Assembly: GCF_946480305.1 (NCBI RefSeq)
Contig: NZ_CAMLJQ010000022.1
Location: 1-64,000, forward strand
Length of the DNA stretch: 64,000 nucleotides
Direction of reading: 5' to 3'
Source: an uncultured Caldimonas sp.
GTDB lineage: Bacteria > Pseudomonadota > Gammaproteobacteria > Burkholderiales > Burkholderiaceae
A program made the translations under genes and the position numbers. The notes below the pieces were generated by a model. That model saw nothing but the letters and a program-made list of their open reading frames with translations, was not told where the DNA came from and searched no databases. Below, piece after piece: positions 1 through 64,000 of the stretch (the first letter of the stretch is position 1; every line of letters starts with the position of its first letter).

Positions 1-3
1 AGG

Positions 4-47
4 TGGCCGGTATATGCCGATCCTGGGATGGCCGGTTTATGCCGATC
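4..47. repeat. Two 19-bp direct repeats at the left edge
   Basis: Two near-identical 19-bp units at 4-22 and 29-47 differ at one base and start 25 bp apart; each contains GGCCGGT(A/T)TATGCCGATC. Spaced repeats of this kind are often found at the ends of IS21-like elements, but no transposase lies inside the window and no flanking duplication can be tested. The rest of the stretch up to 250 holds short GC-rich repeats (CCGTGCCGCGTGCC-type) and no credible gene. Confidence 0.5.
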
Positions 48-250
48 GCTGACAAGGACCGAGTAATTGGACGGTGAGTCCCAATCGGCGCTGGACAAAA
101 GGTAAGACCGGACCCGTGCCGCGTGCCTGACACCGTGCCGCGTGCCGCGCGGCGGGCCGCTATCGGTGGTGGAAAAATGGCAAGACCTGACCCCGATGTG
201 TGATTTTTCGCAAGGCCTCCTAAAACGCCGAAGCGGTTCAATGAAAGCAA

Positions 251-3200
251 TCATCCGAAGTTCTGGAATACAGCGCTGAAATACGATGGGTAGTGTTCCA
301 AGACTGATCTGATTCTCGACTTGCGTCGAAGCAGCTCGCGCTTGACATCGGCGATCCCAAACGTGCCCTTAGGAATCTCTCCAGACAACTTTGTCGCGAT
401 AACGCGTTCCGCAAAGCCTGCCTCGTAAACGGAAATCTGTTCCCACTCTGCAAGCCCGTATTTCAGCATCTTCAGCAGGCGGTTGAATAGAGCAACCGTC
501 TTTGCCTGCGACTCTGATGCTAGGGTTTGAGCTTCGAACGAAGAGGCAATCGAGGCGAGTACTAAGCAGGCTTGATAGCCAATTTGGTCTTGACAAAGGT
601 CTACGAGTTGGTCGAAGGTGAGGTCCCGTGTGTGCTGTCCCCACTGGATTCTGGTTCCAGAAGCCGTCAAGGCGTCCATAATGTCCTTGAAAGGTTTACC
701 GGTAATCCATTCGTTCACGAGTAGGCGATTTGAGTCGGCCGGGTCAAGCTTCCGAAGCTTTTTCCCAGCATCCGACTGAACGATGAACGCCCAGACGACA
801 TCCAGCAAGTCCTCTGGTGACTCCGCTAGTTGGAGCTCGAACAACTTGTCGCGCACCAGTGCGTCGATGGCTATGGCATCAATGAGCCCAAGAATTCCCC
901 TTCCATATCGAGCTAGGGTTTCTGCGCTAAGTCCCTGGCCTGAGATTCGGCTCCAAATCTTCATGAACGCGTGAAGGAGAAATTTTCGCTGCTCTGGTGA
1001 AGCCAAATGGTATGCGAACGTGCTGTTCGCTAGGCGAGCCACGCCACCGATTGCTTCGGCAGCATCTTTATCAGCTAGCTGAGCCATGAGGAAGCATTCC
1101 ACCGCTTTAACGCTCATGAGTCGTTCGCGCAGCTGCCGCTTCAGATCGTCCGCGTCGAACCGCATGCCCTCGAGTTGCGGGGAAAATTCGTCGATCCGAT
1201 TGAAGAGTCGGGCCGGCTCCTCGATTAGTCCATCCAGAATCTCTCGAACAGTCAAGTAAGGAAAGTCCTCGGATTCAAATCGATTTTTCAGCGGTCGAGT
1301 CAAGCTAAGCAACGCACTGGTCGTCGGTGCCGCCTTCTTGGGATCTAGCAAGGCGTTGGCTGAGCGCCAACTCCGAGCCTTGCTTTTTCTCTCATCGTAC
1401 AGGTTCGGATTGGTGAAGATGACAGTGCCATCGGCATACATGCCTGCGCGTCCGGCTCGCCCAATAAGATTCTGAAAATCCCGCGTTCGGAGTGGGCGCT
1501 CGCCGGCCGTCAGTTGTGTAACCAGTAGATATTTGATAGGAAGATTGACGCCTTGAGCTAGGGTTGACGTACATACGACAAAACCGATGAGTGACTCACG
1601 CATAGCATGCTCAATAGCCAGCCGAATTCCTTCCGGCGTATCGCCAGTATGTGCGTATAGACCGAACTCTGCTGCCTTTGTGAGGAACGATTTTTCCCCG
1701 AAGTTGGCTTCATATAGCCTCGCCAAAGCGCTAACTTCGCTCTCGTCAGCCCACATTTGAGGTCGTGGCAGCGAACTTGCCCTGGGAAACACCTTCTCTA
1801 CGGCGTCTCGGATAATCTTCGTTGCCGAGTCCGGCGCCCGCACGTAGATCGCCACTCCGCCCTGACTCGCTAGGTTAAGGCCCAAGTAGAGTGCGATCGA
1901 ACCGCTGTCATCCATTGGAAAGTGCGTCGGCGCGTCTTCACCTGTGAGGCGGTAGCGTTTGACTACTCGGGGGACGAAGAATTCTTGTTCGCCACGAATG
2001 GCAGACTCGAATCTTAGTTGACCGATTGCTTGATTTTGAAAGGTTGTAAAGGCGATGTAGCGAGCGGTCTGACTGTTGCTATCCGACACCACCTTCTGCT
2101 GGTGGGGTAGCAGCCATCCTGCGAGCTCTGCGGCGTTGTTCACTACTGCCGAAATGAGAACCGTCTGAGCATTCGGTGACAGGGATGCCTTAACGGATGC
2201 TAGGAGAAGCTCGTAAGTTACGCCTCGAGTGGGTGAATCGAACTGATGACCTTCGTCGTACACCATGAGGCCGACGTTCTCCATGAAAAACTCTTCATGT
2301 CGGATTACATACAGCAGTTTCTCAGGTGTGACGACGATGACGTGTGGAGCGGCCTCGATTCCGGTCCGCAGGAACTCATCGAAGTCAACGGCGTAATCCT
2401 GCTGAATCGCGTCGCTCAGCTGATTGACTTGATAGCCATCCTTTTCGAACTTCAGCTTGAGGTCATGTGCAATCTCGTAGCAGAGTGCCCTAAACGGCGC
2501 GACAACGACAGCAATGGAGGTTCTCCCAGAGACAAACGCTGCCCGAATCACCATTTCGGTGGCGCGCGTTTTCCCTGTACTTGTGGGCATTTGGACAACG
2601 GCAGATTCCCCACGAAAGACGCCGGCCTCACCGAGCATCCTTTGAGCCGGCCAAAAGTCCCGAATTGCATTCGTCCTCTTCAAGTATCCGTCCCAGACTT
2701 CGTCTGCTTGGCCCGTATATCTGGGCAGGCAAGTCCTTGCCGAGTACTTGCTGCGCTGCATGGCGACGGCACTCAGTAGGTCTGCTAACAGCAGTTCTCG
2801 CGGCGCTCCGGAGTCGTAGCTCCATCGCCGCAATGTCCGAACCGGCAGATGGAGGGCTTCAGCGCTGGCTTGGCCTTGATAGTGAGATTGCAGCGTGGAA
2901 AGCAACGCCGAGGCTTGTGGTGGGACCTCCTCGTTTGCAGTCGTGCTTTGCCACGGCCTACTGAGGGCAGCCAGAAGGCAGCTCTCAAGCGGGTACTCGA
3001 GCGAGTCTTCAAACTTAATCTGCTTGCATAGCGCAGCGGCGCGTCCTGGTGAATCGGCAAGAAGCAGTGCGCTTGCTGCTATCAACCGAACGAGTGACGC
3101 CGCCGTGGAAGCCATATTCGCGTCGGCGATAGCAAGCAGGACTTGCACGGCGAATTGCACCTCGTCTACCGGTGTAGCCTGCTGTGTCGCATCGAGATGG

Positions 3201-3379
3201 AAACGCACAATCTCGGAAGCAAAATCTCCAATGGTCCCGATTGCCAGCGGGAACTGCCTCTCGAGATCGAGGCCCTCGGTGGAACGCAGGTGGAACTCTT
3301 CAGGAACGCCAAACTCACGCATTTTGCTTTTTGCGAGCGTTATAGCGGCCGCACGCCGAGCTCGCTTGCTAGGCTTCAT
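251..3379 (-). CDS. hamB: HamB-like DEAD/DEAH-box helicase of a Hachiman-type defence module
   Basis: A 1042-residue superfamily 2 helicase. Visible motifs are Walker A MPTSTGKT near residues 264-271 (K270), a DEGH Walker B box at 375-378, and motif VI IGRAGRAG at the end of the second RecA-like domain. A long N-terminal helical region and a roughly 350-residue C-terminal region flank the core. In Hachiman, HamB is the DNA-sensing helicase that restrains and then releases the HamA nuclease. The start overlaps the end of the upstream HamA-like gene by 11 bp, so the two are probably translationally coupled. GC content is clearly lower than in genes beyond 4656, which suggests acquisition by transfer. 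The Hachiman assignment rests on the helicase plus its partner; the helicase alone would be ambiguous. Confidence 0.82.
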   Translation of the reverse strand: MKPSKRARRAAAITLAKSKMREFGVPEEFHLRSTEGLDLERQFPLAIGTIGDFASEIVRFHLDATQQATPVDEVQFAVQVLLAIADANMASTAASLVRLIAASALLLADSPGRAAALCKQIKFEDSLEYPLESCLLAALSRPWQSTTANEEVPPQASALLSTLQSHYQGQASAEALHLPVRTLRRWSYDSGAPRELLLADLLSAVAMQRSKYSARTCLPRYTGQADEVWDGYLKRTNAIRDFWPAQRMLGEAGVFRGESAVVQMPTSTGKTRATEMVIRAAFVSGRTSIAVVVAPFRALCYEIAHDLKLKFEKDGYQVNQLSDAIQQDYAVDFDEFLRTGIEAAPHVIVVTPEKLLYVIRHEEFFMENVGLMVYDEGHQFDSPTRGVTYELLLASVKASLSPNAQTVLISAVVNNAAELAGWLLPHQQKVVSDSNSQTARYIAFTTFQNQAIGQLRFESAIRGEQEFFVPRVVKRYRLTGEDAPTHFPMDDSGSIALYLGLNLASQGGVAIYVRAPDSATKIIRDAVEKVFPRASSLPRPQMWADESEVSALARLYEANFGEKSFLTKAAEFGLYAHTGDTPEGIRLAIEHAMRESLIGFVVCTSTLAQGVNLPIKYLLVTQLTAGERPLRTRDFQNLIGRAGRAGMYADGTVIFTNPNLYDERKSKARSWRSANALLDPKKAAPTTSALLSLTRPLKNRFESEDFPYLTVREILDGLIEEPARLFNRIDEFSPQLEGMRFDADDLKRQLRERLMSVKAVECFLMAQLADKDAAEAIGGVARLANSTFAYHLASPEQRKFLLHAFMKIWSRISGQGLSAETLARYGRGILGLIDAIAIDALVRDKLFELQLAESPEDLLDVVWAFIVQSDAGKKLRKLDPADSNRLLVNEWITGKPFKDIMDALTASGTRIQWGQHTRDLTFDQLVDLCQDQIGYQACLVLASIASSFEAQTLASESQAKTVALFNRLLKMLKYGLAEWEQISVYEAGFAERVIATKLSGEIPKGTFGIADVKRELLRRKSRIRSVLEHYPSYFSAVFQNFG

Positions 3380-4214
3380 TTGCCGCCCTGTCGTATAGCT
3401 CGTGGACGAGCTTCATCATGTCCTGGCCATGCACTACGATGAGCTTGAGACGTGCCCCGGCGCGATGTTTTGAGGTTGTCACCTGTGCAATGTCGGAGGG
3501 TTTGTAGAGCGTCGTACAGAATAGAGCTGATGCCCCGATGTCTTGAACGTATGGATTTCTGTGGGGATCTTGGAACCGAGCGACTGACTTCTTTTCCTTC
3601 GACTTTCCCTGTTCAATGAATCGCTGCTTCATCGCGTTCAAGGACTCAGCCACGCGAAACTGACCTAGCACATCATCCTTCTGAGCGTCGTCTATTGCAT
3701 CCTGAAGACGGTTGCCCTTAGTTGACTTGCTTAGGTGTGCCTTTGTCTCCACTGTAATGAGTGCATCGTGCGGGGACGGTCTGCTGGGACCGCCGCTGTG
3801 AAACTTCATGCCCACGACATCAGTCCCCTTAGCTGACTCGTTCTTGGCCTTCTTGTCTCTGTAGCGAGTCCTAGGCACCCAGTAGCCCAGCAAGCCTTCC
3901 ACGATGTCCGACAGCAAAATCTCGGTGAAGTCTCCCGCCCGCGTCTGTGGTCCGAAGTTGGCATTAGCCTCGGGAAACTTCTGAGCGAGCAAATACTCGG
4001 CCCGGGTCTTTTGCGGCGTCCCGCTCATTAACTCATCGATGTGGTCATCGAGACAATAGTGTTCGCGGAAATGCTTCGCCCATGCCTTTAGTCCAATATT
4101 GTCCTTCTCGTCAACGACAAGTTCGTAGACGTCGACAGGGTTGCCATTCGCGGTTCGCAGCGCGGCCTGCGGCCTCAGCCAAGCAAGGTGCTTAATCTTC
4201 TTCTTGACTGCCAT
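3369..4214 (-). CDS. hamA: HamA-like (DUF1837) effector nuclease of a Hachiman-type module
   Basis: A 281-residue protein whose middle matches the DUF1837/HamA layout. It has E98 in the GDFTEILLSDIVE helix, then GTDVVG with D132, then VETK with E156 and K158, which together make a PD-(D/E)xK nuclease signature. In characterised Hachiman systems HamA is a DNase held inactive by HamB until damaged or foreign DNA is sensed. A GGGAAG ribosome-binding site precedes the ATG. The gene is first in the pair and its stop lies inside hamB. The remainder of the protein (a basic N-terminus and a C-terminal region with an IVVHGQDMMK segment) is not recognised. Function is inferred from motif and neighbour. 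Confidence 0.75.
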   Translation of the reverse strand: MAVKKKIKHLAWLRPQAALRTANGNPVDVYELVVDEKDNIGLKAWAKHFREHYCLDDHIDELMSGTPQKTRAEYLLAQKFPEANANFGPQTRAGDFTEILLSDIVEGLLGYWVPRTRYRDKKAKNESAKGTDVVGMKFHSGGPSRPSPHDALITVETKAHLSKSTKGNRLQDAIDDAQKDDVLGQFRVAESLNAMKQRFIEQGKSKEKKSVARFQDPHRNPYVQDIGASALFCTTLYKPSDIAQVTTSKHRAGARLKLIVVHGQDMMKLVHELYDRAANEA

Positions 4215-4655
4215 GCGGTTTCTTCCCTGGAGGCACTGCTGTGCGATGTTTCCGTTCTTACTCGCTCAAATGGGGAGCTTCACAGAGTGAAATTTGAATG
4301 TAGCCGTGCTGACCTTGCTTCTATATTCGAGGCGCGAGAGCACGAGCCGGCGAGTGTGTTCCGGTAAAGAACCTCAACGATTCGGATTTGAACTTCAGCG
4401 CACAAGAGCCGGACGTCGGGGTGTGTTACGGTATTAGAAGACCGCAAAGTCGGCAATGGATCAGTTGCACGAGGTTGCGTGCACCAAGGTGGTCGGCAGA
4501 TTTCCTGATCCGACGACAGCCAGCAAGTAGCTGGATCACGAAGCACTTTGGTCATTTGATGTACAGGGGCGCGAAGGGCAGGTAACAGGGGGCGCGGTCA
4601 TCTGCATCTTTGGCGTGACCGCCTGTGACCAGTGCCCTGCAGTCGTGCATTTGCC
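4215..4655. other. Gene-free stretch between the defence module and the PLD gene
   Basis: No frame here has a convincing start, ribosome-binding site or family resemblance; the two short frames on opposite strands look spurious. The half next to hamA is comparatively AT-rich and is the likely promoter region of hamA, but I could not pick a confident -35/-10 pair. The other half contains a hairpin described separately. The change from low to high GC happens across this interval, so it is the probable right boundary of the accessory island. Confidence 0.5.
4594..4622 (-). terminator. Possible terminator hairpin after the PLD gene
   Basis: A 7-bp perfect inverted repeat, GCGGTCA at 4594-4600 and TGACCGC at 4616-4622, lies just beyond the stop of the minus-strand PLD gene. 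There is no T-tract, so intrinsic termination is uncertain. Confidence 0.25.
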
Positions 4656-6383
4656 CTACGCAAACACCACCCGATCCCTAACCTTCCTCGCATCCCCGTA
4701 ATCCTCCTCAAACCACGCCACATCCCCCGCATTCCGCGGCGGCTTCCTCAACTGCAACTTCCGCTTCGCCTTCTTCGCCTGCTGCTGCGCCACGCGGAAG
4801 TGGTAGTGATCGAAGATCCGCAGCGCCTCGATCATGTAAGCCGTGGCCACGCGCCTGTCCTTGATCAGCAGCAGGTTCTCGCCGTTTTCCCGGTCGGCCG
4901 GGTTCGAGAAGTTGTACGAGCCCAGGTACACGCGGGCCGTCGGTTGGTCGAAGTCGATCACGATGAACTTGTGGTGCATGCGCGTGCCCCGGTTGCCGTT
5001 CTGCAACCCGCTGGGCTCGCTCTTGAAAGGCTCGGGCAGGTGGGCCGACAACGCCGCGGGGAAGACCGGCGGCACGTTGCCGTCCGGCGTTTGCAGTTCG
5101 ATGCCGCCCACCTTGCGATCGGCCATGCCGTAGACGAACACGTTGCTGTTCGCGGTGATCTGCGTGATGGCATCGCGGATCGAGCCTTTGGTCTGCGCGA
5201 TGAAGGCCAGCGAATAGAGCAGGCTGGAGGTGGTGCCGTTCAGCACGTCGTCGGCAATGCTGTCGAGCACCGCGTTGGCCTTGCTGTGCGGTGAGAAGGT
5301 GACCTTCGCGTCCACGCCCTTGATGCCCAGGGCGATCCAACCATCCGCCGATGCGGTGGTGCCGAAGCCCACCACGCTGTCGTGGGCCCAGTAATCGGCA
5401 AACGCGCGGCGGAACACCTTCACCGGCTTGGCGCCGCGCACGATGAGCGCATTGTTGTTCTGCACGAACAGACCACGCCACGTGTAGTTGGTGGAGCCGC
5501 ACACCACGGCCTTGCAGGCTGGGCCGTCAACGACGATGGTCTTGTTGTGTTGCAGGTTGCTCATGTGGTGGCGCTTCACCTGCGCGCCGCCCTGCTTGAG
5601 CCGCTTGGCGGCGATCGATTCGCCGGAATCATCATGGCCGTGCTCGCCGCTGTCGTCGATGATGATGCGCAGCCGTGGGCCCAGCTTGCGCAGGCGCCGG
5701 TACACCTCGCGCTCGCTCAGGTCATACGCCACCACCTCCACCACGGCGGTGGTGTCGGCAATGGCTTCGTCCAGCAACTCCAGGATGGCATGGCGCGCCT
5801 CGAAGCCCATCCACGCCAGCGCTTCCTTGGCCTTGGGGTGGCTGGGCACGAAGTCGAGCCCATCGGCGGCCTTCGACGGGATCAGCGTGTGCATGCCGTG
5901 CTCGCTGTCCACGTATTTGTCGACAAACGCCTGTGAAGACACGAACCCGCGGGTGAAGGTGACGTTGAGCTTGCCGGGGTAGGTTTCGCGGTGCAGCTCG
6001 ATGGCGGCCACTTGCGGCTCGCCGTAGCTGAGCACGTCTTCGTCGTCCATGAAGACGGGCGTCACGCGGTAGGTGAAGGGCCCCGCCAGCTCCGCGTTGC
6101 GCGGAAAGTGCACCCAGCGGAACTTCTGTATCGGCGAGAGCCGGGTGGTCAGGCGGTTGGGTTGCACGGCGCCGTTGGGGCCGGCAAAGGTGATGCGGTT
6201 CTTCAGCGCAAAGAAGCGGTCGCCGCCCGGCTCCTTGTATTCGATGGCAAAGCCGACGAAGTCATTGGGCGGCTTGCCTTGCTTCCAGTTCATCGCTAGC
6301 AGGGCCATGCCGTCGCCGCGATGCACCTTCAGCGTGAACGCAGCGGCGGCGTTGGTGCCTTCGACCTGGAAGCTGGTGTTCAT
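4656..6383 (-). CDS. Phospholipase D superfamily protein with two HKD motifs
   Basis: A 575-residue protein. Two complete HxKxxxxD motifs are visible: HNKTIVVD at 279-286 followed by CGSTNYTW, and HHKFIVID at 470-477 followed by LGSYNFSN. This is the full catalytic pair of a PLD-superfamily phosphodiesterase. Both strands of the active site are intact, so an active enzyme on phospholipid or nucleic acid phosphodiesters is likely. The first 150 residues are not PLD; they look like a beta-rich, possibly fibronectin-type, module. There is no signal peptide. The gene stands alone beside the defence island. Substrate is unknown; a role in defence is possible but unsupported. Confidence 0.85.
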   Translation of the reverse strand: MNTSFQVEGTNAAAAFTLKVHRGDGMALLAMNWKQGKPPNDFVGFAIEYKEPGGDRFFALKNRITFAGPNGAVQPNRLTTRLSPIQKFRWVHFPRNAELAGPFTYRVTPVFMDDEDVLSYGEPQVAAIELHRETYPGKLNVTFTRGFVSSQAFVDKYVDSEHGMHTLIPSKAADGLDFVPSHPKAKEALAWMGFEARHAILELLDEAIADTTAVVEVVAYDLSEREVYRRLRKLGPRLRIIIDDSGEHGHDDSGESIAAKRLKQGGAQVKRHHMSNLQHNKTIVVDGPACKAVVCGSTNYTWRGLFVQNNNALIVRGAKPVKVFRRAFADYWAHDSVVGFGTTASADGWIALGIKGVDAKVTFSPHSKANAVLDSIADDVLNGTTSSLLYSLAFIAQTKGSIRDAITQITANSNVFVYGMADRKVGGIELQTPDGNVPPVFPAALSAHLPEPFKSEPSGLQNGNRGTRMHHKFIVIDFDQPTARVYLGSYNFSNPADRENGENLLLIKDRRVATAYMIEALRIFDHYHFRVAQQQAKKAKRKLQLRKPPRNAGDVAWFEEDYGDARKVRDRVVFA

Positions 6384-6426
6384 CAGGCGTCAGGCGCACT
6401 CGTGTGCACGCGCGGCGCTGTGCGGT

Positions 6427-6711
6427 TCAGCCGGGGCAGCTGCCGGGCTGGCATTCGCAGCCGCAGGCACGGGGCCGGTGGCAATGGCACTCGCCCGTTT
6501 TTCGGTTGAAGTGGCAACCGCAGCCATTCAGCCCTCCGCCGTGTTCGTTCGCACCCAACCCGCAAGGGCGGGCCACCGGATCGGCGTGGGGGGCGGGGCC
6601 GATGACGGCCAGGGCCAACGCGGTCAGCACCGGAGCGGCGATACGCTGCAGCCAGCCCAGGCGGTGCCTGCGCGTGGCTCGCTCGTTGTGCTTGTTCCCG
6701 TCATTCCGCAT
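6427..6711 (-). CDS. Small exported Cys/His-rich protein (YHYH-like tail)
   Basis: A 94-residue protein starting at the ATG just after a G-rich stretch; longer starts upstream add no plausible sequence. Residues 18-40 are a hydrophobic signal segment ending near PHADP. The mature part is short and holds many cysteines and histidines: HGGGLNGCGCHFNRKTGECH is followed by further Cys, ending CQPGSCPG. The HGGGL-N-x-CH-NRKTGxxHCH pattern recurs in small exported proteins of Burkholderiales of unknown function and would suit metal binding. It sits 43 bp downstream of the PLD gene start, on the same strand. Confidence 0.55.
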   Translation of the reverse strand: MRNDGNKHNERATRRHRLGWLQRIAAPVLTALALAVIGPAPHADPVARPCGLGANEHGGGLNGCGCHFNRKTGECHCHRPRACGCECQPGSCPG

Positions 6712-6802
6712 GACCGGCCCCCACACCTGTTCGTAACGAGATGATGCAGAGGCGGGCGGGTGCAGATGTCGGTTGTTTCCCTTCCCCCATTTGAGGGATG
6801 CC

Positions 6803-6835
6803 GCCGCAAAGCCGCTCCAGCATTGGCTTTGCGGC
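6803..6835 (-). terminator. Strong hairpin downstream of the HETRH gene
   Basis: A perfect 11-bp inverted repeat, GCCGCAAAGCC at 6803-6813 and GGCTTTGCGGC at 6825-6835, with an 11-nt loop. It lies 80 bp beyond the stop of the minus-strand gene ending at 6919. It has the stem of a terminator but no clear T-run. Confidence 0.5.
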
Positions 6836-6918
6836 CGTTCAGTGGGCAAACCTGCCAAGTTCGCCAGTTGCCGCGGCCGTGTTTCAGCGCCAGCGCGGTA
6901 TGGGCCGCGCGACGGGCT

Positions 6919-7665
6919 TCAATCCGAATAGCTCTCCGTCGGCAACGTGTCCGGGTACAGCATCGCCCGCGCAACGCCCTCCACCTTGAAGGCGTCGGCC
7001 TCGACCGGCTTGTTCCGGTAGCCCTTGTAGTCCTTGTGCGGGTCGATGTAGATGTAGTAGTCGACGGCCCAGTCCTTCACGGTGGCTGGCGAAAAGCTGG
7101 GGAAGGCGTTGGCGCGCTGGATCACGCGCCATTGGATGTAGTGCCGGGTCTCATGGATCACGGTGCACACCAGCTCGACCACGACGACCTCGGGTTTGGC
7201 GTATTCCGGCACGATCAGTTTGGAGTTCACCTTGAGCAGCTTTTCGCTCGCGACGTACACGCCGTAGTTCTTCAGCGGCTCGAAGCTGATCGGTGACGGC
7301 ACCATGCCGAACGCGGCGGCGTAGATGCGGTGCACTTCGCGCAACGCGTCCATGCGCTGCGGGCCGTCCAGCGTGACCCACACCTCGCGTTTGATCTCGC
7401 GCATGGCGCGCAGCTTGCGCCACACCTGGTCGTGCCGCTGCACCTGGATGCGCCGGCGGTAGTCGGCGGCCCGGGCCTCGTGGGCCGCGCCGCTCTGGTC
7501 GGAGCGCAGCAGTGCCGTCAGCTCCTGCGTCAGGGTGTACAGATCGGGGTCGTCCGTCCCCACGCTGCCCGGCTTGGGCGAGGCCATGCGGGCGCCGGTG
7601 CCGTCGTTGACGGCGCCCAGGGTTTTGGAACTGCAAAGCGGTCCCGGTACTTCGCCAGCGGCCAT
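6919..7665 (-). CDS. HExxH-motif protein of unknown function
   Basis: A 248-residue protein with no signal peptide. An HETRH motif at residues 171-175 sits in a hydrophobic helix (VVVELVCTVIHETRHYIQ), and a VEADAF segment about 45 residues later could supply the third ligand (E222). This is the layout of a zincin-type metallopeptidase fold. The region between them contains several aromatic residues (DYYIYIDPHKDYKGYR). The N-terminal half is charged and helical. I do not recognise the family. It is bounded by hairpins on both sides, so it is probably transcribed alone. Confidence 0.6.
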   Translation of the reverse strand: MAAGEVPGPLCSSKTLGAVNDGTGARMASPKPGSVGTDDPDLYTLTQELTALLRSDQSGAAHEARAADYRRRIQVQRHDQVWRKLRAMREIKREVWVTLDGPQRMDALREVHRIYAAAFGMVPSPISFEPLKNYGVYVASEKLLKVNSKLIVPEYAKPEVVVVELVCTVIHETRHYIQWRVIQRANAFPSFSPATVKDWAVDYYIYIDPHKDYKGYRNKPVEADAFKVEGVARAMLYPDTLPTESYSD

Positions 7666-7740
7666 GTGTGCTCCTGCAGGTGCTGCTCGATCTTGAGTGC
7701 GTGGTGCGAGCGGGCAGGCTACCTGAGGAAGGCGCGGGCT

Positions 7741-7764
7741 TGTGTCCCTTGATGGAGGGACACA
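7741..7764 (-). terminator. Hairpin downstream of the PEP-CTERM gene
   Basis: A perfect 9-bp inverted repeat, TGTGTCCCT at 7741-7749 and AGGGACACA at 7756-7764, with a 6-nt loop, 20 bp beyond the stop of the minus-strand PEP-CTERM gene. Confidence 0.5.
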
Positions 7765-7783
7765 GGCGCTGCCGGCAGCAGCT

Positions 7784-8680
7784 TCAGGCGGGCGGGTGGC
7801 CGTGCTGCGAGGTACCGTTCACGCGGCGGCGCAGGAAGACGATGGCTCCCAGGCCTGCTGCCATCAGGGCATAGGTGGACGGCTCGGGCACCACGGCGAC
7901 CGTGCTGTGCGCACCCAGGTAAAGGCTGCCGAACCTGGGCGCATCGGAGTCGTTGGTGATGGTGATCTGGAGCCGGCGCTGCTCGGTGGTGCTGCCCGCC
8001 ACGCCATGCTCGTAGGTGAAGCGATCCAGGTTGTCCGTCACGGAAAAACCGTTGGTCTGGGACCAGGCCACGTAGGTGCGCCCCAGCAGGAAGCTGCCCT
8101 CGCCGTAGTACGTGCCCAGGTCGGTCAGGGTCACGGTGGCGTCTGCACTGATCGTGAGCGAGGTGTATGGCGCGAGCATGACCCCGCCCCAGCGTTCGGG
8201 GGTGGAGGTGACGATGTCGTGGCTCTGGGTGAGGCCGATCGCGGCACTGCCGAAGGATCGGCCTCCGTCGGACAAATACGCAAACGAATCGAACCCCTCG
8301 GATTCTTCGTAGCTGCCGCGCCCGGTGCCGGCATACCAGGTCACTTCCGAGCTGACCGCTGCTCCGAACACCGGCTTCTTGTCGATGTTCTGCACCACCG
8401 GCCCGGTGTAGCGGCCGCGTTGCACGAAAGCGTTGGCCTCGCTGTACACCAGGTTGTCCTCGGCGACGCTTGAGCCCAGCGTGTAGCCGGCGGCCAGCCC
8501 GTCGTCCGGGCGGAGATCGATCACTTCGTACCGTACGTCGGTCAAGCTGGCGCTGCTCTGCAACTGCGCGTGCGCGGTGTGCGACGCGAGCAGCACAACA
8601 GGCATCAAGGCGGCAGCGCGCAGGTGCCATGTGTCTGCGCGTGCTGCGTCGGGTTTGGGCGTGAGGGTGCGGTCCTTCAT
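7784..8680 (-). CDS. PEP-CTERM sorting domain protein, unknown role
   Basis: A 298-residue exported protein. The start was set at the internal ATG because GGGAGAACC sits 7-8 bases before it; the ATG five codons upstream overlaps that site. It has an N-terminal signal peptide ending about SHTAHA. The C-terminus has the full PEP-CTERM cassette: VVPEPSTYALM, a hydrophobic helix, then FLRRR. In known systems the tag is recognised by an exosortase for outer-surface or exopolysaccharide-linked sorting. No exosortase is present in the window. The body is beta-rich and resembles nothing I can name. Confidence 0.85.
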   Translation of the reverse strand: MKDRTLTPKPDAARADTWHLRAAALMPVVLLASHTAHAQLQSSASLTDVRYEVIDLRPDDGLAAGYTLGSSVAEDNLVYSEANAFVQRGRYTGPVVQNIDKKPVFGAAVSSEVTWYAGTGRGSYEESEGFDSFAYLSDGGRSFGSAAIGLTQSHDIVTSTPERWGGVMLAPYTSLTISADATVTLTDLGTYYGEGSFLLGRTYVAWSQTNGFSVTDNLDRFTYEHGVAGSTTEQRRLQITITNDSDAPRFGSLYLGAHSTVAVVPEPSTYALMAAGLGAIVFLRRRVNGTSQHGHPPA

Positions 8681-8947
8681 CTCGGTTCTCCCCATGGAGC
8701 ACGAGTGCGCTGCTCGGCGAGCGGCTGGCCGGTCGTGCTTGATGGCGATTTACTGCAGCGGCGGCGTGCCGTGCACCCGCGATCGAGGGGGAAGTGCTGC
8801 AACCAATGCGACAAGGTGTAGAGAGGCCGTGTGCCGGCGCCGGTGGCAACGGTATGCCGATGCTGCATGGGGCCGCGGCATGGCGCGTTGCCGCGTCGCG
8901 CCGCCGATATCATCGCGCCCCTCCAAATACTGCAAACCGGAGGGAAC

Positions 8948-9841
8948 GTGCCCCAAGCCACAAGAACGGCTGTCCGCGCATCGTGGGCGATCGTCATGTC
9001 CGCAGCCGCATTGGCGCCTGCACTGGCGTCGCCGCCAGCGAACAGCCCCACGCTCAGCCGCATCGCCAAGACGTCGGTGCTCAACATCGGCTACATCCCG
9101 AGCCCTGGCACGTTTGCGTTTCAAGATGCGAGCGGCAAGACCACCGGCTACTCCATCGACCTGTGCCTGCACGTGGCCGAGCAGGTGCGCAAGACGCTCG
9201 CCAAGCCGGACGTGAAGGTGGCCTTCCACCCGGTGGAGCCGGCGCAGCGCATTCCGCGCTTGAAGGCGGGCACCATCGACATCTCCTGCGGCAGCGACAC
9301 CAACACCGCGGCGCGCCAGAAGGAGGTGGTCTTTTCCTACACGGTGTTCACCACCGGCGTGCGCTTTCTGGCGCGTGCGCCTTTTGCGGGGCAGGGCGCC
9401 AACGACCTGTGGCGCAAGCGCGTGGCGGTGACCCGCGGCACCACCGCGCACGACGTGATGGAGCGCATGCGCAGCGAACAGGAAGCGGTGCCCGTGGTCG
9501 TGAACGAGCACGCCGAAGGTGTGCGCCTGGTCGAACAGGGCAAGGTGGACGCCTTCGCGCACGACGAGGTGCTGCTCTATGAATTGCGCGAGCGCTCGCC
9601 GCAGCGCCAGCAGCTGGTGGTCACGGGCAAGTTCATGACGGTCGAGCCCTATGCCTTCATGTTGCCCAAGGGCGATGCGGGGTTTCAGGCGGTGGTCGAC
9701 AAGGCGCTGCTCGGTTTGATGCAGTCCGGCGAGATCCACACGGTGTACCGCAAGTGGTTCGACACCGAGCAGCTGCGCGTGCCGATGAACGTCTACATGA
9801 AAGAGAACATCAAGTACCCGAACCGGTATGGGGCGCCTTGA
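8948..9841 (+). CDS. Periplasmic amino-acid ABC transporter substrate-binding protein
   Basis: A 297-residue solute-binding protein of family 3 (GltI-like). The GTG start at 8948 was chosen because GGAGGGAAC lies immediately before it and it is followed directly by a signal peptide (AIVMSAAALAPALA). Family features are LNIGY, GKTTGYSIDLC, and the signature after the ligand site, AGTIDISCGSDTNTAARQ. The C-terminal segment has SGEIHTVYRKWFD. The likely ligand is glutamate/aspartate or a similar amino acid. No permease or ATPase gene is adjacent, so it either serves a transporter encoded elsewhere or has a sensing role. Confidence 0.88.
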   Translation: MPQATRTAVRASWAIVMSAAALAPALASPPANSPTLSRIAKTSVLNIGYIPSPGTFAFQDASGKTTGYSIDLCLHVAEQVRKTLAKPDVKVAFHPVEPAQRIPRLKAGTIDISCGSDTNTAARQKEVVFSYTVFTTGVRFLARAPFAGQGANDLWRKRVAVTRGTTAHDVMERMRSEQEAVPVVVNEHAEGVRLVEQGKVDAFAHDEVLLYELRERSPQRQQLVVTGKFMTVEPYAFMLPKGDAGFQAVVDKALLGLMQSGEIHTVYRKWFDTEQLRVPMNVYMKENIKYPNRYGAP

Positions 9842-9848
9842 GAGGCTT

Positions 9849-9881
9849 GCGCCGCTCGGGGGGGAACCGCTCTTGCGGCGC
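9849..9881. terminator. Hairpin between convergent genes
   Basis: GCGCCGC at 9849-9855 pairs with GCGGCGC at 9875-9881 in the 39-bp gap between the convergent solute-binding protein and GH16 genes. It could stop transcription from both sides. The loop is long (19 nt) and there is no T-run. Confidence 0.3.
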
Positions 9882-10693
9882 TACCCCTCGCGCCGATAGG
9901 CTCGCACATAGTCGACGACGAACTGCTTGGGAAAGTGGCCGTCGCCCGGCGTACCGGCCCGCCGCTCGGCCGGCCTTTCGTAGATGCCGAGCATGAACTG
10001 CATCGGGTAGCCGGGCGACTGGTTCACGCGGCGCACGTGGAGGTTGTCGACGAAGAAGTCGATGTGCGTCGGCGTCCACTCGGCGGCATAGACGTGAAAG
10101 TGCGTCACGTCGATCGGCAGCGTCACTTCCTCGAAGTCGTCGGTGATGTCCGGGTCCTGAAAGGGGTGCACGCCCATGCCCACCTTGGCAGTGGCCGTGC
10201 CCGCGTGCTTGCCGAAGATCTCGCAGATGCAGATCTCGCTCGAGCGTTCGGGGCGGTCTTCGTAGCCGATCATCCACAGCGCCACGTGGTAGCCGGGCAC
10301 GCCCACGCCCTTGGCGCGCGTCTCGAAATAGCCATACGTGGGCGTGTAGAGCGCGCGGGGCGCCTGGGCTTCGCGCACCACGCTGTGCGGGTTGAAGCGG
10401 TGCTGACCTACCGCGCTGCCCAGCGGGCCTGAGAACACGCCGGTCTGCAGCGACGACACGCGGATGTCGCCGTCGTACTCGGGGCACCAGGCGGGCTGGT
10501 CGGCGTCGATGCGCAGCACGAGCTGCTGGTCTTCGATGTGCCAGCGCGCCGCGGCGCGTTCGGTGGACGACCACTGCGGCAGGTGGGCCGCGATCCACTT
10601 TTCGGGGTCGAGCGTGCCGGTGGTGAAGTCGTCGTGGAATTCGAGTGCGTAGCCGGGGCGTGCGATCGGGTTGGCGGGAAAGTCTTGTGGCAT
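9881..10693 (-). CDS. Glycoside hydrolase family 16-like protein with altered catalytic motif
   Basis: A 270-residue protein with no signal peptide. GH16 features are ALEFHDDFTTGTLDPEKW at the N-terminus, YGYFETRAKGVGVPGYH, the active-site strand, and HVYAAEWTPTHIDFFVD. GH16 enzymes hydrolyse beta-glucans and related polysaccharides with two glutamates in an E-x-D-x-(x)-E motif. Here the strand reads SSEICICEIFG: both glutamates (E153 and E158) are present but the central Asp is Cys. The nucleotide sequence supports this reading. Activity may therefore be changed. The divergent neighbour is a TauE-type exporter. Confidence 0.78.
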   Translation of the reverse strand: MPQDFPANPIARPGYALEFHDDFTTGTLDPEKWIAAHLPQWSSTERAAARWHIEDQQLVLRIDADQPAWCPEYDGDIRVSSLQTGVFSGPLGSAVGQHRFNPHSVVREAQAPRALYTPTYGYFETRAKGVGVPGYHVALWMIGYEDRPERSSEICICEIFGKHAGTATAKVGMGVHPFQDPDITDDFEEVTLPIDVTHFHVYAAEWTPTHIDFFVDNLHVRRVNQSPGYPMQFMLGIYERPAERRAGTPGDGHFPKQFVVDYVRAYRREG

Positions 10694-10901
10694 GCAGGGT
10701 CCGTGCGGGTGATGTCGGGGCGTGGGGGCAGGCCGACGATAGGAGCGCGGCATGCATGCGGGATTTCATCTGTTTCGCCGTGGCCGGTTGAACGCGATGG
10801 CCTGCGGATGCTACGTAAGCGCAGGCGCCGGCGCCGTGGCGAGAATGCCGGGCACGCCGCCACCGCAGTGCGGCACGGAACGCGGTCAACGAGGCAACAG
10901 C

Positions 10902-11654
10902 ATGGCACCTGGGGAGATGTGGCTCATTGCGGCAGGCGCCATGGCGGCCGGCTTTGTGCAGGGCCTGTCGGGCTTTGCGTTCGGCATGGTCTCGATGTCG
11001 ATCTGGGTGTGGGGCGTGGAGCCCCGGCTGGCGGCGGTGCTGGCGGTGTTCGGCGCGCTCGCGGGCCAGGTGGTGGCGGCCTTCACGGTGCCGCGGCACT
11101 GGAGCTGGCCGATGCTGCTGCCTCTGCTGGGCGGCGCGGCCGTTGGCGTGCCACTGGGCGTGGCGGTGTTGCCGATGCTGGATGCCGGGCTGTTCAAGCT
11201 GGCGTTCGGCAGCTTCCTGGTGGTGTGCTGTCCGTTGATGCTGCTTGCTCCGCGGTTGCCGCGTGTGCAGCCGAGGGGCCGGCTCACCGATGCGCTGGCC
11301 GGCGCGGCAGGCGGTTTCATGGGCGGGCTGGGCGGCTTCACGGGCGTGATCCCCACGCTGTGGTACACGCTGCGCGGGCTCGAGAAGGACGTGCAGCGCA
11401 GCCTGATCCAGAACTTCAACTTGGCCACACTGGCGGTCACGATGACGGCGTACGTCGCCACCGGCGCGGTGCAGCCGAGCATGCTGCCGGGCTTCGGCCT
11501 CGTGGCGGCGGCGCTGCTGGTGCCTGCGCTGCTGGGCGCGCGCCTGTATGTAGGCCTGAGCCAGCAGGCTTTCCGTCAGGTGGTGCTGGTGCTGCTCACG
11601 CTGGCCGGGGCGGCGGTGCTCGCGTCGGGCGTCGCGGCCGTCATGCGGGGATGA
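10902..11654 (+). CDS. TauE/SafE-family membrane transporter
   Basis: A 250-residue integral membrane protein with about eight hydrophobic segments. The ATG at 10902 was chosen over farther upstream codons because GAGGCAAC precedes it and the first membrane helix starts at once. The motif GFVQGLSGFAFGM in helix 1 and its counterpart GGFMGGLGGFTGVIP in the second half are the paired repeats of the TauE/SafE (DUF81) family, which exports sulfite, organosulfonates or other anions. The substrate cannot be read from sequence. No sulfur genes are nearby. Confidence 0.82.
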   Translation: MAPGEMWLIAAGAMAAGFVQGLSGFAFGMVSMSIWVWGVEPRLAAVLAVFGALAGQVVAAFTVPRHWSWPMLLPLLGGAAVGVPLGVAVLPMLDAGLFKLAFGSFLVVCCPLMLLAPRLPRVQPRGRLTDALAGAAGGFMGGLGGFTGVIPTLWYTLRGLEKDVQRSLIQNFNLATLAVTMTAYVATGAVQPSMLPGFGLVAAALLVPALLGARLYVGLSQQAFRQVVLVLLTLAGAAVLASGVAAVMRG

Positions 11655-11726
11655 ACCGCGCGCCGGGGCAGGCACGCTGATCGCCTAAGACGAGGGCAGG
11701 CTCACTTTCGAGCCGTGGAGCTGCCC

Positions 11727-13034
11727 ATGCCGACACCCGATCCATACGCCGCCCAGCACGCCGCGCATGCCACCCGAGAGGACGACGACGGCGGCGGCGT
11801 GGCGCGCTGGAAGATCATCGGCCCCGGGCTCGTGGTGGCCGCCACCGGCGTGGGCGCGGCCGACATGGTGGCCACGCTCGTGGCCGGCTCGCGCTATGGC
11901 TATGCGCTGTTCTGGGCGGTGATCGTGGGGGTGATCCTGAAGATCATCCTGGTCGAGGGCGCAGGGCGGTTCACGCTCGCCACCGGCAAGACGATCTTCG
12001 AGGGCTGGCAATCGCTCGGCCGCTGGACCACCTGGTACTTCGGCCCGTACATCGTGATCTGGGGCTTCGTGTATGGCGCCACGGCGATGTCGTCTGCCGC
12101 GATGCCGCTGGCGGCGCTCTTTCCGGGCGTCGACCTGAAGGTGTGGGCCGTGCTGATGGGGCTGGCGGGCTTCACGATGGTGTGGTTCGGCCGCTATGCC
12201 CTGTTCGAGAAGATCACGGCGGTGCTGGTGGGGCTGATGTTCGTGACGGTGGTGGGGCTCGCGATCATCGCGATGCCCAACCTGCCGGCGCTGGCGGCGG
12301 GGCTGGTGCCGAGCATTCCGCGAGGCGGGCTGCTCTACACGCTGGCGCTGGCCGGCGGCGTGGGCGGCACCATCACGCTTGCGGCCTACGGCTACTGGCT
12401 GCGCGAGAAGGGTTGGTACACGCCCAAGTGGATGAAGGTGATGCGGCTCGACAACGCGATGGCCTACGTCGTCACCGGCATCTTCGTGGTCGCCATGCTC
12501 ATCGTCGGCGCCGAGGTGGTGCGGGCGGCCGGCGTGTCGATCAGCGCGGGCGATGCCGGGCTGCTGGATCTCACCACCGTGTTGAACGAACGCTACGGGC
12601 CGGTGGTGGGGCGTGCCTTCCTCGTGGGGTTCTGGGCCGCGTCGTTCTCTTCGGTGATCGGTGTGTGGAACGGGGTCTCGCTGATGTTTGCAGACTTCTG
12701 GGGCAACCTGCGCGGCAAGCCCTCGGGGCACCCGGACACGCGCGTGGGCGGGCGCTACTTCAAGTTCTACGTGCTGTGGCTCACGTTCCCGCCGATGGTG
12801 CTGTTCCTGCTGGAGCAGCCGATCGCGCTGATCCTGGCCTATGGGGTGCTGGGCTCGCTGTTCATGCCCTTCCTGGCGCTCACGCTGCTCGGGCTGCTCA
12901 ACGGCCGCCGCGTGCCCCGGGCGTGGGCCAACCGCCCGCACACTAACGTGCTGCTGGGCATCACGGCGTTGCTGTTCCTCGTGCTGGGTGTGCAGCAGGC
13001 GCTGAAGGCGCTGGCGCCGGTGTTCGGGCGGTGA
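11727..13034 (+). CDS. Nramp-like transporter lacking the usual metal-binding motifs
   Basis: A 435-residue protein with roughly 11 membrane helices. The ATG at 11727 is used because GTGGAG lies six bases upstream; the GTG 12 bases earlier overlaps it. The start of helix 1, IGPGLVVAATG, matches Nramp proteins. Where classical Mn/Fe Nramps have DPGN the sequence is GAAD (residues 43-46), and where they have MPHN in helix 6 it reads around TITLAAYG (215-222). It therefore belongs to a divergent Nramp-related clade, and its ion is uncertain. It lies 72 bp after the TauE-like gene on the same strand. Confidence 0.78.
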   Translation: MPTPDPYAAQHAAHATREDDDGGGVARWKIIGPGLVVAATGVGAADMVATLVAGSRYGYALFWAVIVGVILKIILVEGAGRFTLATGKTIFEGWQSLGRWTTWYFGPYIVIWGFVYGATAMSSAAMPLAALFPGVDLKVWAVLMGLAGFTMVWFGRYALFEKITAVLVGLMFVTVVGLAIIAMPNLPALAAGLVPSIPRGGLLYTLALAGGVGGTITLAAYGYWLREKGWYTPKWMKVMRLDNAMAYVVTGIFVVAMLIVGAEVVRAAGVSISAGDAGLLDLTTVLNERYGPVVGRAFLVGFWAASFSSVIGVWNGVSLMFADFWGNLRGKPSGHPDTRVGGRYFKFYVLWLTFPPMVLFLLEQPIALILAYGVLGSLFMPFLALTLLGLLNGRRVPRAWANRPHTNVLLGITALLFLVLGVQQALKALAPVFGR

Positions 13035-13041
13035 ACCGGCG

Positions 13042-13476
13042 CTATTTCTGCTGCATGCGCGAGAGGTAGTCGAGCAGCGCGACGATGCGCCCCCGCACGT
13101 ACCACTCCGGATGCTGCGCGGTGCGCGAGCGGCTCAGTGCCTCGGCGCGGTACTCGTTGCCCCAGACCGGCATTTCGCGCGTGCCGTGGGGGCCGATGTC
13201 GGTCGAGCTGCGGCCGTCGATCACTTCCCAGACGAGCTGGGTGGGAAACGCTCCGCCATTGCGCTTGGCGATCGTGGTCAGGTCGGACGGCGCCTTCACG
13301 AGAAAGGGCTTGAGCGGGCCGTCGCCCTTGCCGGCCGTGCCATGGCAGCTCGCGCAGTTGGATTCGTATTCGAAGCGGCCGAGGTCCATCGGCTGCTCGG
13401 ACGATTGGGCCGAAGCTGTGCCTGCGGCGGCGGCGAGAGACAGGCAGCTGGCGGCGTATACCAGGGTCTTTTTCAT
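13042..13476 (-). CDS. Periplasmic monohaem c-type cytochrome
   Basis: A 144-residue protein with a signal peptide (LSLAAAAGTASAQ). The haem site CASCH covers residues 41-45 and a candidate axial Met is M102 in REMPVWG. GGAAGGAGC precedes the start. Class I cytochromes c of this size carry electrons in the periplasm, often to a terminal oxidase or from a dehydrogenase. It is convergent with the Nramp-like gene (8 bp gap) and no oxidase is nearby, so the partner is unknown. Confidence 0.88.
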   Translation of the reverse strand: MKKTLVYAASCLSLAAAAGTASAQSSEQPMDLGRFEYESNCASCHGTAGKGDGPLKPFLVKAPSDLTTIAKRNGGAFPTQLVWEVIDGRSSTDIGPHGTREMPVWGNEYRAEALSRSRTAQHPEWYVRGRIVALLDYLSRMQQK

Positions 13477-13766
13477 CGGGGGCTCCTTCCGGTGGGTCCA
13501 TCACCGCCCCTGCGGGCGGCCTCGGGAGGGTGGGCGCACGAGGCCCTGTGACTCCTCCGCCGTCCATGATCGGCATGCGGCGCGCATCGAAGTTGACGGT
13601 TGGCAACTCCGGCTCGCAAACGCGGGCGCGCACCGGCGTCGCTCGTGTGCAGGCAACGCATCGTCCGGCCCTGGTGGAAACGTCTTGATCCCACCAGTGC
13701 CCTGGCGGGCGGCCCGCCTGTGCTAGAAAGCAGCGACTGCCGCCAGGGCGCGGCCCGTGATTTCGC

Positions 13767-15968
13767 ATGCGTATCCGCTCCGGTCTTCTGCTGCTCGTCG
13801 TTGCCGTGTTGTTGCCCGTGCTCGTGAGCTGGGCGCTCGGGGGCACCTACATCTACCGGGAGCAGCAGGCGTTTCACCGGGCCTCGATGCGCGAAACCGC
13901 GCGCGCACTGTCGCTCGCACTCGACCGCGAAATGGCGCGCCGCGAAACGCTGCTGCGCGCGCTGGCAGCGTCTCCTTCGCTGGCCAACAACGAGCTGGAG
14001 CGCTTCCATCGCTATGCGCGCGAGGTGGCGGCGCAAGGCGACGACGCGATCATCCTTTCCGATCTGGAGGGGCGGCAACTGCTGAACACGCGGCGGCCCT
14101 TCGGTGCGCCGCTGCCGGCGATGCTGCCCGCCGAACGTCGCGAGCGCGCGCTGTACGGCAACGAGGCCACGTTGACGAGCGATGTGTACGTGCCGCCGGC
14201 AGGGCTCGGGCCGGTCAGCTTTGCGATCCAGGTGCCGGTGCGCCGCGACGGGCAGGTGGTGCAGTTCCTCACGCTCGCCTCTTATGTGAGCCAGTTGCAG
14301 CGGCTGCTGGACGAGCAGCGGCTGCCGCAAGGCTGGCACGCGACGATCATCGACCGCCAGGGCCGCGTCGCCGCGCGCAGCTCGCAGGCCGAGCGCTTCG
14401 TCGGGCGGCCGGTGCGGCAGGAACTGATAGATCGGATCAAGGCGGCGGATGAAGGCTTCCATGAGGGCACCTCGCTGGCCGGCGTGTCGGCGACGGCGGT
14501 CTTCAGCCGCTCGCCGACGTCGCGGTGGACCTTCCTGGTGGCGGTGCCCAACGCCGAGTTGTACGGCGCGGTGGTGCAGGGGGCGGCCTGGCTGGGAGGT
14601 ACTTCGCTGTTGCTGCTGTTGCTGGGCGTGGCGGCGGCCGTGGCGCTCGGGCGGCGCATTGCGGGGCCGATCGAGTCGCTCAGCCGCGCGGCCGAGCGGC
14701 TGGGGCGCCATGAACCGGTCGAGATGCGGCCCACCGGCATGGCCGAGGTGGATGCCGTGCAGCGGTCGCTCGTGAACGCCAGCAGCCAGCTGCGCCAGAT
14801 CAACGCCGAACTGGAGCGCCGGGTGGCCGAGGCGGTGGCGAGCTACGAGCAGTCGCAGCGGGCCCTGGTGCAGGCGCAGAAGCTGGAGGCGCTGGGGCGG
14901 CTCACGGGCGGCATCGCCCACGATTTCAACAACGTGCTGCAGACCTTGACCACCGGGCTGCAGGCTGCCCAGCGCATCGCGCCCGAGGTGCTGGGCGAGC
15001 TGCTGGCGCGCTGCCTGCGCGCGGTGGGCCGTGGCACAGAGCTGGCACAGCAGCTGATGGCGTTCGGCCGCGTGCAGGAGGTGCGGGTGCAAACGCTCGA
15101 CGTCACCCGCCATGTGCTCGAGTCACGTCCGTTGCTGCAGGGCGCGCTGCCCACCCATACGGCGCTGGAGGTGAAGCTGGAGTCGGGCCTGTGGCCGGTG
15201 ACGGTGGACCCGACCCAGCTGGAGCTGGCACTGCTCAACCTGGTGATGAACGCGCGCGATGCCATGCCCGATGGCGGGCGCATCGTGCTGGAGGTGGCGA
15301 ACGAGACGGTGGTGAGCGCGAGCCCCGAGGTGCCGGTTGGCGAGTACGTGCGGTTGTCGGTCACCGACAACGGCGAGGGCATGAGCGACGAGGTGTTGGC
15401 GCGGGCGTTCGATCCGTTCTTCACGACCAAGGGGGTCGGCAAGGGCGCGGGCATGGGGTTGCCGCAGGCCTACGGCTTTGCGCGGCAGAGCGGCGGCACG
15501 CTGGTGCTGCACAGCCACCCGGGCGACGGCACCTGCGCCACGCTCTACCTGCCGCGGGCACAGGCGGGGGCCGCCGCTGCACCGCATGCGGTGGATCAGC
15601 CGGTGCCCGCGCGCGGCAAGGGGAAAGTGCTGCTGGTCGAAGACGACGAACTGGTGCGCGAAACGGTGTCCGTGGCGTTGCGTGAAGCCGGCTTCGAGAT
15701 CTACACCGCCGACAACGCCGACAGCGCATGGCAGCGGCTCGAGGCAGGCGAGCGCTTCGACGCGGTGCTCACCGACGTGGTGATGCCGGGCCGCCTGAGC
15801 GGGCTCGACCTGGCGCAGCAGATCCTGTCGCGGCACCCGCACACCCGCGTGCTGGTGGCCACCGGCTACTCGGACAAGGCAGTGCAGCTGCCAGGCGTGC
15901 GGGCGCTGCCGAAGCCGTACGACCTTCAACAGGCCGTGAACGTGCTGAACGAGGCGTTGTCTGCCTGA
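13767..15968 (+). CDS. Membrane hybrid sensor histidine kinase with receiver domain
   Basis: A 733-residue protein. Residues 6-28 form a membrane helix, then comes a periplasmic sensor region (about 30-265, double-Cache-like), a second helix (about 270-295), a HAMP linker, and a HisKA domain with H385 in IAHDFNNVL. A HATPase domain (NLVMNARDAMPDGG, DNGEGM, GAGMGLPQAYG) follows. A C-terminal receiver domain has phosphoacceptor D670 in LTDVVMPG and the KPYD lysine. The HDFNN box places it in the NtrB-like HPK4 group. No response regulator is adjacent; the receiver may pass phosphate on or serve as a brake. Confidence 0.9.
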   Translation: MRIRSGLLLLVVAVLLPVLVSWALGGTYIYREQQAFHRASMRETARALSLALDREMARRETLLRALAASPSLANNELERFHRYAREVAAQGDDAIILSDLEGRQLLNTRRPFGAPLPAMLPAERRERALYGNEATLTSDVYVPPAGLGPVSFAIQVPVRRDGQVVQFLTLASYVSQLQRLLDEQRLPQGWHATIIDRQGRVAARSSQAERFVGRPVRQELIDRIKAADEGFHEGTSLAGVSATAVFSRSPTSRWTFLVAVPNAELYGAVVQGAAWLGGTSLLLLLLGVAAAVALGRRIAGPIESLSRAAERLGRHEPVEMRPTGMAEVDAVQRSLVNASSQLRQINAELERRVAEAVASYEQSQRALVQAQKLEALGRLTGGIAHDFNNVLQTLTTGLQAAQRIAPEVLGELLARCLRAVGRGTELAQQLMAFGRVQEVRVQTLDVTRHVLESRPLLQGALPTHTALEVKLESGLWPVTVDPTQLELALLNLVMNARDAMPDGGRIVLEVANETVVSASPEVPVGEYVRLSVTDNGEGMSDEVLARAFDPFFTTKGVGKGAGMGLPQAYGFARQSGGTLVLHSHPGDGTCATLYLPRAQAGAAAAPHAVDQPVPARGKGKVLLVEDDELVRETVSVALREAGFEIYTADNADSAWQRLEAGERFDAVLTDVVMPGRLSGLDLAQQILSRHPHTRVLVATGYSDKAVQLPGVRALPKPYDLQQAVNVLNEALSA

Positions 15969-15995
15969 CGCGCCGAGCGCCTGCGGCGTCGTGAG

Positions 15996-16145
15996 CTAAC
16001 GCGGCTTGCCTTCGCGCGCTTCGTCCTGCCGCATGTGCGAGACGAAGTAGCGGATGAAGAAGGCCGCCATGCCGACGATGAAGCCGAGCGAGGCGAGGCT
16101 CAGCAGACCATAGTCGGTGGAGATGAGATCCTTGAACGCTTGCAT
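15996..16145 (-). CDS. DUF3149 single-pass membrane microprotein
   Basis: A 49-residue protein read directly from the minus strand: MQAFKDLISTDYGLLSLAS at the N-terminus, one membrane helix (about 13-34, with GFIVGMAAFFIRYF), then a charged tail SHMRQDEAREGKPR. This matches the small DUF3149 family of betaproteobacteria in length and pattern. Function is unknown. A purine-rich GAGGAGCC stretch sits upstream of the ATG. Confidence 0.75.
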   Translation of the reverse strand: MQAFKDLISTDYGLLSLASLGFIVGMAAFFIRYFVSHMRQDEAREGKPR

Positions 16146-16240
16146 GGCGCAGGCTCCTCGAATGACGACGTGAACAGTGTCACGCCGTCACCAGGGCCGG
16201 CGCATTGCGCTGGCGCAAACGTCGGCCGGGAGACGCAGCG

Positions 16241-17431
16241 CTACCGCGTGATCAGCCGCAACGGCTGCGATCCGGGGGCCGGTGCCGGTGTCAGCTCGCG
16301 GTCCTTGTGCATCAGGCGGCTGCGCCCGCGCTGCTTGGCGCGGTAGAGCGCCTGGTCGGCTTCGAGCAGCAGGTCGTCGAGCGTGAAGCCGGGGTCGCCG
16401 AGCACTGCCAGGCCGGCGCTGAACTCGAGCGGGTTCTTGTCGCTCGCCTCGTTGTAGCGCCGCAGGGCGGCGCGCAACCGTGCGTCGAACACCGCGGCGG
16501 CCTCGCTGCCGGCGCGCGAGAGCAGCACGCAGAACTCCTCGCCGCCGTAGCGGCAGGCCAGCTCCCCCTTGCGCATGCAACTGCGAAGCGCGGTGGCAAA
16601 GGCCTGCAGCGCCTGATCGCCGGCCGCGTGGCCGCCTTCATCGTTGATCTGCTTGAAATGGTCGAGGTCGATGATCAGCAGCACCATCGGGTCGTGGTGG
16701 CGCCGTGCCTCGGCCAGCGCACCTTCGGCACGCTCGGAGAAGGCGCGGCGGTTGAGCAGGCCGGTGAGCAGGTCGGTCTGCGCCTGCCGCTGGATCTCGC
16801 GCTCCGCTTCTTCGCGCCACGCCACGAGGCTGGCCACCGTGAGCAGCGTCGTCACCACTGGCTGCAGCAGCGCGGCCGCCAGGTTGACCGGGTGCGGTGC
16901 GCGCAGGTGCGGGTACAGCTCCGGGAAAAAGCCCCCCAGCACACCGCGCCAGACCGTGACCACGGCGAGCGCCCCCAGGGAGGCGAGCATCAGCCCCCGC
17001 CAGCGGCGACTGGCCTGGGGCGCCGCCCATGCGATGGCCACGCAGGCCCCCACCATCAGCGCGGCGAGGCCGAAGTTCGACCACGCCACCCGGAACTCGT
17101 AGCTGCCGAAGCCCAGCCAATAGCCGACCGGCGTGAGCGCCGCGATCACCCACATCGCCGCGCGCCCGGGCCGCGGGCCGAGCCAGTGGCGCATGGCGTG
17201 CCAGGTGAACACGAAGCTCATGCTCATCCAGGCGATCCACAGCGAGGAGAAGAACCGGTCGTCGATGGCGCGGGCGAGCAGGAAGCTGCCCCAGCCGAGC
17301 GCCTGAGTGACGATCGCACCTTGCGCGAACCGCGCACCCGCGCTGACCCGCCAGCCCATGATGGCCGGCAGTGCCAACGAGATCGAGAACACGTTGGCGA
17401 GCGTAACGATGATCAGCGTCTGGATGTCCAT
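16241..17431 (-). CDS. Membrane diguanylate cyclase (GGDEF)
   Basis: A 396-residue protein. The first 200 residues hold six or seven hydrophobic helices forming an MASE-like sensor. A short linker leads to a GGDEF domain with DLLTGLLNRRAF, DLDHFKQINDEGGHAAGDQ and the active site RYGGEEF. The enzyme should make cyclic di-GMP from two GTP. The product-inhibition site RxxD reads RKGE, so feedback control may be weakened. It lies 46 bp downstream of the degenerate HD-GYP gene on the same strand and is probably co-transcribed with it. Confidence 0.9.
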   Translation of the reverse strand: MDIQTLIIVTLANVFSISLALPAIMGWRVSAGARFAQGAIVTQALGWGSFLLARAIDDRFFSSLWIAWMSMSFVFTWHAMRHWLGPRPGRAAMWVIAALTPVGYWLGFGSYEFRVAWSNFGLAALMVGACVAIAWAAPQASRRWRGLMLASLGALAVVTVWRGVLGGFFPELYPHLRAPHPVNLAAALLQPVVTTLLTVASLVAWREEAEREIQRQAQTDLLTGLLNRRAFSERAEGALAEARRHHDPMVLLIIDLDHFKQINDEGGHAAGDQALQAFATALRSCMRKGELACRYGGEEFCVLLSRAGSEAAAVFDARLRAALRRYNEASDKNPLEFSAGLAVLGDPGFTLDDLLLEADQALYRAKQRGRSRLMHKDRELTPAPAPGSQPLRLITR

Positions 17432-17477
17432 GAGGGGCGCGGAGCCGATGATCCCGCGGGCGTGGCCGCGGAGTCTG

Positions 17478-18569
17478 TCAGGCAGCGACGCTGTTTGTTG
17501 TCGGACTTTTTCTCTCGGTGTCCCGCGGCGCAGGCTCCCGAGCCGTTTTGAGGGGGCGGGCGCTCGCCGCGGTCAGCACCCGCAAGTGGTTGACACGCAC
17601 GCGCAATGCGGTCGTGCGCAAGCCGTTGCGTACGGAGTAACTGCGCAACGAGCAGTCGCGGATGGCCGGCTGCAGCAGCAGCCCGCCGTCGGCCCGCCGC
17701 AGGCTGGCGACCAGCGGCGTGTGCGCCTTGTTGCCGCGCCGGACCACCACCGCCAGCTCGCCGTTGGCCAGCGCCACGTAGGTGCCCGGCGGGTACAGCC
17801 CGAGCACGCGCAGCAAGGTGGCGCCGATGCTGTCGGGGTGGCCGGCGCTGCCCAGGCAGGCGTCGCGGGCTGCAATGGCGGGCGAGGCGGCCTCGCGGGT
17901 CTTGCGTCGGCTCAGCTTGGCGATGTAGACGTCGACCCGGCGCAGCAACTCGGCCAGGCGCGGTGCCGGTTCTGCCGCGTCGACGACGGCCGCGTCGACC
18001 ACGGTGTGATGCTGCTCCACGACGGCCAGCCAGACAGGATCGTGCACGCCGGCGCCGCGCAGCATCTCGGCGCTGGCCCGCGCATGCCCTTCGATGAGCC
18101 GGCGCTGTTCGTCCGAGGGGGAGCTGCGCTGGTGCGCCAGCGTGTCCTGTGCGGCGGTCATGCTCACGTTCATCGTCAGCGCGGCCATCGCGAGCGACCG
18201 GATCTCGTCGTCCGACCAGCCGAGCCAACGGGCCGCCAGTTCGGCCACCACCGCGCATGCCATCGCGTGCCGGGCGCTGTAGCCGCCGAGGTCGTGCGCG
18301 GCGGCATGGAACAGCAGGTACAGCGCGCCGTCGGGCTCCCGGTCGGCCAGCTCGCGCATCTGGCCGGCAAGGCCGGTCAGCTCCACCAGCCAGGCAGCGT
18401 CGAGCTCATGCTGGGCGAGCAGTTGCGCGAAGCGACGGTGCAGGCGGTCCCAGCCGTCGAGCAGTTCGTCCGGGGAGGGTGGGCGTGGCAGCTCCGGGGT
18501 GGCCTCGGCGACGAGCGGCGCTTCCTGCGATCTGTCGTTAGCGGCTGGGTCGTCGGTTTCTTCGGGCAT
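17478..18569 (-). CDS. Degenerate HD-GYP-like protein
   Basis: A 363-residue soluble protein; ATG at 18569 was taken, with an in-frame GTG nine bases upstream as alternative. The layout is that of an HD-GYP cyclic-di-GMP phosphodiesterase: GYSARHAMACAVVAELA, then LAMAALTMNVSM where the HD dyad and GK should be, then GHARASAEMLRGAG and VVEQHH. The HD dyad is missing (MN in its place) and there is no GYP motif. Catalysis is therefore unlikely, and it may bind c-di-GMP or act as a scaffold. The C-terminal 100 residues look like the beta-rich extension seen in other HD-GYP relatives. It precedes a diguanylate cyclase gene. Confidence 0.6.
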   Translation of the reverse strand: MPEETDDPAANDRSQEAPLVAEATPELPRPPSPDELLDGWDRLHRRFAQLLAQHELDAAWLVELTGLAGQMRELADREPDGALYLLFHAAAHDLGGYSARHAMACAVVAELAARWLGWSDDEIRSLAMAALTMNVSMTAAQDTLAHQRSSPSDEQRRLIEGHARASAEMLRGAGVHDPVWLAVVEQHHTVVDAAVVDAAEPAPRLAELLRRVDVYIAKLSRRKTREAASPAIAARDACLGSAGHPDSIGATLLRVLGLYPPGTYVALANGELAVVVRRGNKAHTPLVASLRRADGGLLLQPAIRDCSLRSYSVRNGLRTTALRVRVNHLRVLTAASARPLKTAREPAPRDTERKSPTTNSVAA

Positions 18570-18804
18570 GGTTCTCACTCTGCCGCCGACCGGTGGCCCT
18601 TCACGCGGGACCGCCGGCCGTACGGCGCGAGAGCGGAATATCCACGGCCCTGCAGGGAGGCATGTTGATGCGCGTCAAGATTGCCGGGGCCGGCTGCCAG
18701 GAACGAGGGCACGCGGCCGGGTCGCGGCGGCCGGCGTCAGCCCCCTGCCGCCCGGCTGAACCGGCACATCGAGCCCACACAGGGCATCCGGCAGCACAAG
18801 GTGC

Positions 18805-18849
18805 TTGACGTCGCGGCAGTTCATATTTAGATTGTTGGCTAATTAGCCA
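18805..18849 (+). promoter_or_regulatory. Promoter and palindromic operator of the ArsR operon
   Basis: TTGACG at 18805-18810 and TAGATT at 18828-18833, 17 bp apart, form a good sigma-70 promoter. Directly after the -10 lies a perfect 14-bp palindrome, TGGCTAATTAGCCA (18836-18849), where a dimeric ArsR-type repressor would block transcription start. GGTGA at 18853-18857 is the ribosome-binding site for the GTG at 18864. Confidence 0.7.
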
Positions 18850-18863
18850 TTTGGTGAATTAAC

Positions 18864-19247
18864 GTGACAGTCGATCCCCTGAGCACCACCTTCGCGGCCC
18901 TGGCAGACCCGACGCGGCGCGCCATCCTCGCCCGCCTTGCAGAGGGCGAGGCCACCGTCAACGAGCTGGCGGCACCGTTCGATCTGCGCCTGCCCAGCGT
19001 CTCGAAGCACCTGAAGGTGCTGGAGCAGGCCGGGCTCATCGAGCAGAGCCGGCAGGCCCAGTGGCGGCCGCGGCGGCTGCAGGCCGCGCCGCTGAAGGAG
19101 GTGGCGCAGTGGGTCGATCGCTACCGCAGGTTCTGGGACGACAGCTTCGATCGCATGTCCGACTACCTCGATGCACTTCAGACCCACCCCGAACAGACCC
19201 ACCCCGAACAGGAGCAAGCCCATGGCCGAAGGAAGAAGCAACGCTGA
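18864..19247 (+). CDS. ArsR-family transcriptional regulator
   Basis: A 127-residue winged-helix repressor starting with GTG. It has STTFAALADPTRRAILARL at the N-terminus, a recognition helix in LRLPSVSKHLKVLEQAGLI, and a charged C-terminal tail with a repeat HPEQTHPEQ. There is no metal-binding Cys pair, so this is the non-metal subgroup that is usually paired with an AHSA1/SRPBCC gene, as here. The next gene starts inside it (26-bp overlap). It probably represses its own operon through the adjacent palindrome. Confidence 0.9.
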   Translation: MTVDPLSTTFAALADPTRRAILARLAEGEATVNELAAPFDLRLPSVSKHLKVLEQAGLIEQSRQAQWRPRRLQAAPLKEVAQWVDRYRRFWDDSFDRMSDYLDALQTHPEQTHPEQEQAHGRRKKQR

Positions 19248-19731
19248 GCCGCTGCCCGGCGAGCACGAGCTCGTGATCACCCGCGTGCTCGACGCACCGC
19301 GGGAACTCGTCTTCAAGTTGTGGACGACCCCGGAGCACCTCGCGCAGTGGTGGGGCCCTCGGGACGATGACGGCCGCGATTTCAGCGCGCCGTCGATCGA
19401 GCTCGATTTCCGCCCCGGCGGGGCCTACCGCATCTGCATACGCTCGCCGCAGGGAGACGACTACTGGCACAGCGGAACCTATCGCGAGATCGTCGAGCCG
19501 GAGCGCCTGTCGTTCACCTTCCGCTGGGAGGAAGAGGGTGCGCCGGTGACGCTGGTCGAGGTGAGCCTGGCCGAGCACGGGCCCGGGCGCACGATGCTGA
19601 CCTTCCGTCAGTCGGGCCTGCCCAGCGCGGAGTCACGCGACGGCCACGAAGGCGGATGGAAGGAGTGCATGGATCGCCTCGGCGAGCGCGCCGCCATGGC
19701 AGCCCGCGCGGCCGTCGGAGCCCAGGCATGA
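19222..19731 (+). CDS. SRPBCC (AHSA1-like) domain protein
   Basis: A 169-residue protein. The ATG at 19222 follows GGAGCAAGCCC and overlaps the ArsR gene. It has the AHSA1 signature: ITRVLDAPRELVFKLWTTPE, HLAQWWGPRD, then ELDFRPGGAYRICIRSPQG, and a C-terminal helix GWKECMDRLGERAA. This helix-grip fold binds hydrophobic ligands; the ligand is unknown. ArsR-AHSA1 pairs are common, and the second protein may be a ligand sensor or a stress protein. Confidence 0.88.
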   Translation: MAEGRSNAEPLPGEHELVITRVLDAPRELVFKLWTTPEHLAQWWGPRDDDGRDFSAPSIELDFRPGGAYRICIRSPQGDDYWHSGTYREIVEPERLSFTFRWEEEGAPVTLVEVSLAEHGPGRTMLTFRQSGLPSAESRDGHEGGWKECMDRLGERAAMAARAAVGAQA

Positions 19732-20081
19732 GCGGACGCTACCTGGGCAGCTGCCACTGCGGGCGCGTGGCGCTCGAGGTCACCGGCGAGCTGGAGAGCG
19801 CGATGGCGTGCAACTGCTCGATCTGCTCGCGCAAGGGCTCGCTGCTGTGGTTCGTGCCGCGTGCGCAGATGCAGCTGCGCACGCCGGAGCAGGCCGCGGC
19901 CACCTACACCTTCAACCAGCACGTCATCAAACACCGCTTCTGCCCGGTGTGCGGTATCCACCCGTACGGCGAGGGCACCGGGCCCGATGGTCAGCCGATC
20001 GCGGCGATCAACGTGCGCTGCCTCGCCAACGTCGACCTCGATGCGATCGAGGTCACACACTTCGACGGGCGCTCGCTCTAG
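19728..20081 (+). CDS. GFA (Mss4-like/CENP-V) family zinc protein
   Basis: A 117-residue protein whose ATG overlaps the previous stop (ATGA). Zinc-site motifs of the glutathione-dependent formaldehyde-activating family are clear: GSCHCGRVALEV, CNCSICSRKGSL, and RFCPVCGIHPYG. Family members bind two zincs; few have a proven reaction, and the name GFA does not prove S-hydroxymethylglutathione synthase activity. It is the third gene of the ArsR operon. Confidence 0.88.
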   Translation: MSGRYLGSCHCGRVALEVTGELESAMACNCSICSRKGSLLWFVPRAQMQLRTPEQAAATYTFNQHVIKHRFCPVCGIHPYGEGTGPDGQPIAAINVRCLANVDLDAIEVTHFDGRSL

Positions 20082-20165
20082 GGCCTGTCCGAGGCGCTTG
20101 ACGAAGGACAAGCCCGCGCCGGCGGAGCGGGAAGGACGGCGCCGCGGGGCTGCGGCTGCCGGGCA

Positions 20166-21362
20166 TCAGCCTGCGGCCGCCCGGTTGGTCACCAGGCCCT
20201 GTCCTGCCGCCCACGCGGCGACATCGTCGCGGCGGATGGCGGCGGCCATCAGCCCCGGGAAGGCATCCGGCGTGCAGGCGAACGAGGGCACGCCGAGCGC
20301 GGCCAGCTTGGCCGCGAGGTCGCGGTCGTAGGAGGGCGCGCCTTCGTCGCTCAGCGCCAGCAGCGTGACGAACTGCACGCCCGATTCGACCAGCTCTGCC
20401 GCGCGGCGCAGCAGCTGCGCCTCGACGCCGCCTTCGTACAGGTCGGAGATGAGCACGAAGATCGTGTTGCGCGGCTCGCGGATGATGGACTGGCAGTACG
20501 CCACCGCGCCGTTGATGTCGGTGCCGCCGCCCAGCTGCACGCCGAACAGCAGCTCCACCGGGTCGTCGAGCTTGTCGCTCAGGTCGACCACCGAGGTGTC
20601 GAACACGACCAGGCGGGTGCTGACCGCGGGCAGCGACGCGAGCACCGCGCCGAAGATGCTCGAATAGACCACCGAGTTCGCCATCGAGCCGCTCTGGTCG
20701 ATGCACAGCACCACCTCGCGCTGCGGACGCCGGGCCTTGCGGCCATAGCCGTGCAGCTGCTCGGGCACGATGGTGCGGTACTCGGGCTGCCAGTGCTTCA
20801 GGTTGGCGCGGATGGTGCGGTGCCAGTCGATCTCGCTGTGGCGCGGGCGCCGGTTGCGCTGGCTGCGGTCGAGGGCGCCGCTGACGGCCGAGCGCATCGG
20901 CTCCTCCAGCCGCTTCATCAGGTCGTCGACCACCTTCTGCACCACCAGGCGGGCAGTGGCCTTGGTGTTGGCCGGGATCACGCTCGCCAGCGAGATCAGG
21001 TTGGCGACGAGGTGCACATCGGGCTGCACGTTCTGCAGCATCTCGGGCTGCAGCAGCATGTCGCGCATGTCCAGCCGCTGCAGCGCGTCGCGCTGCATCA
21101 CCTGCACCACCGAGCTGGGGAAGTACTTGCGGATGTCGCCGAGCCAGCGGGCCACCGACGGCGCCGAGCCCCCGCGCCCGCCACGGCGGCTCGACTGCCC
21201 CAGTCCGTTGGGACCGTCGGGTTCGTACAGCGCGGCCAGGGCCTGGTCCAGTTCCGCCACGTTGCCGCTCAGGCCGCCGCAGCTGGCCTCGGCTTCGCTG
21301 CCCAGCACCAGGCGCCAGCGGCGCAGGCGTTCGGCGTCGTCTTGAAGATCGGTATCGCTCAT
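20166..21362 (-). CDS. VWA domain protein, last gene of the MoxR/SWIM operon
   Basis: A 398-residue protein. The ATG overlaps the stop of the DUF5682 gene (ATGA). The first 210 residues are helical and charged, with a Gly/Arg-rich spot near 60-65. A von Willebrand A domain follows from about 216: VVLCIDQSGSM gives the MIDAS DxSxS (D222, S224, S226), GGGTDI supplies the Thr and ISDLYEGG the Asp. All metal-site residues are present. VWA proteins paired with MoxR ATPases act as substrate or metal-loading adaptors. It closes a five-gene operon and its partner is probably the ATPase. Confidence 0.85.
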   Translation of the reverse strand: MSDTDLQDDAERLRRWRLVLGSEAEASCGGLSGNVAELDQALAALYEPDGPNGLGQSSRRGGRGGSAPSVARWLGDIRKYFPSSVVQVMQRDALQRLDMRDMLLQPEMLQNVQPDVHLVANLISLASVIPANTKATARLVVQKVVDDLMKRLEEPMRSAVSGALDRSQRNRRPRHSEIDWHRTIRANLKHWQPEYRTIVPEQLHGYGRKARRPQREVVLCIDQSGSMANSVVYSSIFGAVLASLPAVSTRLVVFDTSVVDLSDKLDDPVELLFGVQLGGGTDINGAVAYCQSIIREPRNTIFVLISDLYEGGVEAQLLRRAAELVESGVQFVTLLALSDEGAPSYDRDLAAKLAALGVPSFACTPDAFPGLMAAAIRRDDVAAWAAGQGLVTNRAAAG

Positions 21363-23680
21363 GCGGGCAGTCCCATCAAGTGGCGCAGCGTGGGCACGGG
21401 CAGCGCGGCGCGCGCGGCATCCCACGCGGGTGCGGCGGCCGCGGGGCGCGGGCCGCGGGCGGCCGACTGTGCGCGCACGCCCAGGTCGCGCCTTTCGCCG
21501 GCCGCGAAGGCCGAGAAGGTGCGCCGCACCAGCGGCAGCGCGCGCACGAAATGCTCCTCGGCCAGGCCGGCCAGCCAGCCGTCGACCAGCCGCCAGACGG
21601 TGTCGTCGTGCAGCAGCACCAGCGCATTGCGGTTCAGAAATCCTTCCAGCCACGCTGCGGCGCGTGCCGGCTCGGCGCCGGCCGACAACTGCAACGCCAG
21701 CGCATCGGCCGCGGCGTCCGCCTGCAGCACAGCGTCATCGAGCAGCAGCCGTGTGGCGAGGCCCGAGACCAGGGCGTGCGCGCCGGCCTGGGCCGCGATG
21801 GCGCGCAGCGCGCCGCGCCATGCCTCGCTCTGTTCTTCGGCCCCGCGCAGGCCGACGGCGGCGTGGGCGGCCAGCACCTGCTGGCGCAGCGATTCGGCGG
21901 CGTCGTCGTCGAGCGAGCCGCAGGCCAGCGGCAGGCTGATGCAGGCGCGCACGATGATGCCGTCGAGCACGTGCGAGACGAGCGAGGCATCGGTGCCGCG
22001 CACGTTGCCGTAGCGGAACACGTTCGCCAGCGGCGGCAGCGCGGCCAGCAACTGCAGCGCATCGCCGGTGGCAGCTGCGCGGTCGTTGAGGGCATGCGTC
22101 AGCGGCTCGATCGCTTCGGGCAGCTCGGCCAGCAACGCGCGGTCGATCAGCTGCGCGAGCTCGTCGAGCGAGGTGGCCTGGGCGGCGCGCTCGATCACGC
22201 GCGCGGTGCTCGCCTGCAGCACGGTGCGGCCCCAGCGGCTGGCTTCGATCAGCTTGAGCTCGAACTCCGGCTGCCATTGCAGCGTCCACACCTCGTGGAA
22301 GGTGCCGCGCGCGGAGCGCCCGGTGCGGGCGATCTCGCCCCAGGGCACGTCGAGCAGGCGCAGGCGATGCAGCAGGTGGCTGCGTGCCAGGTCGTTGGCG
22401 TTGCGCAGGTCGAGGTCGAGCGTGCGTTGCAGCGCCTCGGGCTTCAGCCGCAGCGACTTCTGCTGCTGCTCGACGTCGCGCTGCAAGGGCACGACCGGCA
22501 CATCGGGCGGCACGCGGCCGAGACGGTCGCCGACGACCAGCGCATCGTCGATGAAACGCAGCATCGTGTCGTCGCCCATGCACAGCACGGTGCGCGTGGC
22601 CTCGTCCAGTTCCTCCAGGCCCGGCAGCGGGCGCTCGCGCAGCGCGGCGAGCGTATCGGCCAGGCGCGCGGCCTCGATCAGGTGTGCGGAGGAGCAGTCG
22701 AGATCCTTCTCACGCATCAGCCGCGCGACGCGCGCCAGCCAGCCCACGGCGCGCGCCTGCGGGTTGCCGCGGCTGAGCCACAGGTGCTCGTACCAGCCGG
22801 GCGCCGCGATGCCGGCGCCATAGCCGCTGCTGCGCGCGAGGTGGCGGTGGGTCCAGGGGATCCAGGTGCTGTTCACCTTGACCTTGGGCAGACCCTTGAG
22901 CAGTTGCTGGTCGGCCTTGGCTGGCCCCATCTGCTGCAGCGCGCCCAGGTGCCACGCGCCGCACACGACGGCGATGCGCTGGTGGCCGGCCCGCTGCGCC
23001 TCACGCAGGCGCTGCCGCATGTGGGCTTCGCGCAGCGCTTCGCGGCGCGCTTCCCACGCGTCCTGCCGCGCCGGGTCGCCGAGTTCCTGGCGCAGCGTCG
23101 TCATCGCCTCGGCGATGGCGGCGAACAGCTCGGTGCCGTCACCGCGCTCCTCGACCATGTGGTTCCACCAGCTTTCGCCGTCGGCGTGGCCGGCCGCGCG
23201 GGCCAGCCAGTCAAGTGGATCGAGCGGATCAAGTGGATCGAGCGTTTCGGGCTGCGGCGCCTCGGCCTCGGTGGCCGGGGCAGGGCCGGCGGGCTCGTCC
23301 GTGCCGGCCGCGGCCTGCTCGCCGGCGGCCTGCCGTTCCTGGCGCCGCTGCTGCTCCAGCGCCAGCCCGTGGGCCACCGGCAGGTCGATCATTTGCACCG
23401 GCACGCCCCGTTCGACGGCCCAGCGCAGCGCCTGCCATTCGGGCGAGAACTCGGCGAAGGGGTGGTAGACCGCGAGCGCGGTGTCGTCGGGGCAGTAGCT
23501 GAGCCACGCGACCGGCGGTTGCATGGCTTCGTGCACCATGCTCGCGAGCAGCGCCTCGGCTTCCGGCGGGCCTTCGACCAGCAGGCAGTCGGGCTGCAGG
23601 TCGTCCAGCGCCTTCAGCAGGCTGCGCGCGCAGCCCGGGCCGTGGTGGCGGATGCCGAACAGGTGGAAGGGGCCGTCCAT
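21359..23680 (-). CDS. DUF5682 family protein
   Basis: A 773-residue soluble protein. Its N-terminus FHLFGIRHHGPGCARSLL is the mark of the DUF5682 family, followed by LVEGPPEAEALL. A second conserved patch, VVCGAWHLGAL, lies about residue 280. The layout (GxRHHGPG and later GAWH) faintly recalls the GxxH pairs of TraB/EreA-like hydrolase folds; that link is my inference. The middle contains a low-complexity Ala/Glu/Pro stretch. It sits between the MoxR ATPase (4-bp gap) and the VWA gene (ATGA overlap). Function unknown. Confidence 0.8.
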   Translation of the reverse strand: MDGPFHLFGIRHHGPGCARSLLKALDDLQPDCLLVEGPPEAEALLASMVHEAMQPPVAWLSYCPDDTALAVYHPFAEFSPEWQALRWAVERGVPVQMIDLPVAHGLALEQQRRQERQAAGEQAAAGTDEPAGPAPATEAEAPQPETLDPLDPLDPLDWLARAAGHADGESWWNHMVEERGDGTELFAAIAEAMTTLRQELGDPARQDAWEARREALREAHMRQRLREAQRAGHQRIAVVCGAWHLGALQQMGPAKADQQLLKGLPKVKVNSTWIPWTHRHLARSSGYGAGIAAPGWYEHLWLSRGNPQARAVGWLARVARLMREKDLDCSSAHLIEAARLADTLAALRERPLPGLEELDEATRTVLCMGDDTMLRFIDDALVVGDRLGRVPPDVPVVPLQRDVEQQQKSLRLKPEALQRTLDLDLRNANDLARSHLLHRLRLLDVPWGEIARTGRSARGTFHEVWTLQWQPEFELKLIEASRWGRTVLQASTARVIERAAQATSLDELAQLIDRALLAELPEAIEPLTHALNDRAAATGDALQLLAALPPLANVFRYGNVRGTDASLVSHVLDGIIVRACISLPLACGSLDDDAAESLRQQVLAAHAAVGLRGAEEQSEAWRGALRAIAAQAGAHALVSGLATRLLLDDAVLQADAAADALALQLSAGAEPARAAAWLEGFLNRNALVLLHDDTVWRLVDGWLAGLAEEHFVRALPLVRRTFSAFAAGERRDLGVRAQSAARGPRPAAAAPAWDAARAALPVPTLRHLMGLPA

Positions 23681-23684
23681 CGCG

Positions 23685-24791
23685 TCAGCCGAGGTCGCGG
23701 CAGGCGCGGTACAGGTCCTTCCAGTCGGCGCGTTCCTTGACCACCGTTTCGAGGTATTCGTTCCACACCACGGTGTCTTGCACCGGGTCCTTGACGACGG
23801 CACCGATCAGGCCGGAGGCCATGTCGTGCACGCGCAGCACGCCGTCACCGAAGTGGCCTGCCAGCGCCATGCCGCTGTTGATCACCGAGATGGCCTCGGC
23901 GGTGGACAGCGTCGACGTGGGCGACTTCACCTGCATCTTGCCGTCCTCGGTCTTGCCGTTGCGCAGCTCGCGGAAGATCTGCACGATGCGGCGCACTTCC
24001 TTCAGCGCGGGCGGCTCGGCCGGCAGCGCCAGCGCGCGGCCCATCTCGCCGACCCGCTTGACGACGATGGAGACCTCTTCCTCCTCGGTGGCCGGCACCG
24101 GCAGCACCACGGTGTTGAAGCGGCGCTTGAGCGCGGCCGAGAGTTCGTTGACGCCCTTGTCGCGGTTGTTGGCGGTGGCGATCACGCTGAAGCCGCGCGT
24201 CGCCTGCACCTCGGTGCCGAGTTCCGGCACCGGCAGCGTCTTCTCCGACAGCACGGTGATCAGAGTGTCCTGCACGTCGGCGGGGATGCGCGTCAGCTCC
24301 TCGATGCGCGCGATGCGGCCCTGGCGCATCGCCTGCATCAGCGGGCTGGGCACCAGTGCTTCTTCCGACGGCCCGCGCGCGAGCAGCTGCGCGTAGTTCC
24401 AGCCGTAGCGCAGTTGCTCCTCGCTGGTGCCGGCAGTGCCCTGCACGAGCATCGTCGAGTTGCCGCTGACGGCCGCCGCCAGGTGCTCGGAGACCCAGGA
24501 CTTGGCAGTGCCAGGCACGCCGTACAGCAGCAGCGCGCGGTCGGTGGCGAGCGTCGCCACCGCGATCTCCATCAAGCGGCGGTTGCCGATGTACTTGGGG
24601 CTCACCTCGAAGCCGTTGGCGAGCTTGCCGCCCATCAGGTAGGTCACCACGGCCCAGGGCGAGAGCTTCCAGTTCTCGGGGCGCTGGCGGTCGTCCTGCC
24701 GCTGCAGCTCGGCGAGCTCCTCGGCGAACTGCTGTTCGGCATGCTGGCGCAGCAAGTGGGCGGCGTTCGTGTTCGTCGTCATGGTGGTCAT
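23685..24791 (-). CDS. MoxR-type AAA+ ATPase of the SWIM/VWA operon
   Basis: A 368-residue AAA+ protein. Walker A is GVPGTAKS at 91-98, the Walker B region is RIARIEEL (E164-E165 where MoxR proteins usually have DE), and sensor 1 is ATANNR about 205-210. The long N-terminal helix region is charged. MoxR ATPases work as hexameric remodelling or metal-insertion chaperones together with VWA proteins. The start overlaps the stop of the DUF5691 gene (ATGA), and its stop is 4 bp before DUF5682, so expression is tightly coupled. Confidence 0.9.
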   Translation of the reverse strand: MTTMTTNTNAAHLLRQHAEQQFAEELAELQRQDDRQRPENWKLSPWAVVTYLMGGKLANGFEVSPKYIGNRRLMEIAVATLATDRALLLYGVPGTAKSWVSEHLAAAVSGNSTMLVQGTAGTSEEQLRYGWNYAQLLARGPSEEALVPSPLMQAMRQGRIARIEELTRIPADVQDTLITVLSEKTLPVPELGTEVQATRGFSVIATANNRDKGVNELSAALKRRFNTVVLPVPATEEEEVSIVVKRVGEMGRALALPAEPPALKEVRRIVQIFRELRNGKTEDGKMQVKSPTSTLSTAEAISVINSGMALAGHFGDGVLRVHDMASGLIGAVVKDPVQDTVVWNEYLETVVKERADWKDLYRACRDLG

Positions 24792-26320
24792 CGGGCAGTG
24801 GGCAGTTGGGACAGTGCACGGCGGGCGGCGATCAGCTGCGCCACCGTGTGCAGGGCTTCGGCATGCGCCGGCGTTTCGTCGCCGCGGCCTTGCACTTCGA
24901 GCGCGGCCAGCGCGTCGAGGTGCAGCAGGCAGCACAGCTCGGGCAACGAGGTGCGCAGGGTGTAGTCGTAGACGATGTTCGGGTCGCGCAGCGCGGCGCG
25001 TACCGCGGCGGTCAGTGCGTTGGAAAGCTCCAGGCCGAGGTGCTCGCCGGCCGGGCAGGCGCCGAGCAGTTGCGGCAGCAGCGTGCGCAAGGAGCCCGCC
25101 CCGTCGACCTGCCGCAGCCAGTGGCGCTCGCGCCGTTCCGGCGGCAACAGCGCGACGACGCGCGCCGGGTCTTCCTGCAGGCCCTGCCGGGGCCAGGCAT
25201 CGAGCAGCGCTTCGCACCAGTCGAGGTCGGCGCTGCCGAGCAGCACGTCCCGCCAAGCGCGCAGCAGCGCCTCGGTCCAGTCGGTCTTGCCGGCCCAGGC
25301 CAGCAACTCGGCAGCCGTCATGCCGGTGTGCGTGCACCACCAGGCCAGCGGCACCTGGCGCGCCAGCTGGTAGAGCCACCAGCCGCGTTCGCCCAGCGGG
25401 TCGTTCTTGGGCCGCGTGGGCTCGATGCCGTCGTGCTCCCAGGTGGCATCGGCCGCGGTGGGTGCATCGAGGGTCCACGTGGTGCGCAGCAGACCGCGCT
25501 CGCGCTGCAGCAGCGTTTCGAGGCGCCGGGTGGCGCGCGCGACGAGGGCGCTGCCGGGCAGCCGCACGAGCAGGCCGATGACGACCTGCCGCACCTCGCG
25601 GCTGCGGTCTTCCAGCAAGCCGGCCAGCAGCGGCTCGTCCTCGCCACCGAGGCCGAGCGCAAGGGATGCGAGCAGTTCGGCGCGCTCGCGCGCCGGCAGC
25701 GAGGGCAGCTCGGCGGCGACCCGCTCGCGTGCGGCTTGGGGGGCGCGCAGCCGCTCCTCGCGCAACAACTCGCGGCGTTGGTCCAGGCTGCCGTGCGCCC
25801 AGCGCGTGGCGTCGTCCGCATCGCCGCTCGCGCCCTGGGCGTAGCGCCAGTCGGCGTTCTGCGCGGCAAGCCACAGGCCGCGTTCTCCCAGCGCGCCGAT
25901 GACGGCGGGCCGCAACGCGGTGGAGCGGCGCCCGAGTTCCAGCACGGCCGGCAGCAGGGCGGGCGGCAGGCGCCACCCCGCCGCAGCCAGTGCCAGCAGC
26001 GCCTCGTGTTGCAGCCGGCCGGGGGCTTCGTGCACGACCCAGCGTAGGTGCATCAGCGACGGCGGGTCGGCCAGGGCGGGGCGCAAGTCCGCCGCTGCAG
26101 GGGCGGGCAGGTCGGCGGGCGCGGGTGCACCTTGGGCGCCGGCCATCGAGCAGGCAGCGAGCGCCGCGGCGGCGCGCAGCAGGCGCTGCGACGGCTCGGG
26201 CGTGTACTGCTCGATCTGCTGCAGCAGGTGCGCGACGGGCTCGGGCGCGTCGATGGTCCAGTGGTGCGGGCGTTCGGTGCCCACCATCGCGGCCGGCAGC
26301 AGGGCAGTCCAGGCACTCAT
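24788..26320 (-). CDS. DUF5691 family protein
   Basis: A 510-residue, strongly helical, Ala/Leu/Arg-rich protein that starts with MSAWTALLPAAMVGTER, the conserved opening of DUF5691. Repeated helix pairs in the middle (for example ELLASLALGLGGEDEPLLAG) suggest a HEAT-like scaffold; that is inference. No catalytic motif is visible. Its start overlaps the end of the SWIM gene and its end overlaps the MoxR start. DUF5691 genes are known chiefly from this neighbourhood, so it is probably an essential but uncharacterised part of the complex. Confidence 0.78.
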   Translation of the reverse strand: MSAWTALLPAAMVGTERPHHWTIDAPEPVAHLLQQIEQYTPEPSQRLLRAAAALAACSMAGAQGAPAPADLPAPAAADLRPALADPPSLMHLRWVVHEAPGRLQHEALLALAAAGWRLPPALLPAVLELGRRSTALRPAVIGALGERGLWLAAQNADWRYAQGASGDADDATRWAHGSLDQRRELLREERLRAPQAARERVAAELPSLPARERAELLASLALGLGGEDEPLLAGLLEDRSREVRQVVIGLLVRLPGSALVARATRRLETLLQRERGLLRTTWTLDAPTAADATWEHDGIEPTRPKNDPLGERGWWLYQLARQVPLAWWCTHTGMTAAELLAWAGKTDWTEALLRAWRDVLLGSADLDWCEALLDAWPRQGLQEDPARVVALLPPERRERHWLRQVDGAGSLRTLLPQLLGACPAGEHLGLELSNALTAAVRAALRDPNIVYDYTLRTSLPELCCLLHLDALAALEVQGRGDETPAHAEALHTVAQLIAARRALSQLPTAR

Positions 26321-27648
26321 GCGGCACCTCCGCGCTGCCACAGGCCGCCATCGTTCCAGGCCGTCAGCGGCCTCAGCATGCGCCCGTCCCATTCGCCCAT
26401 CAGCGCGAGCGGGGCACCGCCGGCATGGGCGAGCAGCAGCCATTTGTCGGCATCGGTGATCGACAGCGGCAGGCCCTGCCCCGAGGCGCAGAGCAGCAGC
26501 TGCGGCCCATCGTGTGCCAGGCGTGCGTCGGCGATCCGCATCGGATGCAGCGGGGTCCAGGGGCAGGCGGCAATGCGCTCGGCCAGGCGGCGCCATTCGG
26601 CCTCGAGTGGGCCGGCCTCGGTATTGGAGGCCGTGGGTGTGCCATGCAGTTCGTGGGCCAGCGCGCGCAGCCCGCCGGCGCCGGGGAAGAAGGCCAGCGT
26701 GGCCTCGACGCAGGTGCCGGTCAGCCAGCTCTGCTCGAAGCCCTTGCCGGCGTAAGCGTGATCGAGCAGCAGTGCACGGCGGCCGCTGTGCTCGCCTTGC
26801 AACCACACGCGGCGCTCGGTGAGCCGGTCGTCGCGCTCTTCGCTGATCTGGCCGAGCACGCTCCAGCGGTCGCGCAGCGTCTCGCCTTCGGCCAGCACCT
26901 CGGCCTTGTCGAACGGCCAGCCGAGCATGGCGCGCAGGTCGGCGCGCGCGGCCGGTTCGAGCTGCTCGTGCCGGCGCAGCGCATCGCAGGCGAGTTGCAG
27001 CAGGCCGAAGCGCTGCAACACCTGCTCGGGCCAGCCGGGGCCGCTGCCGATCAGTGCCGCGGCGTCGAGCACGCGTTGCGCGAGGCCGGGCACCTGCATG
27101 TCGACCAGGCGTGCGGCCATCGTCTTCCATTCATGGCGCTGCGCTTCGCCCAGGCTTGCGAGGCCGCGGCCCACCTGGTCGCCGAGCCAGCGGCCAAGTT
27201 CGTCTGCGGCTTGCGCCATGCGCGCCCAGCGCTGCTGCGCGCGTTTGGCGGCGGCTTCGGGGTCGGCGGGGGCCGCGGCGGCGGCCTGGGCTTTCTGTTC
27301 CTTCTTCTCCGCGCGTTCGGTGCGCGAGGCCAACCATTCGCCCACCCAGGCCGGCGCTTGCGAGCCATTGAAACGGGCGGGGTCGGAGGCACGCAGCAGC
27401 AGCAAGGCGAGGCCATGCTTGCAGGGGAACTTGCGGCTGGGGCAACTGCAGCGGAACGACGGCCCGCTCAGGTCCACCTGGGTCTGGTAGGGCTTGCTGC
27501 CGCTGCCCTGGCATTCGCCCCACACGGCCCGCTCGTCGGCGCCGAGCGTCGGCCACTTGGCCGGCGACGTGAGCCCGCGCGCGGCCTTCGCCGACGCGTC
27601 GTCCGGCGCAAGTGCGAGGACCGCTTCTGCGGTCAGATTTGTTGTCAC
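26317..27648 (-). CDS. SWIM zinc finger protein, first gene of the MoxR/VWA operon
   Basis: A 443-residue protein. The GTG start is preceded by GGAGGGGGAGT, an unusually strong ribosome-binding site. The SWIM motif C-x-C-x(6)-C-x-H is intact (C67, C69, C76, H78 in FRCSCPSRKFPCKHG). A charged Ala/Lys-rich coiled region (about 110-140) follows, then a helical C-terminal domain. SWIM fingers bind DNA or proteins. As first gene it may give the complex its target recognition. There is no intact gene for 280 bp upstream, only a broken usp fragment. Confidence 0.85.
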   Translation of the reverse strand: MTTNLTAEAVLALAPDDASAKAARGLTSPAKWPTLGADERAVWGECQGSGSKPYQTQVDLSGPSFRCSCPSRKFPCKHGLALLLLRASDPARFNGSQAPAWVGEWLASRTERAEKKEQKAQAAAAAPADPEAAAKRAQQRWARMAQAADELGRWLGDQVGRGLASLGEAQRHEWKTMAARLVDMQVPGLAQRVLDAAALIGSGPGWPEQVLQRFGLLQLACDALRRHEQLEPAARADLRAMLGWPFDKAEVLAEGETLRDRWSVLGQISEERDDRLTERRVWLQGEHSGRRALLLDHAYAGKGFEQSWLTGTCVEATLAFFPGAGGLRALAHELHGTPTASNTEAGPLEAEWRRLAERIAACPWTPLHPMRIADARLAHDGPQLLLCASGQGLPLSITDADKWLLLAHAGGAPLALMGEWDGRMLRPLTAWNDGGLWQRGGAA

Positions 27649-27717
27649 ACTCCCCCTCCTGCTGCAGGCGGGAGTGTAGGGCGAGTTCGCGGCGGGTTGG
27701 CGACCGGGCCTACGCCT

Positions 27718-27890
27718 TCAGCGCAGCACCAGCACCGGCACGTCGCTTGCGCGCAGCGGTGTGCTCGTCGTGCTGCCGAGCAGCAGTTGGCGCAACCGCC
27801 GGGTGGCCGTAAGCGCCGATCACCAGCAGGGCGGGTGCCTGGCGCCGGCCCAGTGCCAGCAGCGCGACCGCGGGAACGCGGGAACGCATG
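27718..27890 (-). pseudogene. Frameshifted C-terminal remnant of a universal stress protein (UspA-like)
   Basis: On the minus strand one frame gives VALLALGRRQAPALLVIGAYG followed by HP, typical of the UspA nucleotide-binding end. After one extra base another frame continues RLRQLLLGSTTSTPLRAS and ends DVPVLVLR with a stop at 27718. The two halves together match the last 55 residues of UspA proteins. The N-terminal two-thirds are missing, so the gene is dead. The right boundary is approximate. Confidence 0.65.
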
Positions 27891-27927
27891 TTGCTCAGAA
27901 ACGGGCAACCTAGCCACGCAGCAAACC

Positions 27928-28425
27928 ATGCCCTCCGCGCCGCATCCCGAACTGCAACTCGACCAGGACTTCCGCCAGCAGAAGATCGAATGGCGCATCC
28001 AGCGCGTGGCGTGGCCGCTGCTGGCGGCGTTGCTCGTCGCGATCATGCTCGGCCTGCTGGGCCAGGGGCCGTTGAGCAAGGCACAGGCTGGCAGCGCCGA
28101 CGCCGGCCTCACGCTGGACTACCACCGCTTCATGCGCCGGCTGTCGCCGGAGACGCTGGAGCTGCAGGTGCAGGCCACCTCCGACCGGTTGCGGTTGCGC
28201 ATCGACGGGGCCTATCTGGACGCGGTGGACGTGGAGCGCTCCTTCCCGGAGCCGCAGGAGGTGCGCTCAGGCCGCGACGAGACGACCATGGTCTTTCAGG
28301 CCGAGCCGGGGCAGCCGGTGGTGGTGCGCCTGGAGGTCAAGCCCAAGGACATGGGAACGATCGACGGCTGGGTGGCGGTGGACGACCGACCGCGGCAGCC
28401 GTTCAGCCATTTCGTCTATCCCTGA
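27928..28425 (+). CDS. Single-pass membrane protein of unknown function, paired with DUF421
   Basis: A 165-residue protein. A cytoplasmic N-terminus of 25 residues leads into one membrane helix (about 28-46, WPLLAALLVAIMLGLLGQG), then a soluble domain of about 115 residues outside the membrane, rich in beta strands with acidic and basic pairs. I do not recognise a family. It ends 9 bp before the DUF421 gene and is almost certainly co-transcribed, so a partner role with that membrane protein is likely. Confidence 0.7.
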   Translation: MPSAPHPELQLDQDFRQQKIEWRIQRVAWPLLAALLVAIMLGLLGQGPLSKAQAGSADAGLTLDYHRFMRRLSPETLELQVQATSDRLRLRIDGAYLDAVDVERSFPEPQEVRSGRDETTMVFQAEPGQPVVVRLEVKPKDMGTIDGWVAVDDRPRQPFSHFVYP

Positions 28426-28434
28426 GGAACGCCC

Positions 28435-28971
28435 ATGGACACCGTACTGCGCACGCTCGCGATCTATCTCTTCCTGCTGGTGCTGTTCCGGCTGGTGGGC
28501 AAGCGCACCTTGAGCGAGTTGTCGACGTTGGACTTCATCCTGCTGCTGATCGTCAGCGAGGCGACGCAGAACGCGCTGATCGGCGAGGACTACTCGCTCG
28601 TCACCGGCATGACCGTGATCCTCACGCTGGTGCTGATGGACCTCGGCTTTTCCATCGTGAAGAGCCGCTCCAAGGTGGTCGAGAAGATCGTCGAGGGCAC
28701 GCCGCTCGTGCTGGTGGAGCACGGCCGGGTGCTGGCTGGCCACATGAAGCGCTCGCAGGTCACCGAGGACGACATCCTGCAAAGCGCCCGGCAGGCGCAT
28801 GGGCTGGAGCGGATGGACCAGATCAAGTTCGCGGTGCTCGAATCGAGCGGCGGCATTTCCATCGTGCCCCGCGCGGCGCCGGAGGTGGAGCCGATCGATC
28901 AGCAGGTGGAGCGCGCGTTGCGCCGGCTGCTCGACGAGAAGGGCGGCGCGGGAGCCCCGCAGCGCGCTTGA
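28435..28971 (+). CDS. DUF421 (YetF-type) membrane protein
   Basis: A 178-residue protein with three N-terminal membrane helices and a cytosolic C-terminal domain. Family signs are FRLVGKRTLSELSTLDFILL, a helix with SEATQNALIG, and KVVEKIVEGTPLVLVEHGRV, then ILQSARQAHGLERMDQIKFA. The YetF family is widespread; its molecular role is unknown, although the Bacillus relatives influence spore-protein or membrane traits. Second gene of a two-gene operon. Confidence 0.88.
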   Translation: MDTVLRTLAIYLFLLVLFRLVGKRTLSELSTLDFILLLIVSEATQNALIGEDYSLVTGMTVILTLVLMDLGFSIVKSRSKVVEKIVEGTPLVLVEHGRVLAGHMKRSQVTEDDILQSARQAHGLERMDQIKFAVLESSGGISIVPRAAPEVEPIDQQVERALRRLLDEKGGAGAPQRA

Positions 28972-28990
28972 GGCCGGCCCCCCGCCCGGC

Positions 28991-30034
28991 TCAACTGCAG
29001 CCGCGTGCCAGATCGCGGGTCAGCTGTGCTGCGCCCACTTCGCGGCACCCGCTCGCGTCCTGCCCCGACCACAGCGGCGAAAAGTCTCCGCTGCCCTGGC
29101 TTTCTGCCTTGGCGCGCAGCGGGGCGATGGCCGCCGTGGCGAGCGGAAAGGCCGGCGCGGGGCCGATGGGGCCGAGTTCGCGCATCAAGCGGTTGACGAT
29201 GCCGCGCGCCGGCCGCCCGGTGAACAGGTTGGTGAGCGCGGTGTGGCGTGCGGCCTCGCTCTTCAAGGCCTGCCGGTGGAGCGCGCTCGTCGTGGCCTCA
29301 GTGCACAGCAGGTAAGCCGTGCCGATCTGCACACCCGCAGCGCCCAGTGCCATCGCAGCTGCCACGCCTTCGGCGTCGGCAATGCCGCCGGCGGCGATCA
29401 CGGGCCGGTCGATCGTCTTGACGAGCTGGCGCACGAGCGCGAGCGTGCCGACCTGCGTGGTGAGGTCATCGGTGAGGAACATGCCGCGGTGCCCGCCGGC
29501 CTCCACGCCCTGGGCGATGACGGCATCGACGCCGCGCCGGGCCAGCCAGATGCCTTCGTCGACCGTGGTGGCCGAGGCGAGCACCTTGGCGCCCCAGCCG
29601 CGCACGCGGGCGAGCAGCGCGTCACTGGGCAGGCCGAAATGGAAGCTCACCACCGCGGGGCGGTACGTTTCGAGCACGTCGGCCGCCTCCTGCGAGAACG
29701 GCAGGCGGCCCGGCCCCGCGGCGATGCCGGCCGGGTCGATGCCGAACTCCCGGTAGTACGGCGAGAGCGCTTCGCGCCAGGCCAGCTCGCGTTGCTCGTT
29801 CGGCGAGGGCTGCGTGTGGCAGAAGAAGTTGACGTTGTAGGGGCGCGAGGTCTGCGCCTTGATGGCGGTGAGTTCCTGGCGCATGGCCTCGGGCGTCAGC
29901 ATGGCGCAGGGCAGCGAGCCCAGCCCGCCGGCGTTGCTGACCGCCACCGCCAGCGCGTGCCCCTGCACGCCGGCCATGGGCGCCTGGATGATGGGCAGTT
30001 CGATGTCGAGCAGGTCTTGCAGCACGCGGCTCAT
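28991..30034 (-). CDS. Nitronate monooxygenase family flavoprotein
   Basis: A 347-residue FMN-dependent TIM-barrel protein. Motifs are LPIIQAPMAGVQGHALAVAV at the N-terminus, VIAQGVEAGGHRGMF in the middle, and the FMN phosphate site VIAAGGIADAEGVAAAMALG, then VQIGTAYLLCTEA. These enzymes oxidise nitronates (for example propionate-3-nitronate) with O2 and detoxify them. GGAGAACCGCG precedes the ATG. The gene stands alone; a related 2-nitropropane dioxygenase role cannot be excluded. Confidence 0.9.
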   Translation of the reverse strand: MSRVLQDLLDIELPIIQAPMAGVQGHALAVAVSNAGGLGSLPCAMLTPEAMRQELTAIKAQTSRPYNVNFFCHTQPSPNEQRELAWREALSPYYREFGIDPAGIAAGPGRLPFSQEAADVLETYRPAVVSFHFGLPSDALLARVRGWGAKVLASATTVDEGIWLARRGVDAVIAQGVEAGGHRGMFLTDDLTTQVGTLALVRQLVKTIDRPVIAAGGIADAEGVAAAMALGAAGVQIGTAYLLCTEATTSALHRQALKSEAARHTALTNLFTGRPARGIVNRLMRELGPIGPAPAFPLATAAIAPLRAKAESQGSGDFSPLWSGQDASGCREVGAAQLTRDLARGCS

Positions 30035-30190
30035 CGCGGTTCTCCGTGGGGGCTGGGATGCCGGCCGACTATAGGAGTTTTCGGGCTGCCCCGCACGGGC
30101 ATGGCGGTTGCCGCTGAAGAGGCTGGTACGCACGTGCCGCGGCTGTGCCGCGGCGCGAGGCGATGTCGACACACAGCAAGGAGCCGAACA

Positions 30191-30700
30191 ATGGCAAGCA
30201 CCACCGAGAACTTCATGGACTGGCTGCGCGACGCCCACGCGATGGAGCAGCAGGCCGAGCAGATGTTCAGCACCACCGCGTCGCGCATCGAGAACTACCC
30301 CGAGATGAAGCAGCGCTTCGAAAGCCATGCGCAGGCTTCGCGCCGGCAGGCGGACATGCTGCGCGCATGCATCGAGCGGCGCGGCGGCGACACCTCGGCG
30401 CTGAAGGACATGGCGGCCAAGGCCGTCGCGACCGCGCAGGGCCTGAGCGGCATCTTCGTGTCCGACGAGATCGTCAAGGCGGCGATGTCGACCTACACCT
30501 TCGAGCACATGGAGATCGCCTCCTACCGTTCGCTGATGGCCGCGGCCGACGCGGTGGGCGACACCGAAGTGCGCACCGTGTGCGAGCAGCACCTGGCGCA
30601 GGAAGAGGAAATGGCCGACTGGCTGGAAGAGCAGTTGCCGCTGGTGACGCGGCAGTTCCTGCAGCGATCGGCACAGCCGGGGGCCACGGCCAAGCACTGA
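30191..30700 (+). CDS. DUF892 ferritin-like protein (YciE/YciF type)
   Basis: A 169-residue four-helix protein: NFMDWLRDAHAMEQQAEQM, then RIENYPEMKQRFESHAQAS, STYTFEHMEIASYRSLM and CEQHLAQEEEMADWLEEQL. Paired Glu and His residues of a di-iron site (E-x6-H in helix 2, ExxH-like positions in helices 3 and 4) are present. DUF892 proteins are induced by stress in other bacteria; iron binding is shown for YciF, while a function is not proved. The gene is monocistronic. Confidence 0.85.
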   Translation: MASTTENFMDWLRDAHAMEQQAEQMFSTTASRIENYPEMKQRFESHAQASRRQADMLRACIERRGGDTSALKDMAAKAVATAQGLSGIFVSDEIVKAAMSTYTFEHMEIASYRSLMAAADAVGDTEVRTVCEQHLAQEEEMADWLEEQLPLVTRQFLQRSAQPGATAKH

Positions 30701-30784
30701 GCCGGTGTGAACGCCTGCTGACCCTGGCCCGGCAGCGCACGTGCGCTGCGGGATACTTCTTCCTTTCAACAGGGAGAAGAACCG

Positions 30785-31774
30785 ATGAAGAACAAGGGGT
30801 CGGCCTGGCGCAAGCGCCTGATCGCGGTGGGGCTGGTGCTGGGCGTGCAGGTGCATGCCCAGGCAGACCAAACCGCCCGGCGGGCCTGCCCGCCCAACCC
30901 GGAGCAGCCGACGCAGGCGAGCGTGCAGCAGGCTTCGGCCGCCGCACGCGACCGGGGTTTCCTGTGGCGCCTCGAGCGCGACGGGCGCACCTCATGGCTG
31001 TACGGCACGATCCACATCGGGCGCTTCGAGTGGATCTTTCCGGGCCCGCAGGTGCGCGCCGCGCTGCAGGACAGCCGCAGCATCGCGCTCGAACTCGACC
31101 TGACCGACCCGGCCACGGTGCAGCAGTTCCAGCAACTGTCGGCGGCGATCCCGGTGCCCACATTGACGGCTGATCTGCAACGGCGCCTCGCGGCGCAGGC
31201 CGAGCGGGCCTGCCTGCCGCAGCAGCAGGCGGCGGCGCTGCACCCGTTGATGCAGGGCATCACCTACACGCTGCTCGATGCACGCTGGGACGACCTGCAC
31301 GCGGCCTGGGCGCAGGAGGTGGTGCTGGCCGGCATCGCGAAGCGCACGGGGCGCCCGGTGATCGCGCTCGAGACCCCGCAGACGCAGGTGGAGGCACTGT
31401 TCACGGCCGAAGGCCCGGAGGCCTTGCGGCGCATCGAGCAGATGCTGGATCAGCTGGAAGCCGGCAAGCCGCGGCGCCAGATGCTGCGGCTTGCCACCGC
31501 GTGGGAGCAGGGCAACCTGGAGGAGCTCGCGAACTTCGAGCAGTGGTGCGAATGCATCCTGACCGAGGAGGACCGCGAGATGATGCAGCGGCTGCAGACC
31601 GACCGGAATCCGGGCCTGGCCGCGCGCATCGAGCAGGCGCATGCCGAAGGCGAGGTGTTCGCCGCAGTGGGCGCGCTGCACATGACCGGGCCGCAAGGGC
31701 TGCCGGCGCTGTTGCAGGCGCGGGGCTTTGCGGTGGAGCGGGTGGTGTTCGAACCGAGCCCCGCGGCACAGTAG
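30785..31774 (+). CDS. TraB/GumN family exported protein
   Basis: A 329-residue protein with a signal peptide (LIAVGLVLGVQVHAQA). It has two GxxH motifs that define the TraB/TIKI fold: YGTIHIGR near residue 78 and GALHMTGPQG near 298. Conserved acidic residues lie in between (ALELDLTDPATV, VIALETPQTQVEALF). Eukaryotic TIKI members are metalloproteases; bacterial TraB/GumN members are mostly unassigned. There is a convergent gene on the far side with a hairpin in between. Confidence 0.87.
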   Translation: MKNKGSAWRKRLIAVGLVLGVQVHAQADQTARRACPPNPEQPTQASVQQASAAARDRGFLWRLERDGRTSWLYGTIHIGRFEWIFPGPQVRAALQDSRSIALELDLTDPATVQQFQQLSAAIPVPTLTADLQRRLAAQAERACLPQQQAAALHPLMQGITYTLLDARWDDLHAAWAQEVVLAGIAKRTGRPVIALETPQTQVEALFTAEGPEALRRIEQMLDQLEAGKPRRQMLRLATAWEQGNLEELANFEQWCECILTEEDREMMQRLQTDRNPGLAARIEQAHAEGEVFAAVGALHMTGPQGLPALLQARGFAVERVVFEPSPAAQ

Positions 31775-31793
31775 GCGCGGCACTACGCCGCGC
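31775..31793. terminator. Hairpin between convergent genes
   Basis: GCGCGGC at 31775-31781 and GCCGCGC at 31787-31793 form a 7-bp perfect stem with a 5-nt loop exactly where the TraB/GumN gene and the convergent acyltransferase gene end. It could serve as a bidirectional terminator. Confidence 0.4.
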
Positions 31794-32985
31794 GTTCGAT
31801 ACCCGCGCTCGCGGTGCGCCGGGCCGTGGCGCGCGGCGGCAGCCCGAACCATGGCCGCAGCCAGCCGCTGCGGCGCGCGAGTTCGTAGCCCGCGAAGCTG
31901 GCCGCGAGCGTGAGCGCGATCAGCACCGGCCCTTCCACCGCCGGGGGCCATTGCAGCGGAGCCAGCCACTGCGTGAAGAGGATGGTGAGCGTCTGGTGCA
32001 GCAGGTACACCGGGAACACCGCCTCGGCGAGGTAGGGGCGCCATGTGTGGTCGCGGTTCAGGTGGCGGCGTGCATACCCCGCCACGGCCACGATGGCCGA
32101 CCACTGCGCAGCGGCGAACGCGATGCCGCGCAACGGGCGCCAGCCGGCGAGCGAGGCTGCGTCGGCCCAGCTCGCATAGCGCAGCGCCAGCATCGCCCAG
32201 GCCACAAGTGTCACCACCAAGGCGACATGCCGCAGCCCGGCCATGCGGTCCCATGCGGCCGGCCAGCGCACGAGCACCGCACCGAACAGGAACAGCGACA
32301 GGTAGGTGGCATGGTTGAACCAGTCGTCGACGAGCGCGTGCGTGGATGGGAAGTGCGGCGCGAGCAGCAGGCGGCACGCGGCCAGCAACGTGATCGGCAC
32401 GAGCAGCAGGGCCAGCCCCCGCAGCCACCGCGGTGCGACCAGGGCGGCCCGCTCGAGCGCGTGCGGAAAGCGGCGCACGATGCACCACAGCACCACGGTG
32501 TAGACCCACAGGTAGGCGACGAACCACAGGTGGTTCCAGGTGGGCAGCACGAGGCACGCGCCGTTGCGGCAGAACCCGCCATGGGCCGTGAAGTACAGCG
32601 CCAGGAAGTCGAAATAGCCGCCGTCGTAGCCATGCCGGTGCACGACCTCGTAGTACGGCTGTGGCGGCACGACCAGCAGCATGCCGCACAGCAGCGGCAG
32701 CAGCAGCCGCTTCGAGCGTGAACGCAGCCAGCCGGGCGATGCGCCGCGCTGCAGCATCACTGACGTCACCGCACCGGAGATCAGGAACAGCAGCGCCAGC
32801 CGCCACGGCGAGCTGAGCAGCATCCACGGCTCCGCGGCCGTGCTGGCGTTCGGGCTCTTCACGTGCCAGCCCCAGCTCACGTAGTACATGCCGACGTGGT
32901 AGACCACGAGCAGCGCGAAGGCGGCAATACGCAGCCAGTCCAGGAAGAACAGGCGCTTGCCGGTGTCGAAGGCCGAGGTGTTCAT
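31783..32985 (-). CDS. Acyltransferase family 3 membrane protein
   Basis: A 400-residue protein with about ten membrane helices. It starts FFLDWLRIAAFALLVVYHVG, carrying the conserved Arg and His of acyltransferase 3 (the OafA/OpgC group). WFVAYLWVYTVVLW and a YLLHQTLTILF segment are also typical. Members move acetyl, succinyl or other acyl groups onto surface sugars. Substrate unknown. The gene is monocistronic, and a two-component pair on the same strand lies 75 bp upstream. Confidence 0.86.
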   Translation of the reverse strand: MNTSAFDTGKRLFFLDWLRIAAFALLVVYHVGMYYVSWGWHVKSPNASTAAEPWMLLSSPWRLALLFLISGAVTSVMLQRGASPGWLRSRSKRLLLPLLCGMLLVVPPQPYYEVVHRHGYDGGYFDFLALYFTAHGGFCRNGACLVLPTWNHLWFVAYLWVYTVVLWCIVRRFPHALERAALVAPRWLRGLALLLVPITLLAACRLLLAPHFPSTHALVDDWFNHATYLSLFLFGAVLVRWPAAWDRMAGLRHVALVVTLVAWAMLALRYASWADAASLAGWRPLRGIAFAAAQWSAIVAVAGYARRHLNRDHTWRPYLAEAVFPVYLLHQTLTILFTQWLAPLQWPPAVEGPVLIALTLAASFAGYELARRSGWLRPWFGLPPRATARRTASAGIERAA

Positions 32986-33060
32986 GGCGCGAGCGTAGGC
33001 GCCGGGCGGCGATGCGCGGCGGCGCTGGGGCGAAGTGCGGCGCCAGTGGGGCGAGCCGCG

Positions 33061-33756
33061 TCAGCCGAGCCGCTCGACCAGGGCCGCGCGCCATGCGCGG
33101 CTGCACGCGACCTCGGTGCCGTCGTGCAGCACCACGGTAGCGTCGCCTTTGCCGCGGGGGCGCACGGCCGCCACGCGGTGCAGGTTGACGGCGCAGCCCC
33201 GGTGCACGCGCACGAAGTGCGGCGGCAGGTCGGCCAGCAGCGCGGCCAGTGGACGGCGCAGCAGCAGTTCGCGGCCGTGGGTGTGCACCGCCACGTAGTT
33301 GTCGGCGGCTTCGAGCCAGTCGATCTGGTCGCACGGCACCACGTGCGTGGTGCCGCGGTCGGCGATCAGCAGGCGTTCGGCCGGCCCGCCGTGCTGGGCA
33401 ACGGGGTCGCGCGTCAGCAGGCGCTGCACGGCGCGCGCCAGCCGCTCGGGCTCGACCGGCTTGAGCAGGTAGTCGACCGCTGCTGCATCGAAGGCCTGCA
33501 ACGCATAGCGGTCGTGGGCGGTGACGAACACGATGGCGGGCGCGGGGTGCGGCAATGAGGCCGCCACGTCGAGGCCGGTGCTGCCGGGCATCTGCACGTC
33601 GAGGAACAGTGCATCCGGTGCCAGCGCGGCGGTCATCTGCAAGGCCTGCGGGCCGTCGGCCGCTTCGCCGACGACTTCCAGCGCCGGCCAGGCGGCCAGC
33701 ATGCGGCGCAGCTTGGTGCGCGCGGGTGCTTCGTCGTCGACGATCAGCACGCGCAT
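33061..33756 (-). CDS. LytTR-type response regulator
   Basis: A 231-residue protein. The receiver domain has the acid pocket VDDE, phosphoacceptor D53 in FLDVQMPG, and lysine in LLKPVE. The C-terminal LytTR DNA-binding domain (about 130-230) has IDWLEAADNYVAVHTHGREL, then FVRVHRGCAVNLHRVAAV. The start lies inside the end of the histidine kinase gene (13-bp overlap), so the pair is coupled. The regulon is unknown; LytTR regulators in proteobacteria often control cell-surface or exopolymer genes. Confidence 0.92.
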   Translation of the reverse strand: MRVLIVDDEAPARTKLRRMLAAWPALEVVGEAADGPQALQMTAALAPDALFLDVQMPGSTGLDVAASLPHPAPAIVFVTAHDRYALQAFDAAAVDYLLKPVEPERLARAVQRLLTRDPVAQHGGPAERLLIADRGTTHVVPCDQIDWLEAADNYVAVHTHGRELLLRRPLAALLADLPPHFVRVHRGCAVNLHRVAAVRPRGKGDATVVLHDGTEVACSRAWRAALVERLG

Positions 33757-34838
33757 GGCAGCTCCAACGTGGCGGTCACGCCGCCGGGCTCGGCCGGCGA
33801 GAGCACGAGCGATGCCCCGCTGCCGTGCAGTGCCCGCAGGCGTTGTTCGAGGTTGCCCAGGCCCACGCCGAAGCGGACCGGCGCCGTGAGCGCGCCGCCA
33901 TCGTCTTGCACCGTCAGCTGCAGCCTGTGGCCCAGGCAGCGGGCGCGCACCGAGATGCGGGTCGGCTGGCTGCGCTGCTCCACGACGTGGCGGAAGCAGT
34001 TCTCGAGCAGCGGTTGCAGGGCCAGCGTCGGCACTGGGCAGCTCAACGCAGCGTCGTCGATGTCCCAGTCGATCCGCACCCGGTCGGCGAAGCGCTCGCA
34101 CATGATGTCGGCGTAGGCGTGCAGCAGCCGCAGTTCGTCGTCGAGCGGCTGTTGCGGGCGGTGCGCCACGTCGCTGGCGGCGCGCAGCAGCGAGGCCAGC
34201 CGCGTGAGCAGCAGGTCGGCGCGGTCGGGGTCGGTGTGGATCAGTGCCGACACCGTGTTGAGCGCGTTGAACAGGAAGTGCGGCTGCAGTTGCTGGGCCA
34301 GTTGCAGCAGCTGTGCCTCGCGGGCCAGTGCCCTTTCGTGCTCGGCCTGCAGGCGCGCGGCGCTGAACGCGAGGTAGGAGCGCGCGCCGAACTGCAGCCC
34401 GCAGAACAGCAGGTAGAAGATCGCGAAGCGGGCCGTCTCGTAGAAGAACACCCGCGACAGCGGTTCGTGCGGGTAGACGCTGCCGGCCAGCGAGTAGAGG
34501 CCGAGCCGCAGGCCGTGCACCAGCGGCACGAAGGTGAAGGCCAGCGGCAGCGTCAGCGCCAGCACCACCGCGAACCAGCGCGCCGGCCGTGCGAGCTGGT
34601 GGTCGAGCCGCCCGGCCAGCTTCCACTGCACGACGAGCAGCAGCGTGGCGACGAACGCCGAGCTGCCTTCCTGCACCAGCGCATGCCACAACGCGGCGAA
34701 CCCGGTCGAGTGGCGCTGCGTTTCGGCCGCCACCATCAGCAGCCAGAAGCCGGCCCACACGACAGCGATGGCCCGGCGCAGCGAGCGCCGGCCATCGAAG
34801 GCGGCGGGCGGGGTGGGAGCGGCCGGGGCGTGTGGCAT
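33744..34838 (-). CDS. LytS/YehU-type sensor histidine kinase
   Basis: A 364-residue protein using the ATG at 34838; an in-frame GTG 51 bases upstream is possible. Four hydrophobic helices make the N-terminal sensor. The phosphoacceptor sits in QLQPHFLFNALNTVS, the His_kinase signature, followed by ALQPLLENCFRH (N-box) and GVGLGNLEQRLRALHG (G-box). It should phosphorylate the coupled LytTR regulator. The signal is unknown. Confidence 0.9.
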   Translation of the reverse strand: MPHAPAAPTPPAAFDGRRSLRRAIAVVWAGFWLLMVAAETQRHSTGFAALWHALVQEGSSAFVATLLLVVQWKLAGRLDHQLARPARWFAVVLALTLPLAFTFVPLVHGLRLGLYSLAGSVYPHEPLSRVFFYETARFAIFYLLFCGLQFGARSYLAFSAARLQAEHERALAREAQLLQLAQQLQPHFLFNALNTVSALIHTDPDRADLLLTRLASLLRAASDVAHRPQQPLDDELRLLHAYADIMCERFADRVRIDWDIDDAALSCPVPTLALQPLLENCFRHVVEQRSQPTRISVRARCLGHRLQLTVQDDGGALTAPVRFGVGLGNLEQRLRALHGSGASLVLSPAEPGGVTATLELPCAC

Positions 34839-34893
34839 GGCAACGGGCGGTGCGGCGGGATTCTCCCACCCGCAACGCCGCCGCGTCACGCCG

Positions 34894-36174
34894 TCACTGC
34901 ACGGGCCGGCGCTGCTCGGCGAGCAAGGCGCGCTCGGCGGTCAGCGCCCGCCCGAGCCCGGTCTGGCCGGCGTTGTGGGCGGCGGCGATCAGCGTCTGGT
35001 CGAGCAGGTCGCGCTGGGCATGGCTGCCGCCGAAGCGGTGGGCCTGGCTGCGCACCGGGCGCAGCAGTTCGACCGTGCGCGCGTAGCGGCCGTCGGCGAA
35101 CGCGACGATGGCCTGTGTGGCGGGGGCGCCCACCTCGCGCGTGAAGGCGGCGTTGTCGTCGTCCCGCAGCATGGCTGCCGCCTGCGCCTCGAACACGGCG
35201 CGCAGCAGATCGTCGCGGCCCGCGTGGGCAAACGCCATCGCGGCATGCAGGTCGTTGAAGGCGTAGTTGCCGGCGCCGGCGGCCGGTGCCCAGCGTTCGG
35301 CCAACGACTGCCATCGCGTGCCCACGTCCGCGCCGCGCAGCTGCAGGCGCCACAGCAGCGCGCTGCAGTCGATCATCTCCATCAGCAGCGTGGGGCGGTG
35401 GCCGTCGATCGGGCCGTCGAACAGCTCCAGAACGGCCGCGTGGTCGCCGAGCTCGAGGTGGTACAGCGCCAGGTGCCACCAGTTATGCACCCCGATGAAG
35501 CTGTGCTGCTGCCAGCCGGGGTTGCCCCGCATCCAGCGCACCCCTTCCTCGCGGCGGCCCTGCATCTCCATCACGTGGGCGACGGCGTGCTGGGCCCAGC
35601 CGTCGGCAGGTTGCAGCTCCACCGCCTCGCGGCCATGGCGCTCGGCGTTGCGGTAGTCGCCGGTTTCTTCGAGGCCGAAGGCATACATGCCGAGCACGGC
35701 GTGGTAGCCGGGCACGCTGCGCGACCAGGCCGGCCAGATGCGCGCGATGCGGTCGCGCAGCATGCGCGAGTCGCCGGTGAAGAAGTCGATCTGCTGGCCC
35801 GCCTGCAGCGCCAGCGTGTCGAGCGGGTAGTCGATGCTGAGGTCTTCGAGCGTGCGGCCCGCGGCACGCCAGCGGCCGGCGCACAGCTGCTCGATGGCGC
35901 GCAGGTGGCGTGCCTCGCGGTCGTTGTGGGGCAGGGCCACAGCCGCCGCCAGCGCTTCGCGTGCCACGGGCAATGCTGTGGGCTCGGTGCCGAGCAGGTG
36001 CAGCCAGGCGCGCAGCACGTGGCCCATCACCAGGTCGGGTGAGGCGGCCAGCGCGGCATCGGCCGTGGCGACCGGGTCATGCGAGAAGCAGCGGAACTCG
36101 TGCAACCCGCGTTCGATGAGGTCCAGCGCGCTCGCATTGCAGCCGGACAGTTCGTACCCTGAGGAATCTTTCAT
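34894..36174 (-). CDS. TTC38-like tetratricopeptide repeat protein
   Basis: A 426-residue soluble protein built from helix pairs. Matches to the TTC38 family are GYHAVLGMYAFGLEETGDY, then AVAHVMEMQGRREEGVRWM and WWHLALYHLELGDHAAVLEL. The family is best known from eukaryotes, and bacterial members have no assigned role. It is likely a protein-binding scaffold. It is divergent from the GlxA-type regulator gene (113-bp gap), which may control it. Confidence 0.82.
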   Translation of the reverse strand: MKDSSGYELSGCNASALDLIERGLHEFRCFSHDPVATADAALAASPDLVMGHVLRAWLHLLGTEPTALPVAREALAAAVALPHNDREARHLRAIEQLCAGRWRAAGRTLEDLSIDYPLDTLALQAGQQIDFFTGDSRMLRDRIARIWPAWSRSVPGYHAVLGMYAFGLEETGDYRNAERHGREAVELQPADGWAQHAVAHVMEMQGRREEGVRWMRGNPGWQQHSFIGVHNWWHLALYHLELGDHAAVLELFDGPIDGHRPTLLMEMIDCSALLWRLQLRGADVGTRWQSLAERWAPAAGAGNYAFNDLHAAMAFAHAGRDDLLRAVFEAQAAAMLRDDDNAAFTREVGAPATQAIVAFADGRYARTVELLRPVRSQAHRFGGSHAQRDLLDQTLIAAAHNAGQTGLGRALTAERALLAEQRRPVQ

Positions 36175-36287
36175 TGCCGTGCTCTTTCGTGAGGTGGCGG
36201 CGCGGGTTTGCGCCGGTGCAATGAATGATGGTGGGCAGTGGCCTGGTGCACTAAAGTCATCCCGGCAACAAACCGGACATTTCCGCC

Positions 36288-37340
36288 ATGCCGAGCGAAC
36301 CTTCCGCTGGACCCGAGCCCGTGCTGACCGTGGCGCTGCTGGCGGTGCCGGACAGCACCGCGTCCACGCTGTTCGGGCTGTACGACCTCCTGATCAGCGC
36401 GCGCCGCGACTGGCAGATGCTGGTGCACCGCACCGAGGCGGAGGCGGCGGTGCGGCCGCTGATCGTCAGCCGTGACGGCCGGCCGGTGAAGGCGGCCAAC
36501 GGCGTCGACGTGCAACCGCACGCCTCGTTCGACGACGCACCGCAGCCCGACGTGGTGGTCGTGACCGACCTGGCCATTCCGCCCTGGCAACCGCTGGGCG
36601 ACCGCTACGACGTGGAAGCCGACTGGATGCGCGAGCGGCATGCGGCGGGGGCGACGCTCGCGTCGGCCTGCTCCGGTGCGGTGCTGCTCGCCCGCACCGG
36701 GCTGCTGGCCGGGCACGAGGGCACCTCGCACTGGGGCTATTGCGAGGCGCTGCAACGCGAGCACCCGGACACCCGCTGGCAGCCCGACAAGGCGCTGGTG
36801 ACCACCGGGGTGGGCCAGCGCCTGGTGATGGCGGGCAGCGGCACCAGCTGGCATGCGCTGGCGCTGTACCTCATCGCGCGCTACGTGGGCGCCGAAGAGG
36901 CGATGCAGGTCGCCCGCCTCAACCTGCTCGACTGGAACGCGACCAGCCCGCTCGCGTATGCCGCGATGGCGCGCACCAGCCAGGTGGCCGATCCGTTGAT
37001 CGCGCGCTGCCAGGAATGGGCCGCGCAGCACTACGACGGCGAGGCGCCGGTGGCCGCGATGGTGCAGATGAGCGGCCTGCCCGAGCGCACCTTCCAGCGC
37101 CGCTTCGTGCAGGCCACGGGGCTGTCGCCGCTGGACTACGTGCACACGCTGCGGCTCGAAGAAGCCAAGCAGATGCTGGAGGCCGGCGAGCTGCCGGTGG
37201 AGGCGATCGCGCTGGAGGTGGGCTACCAGGACGCGAGCTTCTTCAGCCGCCTGTTCCGCCGCAAGGTGGGACTGACGCCGGCGCAGTACCGGCGCCGCTT
37301 CGGCGGGCTGGCGCGGCGCCTGAAGTCGGCGGCGGCTTGA
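36288..37340 (+). CDS. GlxA-type AraC transcriptional regulator with DJ-1/PfpI domain
   Basis: A 350-residue protein. The N-terminal 200 residues are a DJ-1/PfpI-like domain with the elbow ASACSGAVLLARTG. The C-terminal 100 residues are an AraC double helix-turn-helix: MVQMSGLPERTFQRRFVQAT, then LPVEAIALEVGYQDASFFSR and FRRKVGLTPAQYRRRF. Such regulators sense small amines or other metabolites. It faces the TTC38-like gene, its probable target along with itself. Confidence 0.9.
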   Translation: MPSEPSAGPEPVLTVALLAVPDSTASTLFGLYDLLISARRDWQMLVHRTEAEAAVRPLIVSRDGRPVKAANGVDVQPHASFDDAPQPDVVVVTDLAIPPWQPLGDRYDVEADWMRERHAAGATLASACSGAVLLARTGLLAGHEGTSHWGYCEALQREHPDTRWQPDKALVTTGVGQRLVMAGSGTSWHALALYLIARYVGAEEAMQVARLNLLDWNATSPLAYAAMARTSQVADPLIARCQEWAAQHYDGEAPVAAMVQMSGLPERTFQRRFVQATGLSPLDYVHTLRLEEAKQMLEAGELPVEAIALEVGYQDASFFSRLFRRKVGLTPAQYRRRFGGLARRLKSAAA

Positions 37341-37363
37341 CCTCTCGACCTGCTGGGCCGGCA

Positions 37364-38113
37364 CTACACGTTGGCCACGCCGCCGTCGACCAGCAGGTTC
37401 TCGCCCAGCACATAGCTGGAGTCGTCGCTCGCGAGGAACAGCACCGCCTTGGCAATCTCGTCGTCGCGGCCGAAGCGCTTGGCGGGCACGCCGGCCACGA
37501 GTTGTTCACCCCAGGCCTTCACCGCTTCGGGCGGCAGGCCGAGCTTGCCGTAGATCGGCGTTTCGACCAGGCCGGGGCTGATCGCGTTGACGCGGATGCC
37601 CCGCTGCACCAGTTCCGCCGACAGTGTGCGTGCCAGCGAACGCACGGCAGCCTTGGTGGCTGAATAGATGCTCATGCCGGCAATGCCCACCTCCACCATC
37701 GTGGTGGCGTTGAGCACCACACTCGCCGGGTTGCGCAGCAGCGGCAGCATGCTCTGCACCGTGTGCACCACGCCCTTGAAGTTCACGTCGATCAAGGCGT
37801 CGAGGTGGGCCTCGTCGATCTCGGCGAGGGGCCTGGGCTGCGCGATGCCGGCATTGGCGAACACGATGTCCAGCCCGCCGAACTCGGCCTGCAACCTCTG
37901 CGCGACCGCTTCCATCTCGGCGCGCGACGCCACGTCGGCCCGCAGCGCAAGGGCCCCGGCCCCCAGCTGCTCGGCCGCCTGCGCGACGCGATGCGCGTCC
38001 TGTCCCGTGATGGCCACGCGTGCGCCTTCCTGCTGGAACAGCCGGGCCGTGGCGAGCCCGATACCGGTGGTGCCGCCGGTGATGAGGGCGGTCTTGTTGC
38101 TGAGTCTTCCCAT
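37364..38113 (-). CDS. SDR-family oxidoreductase
   Basis: A 249-residue classical short-chain dehydrogenase. It has the NAD(P) motif TGGTTGIG, NAG in FANAGIAQP, the active-site S-x(n)-YSATK (Y in IYSATKAAVRSL), and the C-terminal GENLLVDGG. AGGAGCACACC precedes the ATG at 38113. An alternative upstream start adds 11 residues without support. Substrate unknown. It is divergent from a TetR gene with palindromic sites between, so it is probably the repressor's target. Confidence 0.92.
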   Translation of the reverse strand: MGRLSNKTALITGGTTGIGLATARLFQQEGARVAITGQDAHRVAQAAEQLGAGALALRADVASRAEMEAVAQRLQAEFGGLDIVFANAGIAQPRPLAEIDEAHLDALIDVNFKGVVHTVQSMLPLLRNPASVVLNATTMVEVGIAGMSIYSATKAAVRSLARTLSAELVQRGIRVNAISPGLVETPIYGKLGLPPEAVKAWGEQLVAGVPAKRFGRDDEIAKAVLFLASDDSSYVLGENLLVDGGVANV

Positions 38114-38157
38114 GGTGTGCTCCTGGTGTTGAGGGATCAATGACACCGGTATTTATG

Positions 38158-38190
38158 TACCGATCGGTAGTTAATGTACCGATGAGTACA
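38158..38190. promoter_or_regulatory. Two palindromic operator candidates between SDR and TetR genes
   Basis: TACCGATCGGTA at 38158-38169 is a perfect 12-bp palindrome. TGTACCGATGAGTACA at 38175-38190 is an imperfect one sharing the TACCGAT core. The 17-bp spacing between the starts and the AT-rich surroundings fit two TetR dimer sites covering both promoters. Confidence 0.6.
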
Positions 38191-38225
38191 ATATTCGTCA
38201 ACAACCCTTTGCAGGCCTGACGACC

Positions 38226-38855
38226 ATGACCAATGAACGAGGAAGACCGCGTGCGTTCGACGCGGAGCTGGCCCTGGACAGCGCGTTGCGGGTGTTCTGG
38301 AAGCAGGGCTACCAGGGGGCGGCGCTGAGCGAGCTGACCGACGCGATGGGGCTCAGCAAGCCCAGCCTGTATGCGGCCTTCGGCGACAAGGAAGCGCTCT
38401 ACCTGAAGGCCCTGGAGCGCTACGCCACGCACTACCTTGCGGGCCCGATGCAATTGCTCGACACGACCACGAGCGGTCGGGAGGCGGTGGCGGCCTACCT
38501 GCGCGCGATGGCGCGCCTGTTTGCAGACCGTTCGCAGCCCGGCGGGTGCTTCATCGCCAACGGCATCGCCGACACCGAGGGGCCGACGACGCCGCCCGCG
38601 GTGCAGGAGGCCCTGCACGGCGCCTTGCGTGCTGCCGAGCAGCGCATGCGCCAGCGTATCGAGCAGGCGCTGCAGGCTGGCGAGCTGCGCCCGGACGCGT
38701 CGCCCGCGGAGCTGGCCAGCCTGTACCTGACGGTGCTGACCGGCCTGGCCGTGCTCGCCAAGAGCGGAGAGAGCCCCCAGAAGCTGATGCGGGTGGTGGA
38801 CGCAGCCATGGTTGCGTGGCCGGCGTCGCCTGCCGCCGGTTCACGCAAGCGTTGA
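38226..38855 (+). CDS. TetR-family transcriptional regulator
   Basis: A 209-residue regulator. The N-terminal helix-turn-helix is visible: ALRVFWKQGYQGAALSELT, then MGLSKPSLYAAFGDKEALYL. The C-terminal ligand domain resembles TetR_C members with GGCFIANG in the core. It should repress the divergent SDR gene and itself through the two palindromes. The inducer is probably an aldehyde, ketone or xenobiotic handled by the SDR. Confidence 0.92.
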   Translation: MTNERGRPRAFDAELALDSALRVFWKQGYQGAALSELTDAMGLSKPSLYAAFGDKEALYLKALERYATHYLAGPMQLLDTTTSGREAVAAYLRAMARLFADRSQPGGCFIANGIADTEGPTTPPAVQEALHGALRAAEQRMRQRIEQALQAGELRPDASPAELASLYLTVLTGLAVLAKSGESPQKLMRVVDAAMVAWPASPAAGSRKR

Positions 38856-38859
38856 ACGT

Positions 38860-39444
38860 TCAGCGTTTGCGGCCGCGGACGAGGCAGGCGCCCAGGCCCA
38901 GCAGCAACAGTGCCCAGGTGGCAGGCTCCGGCACGGCGCTCACGCCCACCACGAGATCGTCGTAGTCGCCATCGGCCATGCCGTCATCGAAACCCAGCAC
39001 GTACTGGAACGACCCGTGGGGCGTGACGATCGGCTGCGAGCCGTCTCCGAAGATCGCGAACTCGGCCTGCGGGCGGCCGTTCACTGTTTCCGGCGGGTTG
39101 GGGCCTTCGGCGGTGCCGAAACCGAAGCGCAGCAAGGTGGCCTCGTCGACGTGTTGCATCAGCGTGCCGCCGGGTGTCGAGTGCTCGCTGAACGATCGGC
39201 CCACGGTGCCGAAGAGGTTCGACCAGCCCGCCTCGGAGCCGAGATAGGTGTAGGTGACGGTCGCACCCGCCGGTGCCACCAACGCGCCGAAGCCGAAGCT
39301 GGCGCCTTGCAGCTGCGGCAGCACGTCGAACCCGGTGGCCGCACCGCCGGGGCGGTCGAGGATCAACTCCAGCGGCGCGGCGGCAGCACCGGTTGCAAGC
39401 GTGGTGGCGAAGAGGGCGGCAAGCGCGGCGGATCGCATGGGCAT
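38860..39444 (-). CDS. Second PEP-CTERM protein
   Basis: A 194-residue exported protein; the ATG follows CCAGGAGACACG. It has a signal peptide (LAALFATTLATGAAAA) and a C-terminal VPEPATWALLLLGLGAC helix ending in RGRKR. The body has a DDGMADGDYDDLVVGV strand typical of DUF4114-like PEP-CTERM proteins, which often precedes a calcium site. It lies 4 bp after the TetR gene on the other strand. Function unknown. Confidence 0.85.
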   Translation of the reverse strand: MPMRSAALAALFATTLATGAAAAPLELILDRPGGAATGFDVLPQLQGASFGFGALVAPAGATVTYTYLGSEAGWSNLFGTVGRSFSEHSTPGGTLMQHVDEATLLRFGFGTAEGPNPPETVNGRPQAEFAIFGDGSQPIVTPHGSFQYVLGFDDGMADGDYDDLVVGVSAVPEPATWALLLLGLGACLVRGRKR

Positions 39445-39674
39445 CGTGTCTCCTGGAGTGGCCGTGGCAGGCCGTGACAGCGCAGGAGGATGGCGCGTCG
39501 CGGCCCGGCGCATGCAAGAAGGTGCAAGCCGTGGCAACGCGTGTTCGCCTTTGCAACGGGGCCCGGGCATGCATGCTGCTTCAACGCCCGCCATGTCCGC
39601 CGGGAGGCGGCGCGGTGTTGCATTCGGCGACGCGACCGACGCCCGCTTGCATTTGCCGCGGCGTCGCGCCGCCG

Positions 39675-42233
39675 CTACGCGTTGCTGGTCGCGCGCACTT
39701 CCGCCAGTGTGGTCACCCCTTGCAGCACCTTTTCGATGCCGTCCTGCCGCAACGTTCGCATGCCCTCGCGCATGGCCTGATGCAGCAGTTGCTCGGCGCG
39801 CGCGCCGGTCTGCACCAGCCGGCGCAGCTCGCGCGAGGCCACCATCAGCTCATGCAGCCCGGCGCGGCCCTTGAAGCCGGTGCCGCTGCACTTCTCGCAA
39901 CCCGGGCTGTGGTGGTGCACGAGCTGGCCCTTGCGGCCGTAGCGCTGCGTCCAGCCGGACAGCACGCGCTCGCGGTTGAACTGTTCGTCGTCCGGCGGGC
40001 ACACGTGCAGGAAGTCGGCCAGCAGCTCCTCGACCTCTTCCGTGGTCGCCGGGCGCGTCTGGCGGCATTCGTTGCAGAGCCGGCGCACCAGCCGCTGCGC
40101 CAGGATCGCGAGCAGCGAGTCGGCGAAGTTGAACGGGTCCATGCCCATGTCGAGCAGGCGGGTGACGGTTTCAGGCGCGCTGTTGGTGTGCAGCGTCGAC
40201 ATCACCAGGTGGCCGGTGAGCGAAGCCTCCACTGCGATCTGCGCGGTTTCTTCATCGCGGATCTCGCCGACCATGATCACGTCCGGGTCGGCGCGCAGGA
40301 AGGCGCGCAGTGCCTTCGCGAAGGTCCAGTCGATCTTGGGGTTGACCTGCACCTGCCGCAAGCCAGGCTGTGTGATCTCGACCGGGTCCTCGGCCGTCCA
40401 GATCTTGCGCTCGGGCACGTTGATGAAGCTCAGTGCCGAGTGCAACGTGGTGGTCTTGCCCGAGCCGGTGGGGCCGACGCACAGCACCAGCCCGTAGGGC
40501 CGCTCGACGGCCTCCTTCAGGTGCTTGAGGTTGTGCTCCGACAGGCCCAGGTTGTCCAGCGGCAGCGGCTTGGCGCTCGCCAGGATGCGCATCACCACGT
40601 CTTCGAGGCCGTTGTTGGTGGGGATGGTCGCCACCCGCAGCTCGATCTTCTGGTTCGAGACGAAGCGCGAGAAGTTGATCTTGCCGTCCTGCGGCTTGCG
40701 GCGCTCCGAGATGTCGAGGTCGCACATGATCTTGATGCGCGAGATGAGCGCGTTGCGGTAGGTGTGCGGCAGCTCCAGGTAGCTTTGCAGCAGGCCGTCC
40801 TTGCGAAAGCGCACCTTGACCTTCTCGCGGCCGGGATAGCTCTCGATGTGGATGTCGGACACGCCCTGCGTATGCGCCTCGACGATCATGTTGTTGAGCA
40901 GCCGCACGAGCGAGTTGTCCGACTGCTCGATCTGCGCATCGTCTTCGTCGCTGCTGCTGTCTTTCTCGAGCGTTTCGACCAGCTTGCCGGTGTCCATCGG
41001 CTCCAGGTCGAGCAGGCCGATCGGGTCGATGGCCCGCTGCGTCCACACGTCGGCGCCGAGTTTTTCGTAGGCGGTCTGCACGGCGCTGGCGAGCGAGCCG
41101 AACTGTGCGAGCGCCGGGATGATCTTCAGCTGGCTGACGAACTCCAGCTCTTCGAGCGTGTCGCGGCGCGACGGGTCTTCGAGTGCCACGACGAGCCGGC
41201 TGCCGCGCAGGATCAGCGGCAGGGCATTCAGGCGCGAGGCCACCGCGAAGGGCACCTTGCGCAGGGCTTCGGTGTCGACGGGGAACTGCGCCGAGTCGAC
41301 CAGCGGGTAGCCCATCTTGTGCGCGAGCGCCGTCTGCAGGTCCTGCCGCGAGACCATGCCCTGTTGCACCAGCAACTCGCCGAGCGGCATCGAGCGGTCG
41401 GTCTTCTGCTGTTCCAGCGCGTCCTTGAGCTGGCGGTCGTCGATCAGGCCGAGCGAGACGAGAGCCTCGCCGATGCGCACCATCGGCATGCGCGACTGCT
41501 GGTCCAGCGCGGCGACGAGCTTGTCGGGCGTGACGATCTTGCGCGTCACGAGGATGTCGCCGAGCTTGCGGTCGCGCATCTCCTGCTGCTGCGCCGCCAC
41601 CTCCTCGACCCGGTTCGAGGTGGTGGCGTTCTGCGCCACCAGTACCTCGCCGATGCGCGGGCCGATCTCGACCGAGCCATACGCGTGCCGGGGCACGAAC
41701 AGGCGCGAGACGCCGCCGTCGTCGTCGGCCGGCGGGAACAGGAACAGCCCGTCGTCGGTCTCGACGTGGCCGACGGTTTCGCCGACCAGATCGGAGCCGG
41801 CGGTGACATGCACGGTGAACGGCACGCGCGGGCGCCAGTCCAGCACGTCGGCATGCGGATCGTTCTGTGCCACGCCCAGCGGGCGCAGCACGTCCAGCAC
41901 CCGCAGGGCCTTGAAGTGCTCGAACTGCACCGGCATCGTCGTGCGCGCAGGCGGCACCTGGATGTGCACCACCCCTTCTTCGGGCACGAAGAAGATCAGC
42001 CGACCGGCCATCTGGCGGCCGTTGAGCCCTTCGATCTCGCAGCGCAGCGGCTGCTGCTGCTCGGTGGCCTCCGGGTAGGCGCCGAAGGGCGGCGTGGGCC
42101 AGCGGAAGGCAGCGCGGCGCGTCTTCTCGCGCGGCATGGCGCCCGCGCGCGGCGTGGCGGGTGCGGCGGGCAGCTCGTCCAGCGGCATCGGCACGGTGGG
42201 GTCGATCTGGGGCAGCGGGGTGTGGGAGGACAT
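39675..42233 (-). CDS. GspE/PilB-type secretion ATPase with MshEN domains
   Basis: An 852-residue protein. The ATG follows GAGGTGACC; the GTG two codons upstream is a poorer start. Residues to about 190 are a PilZ-like or unknown region. Two MshEN-type repeats follow (VTPDKLVAALDQQ, then RQLKDALEQQ and SRQDLQTALAHK), which in relatives bind c-di-GMP. The ATPase has Walker A GPTGSGKTTT (587-596), IMVGEIRDEETA, and two CxxC zinc pairs (CNEC and CEKC). It powers type IV pilus or type II secretion assembly. No partner genes are adjacent, so the machine it serves is unclear. Confidence 0.86.
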   Translation of the reverse strand: MSSHTPLPQIDPTVPMPLDELPAAPATPRAGAMPREKTRRAAFRWPTPPFGAYPEATEQQQPLRCEIEGLNGRQMAGRLIFFVPEEGVVHIQVPPARTTMPVQFEHFKALRVLDVLRPLGVAQNDPHADVLDWRPRVPFTVHVTAGSDLVGETVGHVETDDGLFLFPPADDDGGVSRLFVPRHAYGSVEIGPRIGEVLVAQNATTSNRVEEVAAQQQEMRDRKLGDILVTRKIVTPDKLVAALDQQSRMPMVRIGEALVSLGLIDDRQLKDALEQQKTDRSMPLGELLVQQGMVSRQDLQTALAHKMGYPLVDSAQFPVDTEALRKVPFAVASRLNALPLILRGSRLVVALEDPSRRDTLEELEFVSQLKIIPALAQFGSLASAVQTAYEKLGADVWTQRAIDPIGLLDLEPMDTGKLVETLEKDSSSDEDDAQIEQSDNSLVRLLNNMIVEAHTQGVSDIHIESYPGREKVKVRFRKDGLLQSYLELPHTYRNALISRIKIMCDLDISERRKPQDGKINFSRFVSNQKIELRVATIPTNNGLEDVVMRILASAKPLPLDNLGLSEHNLKHLKEAVERPYGLVLCVGPTGSGKTTTLHSALSFINVPERKIWTAEDPVEITQPGLRQVQVNPKIDWTFAKALRAFLRADPDVIMVGEIRDEETAQIAVEASLTGHLVMSTLHTNSAPETVTRLLDMGMDPFNFADSLLAILAQRLVRRLCNECRQTRPATTEEVEELLADFLHVCPPDDEQFNRERVLSGWTQRYGRKGQLVHHHSPGCEKCSGTGFKGRAGLHELMVASRELRRLVQTGARAEQLLHQAMREGMRTLRQDGIEKVLQGVTTLAEVRATSNA

Positions 42234-42467
42234 GGTCACCTCGTGGATTCATGGGCGTGCGCGAAGCGAGACGGCACACGTCCGGTACATGGCACTATGC
42301 CGGCTCTCGCAAGCCCCGAAGCCGGCAGTAGGGGCGGTCTTCGGGGTCTTTTCTGCCGCCGCTGCGGGACCGCGGCTTGCTGCACCCCCATCGGGTTGGC
42401 ATACTGCGTCCACCCGCCAGCGCCCACGGCGGTTCTTCGTTCCCACTGCCACAGAGCAATCCTTCCC

Positions 42468-43676
42468 TTGGATCTTTCCGTCGTCGCGATCACAAGTGCC
42501 GTGCTGGGGCTGCTGCTGGCGGTGCTGTTGGGGCTCACGATCCGCTGGGTGCCCGACTCCGACGGCGCACAGTACTGGGCGCTGGCCTTCGTGCCGCTGG
42601 GCATCGGCAGCGCGCTGGTCGGCCGCGGCGAAGCGTTGCCGGCGCTGCTGATCGTGCTGCGCGAGCCCATCCTGCTCACCGGCTACGGGTTGCTGCTGAT
42701 CGGCCTGCGGCAGTACCTGCGCCGTTCACGACCCTGGGCACTGGCCGGCGGCGTGGTGCTCGCCAGCCTGGCCGTCAGCGCGTTCTTCACTGCGGTGGTG
42801 CCTCACGTGGAAGTGCGCCTGGCAGTGCGTACCGTGGGCATCTTCTTGCTGATGACGGCTGCGCTGCTGGCGTTGCGCCATGTGCGCGACGGCATGCTGC
42901 GGGAGGTGCGCCTGTACCTGCAGGCCGGCTTCGGCACGCTGGCGGCGCTGGCGCTGGCACGCACCGCGCTGTTCGCCTTGCCGTTGCCGCTGGAGCCGTC
43001 GCTGCTGCAGCAGCTCGGTGCGATCGCGAGCGCGGTGACCACGATCATGCTGCTCGCGGTGGTGACGGGCCTGGCGCTGCTGATGACCTCCCGCATGAAC
43101 GAGGCGCTGGCGCAACTGACGATCCGCGACCCGCTCACCGGCGTCTTCAACCGGCGCGGGCTCAACGATGCGGCCGGCACGACGCTGTCTTTCGCGCGCC
43201 GGCTGGGCCGGCCCATCGGGCTGCTCGCATGCGACATCGACCGCTTCAAGTCCGTCAACGACACGCACGGCCACGCACGGGGTGACCGGGTGCTGCAGGA
43301 GTTCGCGCAGCTGTTGACGGCGCACTTTCCCGCGGCGGACCCGGTGGGCCGGCTGGGCGGCGAGGAGTTCGTCGTGCTGCTGCCGGGCGCCGGCGACGAG
43401 CAGGCGCTCCAAGCTGCGGAACGGCTGCGCGCGCGGGTCGAGCAGCGCGCCTTCACGCTCGCGGACGGACGCGCCCTGCACCTGACCGTCAGCATCGGAA
43501 TCGCCACGCAGGCCACGGCCGAGGGTGGCTGGGACGAGCTGCTCCGCCGTGCCGACCAGGCGCTCTACCAGGCCAAGGCCGCAGGCCGCAACCGCTGCGT
43601 GCTGGCGCCGGCACCCGACCCCGCCCACGCGGCCGGGGCTGCCGCCTGGGTGCCGCAGCCCCGGGGAAGCGCATGA
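42468..43676 (+). CDS. Membrane diguanylate cyclase, first of a coupled pair
   Basis: A 402-residue protein with a tentative TTG start at 42468; no clear ribosome-binding site supports it and an upstream ATG at 42297 is possible. Six or seven membrane helices fill the first 215 residues. The GGDEF domain has DPLTGVFNRRGL, DIDRFKSVNDTHGHARGD and the site RLGGEEF. The RxxD inhibitory site is absent (PAAD), so product inhibition should be weak. The stop overlaps the next gene's start (ATGA). Confidence 0.85.
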   Translation: MDLSVVAITSAVLGLLLAVLLGLTIRWVPDSDGAQYWALAFVPLGIGSALVGRGEALPALLIVLREPILLTGYGLLLIGLRQYLRRSRPWALAGGVVLASLAVSAFFTAVVPHVEVRLAVRTVGIFLLMTAALLALRHVRDGMLREVRLYLQAGFGTLAALALARTALFALPLPLEPSLLQQLGAIASAVTTIMLLAVVTGLALLMTSRMNEALAQLTIRDPLTGVFNRRGLNDAAGTTLSFARRLGRPIGLLACDIDRFKSVNDTHGHARGDRVLQEFAQLLTAHFPAADPVGRLGGEEFVVLLPGAGDEQALQAAERLRARVEQRAFTLADGRALHLTVSIGIATQATAEGGWDELLRRADQALYQAKAAGRNRCVLAPAPDPAHAAGAAAWVPQPRGSA

Positions 43677-44983
43677 TCGAGGGGCTGCACCTCGGGCCGG
43701 CCCAGTTCTGGGGGCTTGCGTTCGCGTTCAGCCTGCTGCTGCTGATCGGTGCCGTGCTGCTGTGGGTGCTGGGCCGCATGGTCGACACGCCCGGTCCCAA
43801 GCTCTGGGGCGCCGGCGCGGTGTTCGTGCTGACCGGCATGGTGCTCGCGGGCAGCCAGATGCAAGGAACGGCGCCGTTGCAGCGGGCGCTGTACGTGCTC
43901 GGCGACAGCCTGCTGCTGGTGGGCATCTCGCTGGTGGGCGAGGGGTTGCGCCGTTTTTGCGGACGTCCGCCCCGGCTGGCCTGGATCGCGGCGCTGGTCG
44001 CCCTACAGCTCGGCACAGGGCTCGCGCTCGAAGCCTATGGCCGCCCCTTGATGAACAGCGTCGCTGCCTCGGTGCTCGTTACTGCGCTGTGGTTGTGGAT
44101 CGGCTGGACGGCGATACGCCACACGCAACGCGGCTTCCATGCGTTGTTCATCGGCTTGATGCTGTGCGCCGTCGGCGAGGCCGTGGGCTGGGCATGGCGT
44201 GGCGGCATCCTGGCCGCTGCCGCATCAGCCGACGCGGCAGCGGCCATCGCGTATGCCAATTCCATCCTGGTGGCGTTCGCGTTCGTGTCCACCGGCGTGC
44301 TGGTGCTGTTGTATGTGCTGCTGGTGAACTTCAGGCTGGCCGAGCAGTTGCGTGCCAAGGCCGTGCGCGACCCGCTGACCGGCGCGCTGAACCGGCGCGG
44401 TTTCGAGGAGAACACCAACCGGCTGGCTTCGCTGTCGGCCGAACTGGGGCAATCGGTCGCCGTGCTGATGCTCGACGTCGACCACTTCAAGCAGGTCAAC
44501 GACCAGCACGGCCACCATGCCGGCGACCTGGTGCTGCGCGCGCTGGCGCAGCTGGTGCACCGGGCCAAGCGCGAGACCGACGTGTTCGCACGCCTGGGCG
44601 GCGAGGAGTTCTGCCTCGTGCTGCCGGGCACCGATGTGCCGGGCGCGCGCGTGTTCGCCGACCGCTTGCGCCGCAGCTTCGAGACGCTGGAGATCGACAC
44701 CGGACGCAGCTTCCTCGGCTGCACGATGAGCGTGGGCGTGGCGTATGCCTCGGCTTCGGCGCTGCGGCATCATCGGGTCGACGTGCTCGACCTGCTGCAT
44801 CAGGCCGACGAAGCGCTGTATGACGCCAAGCGCGCCGGGCGCAACCGGGTGCGGTTCTATGCCTCGCCGGAGGTGTTGTCGAGCCGGCTCGACTCGCGCC
44901 TGTTCGCCGCCAGCAGCGCCTTCGATGGCCAGAGCAACGGCAGCGCCGGTCAGCCGCCTGCGTCGGCGTCGCGCTCCGAATAG
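43673..44983 (+). CDS. Membrane diguanylate cyclase, second of a coupled pair
   Basis: A 436-residue protein with seven or so membrane helices to residue 225, then a GGDEF domain: DPLTGALNRRGF, DVDHFKQVNDQHGHHAGD, RLGGEEF. Unlike its upstream partner it keeps the inhibitory motif RETD. Both proteins share the same layout and probably arose by duplication. Its end overlaps by 34 bp the end of the convergent anti-sigma gene. Confidence 0.9.
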   Translation: MIEGLHLGPAQFWGLAFAFSLLLLIGAVLLWVLGRMVDTPGPKLWGAGAVFVLTGMVLAGSQMQGTAPLQRALYVLGDSLLLVGISLVGEGLRRFCGRPPRLAWIAALVALQLGTGLALEAYGRPLMNSVAASVLVTALWLWIGWTAIRHTQRGFHALFIGLMLCAVGEAVGWAWRGGILAAAASADAAAAIAYANSILVAFAFVSTGVLVLLYVLLVNFRLAEQLRAKAVRDPLTGALNRRGFEENTNRLASLSAELGQSVAVLMLDVDHFKQVNDQHGHHAGDLVLRALAQLVHRAKRETDVFARLGGEEFCLVLPGTDVPGARVFADRLRRSFETLEIDTGRSFLGCTMSVGVAYASASALRHHRVDVLDLLHQADEALYDAKRAGRNRVRFYASPEVLSSRLDSRLFAASSAFDGQSNGSAGQPPASASRSE

Positions 44984-45162
44984 CTGCGCCACTGCTGCAT
45001 CGCGCCGCGCATCAGCGCCACCTGCTTCTCGAAGCGCGGGCAGGCCTTGCAGATCTGCATGTGCAGGCGCACGGCCACGCGGTCGGCCCAGGGCAGGGCG
45101 CGGTCTTCCCGTGCCAGCACGAGGCGGGTCACTTCGCGGCAACTCCGACGCAGGAACTTCAT
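44950..45162 (-). CDS. Small zinc-finger anti-sigma factor
   Basis: A 70-residue protein. C8 in RRSCREV plus HMQICKAC (H34, C38, C41) form the HxxxCxxC zinc motif of ZAS-type anti-sigma factors. There is no membrane helix, so it is a cytosolic switch. The ATG overlaps the sigma factor stop (ATGA). It most likely restrains the upstream sigma factor until copper or another metal signal releases it; this is inferred from the neighbouring bufferin genes. Confidence 0.8.
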   Translation of the reverse strand: MKFLRRSCREVTRLVLAREDRALPWADRVAVRLHMQICKACPRFEKQVALMRGAMQQWRSYSERDADAGG

Positions 45163-45740
45163 GGGGCCTGGACTCCGAACCATTTGATCTGCAGGCACTC
45201 GCGCAAGCGCAGGCGTGCGCGGTGCAGCATCACCCACAGGTTGGTCGAGGTGATGCCGAGATCCTTACAGATTTCGGTGCTGTCGAGCTCCAGCCATTCG
45301 CGCATCAGGAACACGCGGCCCAGCTGGGCGGGCATGTGCTCGACGCAGGCTTCGAGCACCTCGATGAACTGACGCTGCTTCAGCACCGATTCCGGGTCGC
45401 CCCAGTCGGGCGGCGGTTCCCGGAAGTGGCCATTGGCCGTGAACATCAGTTCTTCGAGCGCGTCGCTGCCATCGTCTTCGGCGGGCTCCCAACTGCACTC
45501 GCGGCTGTGGCGTCGCAGCTGGTCGACCACCTTGTGCTTCAGGATGCCGACCAGCCACGTCTTCAATTGGGAACGGCCGTCGAACGAGCGCGGCTTCTCG
45601 AGCGCGGCGACCAGCGTCTCGGAAACGGCATCTTCCGCCCAGGCCTCGTTGCGCAACTGCAGGCGTGCAAAGCGCAGCAGCTGCGGACGCAGTGCTTCGA
45701 CCTCGCGCGGGAAGTCGGGCAACGGGGGCGGCATCTGCAT
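45159..45740 (-). CDS. ECF-type RNA polymerase sigma factor of the bufferin locus
   Basis: About 193 residues with the ATG at 45740; a GTG at 45758 would add six. Region 2 is LRFARLQLRNEAWAEDAVSE with KTWLVGILKHKVVDQLRRHS. Region 4 is MPAQLGRVFLMREWLELDST, then a helix-turn-helix with SNLWV-like NLWVMLHRARLRLRECL. It heads a two-gene operon with its anti-sigma factor and is divergent from bufA1, so it should transcribe the buf operon and itself. Confidence 0.9.
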   Translation of the reverse strand: MQMPPPLPDFPREVEALRPQLLRFARLQLRNEAWAEDAVSETLVAALEKPRSFDGRSQLKTWLVGILKHKVVDQLRRHSRECSWEPAEDDGSDALEELMFTANGHFREPPPDWGDPESVLKQRQFIEVLEACVEHMPAQLGRVFLMREWLELDSTEICKDLGITSTNLWVMLHRARLRLRECLQIKWFGVQAP

Positions 45741-45880
45741 GGTGGCGGGGGCGGACACAAAAAGAATCAGGTGCGCAGTGTAAGGAAGTTCTCAGGTGGC
45801 GCGACAGACGGTCGTCGGGCAGCAAGACCGCATGGTGCGGCAGTGCGATCCGATGAACCTATCCACCAATGGAGAGCTAC

Positions 45881-46165
45881 ATGAACCACAAGCACCTCGT
45901 TTCTTCCGCACTGGCTTCCGTGATGGCCCTGGGGCTGGTCTCCGGCGCGGCCGCGGCCGACGACAAGGGCAAGGAGAAGTGCTACGGCATCGCCAAGGCC
46001 GGGCAGAACGACTGCGCCAACCTTGCCGGCACGCACTCGTGCGCGGGCCAGGCCAAGGCCGACATGGACGCGGGCGACTGGAAGTACGTGGCCAAGGGCA
46101 CCTGCAAGCAGATGGGCGGCCTCTCGATGGCCGAGGCGAAAGAGAAGTCGATGATGAAGAAGTGA
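45881..46165 (+). CDS. bufA1: Bufferin precursor peptide BufA1 (DUF2282)
   Basis: A 94-residue peptide. The ATG at 45881 follows GGAGAG with ideal spacing; an upstream ATG overlaps that site. The signal peptide (to about residue 26, GLVSGAAAA) is followed by a short core with four cysteines at 34, 45, 54 and 75 ([25 protein letters not shown]). This is the DUF2282 pattern of bufferins, whose core cysteines are modified to thiooxazole-type groups by a BufB-BufC enzyme and then bind copper in the periplasm. The next genes encode exactly those enzymes. Confidence 0.88.
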
Positions 46166-46187
46166 TGGATGCAGGGGCGGGAGCAAG

Positions 46188-47078
46188 ATGATGAACACGC
46201 ACCACCCCGGCATGCCGCAGGCCGGGACACGCGCCGGCATCGGCCTGCGGCAACCGCACTACCGCGAGGTGCTCGAACGCACTCCGCCCCTGGGCTTCGT
46301 CGAAGTCCATTCCGAGAACTTCTTCGGCGACGGTGGCGCGGCGCTGGCCGTGCTGCACCAGGCGCGCGAGCACTACGACGTGAGCCTGCATGGCGTGGGC
46401 CTCGCGCTGGGCTCCGCGGCGGGGCTGGACACGTGGCACCTGGAGCGGCTGGCGCGGCTGGTCGAGCGCATCGAGCCGGTGCGCGTCTCGGATCACGCCA
46501 GCTTTGCCCGCGTTCCCCGCCGCGCCCGCGAGGCGCCGGTGCACGCGAACGACCTGCTGCCGGTCGCCTTCACGCCGGCATCGCTTGCGCTGATGGCCGG
46601 CAACGTGCAGCGCGTGCAGGAGCGCCTGCGCCGGCCGCTGCTGGTGGAAAACCTCTCGGCCTACCTGTGCTGGGCCGATGACAGCATCCCCGAGCCCGAG
46701 TTCTTCGCCGAGCTGTGCCGCCGCACCGGCTGCGCGCTGCTGCTCGACGTGAACAACCTGATGGTCAACGCACTCAATGCCGCCGACGACGACCCGCTCG
46801 GCGCCTGTTGCCGCTATGTCGATGCGCTGCCGCCCGGCATCGTCGGCGAGATCCACCTGGCCGGGTACTGCGAGATGGAAGACATCGTGATCGACGACCA
46901 CGGCAGCCGCGTCAAGCCCGGCGTGTGGAGCGTCTATCGCCACGCGGTGCGCCGCCTGGGGGCGGTGCCGACGCTGCTCGAGTGGGACACCGACCTGCCT
47001 GCACTCGACGTGCTGCTCGACGAGGCGGCGCGGGCCGATGCCTGCCTGGGCGCAACACCATTGCGGGAGGCCGCATGA
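46188..47078 (+). CDS. bufB: MNIO-family (DUF692) bufferin maturase BufB
   Basis: A 296-residue TIM-barrel protein of the MNIO (DUF692) group. It has [14 protein letters not shown], then [47 protein letters not shown] and [10 protein letters not shown]. These provide the His, Glu, Asp and Asn ligands of the multi-iron centre that oxidises cysteines in the precursor. GGGAGCAAG precedes the ATG pair at 46188/46191. It acts with BufC and overlaps it by ATGA. Confidence 0.9.
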
Positions 47079-47893
47079 ACGAGCTGCCGAACGATGCGAT
47101 GCAACGCGAGGCGCTGCGGCAGCAGCTGTTGCTGCGTGCGCTGATGCGCGATACGGGTGCCACCGCGCTGGGCGGCTGGGTGCGGCAGGGCGCCGCCCGG
47201 CGCGAGCGTGCCGTCGGGGCTTACAGGGCCAATGCATCGGCCAGCGCCGAGCGCGCCTTGGCGAGCGCCTACCCCACCGTGCAGGCGATGCTGGGCGACG
47301 AATCGTTCGCCAGGCTGGCACGTGCCGCCTGGCACCAACGCCCCCCTGAGCGGGGCGACCTCGCCGAGTGGAGCGGGGCGCTGCCCGAGCTGCTGGCGCG
47401 CAACGAAGACCTGCGCGAGTGGCCCTACCTGGCCGACGCAGCGACGCTGGACTGGGCCGTGCATCGTGCCGGCCTTGCGGCCGATGCACCGCCCGAACAC
47501 GACACGCTGCACCTGCTGGCCAGCCGGGAGCCCGACGCCCTGAAGCTGGTGCCGTGCCCGGCGCTCACGCTGGTGCGGTCCGCCCATCCGATCGTGTCCA
47601 TCTGGGCTGCGCACCATGCCGGGCTCGACTTCGAGGCGGTGCGTGCCGCGCTTGCCAGTCGACGCGGCGAGGCGGCCCTCGTCTACCGCACCGGCTGGCG
47701 CGTGCAGGTGACGGCGGTGCCCGAACCGGCGGCCCGCTACGTCGAGGCGCTGTTGCAGGGACGGCCCTTGTCTGCTGCGCTCGAAGCCGCAGGCACCGGT
47801 TTCGATTTTCAAGACTGGCTGGGGCGGGCACTGCAGCTCGGCTGGCTGTGGCGCGTCGCCGAGGTGGCGCCGCAATCCGAACACAGGACGTGA
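47075..47893 (+). CDS. bufC: BufC (DUF2063) partner of the bufferin maturase
   Basis: A 272-residue protein. The N-terminal DUF2063 domain is clear: [20 protein letters not shown], then [14 protein letters not shown] and [19 protein letters not shown], then a C-terminal domain with a winged-helix-like fold. It is often labelled a putative DNA-binding protein, but in bufferin-type systems it is the partner that presents the precursor to the MNIO enzyme. It overlaps bufB and is 2 bp from doxX. Confidence 0.88.
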
Positions 47894-47895
47894 AC

Positions 47896-48369
47896 ATGAA
47901 CACCGCCATCCACACCCTCACCGCCTTCTGGGGGCGCTTCGTCGTGCTGCTGGAATCGCTGCAGCCCGCCGCGCAACTGGCGGCGCGGCTCTATGTCGCC
48001 AAGGTGTTCTTCTTTTCGGGACTCACCAAGCTGCGCGACTGGGAGATCACCGTGGCGCTGTTCACCGACGAATACCAGGTGCCGTTGCTGAGCCCCGAGC
48101 TGGCTGCACTGCTCGGCACCGCTGGCGAACTGGTGCTGCCGGTCTTGCTGGTGCTGGGCCTCGCCGGCCGCTTTGCGGCGCTCGGTCTGTTCGTCGTCAA
48201 CATCGTTGCCGTGATCAGCCTGCCGGAGATCGCCGAGGCCGCGTTCCAGCAGCATGTGTTCTGGGGCAGTCTGTTGCTGGGCCTGGCGTTGTGGGGCCCG
48301 GGGCGGTGGTCGGCTGACCGGCTGCTGCAGCGCGTATGGCCACGGGCCGGCGTGCCTGCGGCAGCTTGA
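47896..48369 (+). CDS. DoxX-family membrane protein of the bufferin operon
   Basis: A 157-residue protein with four membrane helices. The DoxX signature is ARLYVAKVFFFSGLTKLRDW, followed by LLGTAGELVLPVLLVLGLAG. DoxX genes are a regular last member of bufA-bufB-bufC operons. Its role there is unknown; a redox or quinone-linked function has been proposed for DoxX proteins generally. Confidence 0.9.
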   Translation: MNTAIHTLTAFWGRFVVLLESLQPAAQLAARLYVAKVFFFSGLTKLRDWEITVALFTDEYQVPLLSPELAALLGTAGELVLPVLLVLGLAGRFAALGLFVVNIVAVISLPEIAEAAFQQHVFWGSLLLGLALWGPGRWSADRLLQRVWPRAGVPAAA

Positions 48370-48420
48370 GAAGCGGTGAATGAGTAGACTGGCGCACCAC
48401 GCTCACGCAGCAGGTGCGCC

Positions 48421-48978
48421 ATGCCCGAATCGCCAGTTCCGCTGTCGGCCCATCACGTCTGGATGGCTCGCTACAACGCATGGATGAACGAGAAGCTGTA
48501 TGCCTGCGCGGCGCAGTTGCCGGACGAGGAGCGCAAGCGCGACCGCGGTGCATTCTTCGGCTCCATCCACCGCACGCTCAACCACCTGGTCGTGGCCGAC
48601 AAGATCTGGCTCGGCCGTTTTGCGCAGCAGCCCCCGGGCTTCCCGATGCTCACCGACGAGGTGTTGGCGCTGCCCGACTTCACCGGGCTCGACATGCAAC
48701 TGTTCACCGACTTCGACGCGATGCGCCAGCATCGCGAGACGATGGACGCGGCGATCGCGGCATTCGCGGCGGCGCTGACGCCGCAAGGGGTGTCGGGCAC
48801 CATGCGCTATGCCACCACCAAGGGCGTGCCACGCAGCCACGCGTTCTGGCAGGCCCTCAGCCACTTCTTCAACCACCAGACGCATCACCGCGGCCAGGTG
48901 ACGACGCTGCTGATGCAGGCCGGTGTCGACCCGGGCGTCACCGACCTGATCGTCCTGGCCGACAGCGCCGACCTCTGA
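48421..48978 (+). CDS. DinB-family putative metal-dependent protein
   Basis: A 185-residue four-helix bundle protein. The histidines of a DinB metal site are visible: H in HRTLNHLVVADKIW, and HFFNHQTHHRGQVTTLL near the C-terminus. DinB-like proteins include thiol-S-transferases (bacillithiol or mycothiol dependent in other phyla), but betaproteobacterial members are unassigned. It ends 8 bp before the end of the convergent tolA gene. Confidence 0.85.
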   Translation: MPESPVPLSAHHVWMARYNAWMNEKLYACAAQLPDEERKRDRGAFFGSIHRTLNHLVVADKIWLGRFAQQPPGFPMLTDEVLALPDFTGLDMQLFTDFDAMRQHRETMDAAIAAFAAALTPQGVSGTMRYATTKGVPRSHAFWQALSHFFNHQTHHRGQVTTLLMQAGVDPGVTDLIVLADSADL

Positions 48979-48985
48979 AGACCCG

Positions 48986-49858
48986 CTACATGTCCTTGGG
49001 GCGGAACGTGATGATGATCGGCGACCAGATGCGGCCGTTCTCGTCCTTCGGCAGGGTCTGGGCCTTCTCCACCGCGCGCAGCACGGCATCGTCCCATTCG
49101 GCATTGCCGCTCGACTTCACGAGCCGCGACGACAGGATGCTGCCGGTCGGCGATGCACGCACTTCCACTTCCGCTGCCGGGTTGCCGGCCAGCGTGTCGG
49201 AGAACACGATGTGCGGACGGATGTGCGCGCGCAGCTTGCCGGCATAGCTGGCCGAGGGCGAACCGGCGGCACCACCTTGTGCCGCGCCGGTCTGCTGCGT
49301 GCCGGTGCCGGCCTGGTTCATCAGCTGGCGTAGACGCTCCTCGCGCTGGGCCTGCATGCGCTTTTCCTGCTCTTCGGCCAGGCGCTTGCGCTCCAGCTCC
49401 TTGGCCTTGCGCTGTTCTTCCAGCTTGCGCTTCTCGGCTTCTTCCTTCTTGAGTTTCTCAGCCTCCTCGCGCTTGCGCTGCTCTTCCTTTTCGCGCTTCT
49501 CGGCCTCTTCTCGCTTTTCCTTCTCGCGCTGCTTGCGCTCCTTCTCGAGCGCGATCTCGGCGCTGCGGTCGGGCTCCGGGCGCTCCACCGGCTGTGGTGG
49601 TTTCGGCTCGGGTTTCGGCTTTTCCTCGACCACCGGCTTGGGCGGCGGGGGAGGGGGAGGCGCGGGAGCGGCCGCTTGCGGCACCGCAGCCCACAGTTCG
49701 GCCTCGACGGCATCCGGGGCGCTGGACTTCCAGTTCACGCCGATGGTGAGGCCGATGAGCAGCACGGCGTGCATGCCGAGCGCCAGCAGCAGCCCCTGGC
49801 CGCGCTTGTCGGGCGTCGGCGGCATCAGGTCATCGCGGCGATGCGTCGTGGCGTTCAT
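48986..49858 (-). CDS. tolA: TolA, periplasm-spanning cell envelope protein
   Basis: A 290-residue protein. An N-terminal membrane helix (LLLALGMHAVLLIGLTIGV, about 23-41) is followed by a Pro-rich stretch and then about 100 residues of Lys/Glu/Arg heptads (a long helix), ending in the TolA C-terminal domain (YAGKLRAHIRPHIVF, then AEVEVRASPTGSILSSRLVK). TolA links the TolQR motor to Pal and TolB to keep the outer membrane constricted at division. It starts 1 bp after the tolR stop. Confidence 0.93.
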   Translation of the reverse strand: MNATTHRRDDLMPPTPDKRGQGLLLALGMHAVLLIGLTIGVNWKSSAPDAVEAELWAAVPQAAAPAPPPPPPPKPVVEEKPKPEPKPPQPVERPEPDRSAEIALEKERKQREKEKREEAEKREKEEQRKREEAEKLKKEEAEKRKLEEQRKAKELERKRLAEEQEKRMQAQREERLRQLMNQAGTGTQQTGAAQGGAAGSPSASYAGKLRAHIRPHIVFSDTLAGNPAAEVEVRASPTGSILSSRLVKSSGNAEWDDAVLRAVEKAQTLPKDENGRIWSPIIITFRPKDM

Positions 49859-49859
49859 C

Positions 49860-50285
<426 letters not shown>

Positions 50286-50287
50286 GG

Positions 50288-50995
50288 TCAGTGCGCGGCA
50301 GTTGGCACGGCACCACCGGGCGCGTGGCCGATGTTGCGGTGCAGGATGTTGGAGAACTCCTCGATGAAGGTCTCGAGCTTGATCGCGATGCGGTCGATGT
50401 CGCGTGCGAAGCGGTTGTAGGCGACCACGGCGGGAATCGCGGCGAACAGGCCGATCGCCGTGGCCACCAGTGCCTCGGCAATGCCGGGCGCGACGGTGGC
50501 GAGCGTCACCTGCTGCAGGTTCGCGAGGCCGGTGAAGGCGTGCATGATGCCCCACACGGTGCCGAACAGGCCGATGTAGGGGGCCACGGAGCCGACCGTC
50601 GCCAGGAAGGAAAGGTGCGACTCCACCGCGTCGAGCTCACGCTGGAAGCTCGCCCGCATGGCCCGGCGGGCGCCGTCGAGCAGCGCGCCGGTGTCGTTTA
50701 CGCGGCGCTCACGCAGCTTCAGGAATTCGCGCATGCCGGAGGCGAAGATGCGCTCCATCGGACCGCCCTTGCGCGGGCTGTCGGAGGCGAGGTTGTAGAG
50801 GTCGTTGAGGTTGCGGCCCGACCAGAACTCGCGCTCGAACTCGTCGTTCAGGCCGCGCACCCGGCCCAGCCCGAAGTACTTGCCGAAGATGATGGTCCAG
50901 CTTGCGAGTGACATCGCGAGCAGCAGCGCCATCACCAGCTGCACGATCAAGCTCGCATGCAGCACCAGTTGAATGATCGACAAGTCCTGATTCAT
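50288..50995 (-). CDS. tolQ: TolQ motor subunit
   Basis: A 235-residue protein with three membrane helices. The family motif is in SVAPYIGLFGTVWGIMHAF, then LATVAPGIAEALVATAIGLF with the conserved Thr and Glu, and a C-terminal FIEEFSNIL. TolQ forms the pentameric proton channel around TolR. It overlaps ybgC by ATGA, the usual Tol-Pal order (ybgC-tolQ-tolR-tolA). tolB and pal are not in this run; they may lie elsewhere. Confidence 0.94.
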   Translation of the reverse strand: MNQDLSIIQLVLHASLIVQLVMALLLAMSLASWTIIFGKYFGLGRVRGLNDEFEREFWSGRNLNDLYNLASDSPRKGGPMERIFASGMREFLKLRERRVNDTGALLDGARRAMRASFQRELDAVESHLSFLATVGSVAPYIGLFGTVWGIMHAFTGLANLQQVTLATVAPGIAEALVATAIGLFAAIPAVVAYNRFARDIDRIAIKLETFIEEFSNILHRNIGHAPGGAVPTAAH

Positions 50996-51414
50996 GTAGT
51001 TGTTTCCTGAAGCATTTCTTCGGGGATGCGTTGCGGCCGGAAGCTCGCCGCATCGACGCAGCCGATTTTGATGTCGCCCTGCGCCAGCAAGGTTCCGTCA
51101 CGCCACGCTTCCTGTGCGATCAGCATCGAGGCCCGGCCGGCATGCCGCACCTCGACGGTGACGTGAAGCAAATCATCGAGTCGGGCCGGCTGCAGGTAGC
51201 GCACGGCAGTATGAACCACGATGAACATTGCCCCTGTTTCCTGGCGCATCCGTTCCTGGCTGAAGCCCCGTGCGCGCAGCCACTCGGTGCGCGCGCGCTC
51301 GAAGAACTTCAGGTAGTTGGCGTAGAACACGACACCGCCTGCGTCGGTGTCCTCCCAGTAAACGCGCACCGGGAACCGGAAGGGTTGAGCCGGCGGGCTC
51401 GGCATCTCGGACAT
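50992..51414 (-). CDS. ybgC: YbgC, acyl-CoA thioesterase of the Tol-Pal operon
   Basis: A 140-residue hotdog-fold thioesterase: VRVYWEDTDAGGVVFYANYL holds the catalytic Asp (D in DTDAGG), and YLKFFERARTEWLRARGF follows. YbgC hydrolyses acyl-CoA or acyl-ACP at the inner membrane and is usually first in the Tol operon, as here. The ATG at 51414 gives the normal family length. Confidence 0.92.
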   Translation of the reverse strand: MSEMPSPPAQPFRFPVRVYWEDTDAGGVVFYANYLKFFERARTEWLRARGFSQERMRQETGAMFIVVHTAVRYLQPARLDDLLHVTVEVRHAGRASMLIAQEAWRDGTLLAQGDIKIGCVDAASFRPQRIPEEMLQETTT

Positions 51415-51467
51415 GCAGCACGAACGCGCCGGGGCGAAGCCGGCGCAGGAGCAGTCAAAAGCGGGGA

Positions 51468-51847
51468 TTATCGCTGCGTGCGCGCGTAGACCGGGCCCCA
51501 CAGCGGGTGACCGGCCTCCGACTTGTTCAAGGCGAAGGCCGGATCGGCCTGCCGGGCAGCCCGGAAGGCCGCCTCGCACTGCGCGGTGCGCTGGCTCGTG
51601 CAGTAGATGAAGGCGAGGTACTTCTGCGCCGCGGCCTGGTCCTTGCGGGAGGCCAGCCCCCCCTGCAAGGCCTGGTTCAGCTGCTTCTCGGCCTGCGGGT
51701 ACTGGCCTTCTTCATAGGCGCGGATGCCGGCCAGCAATGCGCGCTCGGCGGGGCGCTCGGCCATTTCAGTGATGCCGACGACCTGCGGCTGCATCTGTGC
51801 GCAGCCTGCCAGGGCCGCCACGGCGGCCGCGAGTATCCAGAGCTTTC

Positions 51848-51851
<4 letters not shown>
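51468..51851 (-). CDS. Small TPR-type lipoprotein coupled to a Ser/Thr kinase
   Basis: A 127-residue lipoprotein. The lipobox ALAGC places the lipidated Cys at residue 17. The mature part has about two tetratricopeptide-like helix pairs (AGIRAYEEGQYPQAEKQLNQ, KYLAFIYCTSQRTAQCEAAF). It resembles the TssQ-type lipoproteins found beside kinases and type VI secretion genes, but no T6SS gene is in the window. Its ATG overlaps the kinase stop (ATGA), so it is made with the kinase. Confidence 0.75.
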
Positions 51852-53482
<1,631 letters not shown>

Positions 53483-53595
53483 GACGGCAGCTTAGACGAA
53501 GCAATAGGGGGGCTCAACAATGGGAAGCGTGACAAAAGCCCCGCAAATCGAGCCATTGGTCACTCGCCGTGACTTCCAGCGGCTGGATGTCACTA

Positions 53596-54774
53596 TCAGA
53601 GCGTCTTGCGTAGCCGGTCAACTGCTTCTTCCAGCAGGTCCATCCGGCTGGCATACGACAGGCGGATGTAGCGGTGCGTGTCCGCGTGCCCGAAATCGCG
53701 GCCCGGGGTGAGGGCCAGCTGCGCGCGCCGCATCAGCTCGAAGGCGAAGTCCCAACTGCTCGCGTGATGCGCAGAGCAGTCGGCCCAGGCATAGAACGCA
53801 CCGTCCGGCATCACGGGCACGGTGAGCCCCAGCCCGTTCAGGGCGGGGACCAGGAAGTCGCGTCGGGCCTGGAACTCGCGTCGCCGACGTTCGTATTCGC
53901 CCAGGCTGTCGGCTTCGAAACATGCCAGAGCCGCATGCTGCGCCACGGCCGAAGGGCAGATGTACAGGTTCTGCGCCAGCTTCTCGACCACCGGCACCAG
54001 CGCGTCGGGCACCACCAGCCAGCCCAGGCGCCAGCCCGTCATGCTGAAGTACTTCGAGAAGCTGTTGATGGTGACGACGTCGTCGCCGAGGGCCAGCGCG
54101 CTGTGGCCGAAGGTGTCGTCGAAACTCAGGCCCAGGTAGATCTCGTCGACCATCGTGACACCGCCGCGGCTGCGCACCAGGTCGGCGATGCGGCGCATCT
54201 CGTCGGGGTGGATCGACGTGCCGGTCGGGTTGGAGGGCGACGCGAGCAGCACGCCCGTCGTGCGATCGCCCCACGCAGCAGCAACGGCCTGGGCCGTGAG
54301 CTGGAAGCGAGCCTGCGGCCCGCTGGGCAACAGCACCGGCTTGCCCTGGGCGGCGGACACGAAATGCCGGTTGCACGGGTAGCTCGGGTCCGGCATCAGG
54401 ATCTCGTCGCCGGCATCCACCAGCGCGAGGCAGGCCAGTTGCAACGCCCCCGAGGCCCCGGCGGTGAGCACGATGCGGCGGGCAGGCACCGACACGCCGA
54501 AGCGCTGCGCGTACCAGGCGCTGATGCGTTCGCGCAGTGCCTCCAGCCCGAGGGCCGGCGTGTATTGCGTGAGGCCGTCGCGGATGCAGCGCTCGGCGGC
54601 CTGCTGCACGAGCGGCGGGGCCGTGAAATCGGGTTCGCCGATGTTCAGGTAGATCATCGGCCGGCCGCCCTGGGCCGGGTCGCACACGGGGCTGCGCGCG
54701 ATCTCGGCGGCGGCCTTCGCGCACTCCATCACGTAGAACGGCTCGATGAGCCCGGTACGCGCGGCAACTTTCAT
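53596..54774 (-). CDS. Class I/II PLP-dependent aminotransferase
   Basis: A 392-residue aspartate-aminotransferase-fold enzyme. Visible are YLNIGEPDFTAPP, TAGASGALQLA, PSYPCNRHFV, SPSNPTGT, the PLP lysine in NSFSKYFSMTGWRLGW, and RLSYA at the C-terminus. It lies 14 bp after nusB and is probably the last gene of the riboflavin operon. A role in riboflavin synthesis is not implied; the substrate cannot be read from sequence. Confidence 0.9.
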   Translation of the reverse strand: MKVAARTGLIEPFYVMECAKAAAEIARSPVCDPAQGGRPMIYLNIGEPDFTAPPLVQQAAERCIRDGLTQYTPALGLEALRERISAWYAQRFGVSVPARRIVLTAGASGALQLACLALVDAGDEILMPDPSYPCNRHFVSAAQGKPVLLPSGPQARFQLTAQAVAAAWGDRTTGVLLASPSNPTGTSIHPDEMRRIADLVRSRGGVTMVDEIYLGLSFDDTFGHSALALGDDVVTINSFSKYFSMTGWRLGWLVVPDALVPVVEKLAQNLYICPSAVAQHAALACFEADSLGEYERRRREFQARRDFLVPALNGLGLTVPVMPDGAFYAWADCSAHHASSWDFAFELMRRAQLALTPGRDFGHADTHRYIRLSYASRMDLLEEAVDRLRKTL

Positions 54775-54788
54775 CGGGGCGGGTGCGT

Positions 54789-55283
54789 TCAGCGACGGGC
54801 GTTGCGGGCGGCTTCCACTTCCACCGGGCGCAGGTCGATGGCGGCCTTGTCGAGCACGCCGTTCACGTACTTGTGCCCGTCGGTGCCGCCGAAGCTCTTG
54901 GCGAGTTCCACCGCTTCGTTGATCGCCACCTTGTACGGCACGTCGATGCAGTGCTTGAGCTCATAGGCGCCGATCATCAGCACCGCATGCTCCACCGGCG
55001 ACAGCTCGGTGGTCTTGCGGTCGACGTGGCGCGTGAGGATGCCGTCGAGGTCGGCCGCTTCGCGGATGCAGCCGTGCAGCAACGCATCGAAGTGCGCGCG
55101 GTCGGCCTTGTCGAAGCCTTCGATCTCGCGCACGTGGGCTTCGATCTCGCCGGGCTCGGAGCCGGACACCAGCCACTGGTACAGGCCCTGCAGCGCCAGC
55201 TCTCGGGAGCGGCGGCGCGCCGACTTCTGCGGTGCGCGCTTGGCCGCCGGCTTGTGGCCGGCGTTCTTTTCTGGAGAGGTCAC
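54789..55283 (-). CDS. nusB: NusB transcription antitermination factor
   Basis: A 164-residue protein. A basic tail ([18 protein letters not shown]) leads into the NusB helical domain: [20 protein letters not shown], then [36 protein letters not shown] and [11 protein letters not shown]. With NusE (S10) it binds boxA RNA in rRNA leaders. The ATG overlaps the ribH stop, the common ribH-nusB coupling. Confidence 0.95.
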
Positions 55284-55744
55284 GACAGGTCTTCCAACAG
55301 GTTTGCCATCTCGACCGCCACCCGGGCGGCGTCGCGGCCTTTTTCTTCGGCGCGGGCCCAGGCCTGCGCTTCGTTTTCGACGGTGAGGATGGCATTGGCC
55401 ACCGGCACCTGGTAGTCGAGCGACACGCGCGTGACGCCGGCCCCGCTTTCGTTGGCGACGAGTTCGAAGTGGTAGGTCTCGCCGCGGATGATGCAGCCCA
55501 GCGCGATCAGCGCGTCGAAGCGCTCGCCTTCGGCCATCGCCTGCAGCGCCAGCGGCACTTCGAGCGCGCCTGGCACCGTCACGTGCTGGATGTGCTTGGC
55601 CGCGACGCCCAGGTCGTGCAGTTGCGCGAGGCAGCTTTCGGCCAGCTTGGCCGTGATCGCTTCATTGAAGCGCGCCTGCACGATGCCGATGCGCAGGTCC
55701 TGGCCATGGAGTTGAACGGCTTGGCCCTTGTCAGCGCCTTGCAT
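55280..55744 (-). CDS. ribH: RibH, 6,7-dimethyl-8-ribityllumazine synthase
   Basis: A 154-residue protein with [14 protein letters not shown], the substrate loop [14 protein letters not shown], and [16 protein letters not shown] with the active-site His. It joins 5-amino-6-ribitylaminouracil with dihydroxybutanone phosphate, the penultimate step of riboflavin synthesis. The protein normally builds a 60-mer or smaller shell. It follows ribBX by 37 bp. Confidence 0.95.
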
Positions 55745-55781
55745 GGGAGGGATCCTTGAATAGTGAAGGGGGAGGCGCGCT

Positions 55782-56894
55782 TCAGCGCGGCTCCGGCCCG
55801 AGGAAACCGGTGACTTCGAAGCCGTAGCCCGCCACCATGCTGGGCATGCGGCGCGGGCTGCCCAGCAGCTTCATGCGGGTGACGCCCTGGTCGCGCAGGA
55901 TCTGCGCGCCGATACCGTAGGTGCGCAGGTCCATCTGACCGCGTGCGGCCGGGCGCGGCACCGATTGGTCCCGGAAGTGGTCGAGCAGGTCCTCGACCGA
56001 CTCGCCGCAGTTCAGCAGCACGGCCACCGCGGCCGGTTCCTGCTGCAGGCGCGCCAGCGCCTTACCCAGCGGCCACGAATGCTGGCAGGCACCGGCATCG
56101 AGCAGGTCGAACACCGACAGCGGCTCGTGCACGCGCACCAGCACCTCGTCCTGCTCGCTCCAGCGGCCTTTGGCCAGGGCCAGGTGCAGCCCTTCGCTGC
56201 GGTCGCGGTAGGCGATGCAGCGGAACTCGCCGAACGGCGTGTGCAGCGTGCGCTCGCCGGCACGCTGGATCAGCGACTCGTTGCGGCTGCGGTATTCGAT
56301 GAGGTCGGCGATGGTGCCGATCTTCAGGTGATGTTCACGGGCGAAGACCTCGAGATCCGGCAGCCGGGCCATGGTCCCGTCGTCGTTCATGATTTCGCAG
56401 ATCACGGCGGCCGGCGTGAGCCCTGCCATGCCTGCCAGGTCGCAGCCGGCTTCGGTGTGGCCGGCACGCATCAGCACGCCGCCTTCCTGTGCCTGCAGCG
56501 GGAAGATGTGGCCTGGCTGGACCAGGTCGGTCGCCTTGGCGTCCTTCGCCACGGCCACCTGCACGGTGCGCGCGCGATCGGCGGCAGAAATGCCGGTGGT
56601 CACCCCGGTGGCCGCCTCGATGGACACCGTGAACGCGGTACCGTGCTTGGTGCCATTGCGGCTCGCCATCGGGGGGAGTTGCAGACGCTCGCAGCGGTCC
56701 CGGGTGAGCGTGAGGCAGATCAAACCGCGGCCGTGCTTGGCCATGAAGTTGATCGCCTCCGGCGTCACGTGTTCGGCCGCCAGCACGAGATCGCCTTCGT
56801 TTTCGCGATCTTCTTCGTCGACGAGGATGACCATCCGGCCGGCAGCCAGCTCGGCGATGATCTCTGGAACGGGGGAAATGGGCATGGGCGCCAT
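55782..56894 (-). CDS. ribBA: RibBX: DHBP synthase fused to a degenerate GTP cyclohydrolase II domain
   Basis: A 370-residue protein. The N-terminal RibB half is intact: [20 protein letters not shown], then GLICLTLT and [22 protein letters not shown], so it should make 3,4-dihydroxy-2-butanone 4-phosphate from ribulose 5-phosphate. The C-terminal half aligns with RibA but lacks the zinc cysteines and the GDxxGSxRCDC and GRGIGL motifs ([18 protein letters not shown] in place). It therefore cannot be GTP cyclohydrolase II, and a true RibA must be encoded elsewhere. Confidence 0.9.
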
Positions 56895-56919
56895 TGTAGG
56901 TGGGCGCCCTGCGGCCCGC

Positions 56920-57552
56920 TCAGGTGCGCGGCTCTACTCCCGCGGTCAGCATGCGCTCGACGTAGCGGGCAATCAAATCGACCTCCAGGTTCACCCGGTG
57001 GCCGGGCTTCAACGTGCCCAGCGTGGTGTTCTGCACGGTGTGCGGAATGAGGTTGATGCTGAATTCGCAGCCGTCGGCCGTGTCGGTGACGCGGTTCACC
57101 GTGAGGCTCACGCCGTTGACCGTGATCGAGCCCTTGTAGGCCAGGAAACGTGCCAGCTCGCGGGGCGCCAGCACCCGCAGCTCCCACGACTCGCCGACAG
57201 GTGCGAAATATGTCACGGTGCCGAGCCCGTCGACGTGGCCGCTGACGATATGGCCACCGAGGCGGTCATGGCTGCGCAAGGCCTTTTCCAGGTTGACGGG
57301 GCCCGGTTCGGCCAGACCGGCGGTCTTGGACAGGCTTTCGGCCGACACGTCGATGGCGAACTCGCCCCGCTCGGGGTCGAAGGTCGTCACGGTCATGCAC
57401 GCGCCGTTGAGGGCGATGCTGTCGCCCGACTGCACGTCATCGAGGTAACCCCCGGGGACTTCAACGAGGAGCCGCCGGCCGTGTGTTGCGTCGGACCCCA
57501 GGGGCATGGAGGAAGCGATGCGGCCGACGGCCGTGATGATGCCGGTGAACAT
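56920..57552 (-). CDS. ribE: RibE, riboflavin synthase alpha chain
   Basis: A 210-residue protein with the two lumazine-binding repeats: [12 protein letters not shown] at the start, [17 protein letters not shown] and then [12 protein letters not shown] and [11 protein letters not shown]. It dismutates two ribityllumazines to riboflavin. The ATG at 57552 begins the invariant MFTG. It sits between ribD and ribBX in the same operon (32 and 25 bp gaps). Confidence 0.95.
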
Positions 57553-57584
57553 GACGGAGCTTCTGGAAGTAGGAAAGCAGCGTA

Positions 57585-58721
57585 TCAGAAGGAGGGCGCG
57601 CGGTCGGCGGGCCTGGCGCGTATCCGCAGGTCCGGGCCTACCGGGATCACGTCCACGAAGCGTAGCTGCCCGCATTCATCGAGCGTCTTGAGCGCCGGCA
57701 TGTCGACCATGGGGCGGCCCGGTCCGATCAGCTTGGGGGCGACGTAAAGCAGAAATTCGTCGACCCATCCGCCGGCCATTAGCGATCCGTTGAGCGTTCC
57801 CCCTGCTTCAACGTGCAGTTCGTTGATGCCTCGAAGCCCGAGATCGTCCAGCATCGCTTTCAGGTCTACGCGACCGTTCTCGCCTGGATGCCTCACCACT
57901 TCCACGTGCGGCGGAAAGGGCGTCGAGGCCGGCAAGTCGGACCCTGCGGCGTAGATCAGCACCGGCTCCCCCGTTGCCACGAGGCGCGCACCGGGGGGCG
58001 TCGACAGACGCGAATCGGCGACCACACGCAGCGGCTGTCGGGTGGTCGCAACATCGCGAACGTTGAGCTGCGGGTCGTCGGCAAGCACGGTGCCCACGCC
58101 CGTCAGGATGGCGCCTGAGCGCGCGCGCCAGTAGTGGCCGTCGGCTCTCGCTTCGGGGCTCGTGATCCACTGGCTCTGGCCGTCCTGCAAAGCAACGCGG
58201 CCGTCGAGTGACGCGGCGATCTTGACGCGGACCCAGGGCCGCTTGCGCACCATGCGCGAGAAGAAGCCGATGTTGATCTCTCGCGCTTCGTGCTCGAGCA
58301 ATCCGACGGACACGTCGATTCCCGCGTTGCGCAGCCGTGCGATGCCGGCGCCGGCAACCAGAGGGTTCGGGTCTTGCACGGCCACGACGACCCGGGCGAC
58401 CTTTGCATCGATCAGCGCATCTGCGCACGGTGGGGTGCGACCGAAGTGCGAACAGGGTTCGAGCGTGACATAGACGGTCGAGCCTTCGACCGCCCATCCG
58501 GCTTCGCGAGCTTGCCTCAGGGCCTGAACTTCGGCGTGTCCGCTGCCTGGAGGTTGCGTATGCCCCCGCGCCACGCCGTCTCGGGTGACGATGACGCAGC
58601 CCACGGCCGGGTTCGGGCAGGCCTGGAATATGGCCTTCTGCGCTTCGAGCAACGCCTCGCGCATCCACCGCACATCCTCCATCGGTACACCCGAAGGAGG
58701 GAGTGATCGCTCGCACTCCAT
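57585..58721 (-). CDS. ribD: RibD, bifunctional deaminase/reductase of riboflavin synthesis
   Basis: A 378-residue protein. The deaminase domain has the zinc ligands H62 in SGHAEV, and C90 and C99 in [14 protein letters not shown], with E64 as catalytic acid. The reductase domain has [20 protein letters not shown] and [14 protein letters not shown]. The ATG at 58721 (GGAAG ten bases before) is chosen; an internal ATG at 58682 has no ribosome-binding site. It is the first gene of the rib operon. No FMN riboswitch fold is visible in the 44 bp before it. Confidence 0.93.
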
Positions 58722-58765
58722 CTCGCTAGACTTCCGCAAAACTCAGAATGATAGGGAGGATAGCT

Positions 58766-59293
58766 GTGGTTCGTGCCTTGCGAACAGGCAGCGGCATGCG
58801 TACGCATGGCCGGTCGCTGATTGAAATGATGGTCGTGCTGTCGCTGCTGGTCATCTTGACCACCCTCGCCGCAGCGCCGTGGCAGGCGCTTCTCGAACGC
58901 CAGAGCCGTGAGGCCGCTGCGTCCACCCTCATCTCGCACCTCGGCTTGGCACGCAGCGCTGCCATCTCCCGTCGCGCACGCGTCACCATTGCGCCGCGTG
59001 AGGACCTCTGGCGGTCAGGGTGGCGCGTGTTTGTCGACCGCAATCGCGACGGCGAGTGGGAGGAGGGCGAGGCCGAGTTGCTGGTGTCGGAGGGCGCCGA
59101 TGTCGACATCCAGGCCAATGGCGTCATGCGGCGCTACGTGTCATTCGACGAACTCGGCCGCCCGGTTCAGGCGAATGGAGCTTTCCTGGCAGGCGCCTTC
59201 ACGCTCTGCAAGGCGGGCGGGCAGCAGGCACATCGGCTGGTGCTGGCCCCCAGCGGTCGCGTGCGGCACGAGAAGGCGGACGGCCTGTGTTGA
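58766..59293 (+). CDS. FimT/GspH-type minor pseudopilin
   Basis: A 175-residue protein. The GTG at 58766 follows GGGAGGA with six bases; it is preferred over the ATG ten codons later. The prepilin site is THGRSLIEMMVVLSLLVI: cleavage after G15, Glu at +5 (E20), and an unusual Arg at +1. The C-terminal part has DRNRDGEWEEGEAELLV, then LAPSGRVRHEKADG, both typical of the GspH/FimT family. It primes assembly of type IV pili. It is convergent with pilE (15-bp gap) and divergent from ribD. Confidence 0.87.
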   Translation: MVRALRTGSGMRTHGRSLIEMMVVLSLLVILTTLAAAPWQALLERQSREAAASTLISHLGLARSAAISRRARVTIAPREDLWRSGWRVFVDRNRDGEWEEGEAELLVSEGADVDIQANGVMRRYVSFDELGRPVQANGAFLAGAFTLCKAGGQQAHRLVLAPSGRVRHEKADGLC

Positions 59294-59308
59294 GCGCGGC
59301 GCTCGTCG

Positions 59309-59764
<456 letters not shown>

Positions 59765-59776
59765 GCTGTCTTTCCC

Positions 59777-62700
59777 TCAACGGATGATTTCACGCCAAGA
59801 GAGGCGGCCGGTGTTCTTGATGCCGAGGTCGAGTTTGTCGTCGCACTTCGCCGGATCGGCCCCCGCCGCCTTGCAGTTGTCGTCGTCATCGTCGTCATCG
59901 TCGTCGTCATCATCGTCATCGTCATCACTCCCCTTGCCCGATGTACCGTAGATGAGCCTGTTGCCGATGCGCAGAACCTGGGTAGGTGATCCGATCTCCA
60001 CGGCGTAAGACGCGACCGGGAGGTCGCCCACCAAGTCGGCGTTGTCGAACTTGGAGTCGCGGTTGACGTCGAGCACTGTCGCCCTGGCCGCGCCACCGCT
60101 GAACGGGTCGAGGAAGTTGACGTAGCCCCGCCCGCCTGCGCTGCAGACGTCCTCGATCGGCACCATGCTCGTGACGAACAGGGTGGGGACGACGAGGTTT
60201 TCCACGGTGGCCGATGTCACGACCCGTTCACCTTCGGTGATGCCATCGGAGGTCAGCAGGTCGAGATACCAGCCCTGTTTGCCATCCATGTCGTCCGTCT
60301 CCGCCTTTGCGAGGGTACGTACCGTGACGCCGTTGACCTCGCCGCCGTCGCCGAATTCACGTTCCTTGAGTTCGGAAAGCGAGGTGATCCGCTGGTCATC
60401 GTCGATCAGACCGTACAGCGTCTGCTCGGAAACGTCGCTGGGATCGGTGCTCTCCATGTACTGCCCCGTGCCGAAGAAGAGGAACAGCTTGCCTTCGTTC
60501 ACGTCGCCCTTGACCGTGTTCTTGGCCACCGTGATCTGTGCCGTGATCGGTTGCCCGTTCCCGTCGTTGTCCTTCGTCGTGAACAGCGGTGCCGGGGCAT
60601 CAGAATCGGGATCCTCGAATGCGACGGCCCATTTTGTGATGTTGGTTTTCGTCGCGTCGAACTTCCAGACGTTGCCCTTCAGGTCACCAGCATAGATGTA
60701 GTCCACATCGCCGTCTGAGTCGGCGTCATACGCGGTGGGGGTCGACAGGCCATTGTCGCCTGCCACCTCGGTGTCGATCGTGGTCAACAGGACACCGGTC
60801 GCCAAATTGAACACATAGAGCACGGCTCTTCCGTTGGTGCTGTTGTAGCCATTGCCGACAATGACCACCCAGGTGCCGTTTGCGGCCTTGGCGATCACCG
60901 GGCGGCCGAGGATGTAGCCCATGTTCCCGTCGCTCGTGTTCCCCGGGTATTCCCACAGCACGTCGCCTTCATCGAAGCTCGCAGGCGTCGTGACGTTTAG
61001 CCCCAACAGGCCTTTGCCGCCTCGGCCCAGCGTGGCCACCAGATAGTTCTTCTCTGTCTGGGCTTGCGACGAAACCACGATGTCTCCGTCCACGAAGAAC
61101 CTGTGCGTGTAGCCCGCGCTGGACAGCGTTTTCAGCGGGAGTGTGTCGGCATCATCGTGCCCGGGGGGGCTGAGCACCATGCCCGGCACGTACGCGAACC
61201 GCTCCGTGCCGGTCGTGGCGTCGAATGCGTGGAGCATGCCGTCGTTTGCCGATACGAAGACGGTATCGGTGTCCTTCACATACACCGGCGACGAATGAAC
61301 GATGTCGCCCAGCACCTTGGTGCGGTTGCGGAAACTTCCACCGTTCTGGATCTCCTTGGACTGGTCACCACGAAGGTAATCCACGACATTGGCGTTGCCA
61401 CCCAATCTTGTCTTGTCGGTCGCCGAAAGGTTCGCGTACTTGAACTCGACCGCATTGCCGCCGCTGATGGTGTAGACCCTTCGGCTGCCATGCGACGGAA
61501 TCTCGTCGGCGGCTCTCCACTCGGGGTCGTCTGCAAACCCGCTGGACGTGTATTTGTAGGCCGCCAGATCACCTGCCCAGGTGGCGCTGTTGAAGCTCGA
61601 CTGGAACACCAGGGTCTGTGTCGTGATGGACGTTGTGTTGGCTGCCAGATTGCCGGCAGAGGCCGTGCGGTCGATGATGGAATTGAACGTGTCCTGCAAC
61701 GCCTCGTACAACTTCAAGGGGTTTTGCACCAGGAAGTAGTTGTCGGGCGTGCTGTCGTCGTCGGCATCCCATTCGATCGACAGGTCGGGCCGGTTATTGC
61801 CGTTCTTGTCACTGAACCCGCCCCATTTGGCCGCGTACCAAAGAGGATCCTTCAAGAGCGTCGCAGCACTGCTGGAAGTCGCGGGTACGAAAGTCTGAAC
61901 GCTTTGTGACGGCGGATCGGTGATGTATGGCAGGGTTGCGCAGTCGGACGGCATCGGATTTACATCGCAGTACCCCCCGCTTCTGCCGGGAGGGACATTC
62001 AGGTAGTAAGGGATCGAAACATTCTCATCCTGCGCGACAAGATAGACGCCGTCCCGTGTAGTCCCAGAAATCACGTAGCCCATGTTCTGTTGGATCCCAC
62101 CGGCCTGATAGACAGGCGTTACCTTGACTTCCACGCTGCCATCGCTTGTTGCTGCAACCTCGTACTCGGCAATGACATCCATATCATGGTCAGCGCCTTG
62201 CTCGACGTCTTCGAAGTTGATGCGGAACTTGGCATAGGGCCGTCCCCCGTTCTTGTCTTTATCCTTGTTGGCTGCGGTCGTATTCTTGACCGTCTCCACA
62301 TAGAAGTCGACGATCTGATTCGTGGGCTGAAACTTCCCTTTTGTGGCGCTGATTCCATCACCGCCAACCGACTTCGAGAACGGTACCAGCGTCACCAGTT
62401 TCCCTGTTGTCGTCGTGAACTCGATCTTGGGCAGTGGCGAAGCCAGCGCCACGAAAAAACTATTGACGTTCTGCGTACCTTTGGCCGCGCTTATGTCCTG
62501 AGTCTTGCCGTAGTAGGCGACAGACGCAGAGTAATAGCTTCCCTGCTTGGTCGGCTCTTCTGGGGCGAGTCCCCGCAGGAGACCGAGGCTTGTGACGGCC
62601 TTTGCCGTAGGGGCGCCGTCGTAATTGCTCGAGGACGACTGACCTATGAAGCGAGTCGTCGAGGCAATGTCGCCTTCGTAACCGGTGATCGAGTCTGCGA

Positions 62701-64000
62701 TCGATTTGACGTCCATCGTCCCCAGGTCACCGGTGAACGACGGGTTGAATGCGGAACCGGGAAGCTGGTCGGAGTCGAATGAAGGGTTGACGTCGCTGAC
62801 GACGAGCATATTGGGCTTGGAGCACCATTTCGCCGGCCCCGTGGTGGCGTGATAGGGGTCGCTCCAAGTCGCGCTCGATAGTCCGACCTGGGCATCGTAA
62901 TCGGTACCCTCACTTGTGCCCGTAAAGGCAGACGTCGCTGTTGCCTTGCCTGCGTAATAACGCAGCGTCTCGTACATCATCTCGCCCACGGGGTTCCCCC
63001 AGTCGACGAATTTGCCTTCGCTCATCGCTGCGGTCGTGAGCCACCCGCCACGATAAGCTCTGGTCTTGACAGTGTTGTTGTAATCCCGGATGCGCAATGC
63101 ATTGAGAGTCGCGACGATGGGAGCCGCCGCGCCAGTCTTGAACGTTCCGTACGTTGCGTCGATTTCAGACGCGAACGAGCCGATGGCCTTTCGGAGCACT
63201 CCGCCGGACATGTTCTTGCTGTAGCTGCCGGTTAACAGGCCGAATAGCATCGCGTCGTTCTCGCCATATTCGTGAAGTAAACCTACGGGCTTGTAGTTTT
63301 TGCCCGGGTACTGCTTGCAGCCTCCGGTGAAACTCCCCGTGCAAACCTCCACGCGAACGGTGTAGTTCTTTCGTTTTCCCCCGTGGGTGCCGGCCAGCAC
63401 AGGACGTTCTGTCGACGCCCATTCCCAGACCCGTTTGCTGCTATTGGTCACCACCGACAACCAGGGTGGAAGGTCGCTGCAACTACTGAGTGTGGAGCAA
63501 TCGGTGTCTCCGCTAGGCGTTAGATTGCCGAAGAAATGGCGCTTCCCCGACTCGGGCTCAGCGAGTGGGGTGTAGTCGCTGATCTTGTAGCCATCGTCGG
63601 ACTCGCTCGTGTACTCCTTCGCCCAGGAGTGCGCGTCCTGCGGGATGTACGCCCTGCGAAGAATGGTTGAGGTGTTGGAGTCGACCTCGCGATAGCCGCC
63701 ATACAGCACCTTGCGCAGTGCATCGATGCGGCTGGTGGTCAGGTAATTAAGGAAGTTGCCCGACCACTTGGAGGAACACTTGCCGTCCGACGTCGTCGAG
63801 GACGGACTGAACAGCCCACCATTGGCCGTGCTGGTCGAATCGTCGTGAGTCCCGTTGTACGTGTAGCAGACGCTCGAATCGAACAGACCGTAGTAGGTGA
63901 TGCTCGGGTTGAAGCGGATGTCGAGTTCGCCGTCTTCGTTGAGATCGCTGGCGTCGTTGTAGGCCTCGTAGAAGAGCTTGTGGTCACGGCCGACGACCAG
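59777..64000 (-). CDS. pilY1: PilY1, type IV pilus tip adhesin (5' end beyond the window)
   Basis: The frame stays open to 64000, so the N-terminus is missing and about 1407 residues are seen. Near the window edge are RFNPSITYYGLFDSSVCY and KWSGNFLNYLTTSRIDALRK, both standard in PilY1. The C-terminal half is the beta-propeller, with a Ca-binding loop YDADSDGDVDYIYAGDLKG around 60690-60730. A 16-residue poly-Asp run lies near the C-terminus. PilY1 caps the pilus with the minor pilins and controls extension and adhesion. Confidence 0.93.
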   Translation of the reverse strand: MVVGRDHKLFYEAYNDASDLNEDGELDIRFNPSITYYGLFDSSVCYTYNGTHDDSTSTANGGLFSPSSTTSDGKCSSKWSGNFLNYLTTSRIDALRKVLYGGYREVDSNTSTILRRAYIPQDAHSWAKEYTSESDDGYKISDYTPLAEPESGKRHFFGNLTPSGDTDCSTLSSCSDLPPWLSVVTNSSKRVWEWASTERPVLAGTHGGKRKNYTVRVEVCTGSFTGGCKQYPGKNYKPVGLLHEYGENDAMLFGLLTGSYSKNMSGGVLRKAIGSFASEIDATYGTFKTGAAAPIVATLNALRIRDYNNTVKTRAYRGGWLTTAAMSEGKFVDWGNPVGEMMYETLRYYAGKATATSAFTGTSEGTDYDAQVGLSSATWSDPYHATTGPAKWCSKPNMLVVSDVNPSFDSDQLPGSAFNPSFTGDLGTMDVKSIADSITGYEGDIASTTRFIGQSSSSNYDGAPTAKAVTSLGLLRGLAPEEPTKQGSYYSASVAYYGKTQDISAAKGTQNVNSFFVALASPLPKIEFTTTTGKLVTLVPFSKSVGGDGISATKGKFQPTNQIVDFYVETVKNTTAANKDKDKNGGRPYAKFRINFEDVEQGADHDMDVIAEYEVAATSDGSVEVKVTPVYQAGGIQQNMGYVISGTTRDGVYLVAQDENVSIPYYLNVPPGRSGGYCDVNPMPSDCATLPYITDPPSQSVQTFVPATSSSAATLLKDPLWYAAKWGGFSDKNGNNRPDLSIEWDADDDSTPDNYFLVQNPLKLYEALQDTFNSIIDRTASAGNLAANTTSITTQTLVFQSSFNSATWAGDLAAYKYTSSGFADDPEWRAADEIPSHGSRRVYTISGGNAVEFKYANLSATDKTRLGGNANVVDYLRGDQSKEIQNGGSFRNRTKVLGDIVHSSPVYVKDTDTVFVSANDGMLHAFDATTGTERFAYVPGMVLSPPGHDDADTLPLKTLSSAGYTHRFFVDGDIVVSSQAQTEKNYLVATLGRGGKGLLGLNVTTPASFDEGDVLWEYPGNTSDGNMGYILGRPVIAKAANGTWVVIVGNGYNSTNGRAVLYVFNLATGVLLTTIDTEVAGDNGLSTPTAYDADSDGDVDYIYAGDLKGNVWKFDATKTNITKWAVAFEDPDSDAPAPLFTTKDNDGNGQPITAQITVAKNTVKGDVNEGKLFLFFGTGQYMESTDPSDVSEQTLYGLIDDDQRITSLSELKEREFGDGGEVNGVTVRTLAKAETDDMDGKQGWYLDLLTSDGITEGERVVTSATVENLVVPTLFVTSMVPIEDVCSAGGRGYVNFLDPFSGGAARATVLDVNRDSKFDNADLVGDLPVASYAVEIGSPTQVLRIGNRLIYGTSGKGSDDDDDDDDDDDDDDDDNCKAAGADPAKCDDKLDLGIKNTGRLSWREIIR
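59879..59926 (-). repeat. Trinucleotide repeat coding for 16 Asp residues in PilY1
   Basis: Sixteen in-frame Asp codons (GAC and GAT mixed) in a row near the PilY1 C-terminus, between GTSGKGS and NCKAAGADPAKC. Imperfect triplet repeats of this type can change length by slippage without breaking the frame. The acidic run might bind calcium. Confidence 0.9.

Follow-up and report, generated by a model that had tools for sequence, protein, structure and literature searches.

A conserved SWIM-DUF5691-MoxR-DUF5682-VWA operon related to E. coli yehLMPQ, with a putative TraB-like hydrolase, may encode an ATP-driven remodelling complex

Introduction

MoxR-VWA pairs are widespread and, to our knowledge, few of them have a known job. 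One is NorQ-NorD, of the CGN subfamily, which inserts iron by means of a MIDAS site and a VWA finger; NorD is thought to push this finger into the NorQ pore and to grip the target through the MIDAS, and NorQD is encoded in the operon of its target (PMC9976466, in the parts considered here). Other pairs belong to the MoxR-vWA ternary conflict systems, and a P-loop of the form GxxxTAKS is frequent in two of their subsystems, 3 and 4 (eLife 2020, PMC7159879, likewise in part). YehL represents one of seven MoxR subfamilies, which the sections of PMC3893208 considered here name without giving a mechanism.

E. coli K-12 carries yehI, yehK, yehL, yehM, yehP and yehQ. The open-licence literature makes no mention of DUF5682 or DUF5691, and among its papers that name at least two of yehL, yehM, yehP, yehQ, molR and yehI no title states a function of these genes. 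No assigned function was found there for the yeh operon or for the block described below, a provisional statement since subscription papers lie outside this scope. The related yehLMPQ operon of E. coli and YehL as a named MoxR subfamily were already known; new here are a TraB-like domain in DUF5682, predicted OB-like folds in the SWIM protein and a second, YehI-type architecture.

Organization of the locus and relation to the yeh operon

The window, which is the whole 64,000-nucleotide stretch of DNA that was analysed, contains the following features, listed from the leading gene:

27655..27660, minus strand: Shine-Dalgarno AGGAGG, with a 6-base spacer to the GTG of the SWIM gene (read from the sequence)
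26317..27648, minus strand: SWIM zinc-finger gene, 443 aa, GTG start (ORF; Pfam PF04434, 25.7 bits)
24788..26320, minus strand: DUF5691 gene, 510 aa (ORF; Pfam PF18944, 400.5 bits)
23685..24791, minus strand: MoxR/AAA_5 gene, 368 aa (ORF; Pfam PF07728, 135.1 bits)
21359..23680, minus strand: DUF5682 gene, 773 aa (ORF; Pfam PF18934, 895.2 bits)
20166..21362, minus strand: VWA (CoxE-like) gene, 398 aa (ORF; Pfam PF05762, 181.1 bits)

All five family labels exceed the Pfam cut-offs. The SWIM/DUF5691, DUF5691/MoxR and DUF5682/VWA junctions are 4-bp overlaps and the MoxR/DUF5682 junction is a 4-bp gap; the initial annotation had given these five minus-strand genes, their overlaps and gap and the GTG with its strong ribosome-binding site exactly to the base. 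Elsewhere in the window, at 16241-20081, 28435-28971 and 59777-63709, lie ordinary chromosomal neighbours (GGDEF, HD-domain-like, ArsR-type HTH, AHSA1, GFA and DUF421), and a PilY1-like gene is found at greater distance from the block.

The window MoxR, DUF5682 and VWA proteins are 40%, 26% and 38% identical to YehL, YehM and YehP, respectively. The MoxR protein aligns with YehL across nearly its whole length and has operon partners of the same kinds, so that by identity and by its position beside DUF5682 and VWA genes the system is of the YehL type. YehQ and the window SWIM protein have the SWIM domain in common, but BLASTP gives no alignment between them. The E. coli order is MoxR-DUF5682-VWA-SWIM, whereas that of the window is SWIM-DUF5691-MoxR-DUF5682-VWA, and the E. 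coli operon lacks DUF5691, having instead the DUF4132 protein YehI upstream, with yehK between. The block had been put forward as a candidate undescribed system; "undescribed" is too strong, given the yehLMPQ operon of K-12 and the established YehL subfamily of MoxR ATPases.

yehLMPQ is near-core in E. coli. It was matched in 5301 of 5426 complete genomes, with at least 80% cover in 5162; 5320 of its places are chromosomal and 2 on plasmids, and it is mostly single-copy. In the same way, yehI was matched in 5283 of the 5426 genomes.

The five genes form a conserved unit

Loci were collected by a scan with the DUF5682 alignment, one genome per species, which gave at least 567 confirmed relatives, the best 80 being kept. 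All five genes were found in the same order in 67 of these 80 loci, chosen by DUF5682 alone and biased to close relatives of the window. By record title they come from Proteobacteria, Verrucomicrobia, Cyanobacteria, Acidobacteria, Bacteroidota (Niastella), Planctomycetota and others. For each of the four neighbour pairs, when both genes were present, strand and order were identical in every pair (68, 71, 72 and 71 pairs). The 13 incomplete loci, some of them truncated by contig ends, contained DUF5682 only (n = 6), DUF5682 and VWA (n = 2), DUF5691, MoxR and DUF5682 (n = 2) or one of three other sets (n = 1 each). Another 32 loci, drawn partly from the main class and partly from two further phyla, included 5 that repeat the first set; 19 of the remaining 27 were complete and 8 had fewer genes. 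The DUF5682 gene is split into two ORFs in L026, L051 and L065, perhaps by a frameshift or an assembly error, and the SWIM gene is split in L060.

Relatives of all five genes, in four genera other than that of the window, showed dN/dS well below 1, with medians of 0.054 for MoxR, 0.078 for VWA, 0.172 for SWIM, 0.173 for DUF5682 and 0.268 for DUF5691 (43-48 pairs with dS < 2, within Comamonas, Variovorax, Acidovorax and Mailhella). Since 67 of the 80 loci show the same gene order and strand and dN/dS is well below 1, the block is more than a chance arrangement, and the sequences identify the five genes as one conserved unit.

The distribution among species is patchy: DUF5682 was found in 12 of 299 genomes of one phylum, in 28 of 250 genomes of the family and, in further genome samples, in 10 of 194 (over cut-off) and 7 of 198. 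In the phylum sample DUF5691 exceeded its cut-off in 6 genomes, all of them within the 12 with DUF5682 (hypergeometric p = 2.4e-8, centre genome left out), and in all 6 the two genes lie on one contig, at most about 5 kb apart; two more of the 299 genomes had sub-threshold DUF5691 matches and no DUF5682. Co-occurrence is thus far above the chance level that, according to the initial annotation, would have spoken against a common system.

These data bear on the simplest alternative, that the genes are merely co-transcribed and their proteins act separately. Some loci do have DUF5682 with the other four genes not nearby (L050, L062, L077, L205, L206 and L210), including the cyanobacterial L050 and L077, despite 10 kb of flank on each side, and L062, with 10 kb upstream and 2.1 kb downstream. 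However, the tight spacing and identical order across phyla, together with the absence of over-cut-off DUF5691 without DUF5682 in the 299 genomes, make separate action very improbable.

DUF5682 resembles a TraB/Tiki-type hydrolase domain

The AlphaFold model of DUF5682 (pLDDT 86.8, pTM 0.82) and the alignments divide the protein into two parts:

about residues 1-300: N-terminal TraB/Tiki-like a/b domain, with an insertion (predicted from invariants and hhalign)
about residues 300-740: helical-repeat C-terminal part

In 48 aligned rows, G9-x-x-H12, E36, R217 and G241/H244 are invariant. The TraB family, compared over 29 diverse proteins, has six invariant residues in the arrangement GxxH, E, R, GxxH, the first GxxH being G16/H19. 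The six match the DUF5682 invariants in the same order and with similar spacing, which is the feature that DUF5682 has in common with TraB/PrgY/GumN (Tiki) proteins. E36 was aligned to TraB E45 by hhalign; the arginine and the second GxxH, 24 residues apart in DUF5682 and 23 in TraB, were matched by motif and spacing, without a significant hhalign block. The equivalents of H12, E36, R217 and H244 are also present in YehM. DUF5682 differs from TraB by an insertion within about residues 102-230, by a helical C-terminal region some 440 residues long, and by lacking the near-invariant G244 that follows the second GxxH of TraB.

The first 300 residues of DUF5682 thus look like a TraB/Tiki-type hydrolase domain, a newly recognised resemblance, and the protein is likely an enzyme, a putative hydrolase. 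The GIRHHGPG and GAWH patches, from which the initial annotation had proposed a possible enzyme, correspond to the two GxxH motifs of the TraB-type domain, which strengthens this proposal.

A TraB profile built on relatives of E. coli YbaP alone was too narrow (P 0.26). PDB sequence searches with the DUF5682, YbaP and 29-row TraB alignments gave no convincing relative, and a VIA search with DUF5682 showed no chain described as TraB among the 50 matches listed, which does not count against the resemblance. ChaN (PF04187) was considered as a closer relative; its score of 24.0 was attained by 2 of 150 shuffles, and a closer kinship with ChaN is therefore not claimed.

The MoxR-VWA pair keeps its ATPase and MIDAS motifs

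In the window MoxR protein we identified the P-loop GVPGTAKS at residue 91, E164-E165, N208 and R223/R224, and in the VWA protein a complete MIDAS (D222-x-S224-x-S226, T281 and D307), each residue of which is kept in 97% or more of 73 rows. By sequence, the ATPase motifs of MoxR and the MIDAS of VWA are intact. The P-loop has the form GxxxTAKS in 68 of 74 rows (the window, 72 loci and YehL), five of the other six ending in TAKT, and in all 19 YehI-type loci. A PDB sequence search with MoxR found midasin and NorQ as solved relatives; the same search with the VWA protein found no relative at E 1. The locus thus has in common with NorQ-NorD a MoxR protein and a MIDAS-bearing VWA protein, while SWIM, DUF5691 and DUF5682 are extra in the window.

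SWIM, DUF5691 and a second architecture

The SWIM protein is composed of the following parts:

C67, C69, C76 and H78: SWIM finger residues, invariant
between the SWIM finger and the OB-like part: helical middle
about residues 250-342 and 343-434: predicted tandem OB-like folds, with modest scores

The C-terminal end of the protein is thus predicted to form a pair of OB-like folds. A PDB sequence search with the SWIM alignment gave no convincing relative. The SWIM finger and these predicted folds agree with the recognition role that had been suggested for it.

DUF5691 is the fastest-evolving of the five, as its median dN/dS indicates, and at other loci it is 20-60% identical to the window protein. 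It has only weak HEAT-like matches, and its alignment found no convincing relative in a PDB sequence search. We infer that it is a helical adaptor or scaffold; its rapid change fits what is expected of a recognition part, as an adaptor would presumably be.

A second class of DUF5682 scores about 297-371 bits, YehM itself scoring 331 bits. It was sampled at 19 loci (L163-L181) from the phylum and family genome samples. DUF5691 is present in none of the 19 and a YehI-like gene in 17, as well as in E. coli; in 14 loci this gene lies at most 600 bp from MoxR on the same strand. VWA is present in 17 loci and a SWIM gene in 9 (by profile or phmmer, E 1e-4), two of these matches being weak. The DUF4132 domain was checked with Pfam in two proteins, YehI and the Niastella protein L068:13477-16416, the latter having HEAT repeats. 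One helical partner, DUF5691 in the first type, thus seems, from the sequences, to be replaced by another, the YehI-like protein, in the second architecture, including E. coli. Homology between DUF5691 and DUF4132 is no more than an idea: hhalign gave a score of 26.0, above the highest null score of 19.5 in 40 shuffles, but with a P of 0.078 and a probability of 0.7%. YehM-type DUF5682 and YehI-like genes occur together in 17 of the 19 loci of the L163-L181 series and also at L001:2280-12945.

A possible ATP-driven remodelling complex

Taken as one operon, the five genes may encode one ATP-driven remodelling complex, composed of a MoxR-VWA motor, a TraB-like hydrolase, a SWIM-OB protein and a helical adaptor; we give this reading an even chance. 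By analogy with NorQ and NorD, a YehL-type MoxR hexamer would bind the VWA protein as its adaptor, and the finger-and-grip mechanism of NorQ/NorD is carried over to the window pair by inference: ATP would be used to remodel a target gripped via the MIDAS site of the VWA protein. Recognition of this target, which is most likely a nucleic acid or a nucleoprotein, would fall to the zinc finger and predicted OB-like folds of the SWIM protein. Specificity would be set by a helical adaptor, either DUF5691 or, at loci of the YehI type, DUF4132, and DUF5682 would dock by its helical C-terminal part and hydrolyse a peptide, ester or amide bond of the presented target. The complex would likely work in the cytoplasm, in quality control or under stress.

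A further reading, which we find improbable, is an ATP-gated nucleic-acid sensor: SWIM-OB would bind exposed ssDNA or RNA, MoxR-VWA would remodel the nucleoprotein, and DUF5682, with its TraB fold, would cleave the presented protein or adduct. If true, it would be a bacterial machine linking a MoxR motor with a Tiki-type hydrolase and near-core in E. coli.

For the remodelling complex, the related operon of E. coli makes the idea testable there. The proposed active site of DUF5682 (H12, E36, R217 and H244), being present in YehM, gives point mutants for E. coli K-12. The block matters since it occurs in several phyla and since 5301 of 5426 E. coli genomes have its relative; an anonymous operon would become a concrete enzyme question.

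Flanking genes

ChaN-type members bind heme. This would suit another alternative, a NorQD-like maturation machine for cofactor or metal loading, in which DUF5682 would be a ChaN-like binding module without catalysis that serves as carrier of the cofactor. NorQ among the PDB sequence relatives of MoxR, the VWA_CoxE-type partner and iron insertion by NorQD through the MIDAS and VWA finger (PMC9976466, in part) point in this direction. Nevertheless, the similarity of DUF5682 to ChaN is weak, and the model leaves the SWIM and OB parts without a role. Additionally, whereas NorQD is encoded with its target, no fixed target gene was found beside the block: when 666 genes flanking 81 loci, at distances of up to 10 kb, were clustered into families, none of these occurred in more than three genus-level groups. 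Flank genes were taken as non-overlapping longest ORFs and clustered at 60% coverage, with genus taken from record titles, a rough calling that could miss a partner; within these limits no fixed outside partner was found, as the widest families span three such groups. This survey superseded a looser first clustering (stop-to-stop ORFs, single linkage), which had given unannotated clusters that joined as many as 20 loci from different genera. We consider cofactor loading unlikely. The service of one linked enzyme, a metabolic role that the initial annotation had named as evidence against its own proposal, did not emerge from these flanks either.

Inserted genes and mobile-element records

A long gap was present in 14 of the best 80 loci; L026 and L051, with their split DUF5682 ORFs, were left out, so that 12 of the 80 have the block interrupted by other genes. 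From these, 17 inserted ORFs were scanned with Pfam and 10 of them with PADLOC. The identified inserts are:

L035:7841-9855, Allochromatium: type II REase and MTase, between MoxR and DUF5682
L022:10197-11400, Polaromonas MAG: DarT and NADAR antitoxin genes, between DUF5682 and VWA
L053: NADAR, inside the block
L020: PIN, inside the block
L060: Uma2, inside the block
L064: SUKH, inside the block
L015:5700-9956, Variovorax: HSP90-like ATPase (partial TmtA similarity) and TPR gene, between MoxR and DUF5682

The inserts of L016, L018, L023, L047 and L054 gave nothing firm, the DUF705 match of L016 being barely over its cut-off. L189 and L192 have 4.3-kb gaps similar to that of L015.

By our reading, 7 of the 12 loci with inserts carry conflict-type genes; as a raw count, this is at most a hint of a conflict link. 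It would fit a conflict (defence) system whose sensor for foreign or damaged nucleic acid is SWIM-OB, with activation gated by MoxR-VWA and DUF5682 as the hydrolase that acts as effector. MoxR-vWA conflict systems do exist (PMC7159879, in part), and the window shares with them the MoxR and vWA core and the GxxxTAKS P-loop of subsystems 3 and 4, this form being found in 68 of 74 rows and 19 of 19 YehI-type loci. Also in its favour are the patchy distribution (12 of 299 phylum genomes and 28 of 250 family genomes) and a match of MoxR to the NCBIfam model of the MadB ATPase that, at 54 bits, stays below the cut-off of 475.

However, the third component in the window is DUF5682, and VMAP, iSTAND, FtsH and beta-propeller domains were not found over the Pfam cut-off in the five proteins; bpMoxR, with 22.8 bits, stayed under its cut-off of 27, and the nSTAND scores were far too low to pass theirs. 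No NCBIfam model was convincingly matched, and the best PADLOC match of the five proteins had an E of 0.0013. The inserts are confined to 12 of the best 80 of at least 567 loci, and parts other than DUF5691/DUF4132 are not exchanged for variable effectors. The E. coli operon is near-core, chromosomal and mostly single-copy (5301 of 5426 genomes). Among 72,556 plasmid records the window DUF5682 matches only 31, of which some are the size of a chromosome; among 50,697 phage records it matches 1, and one scan of viral contigs confirmed none. We regard the conflict role considered in the initial annotation as doubtful, though possible. The sole match in the phage collection, MT835988.1:10650-12758, is 32% identical and comes from a human faecal sample.
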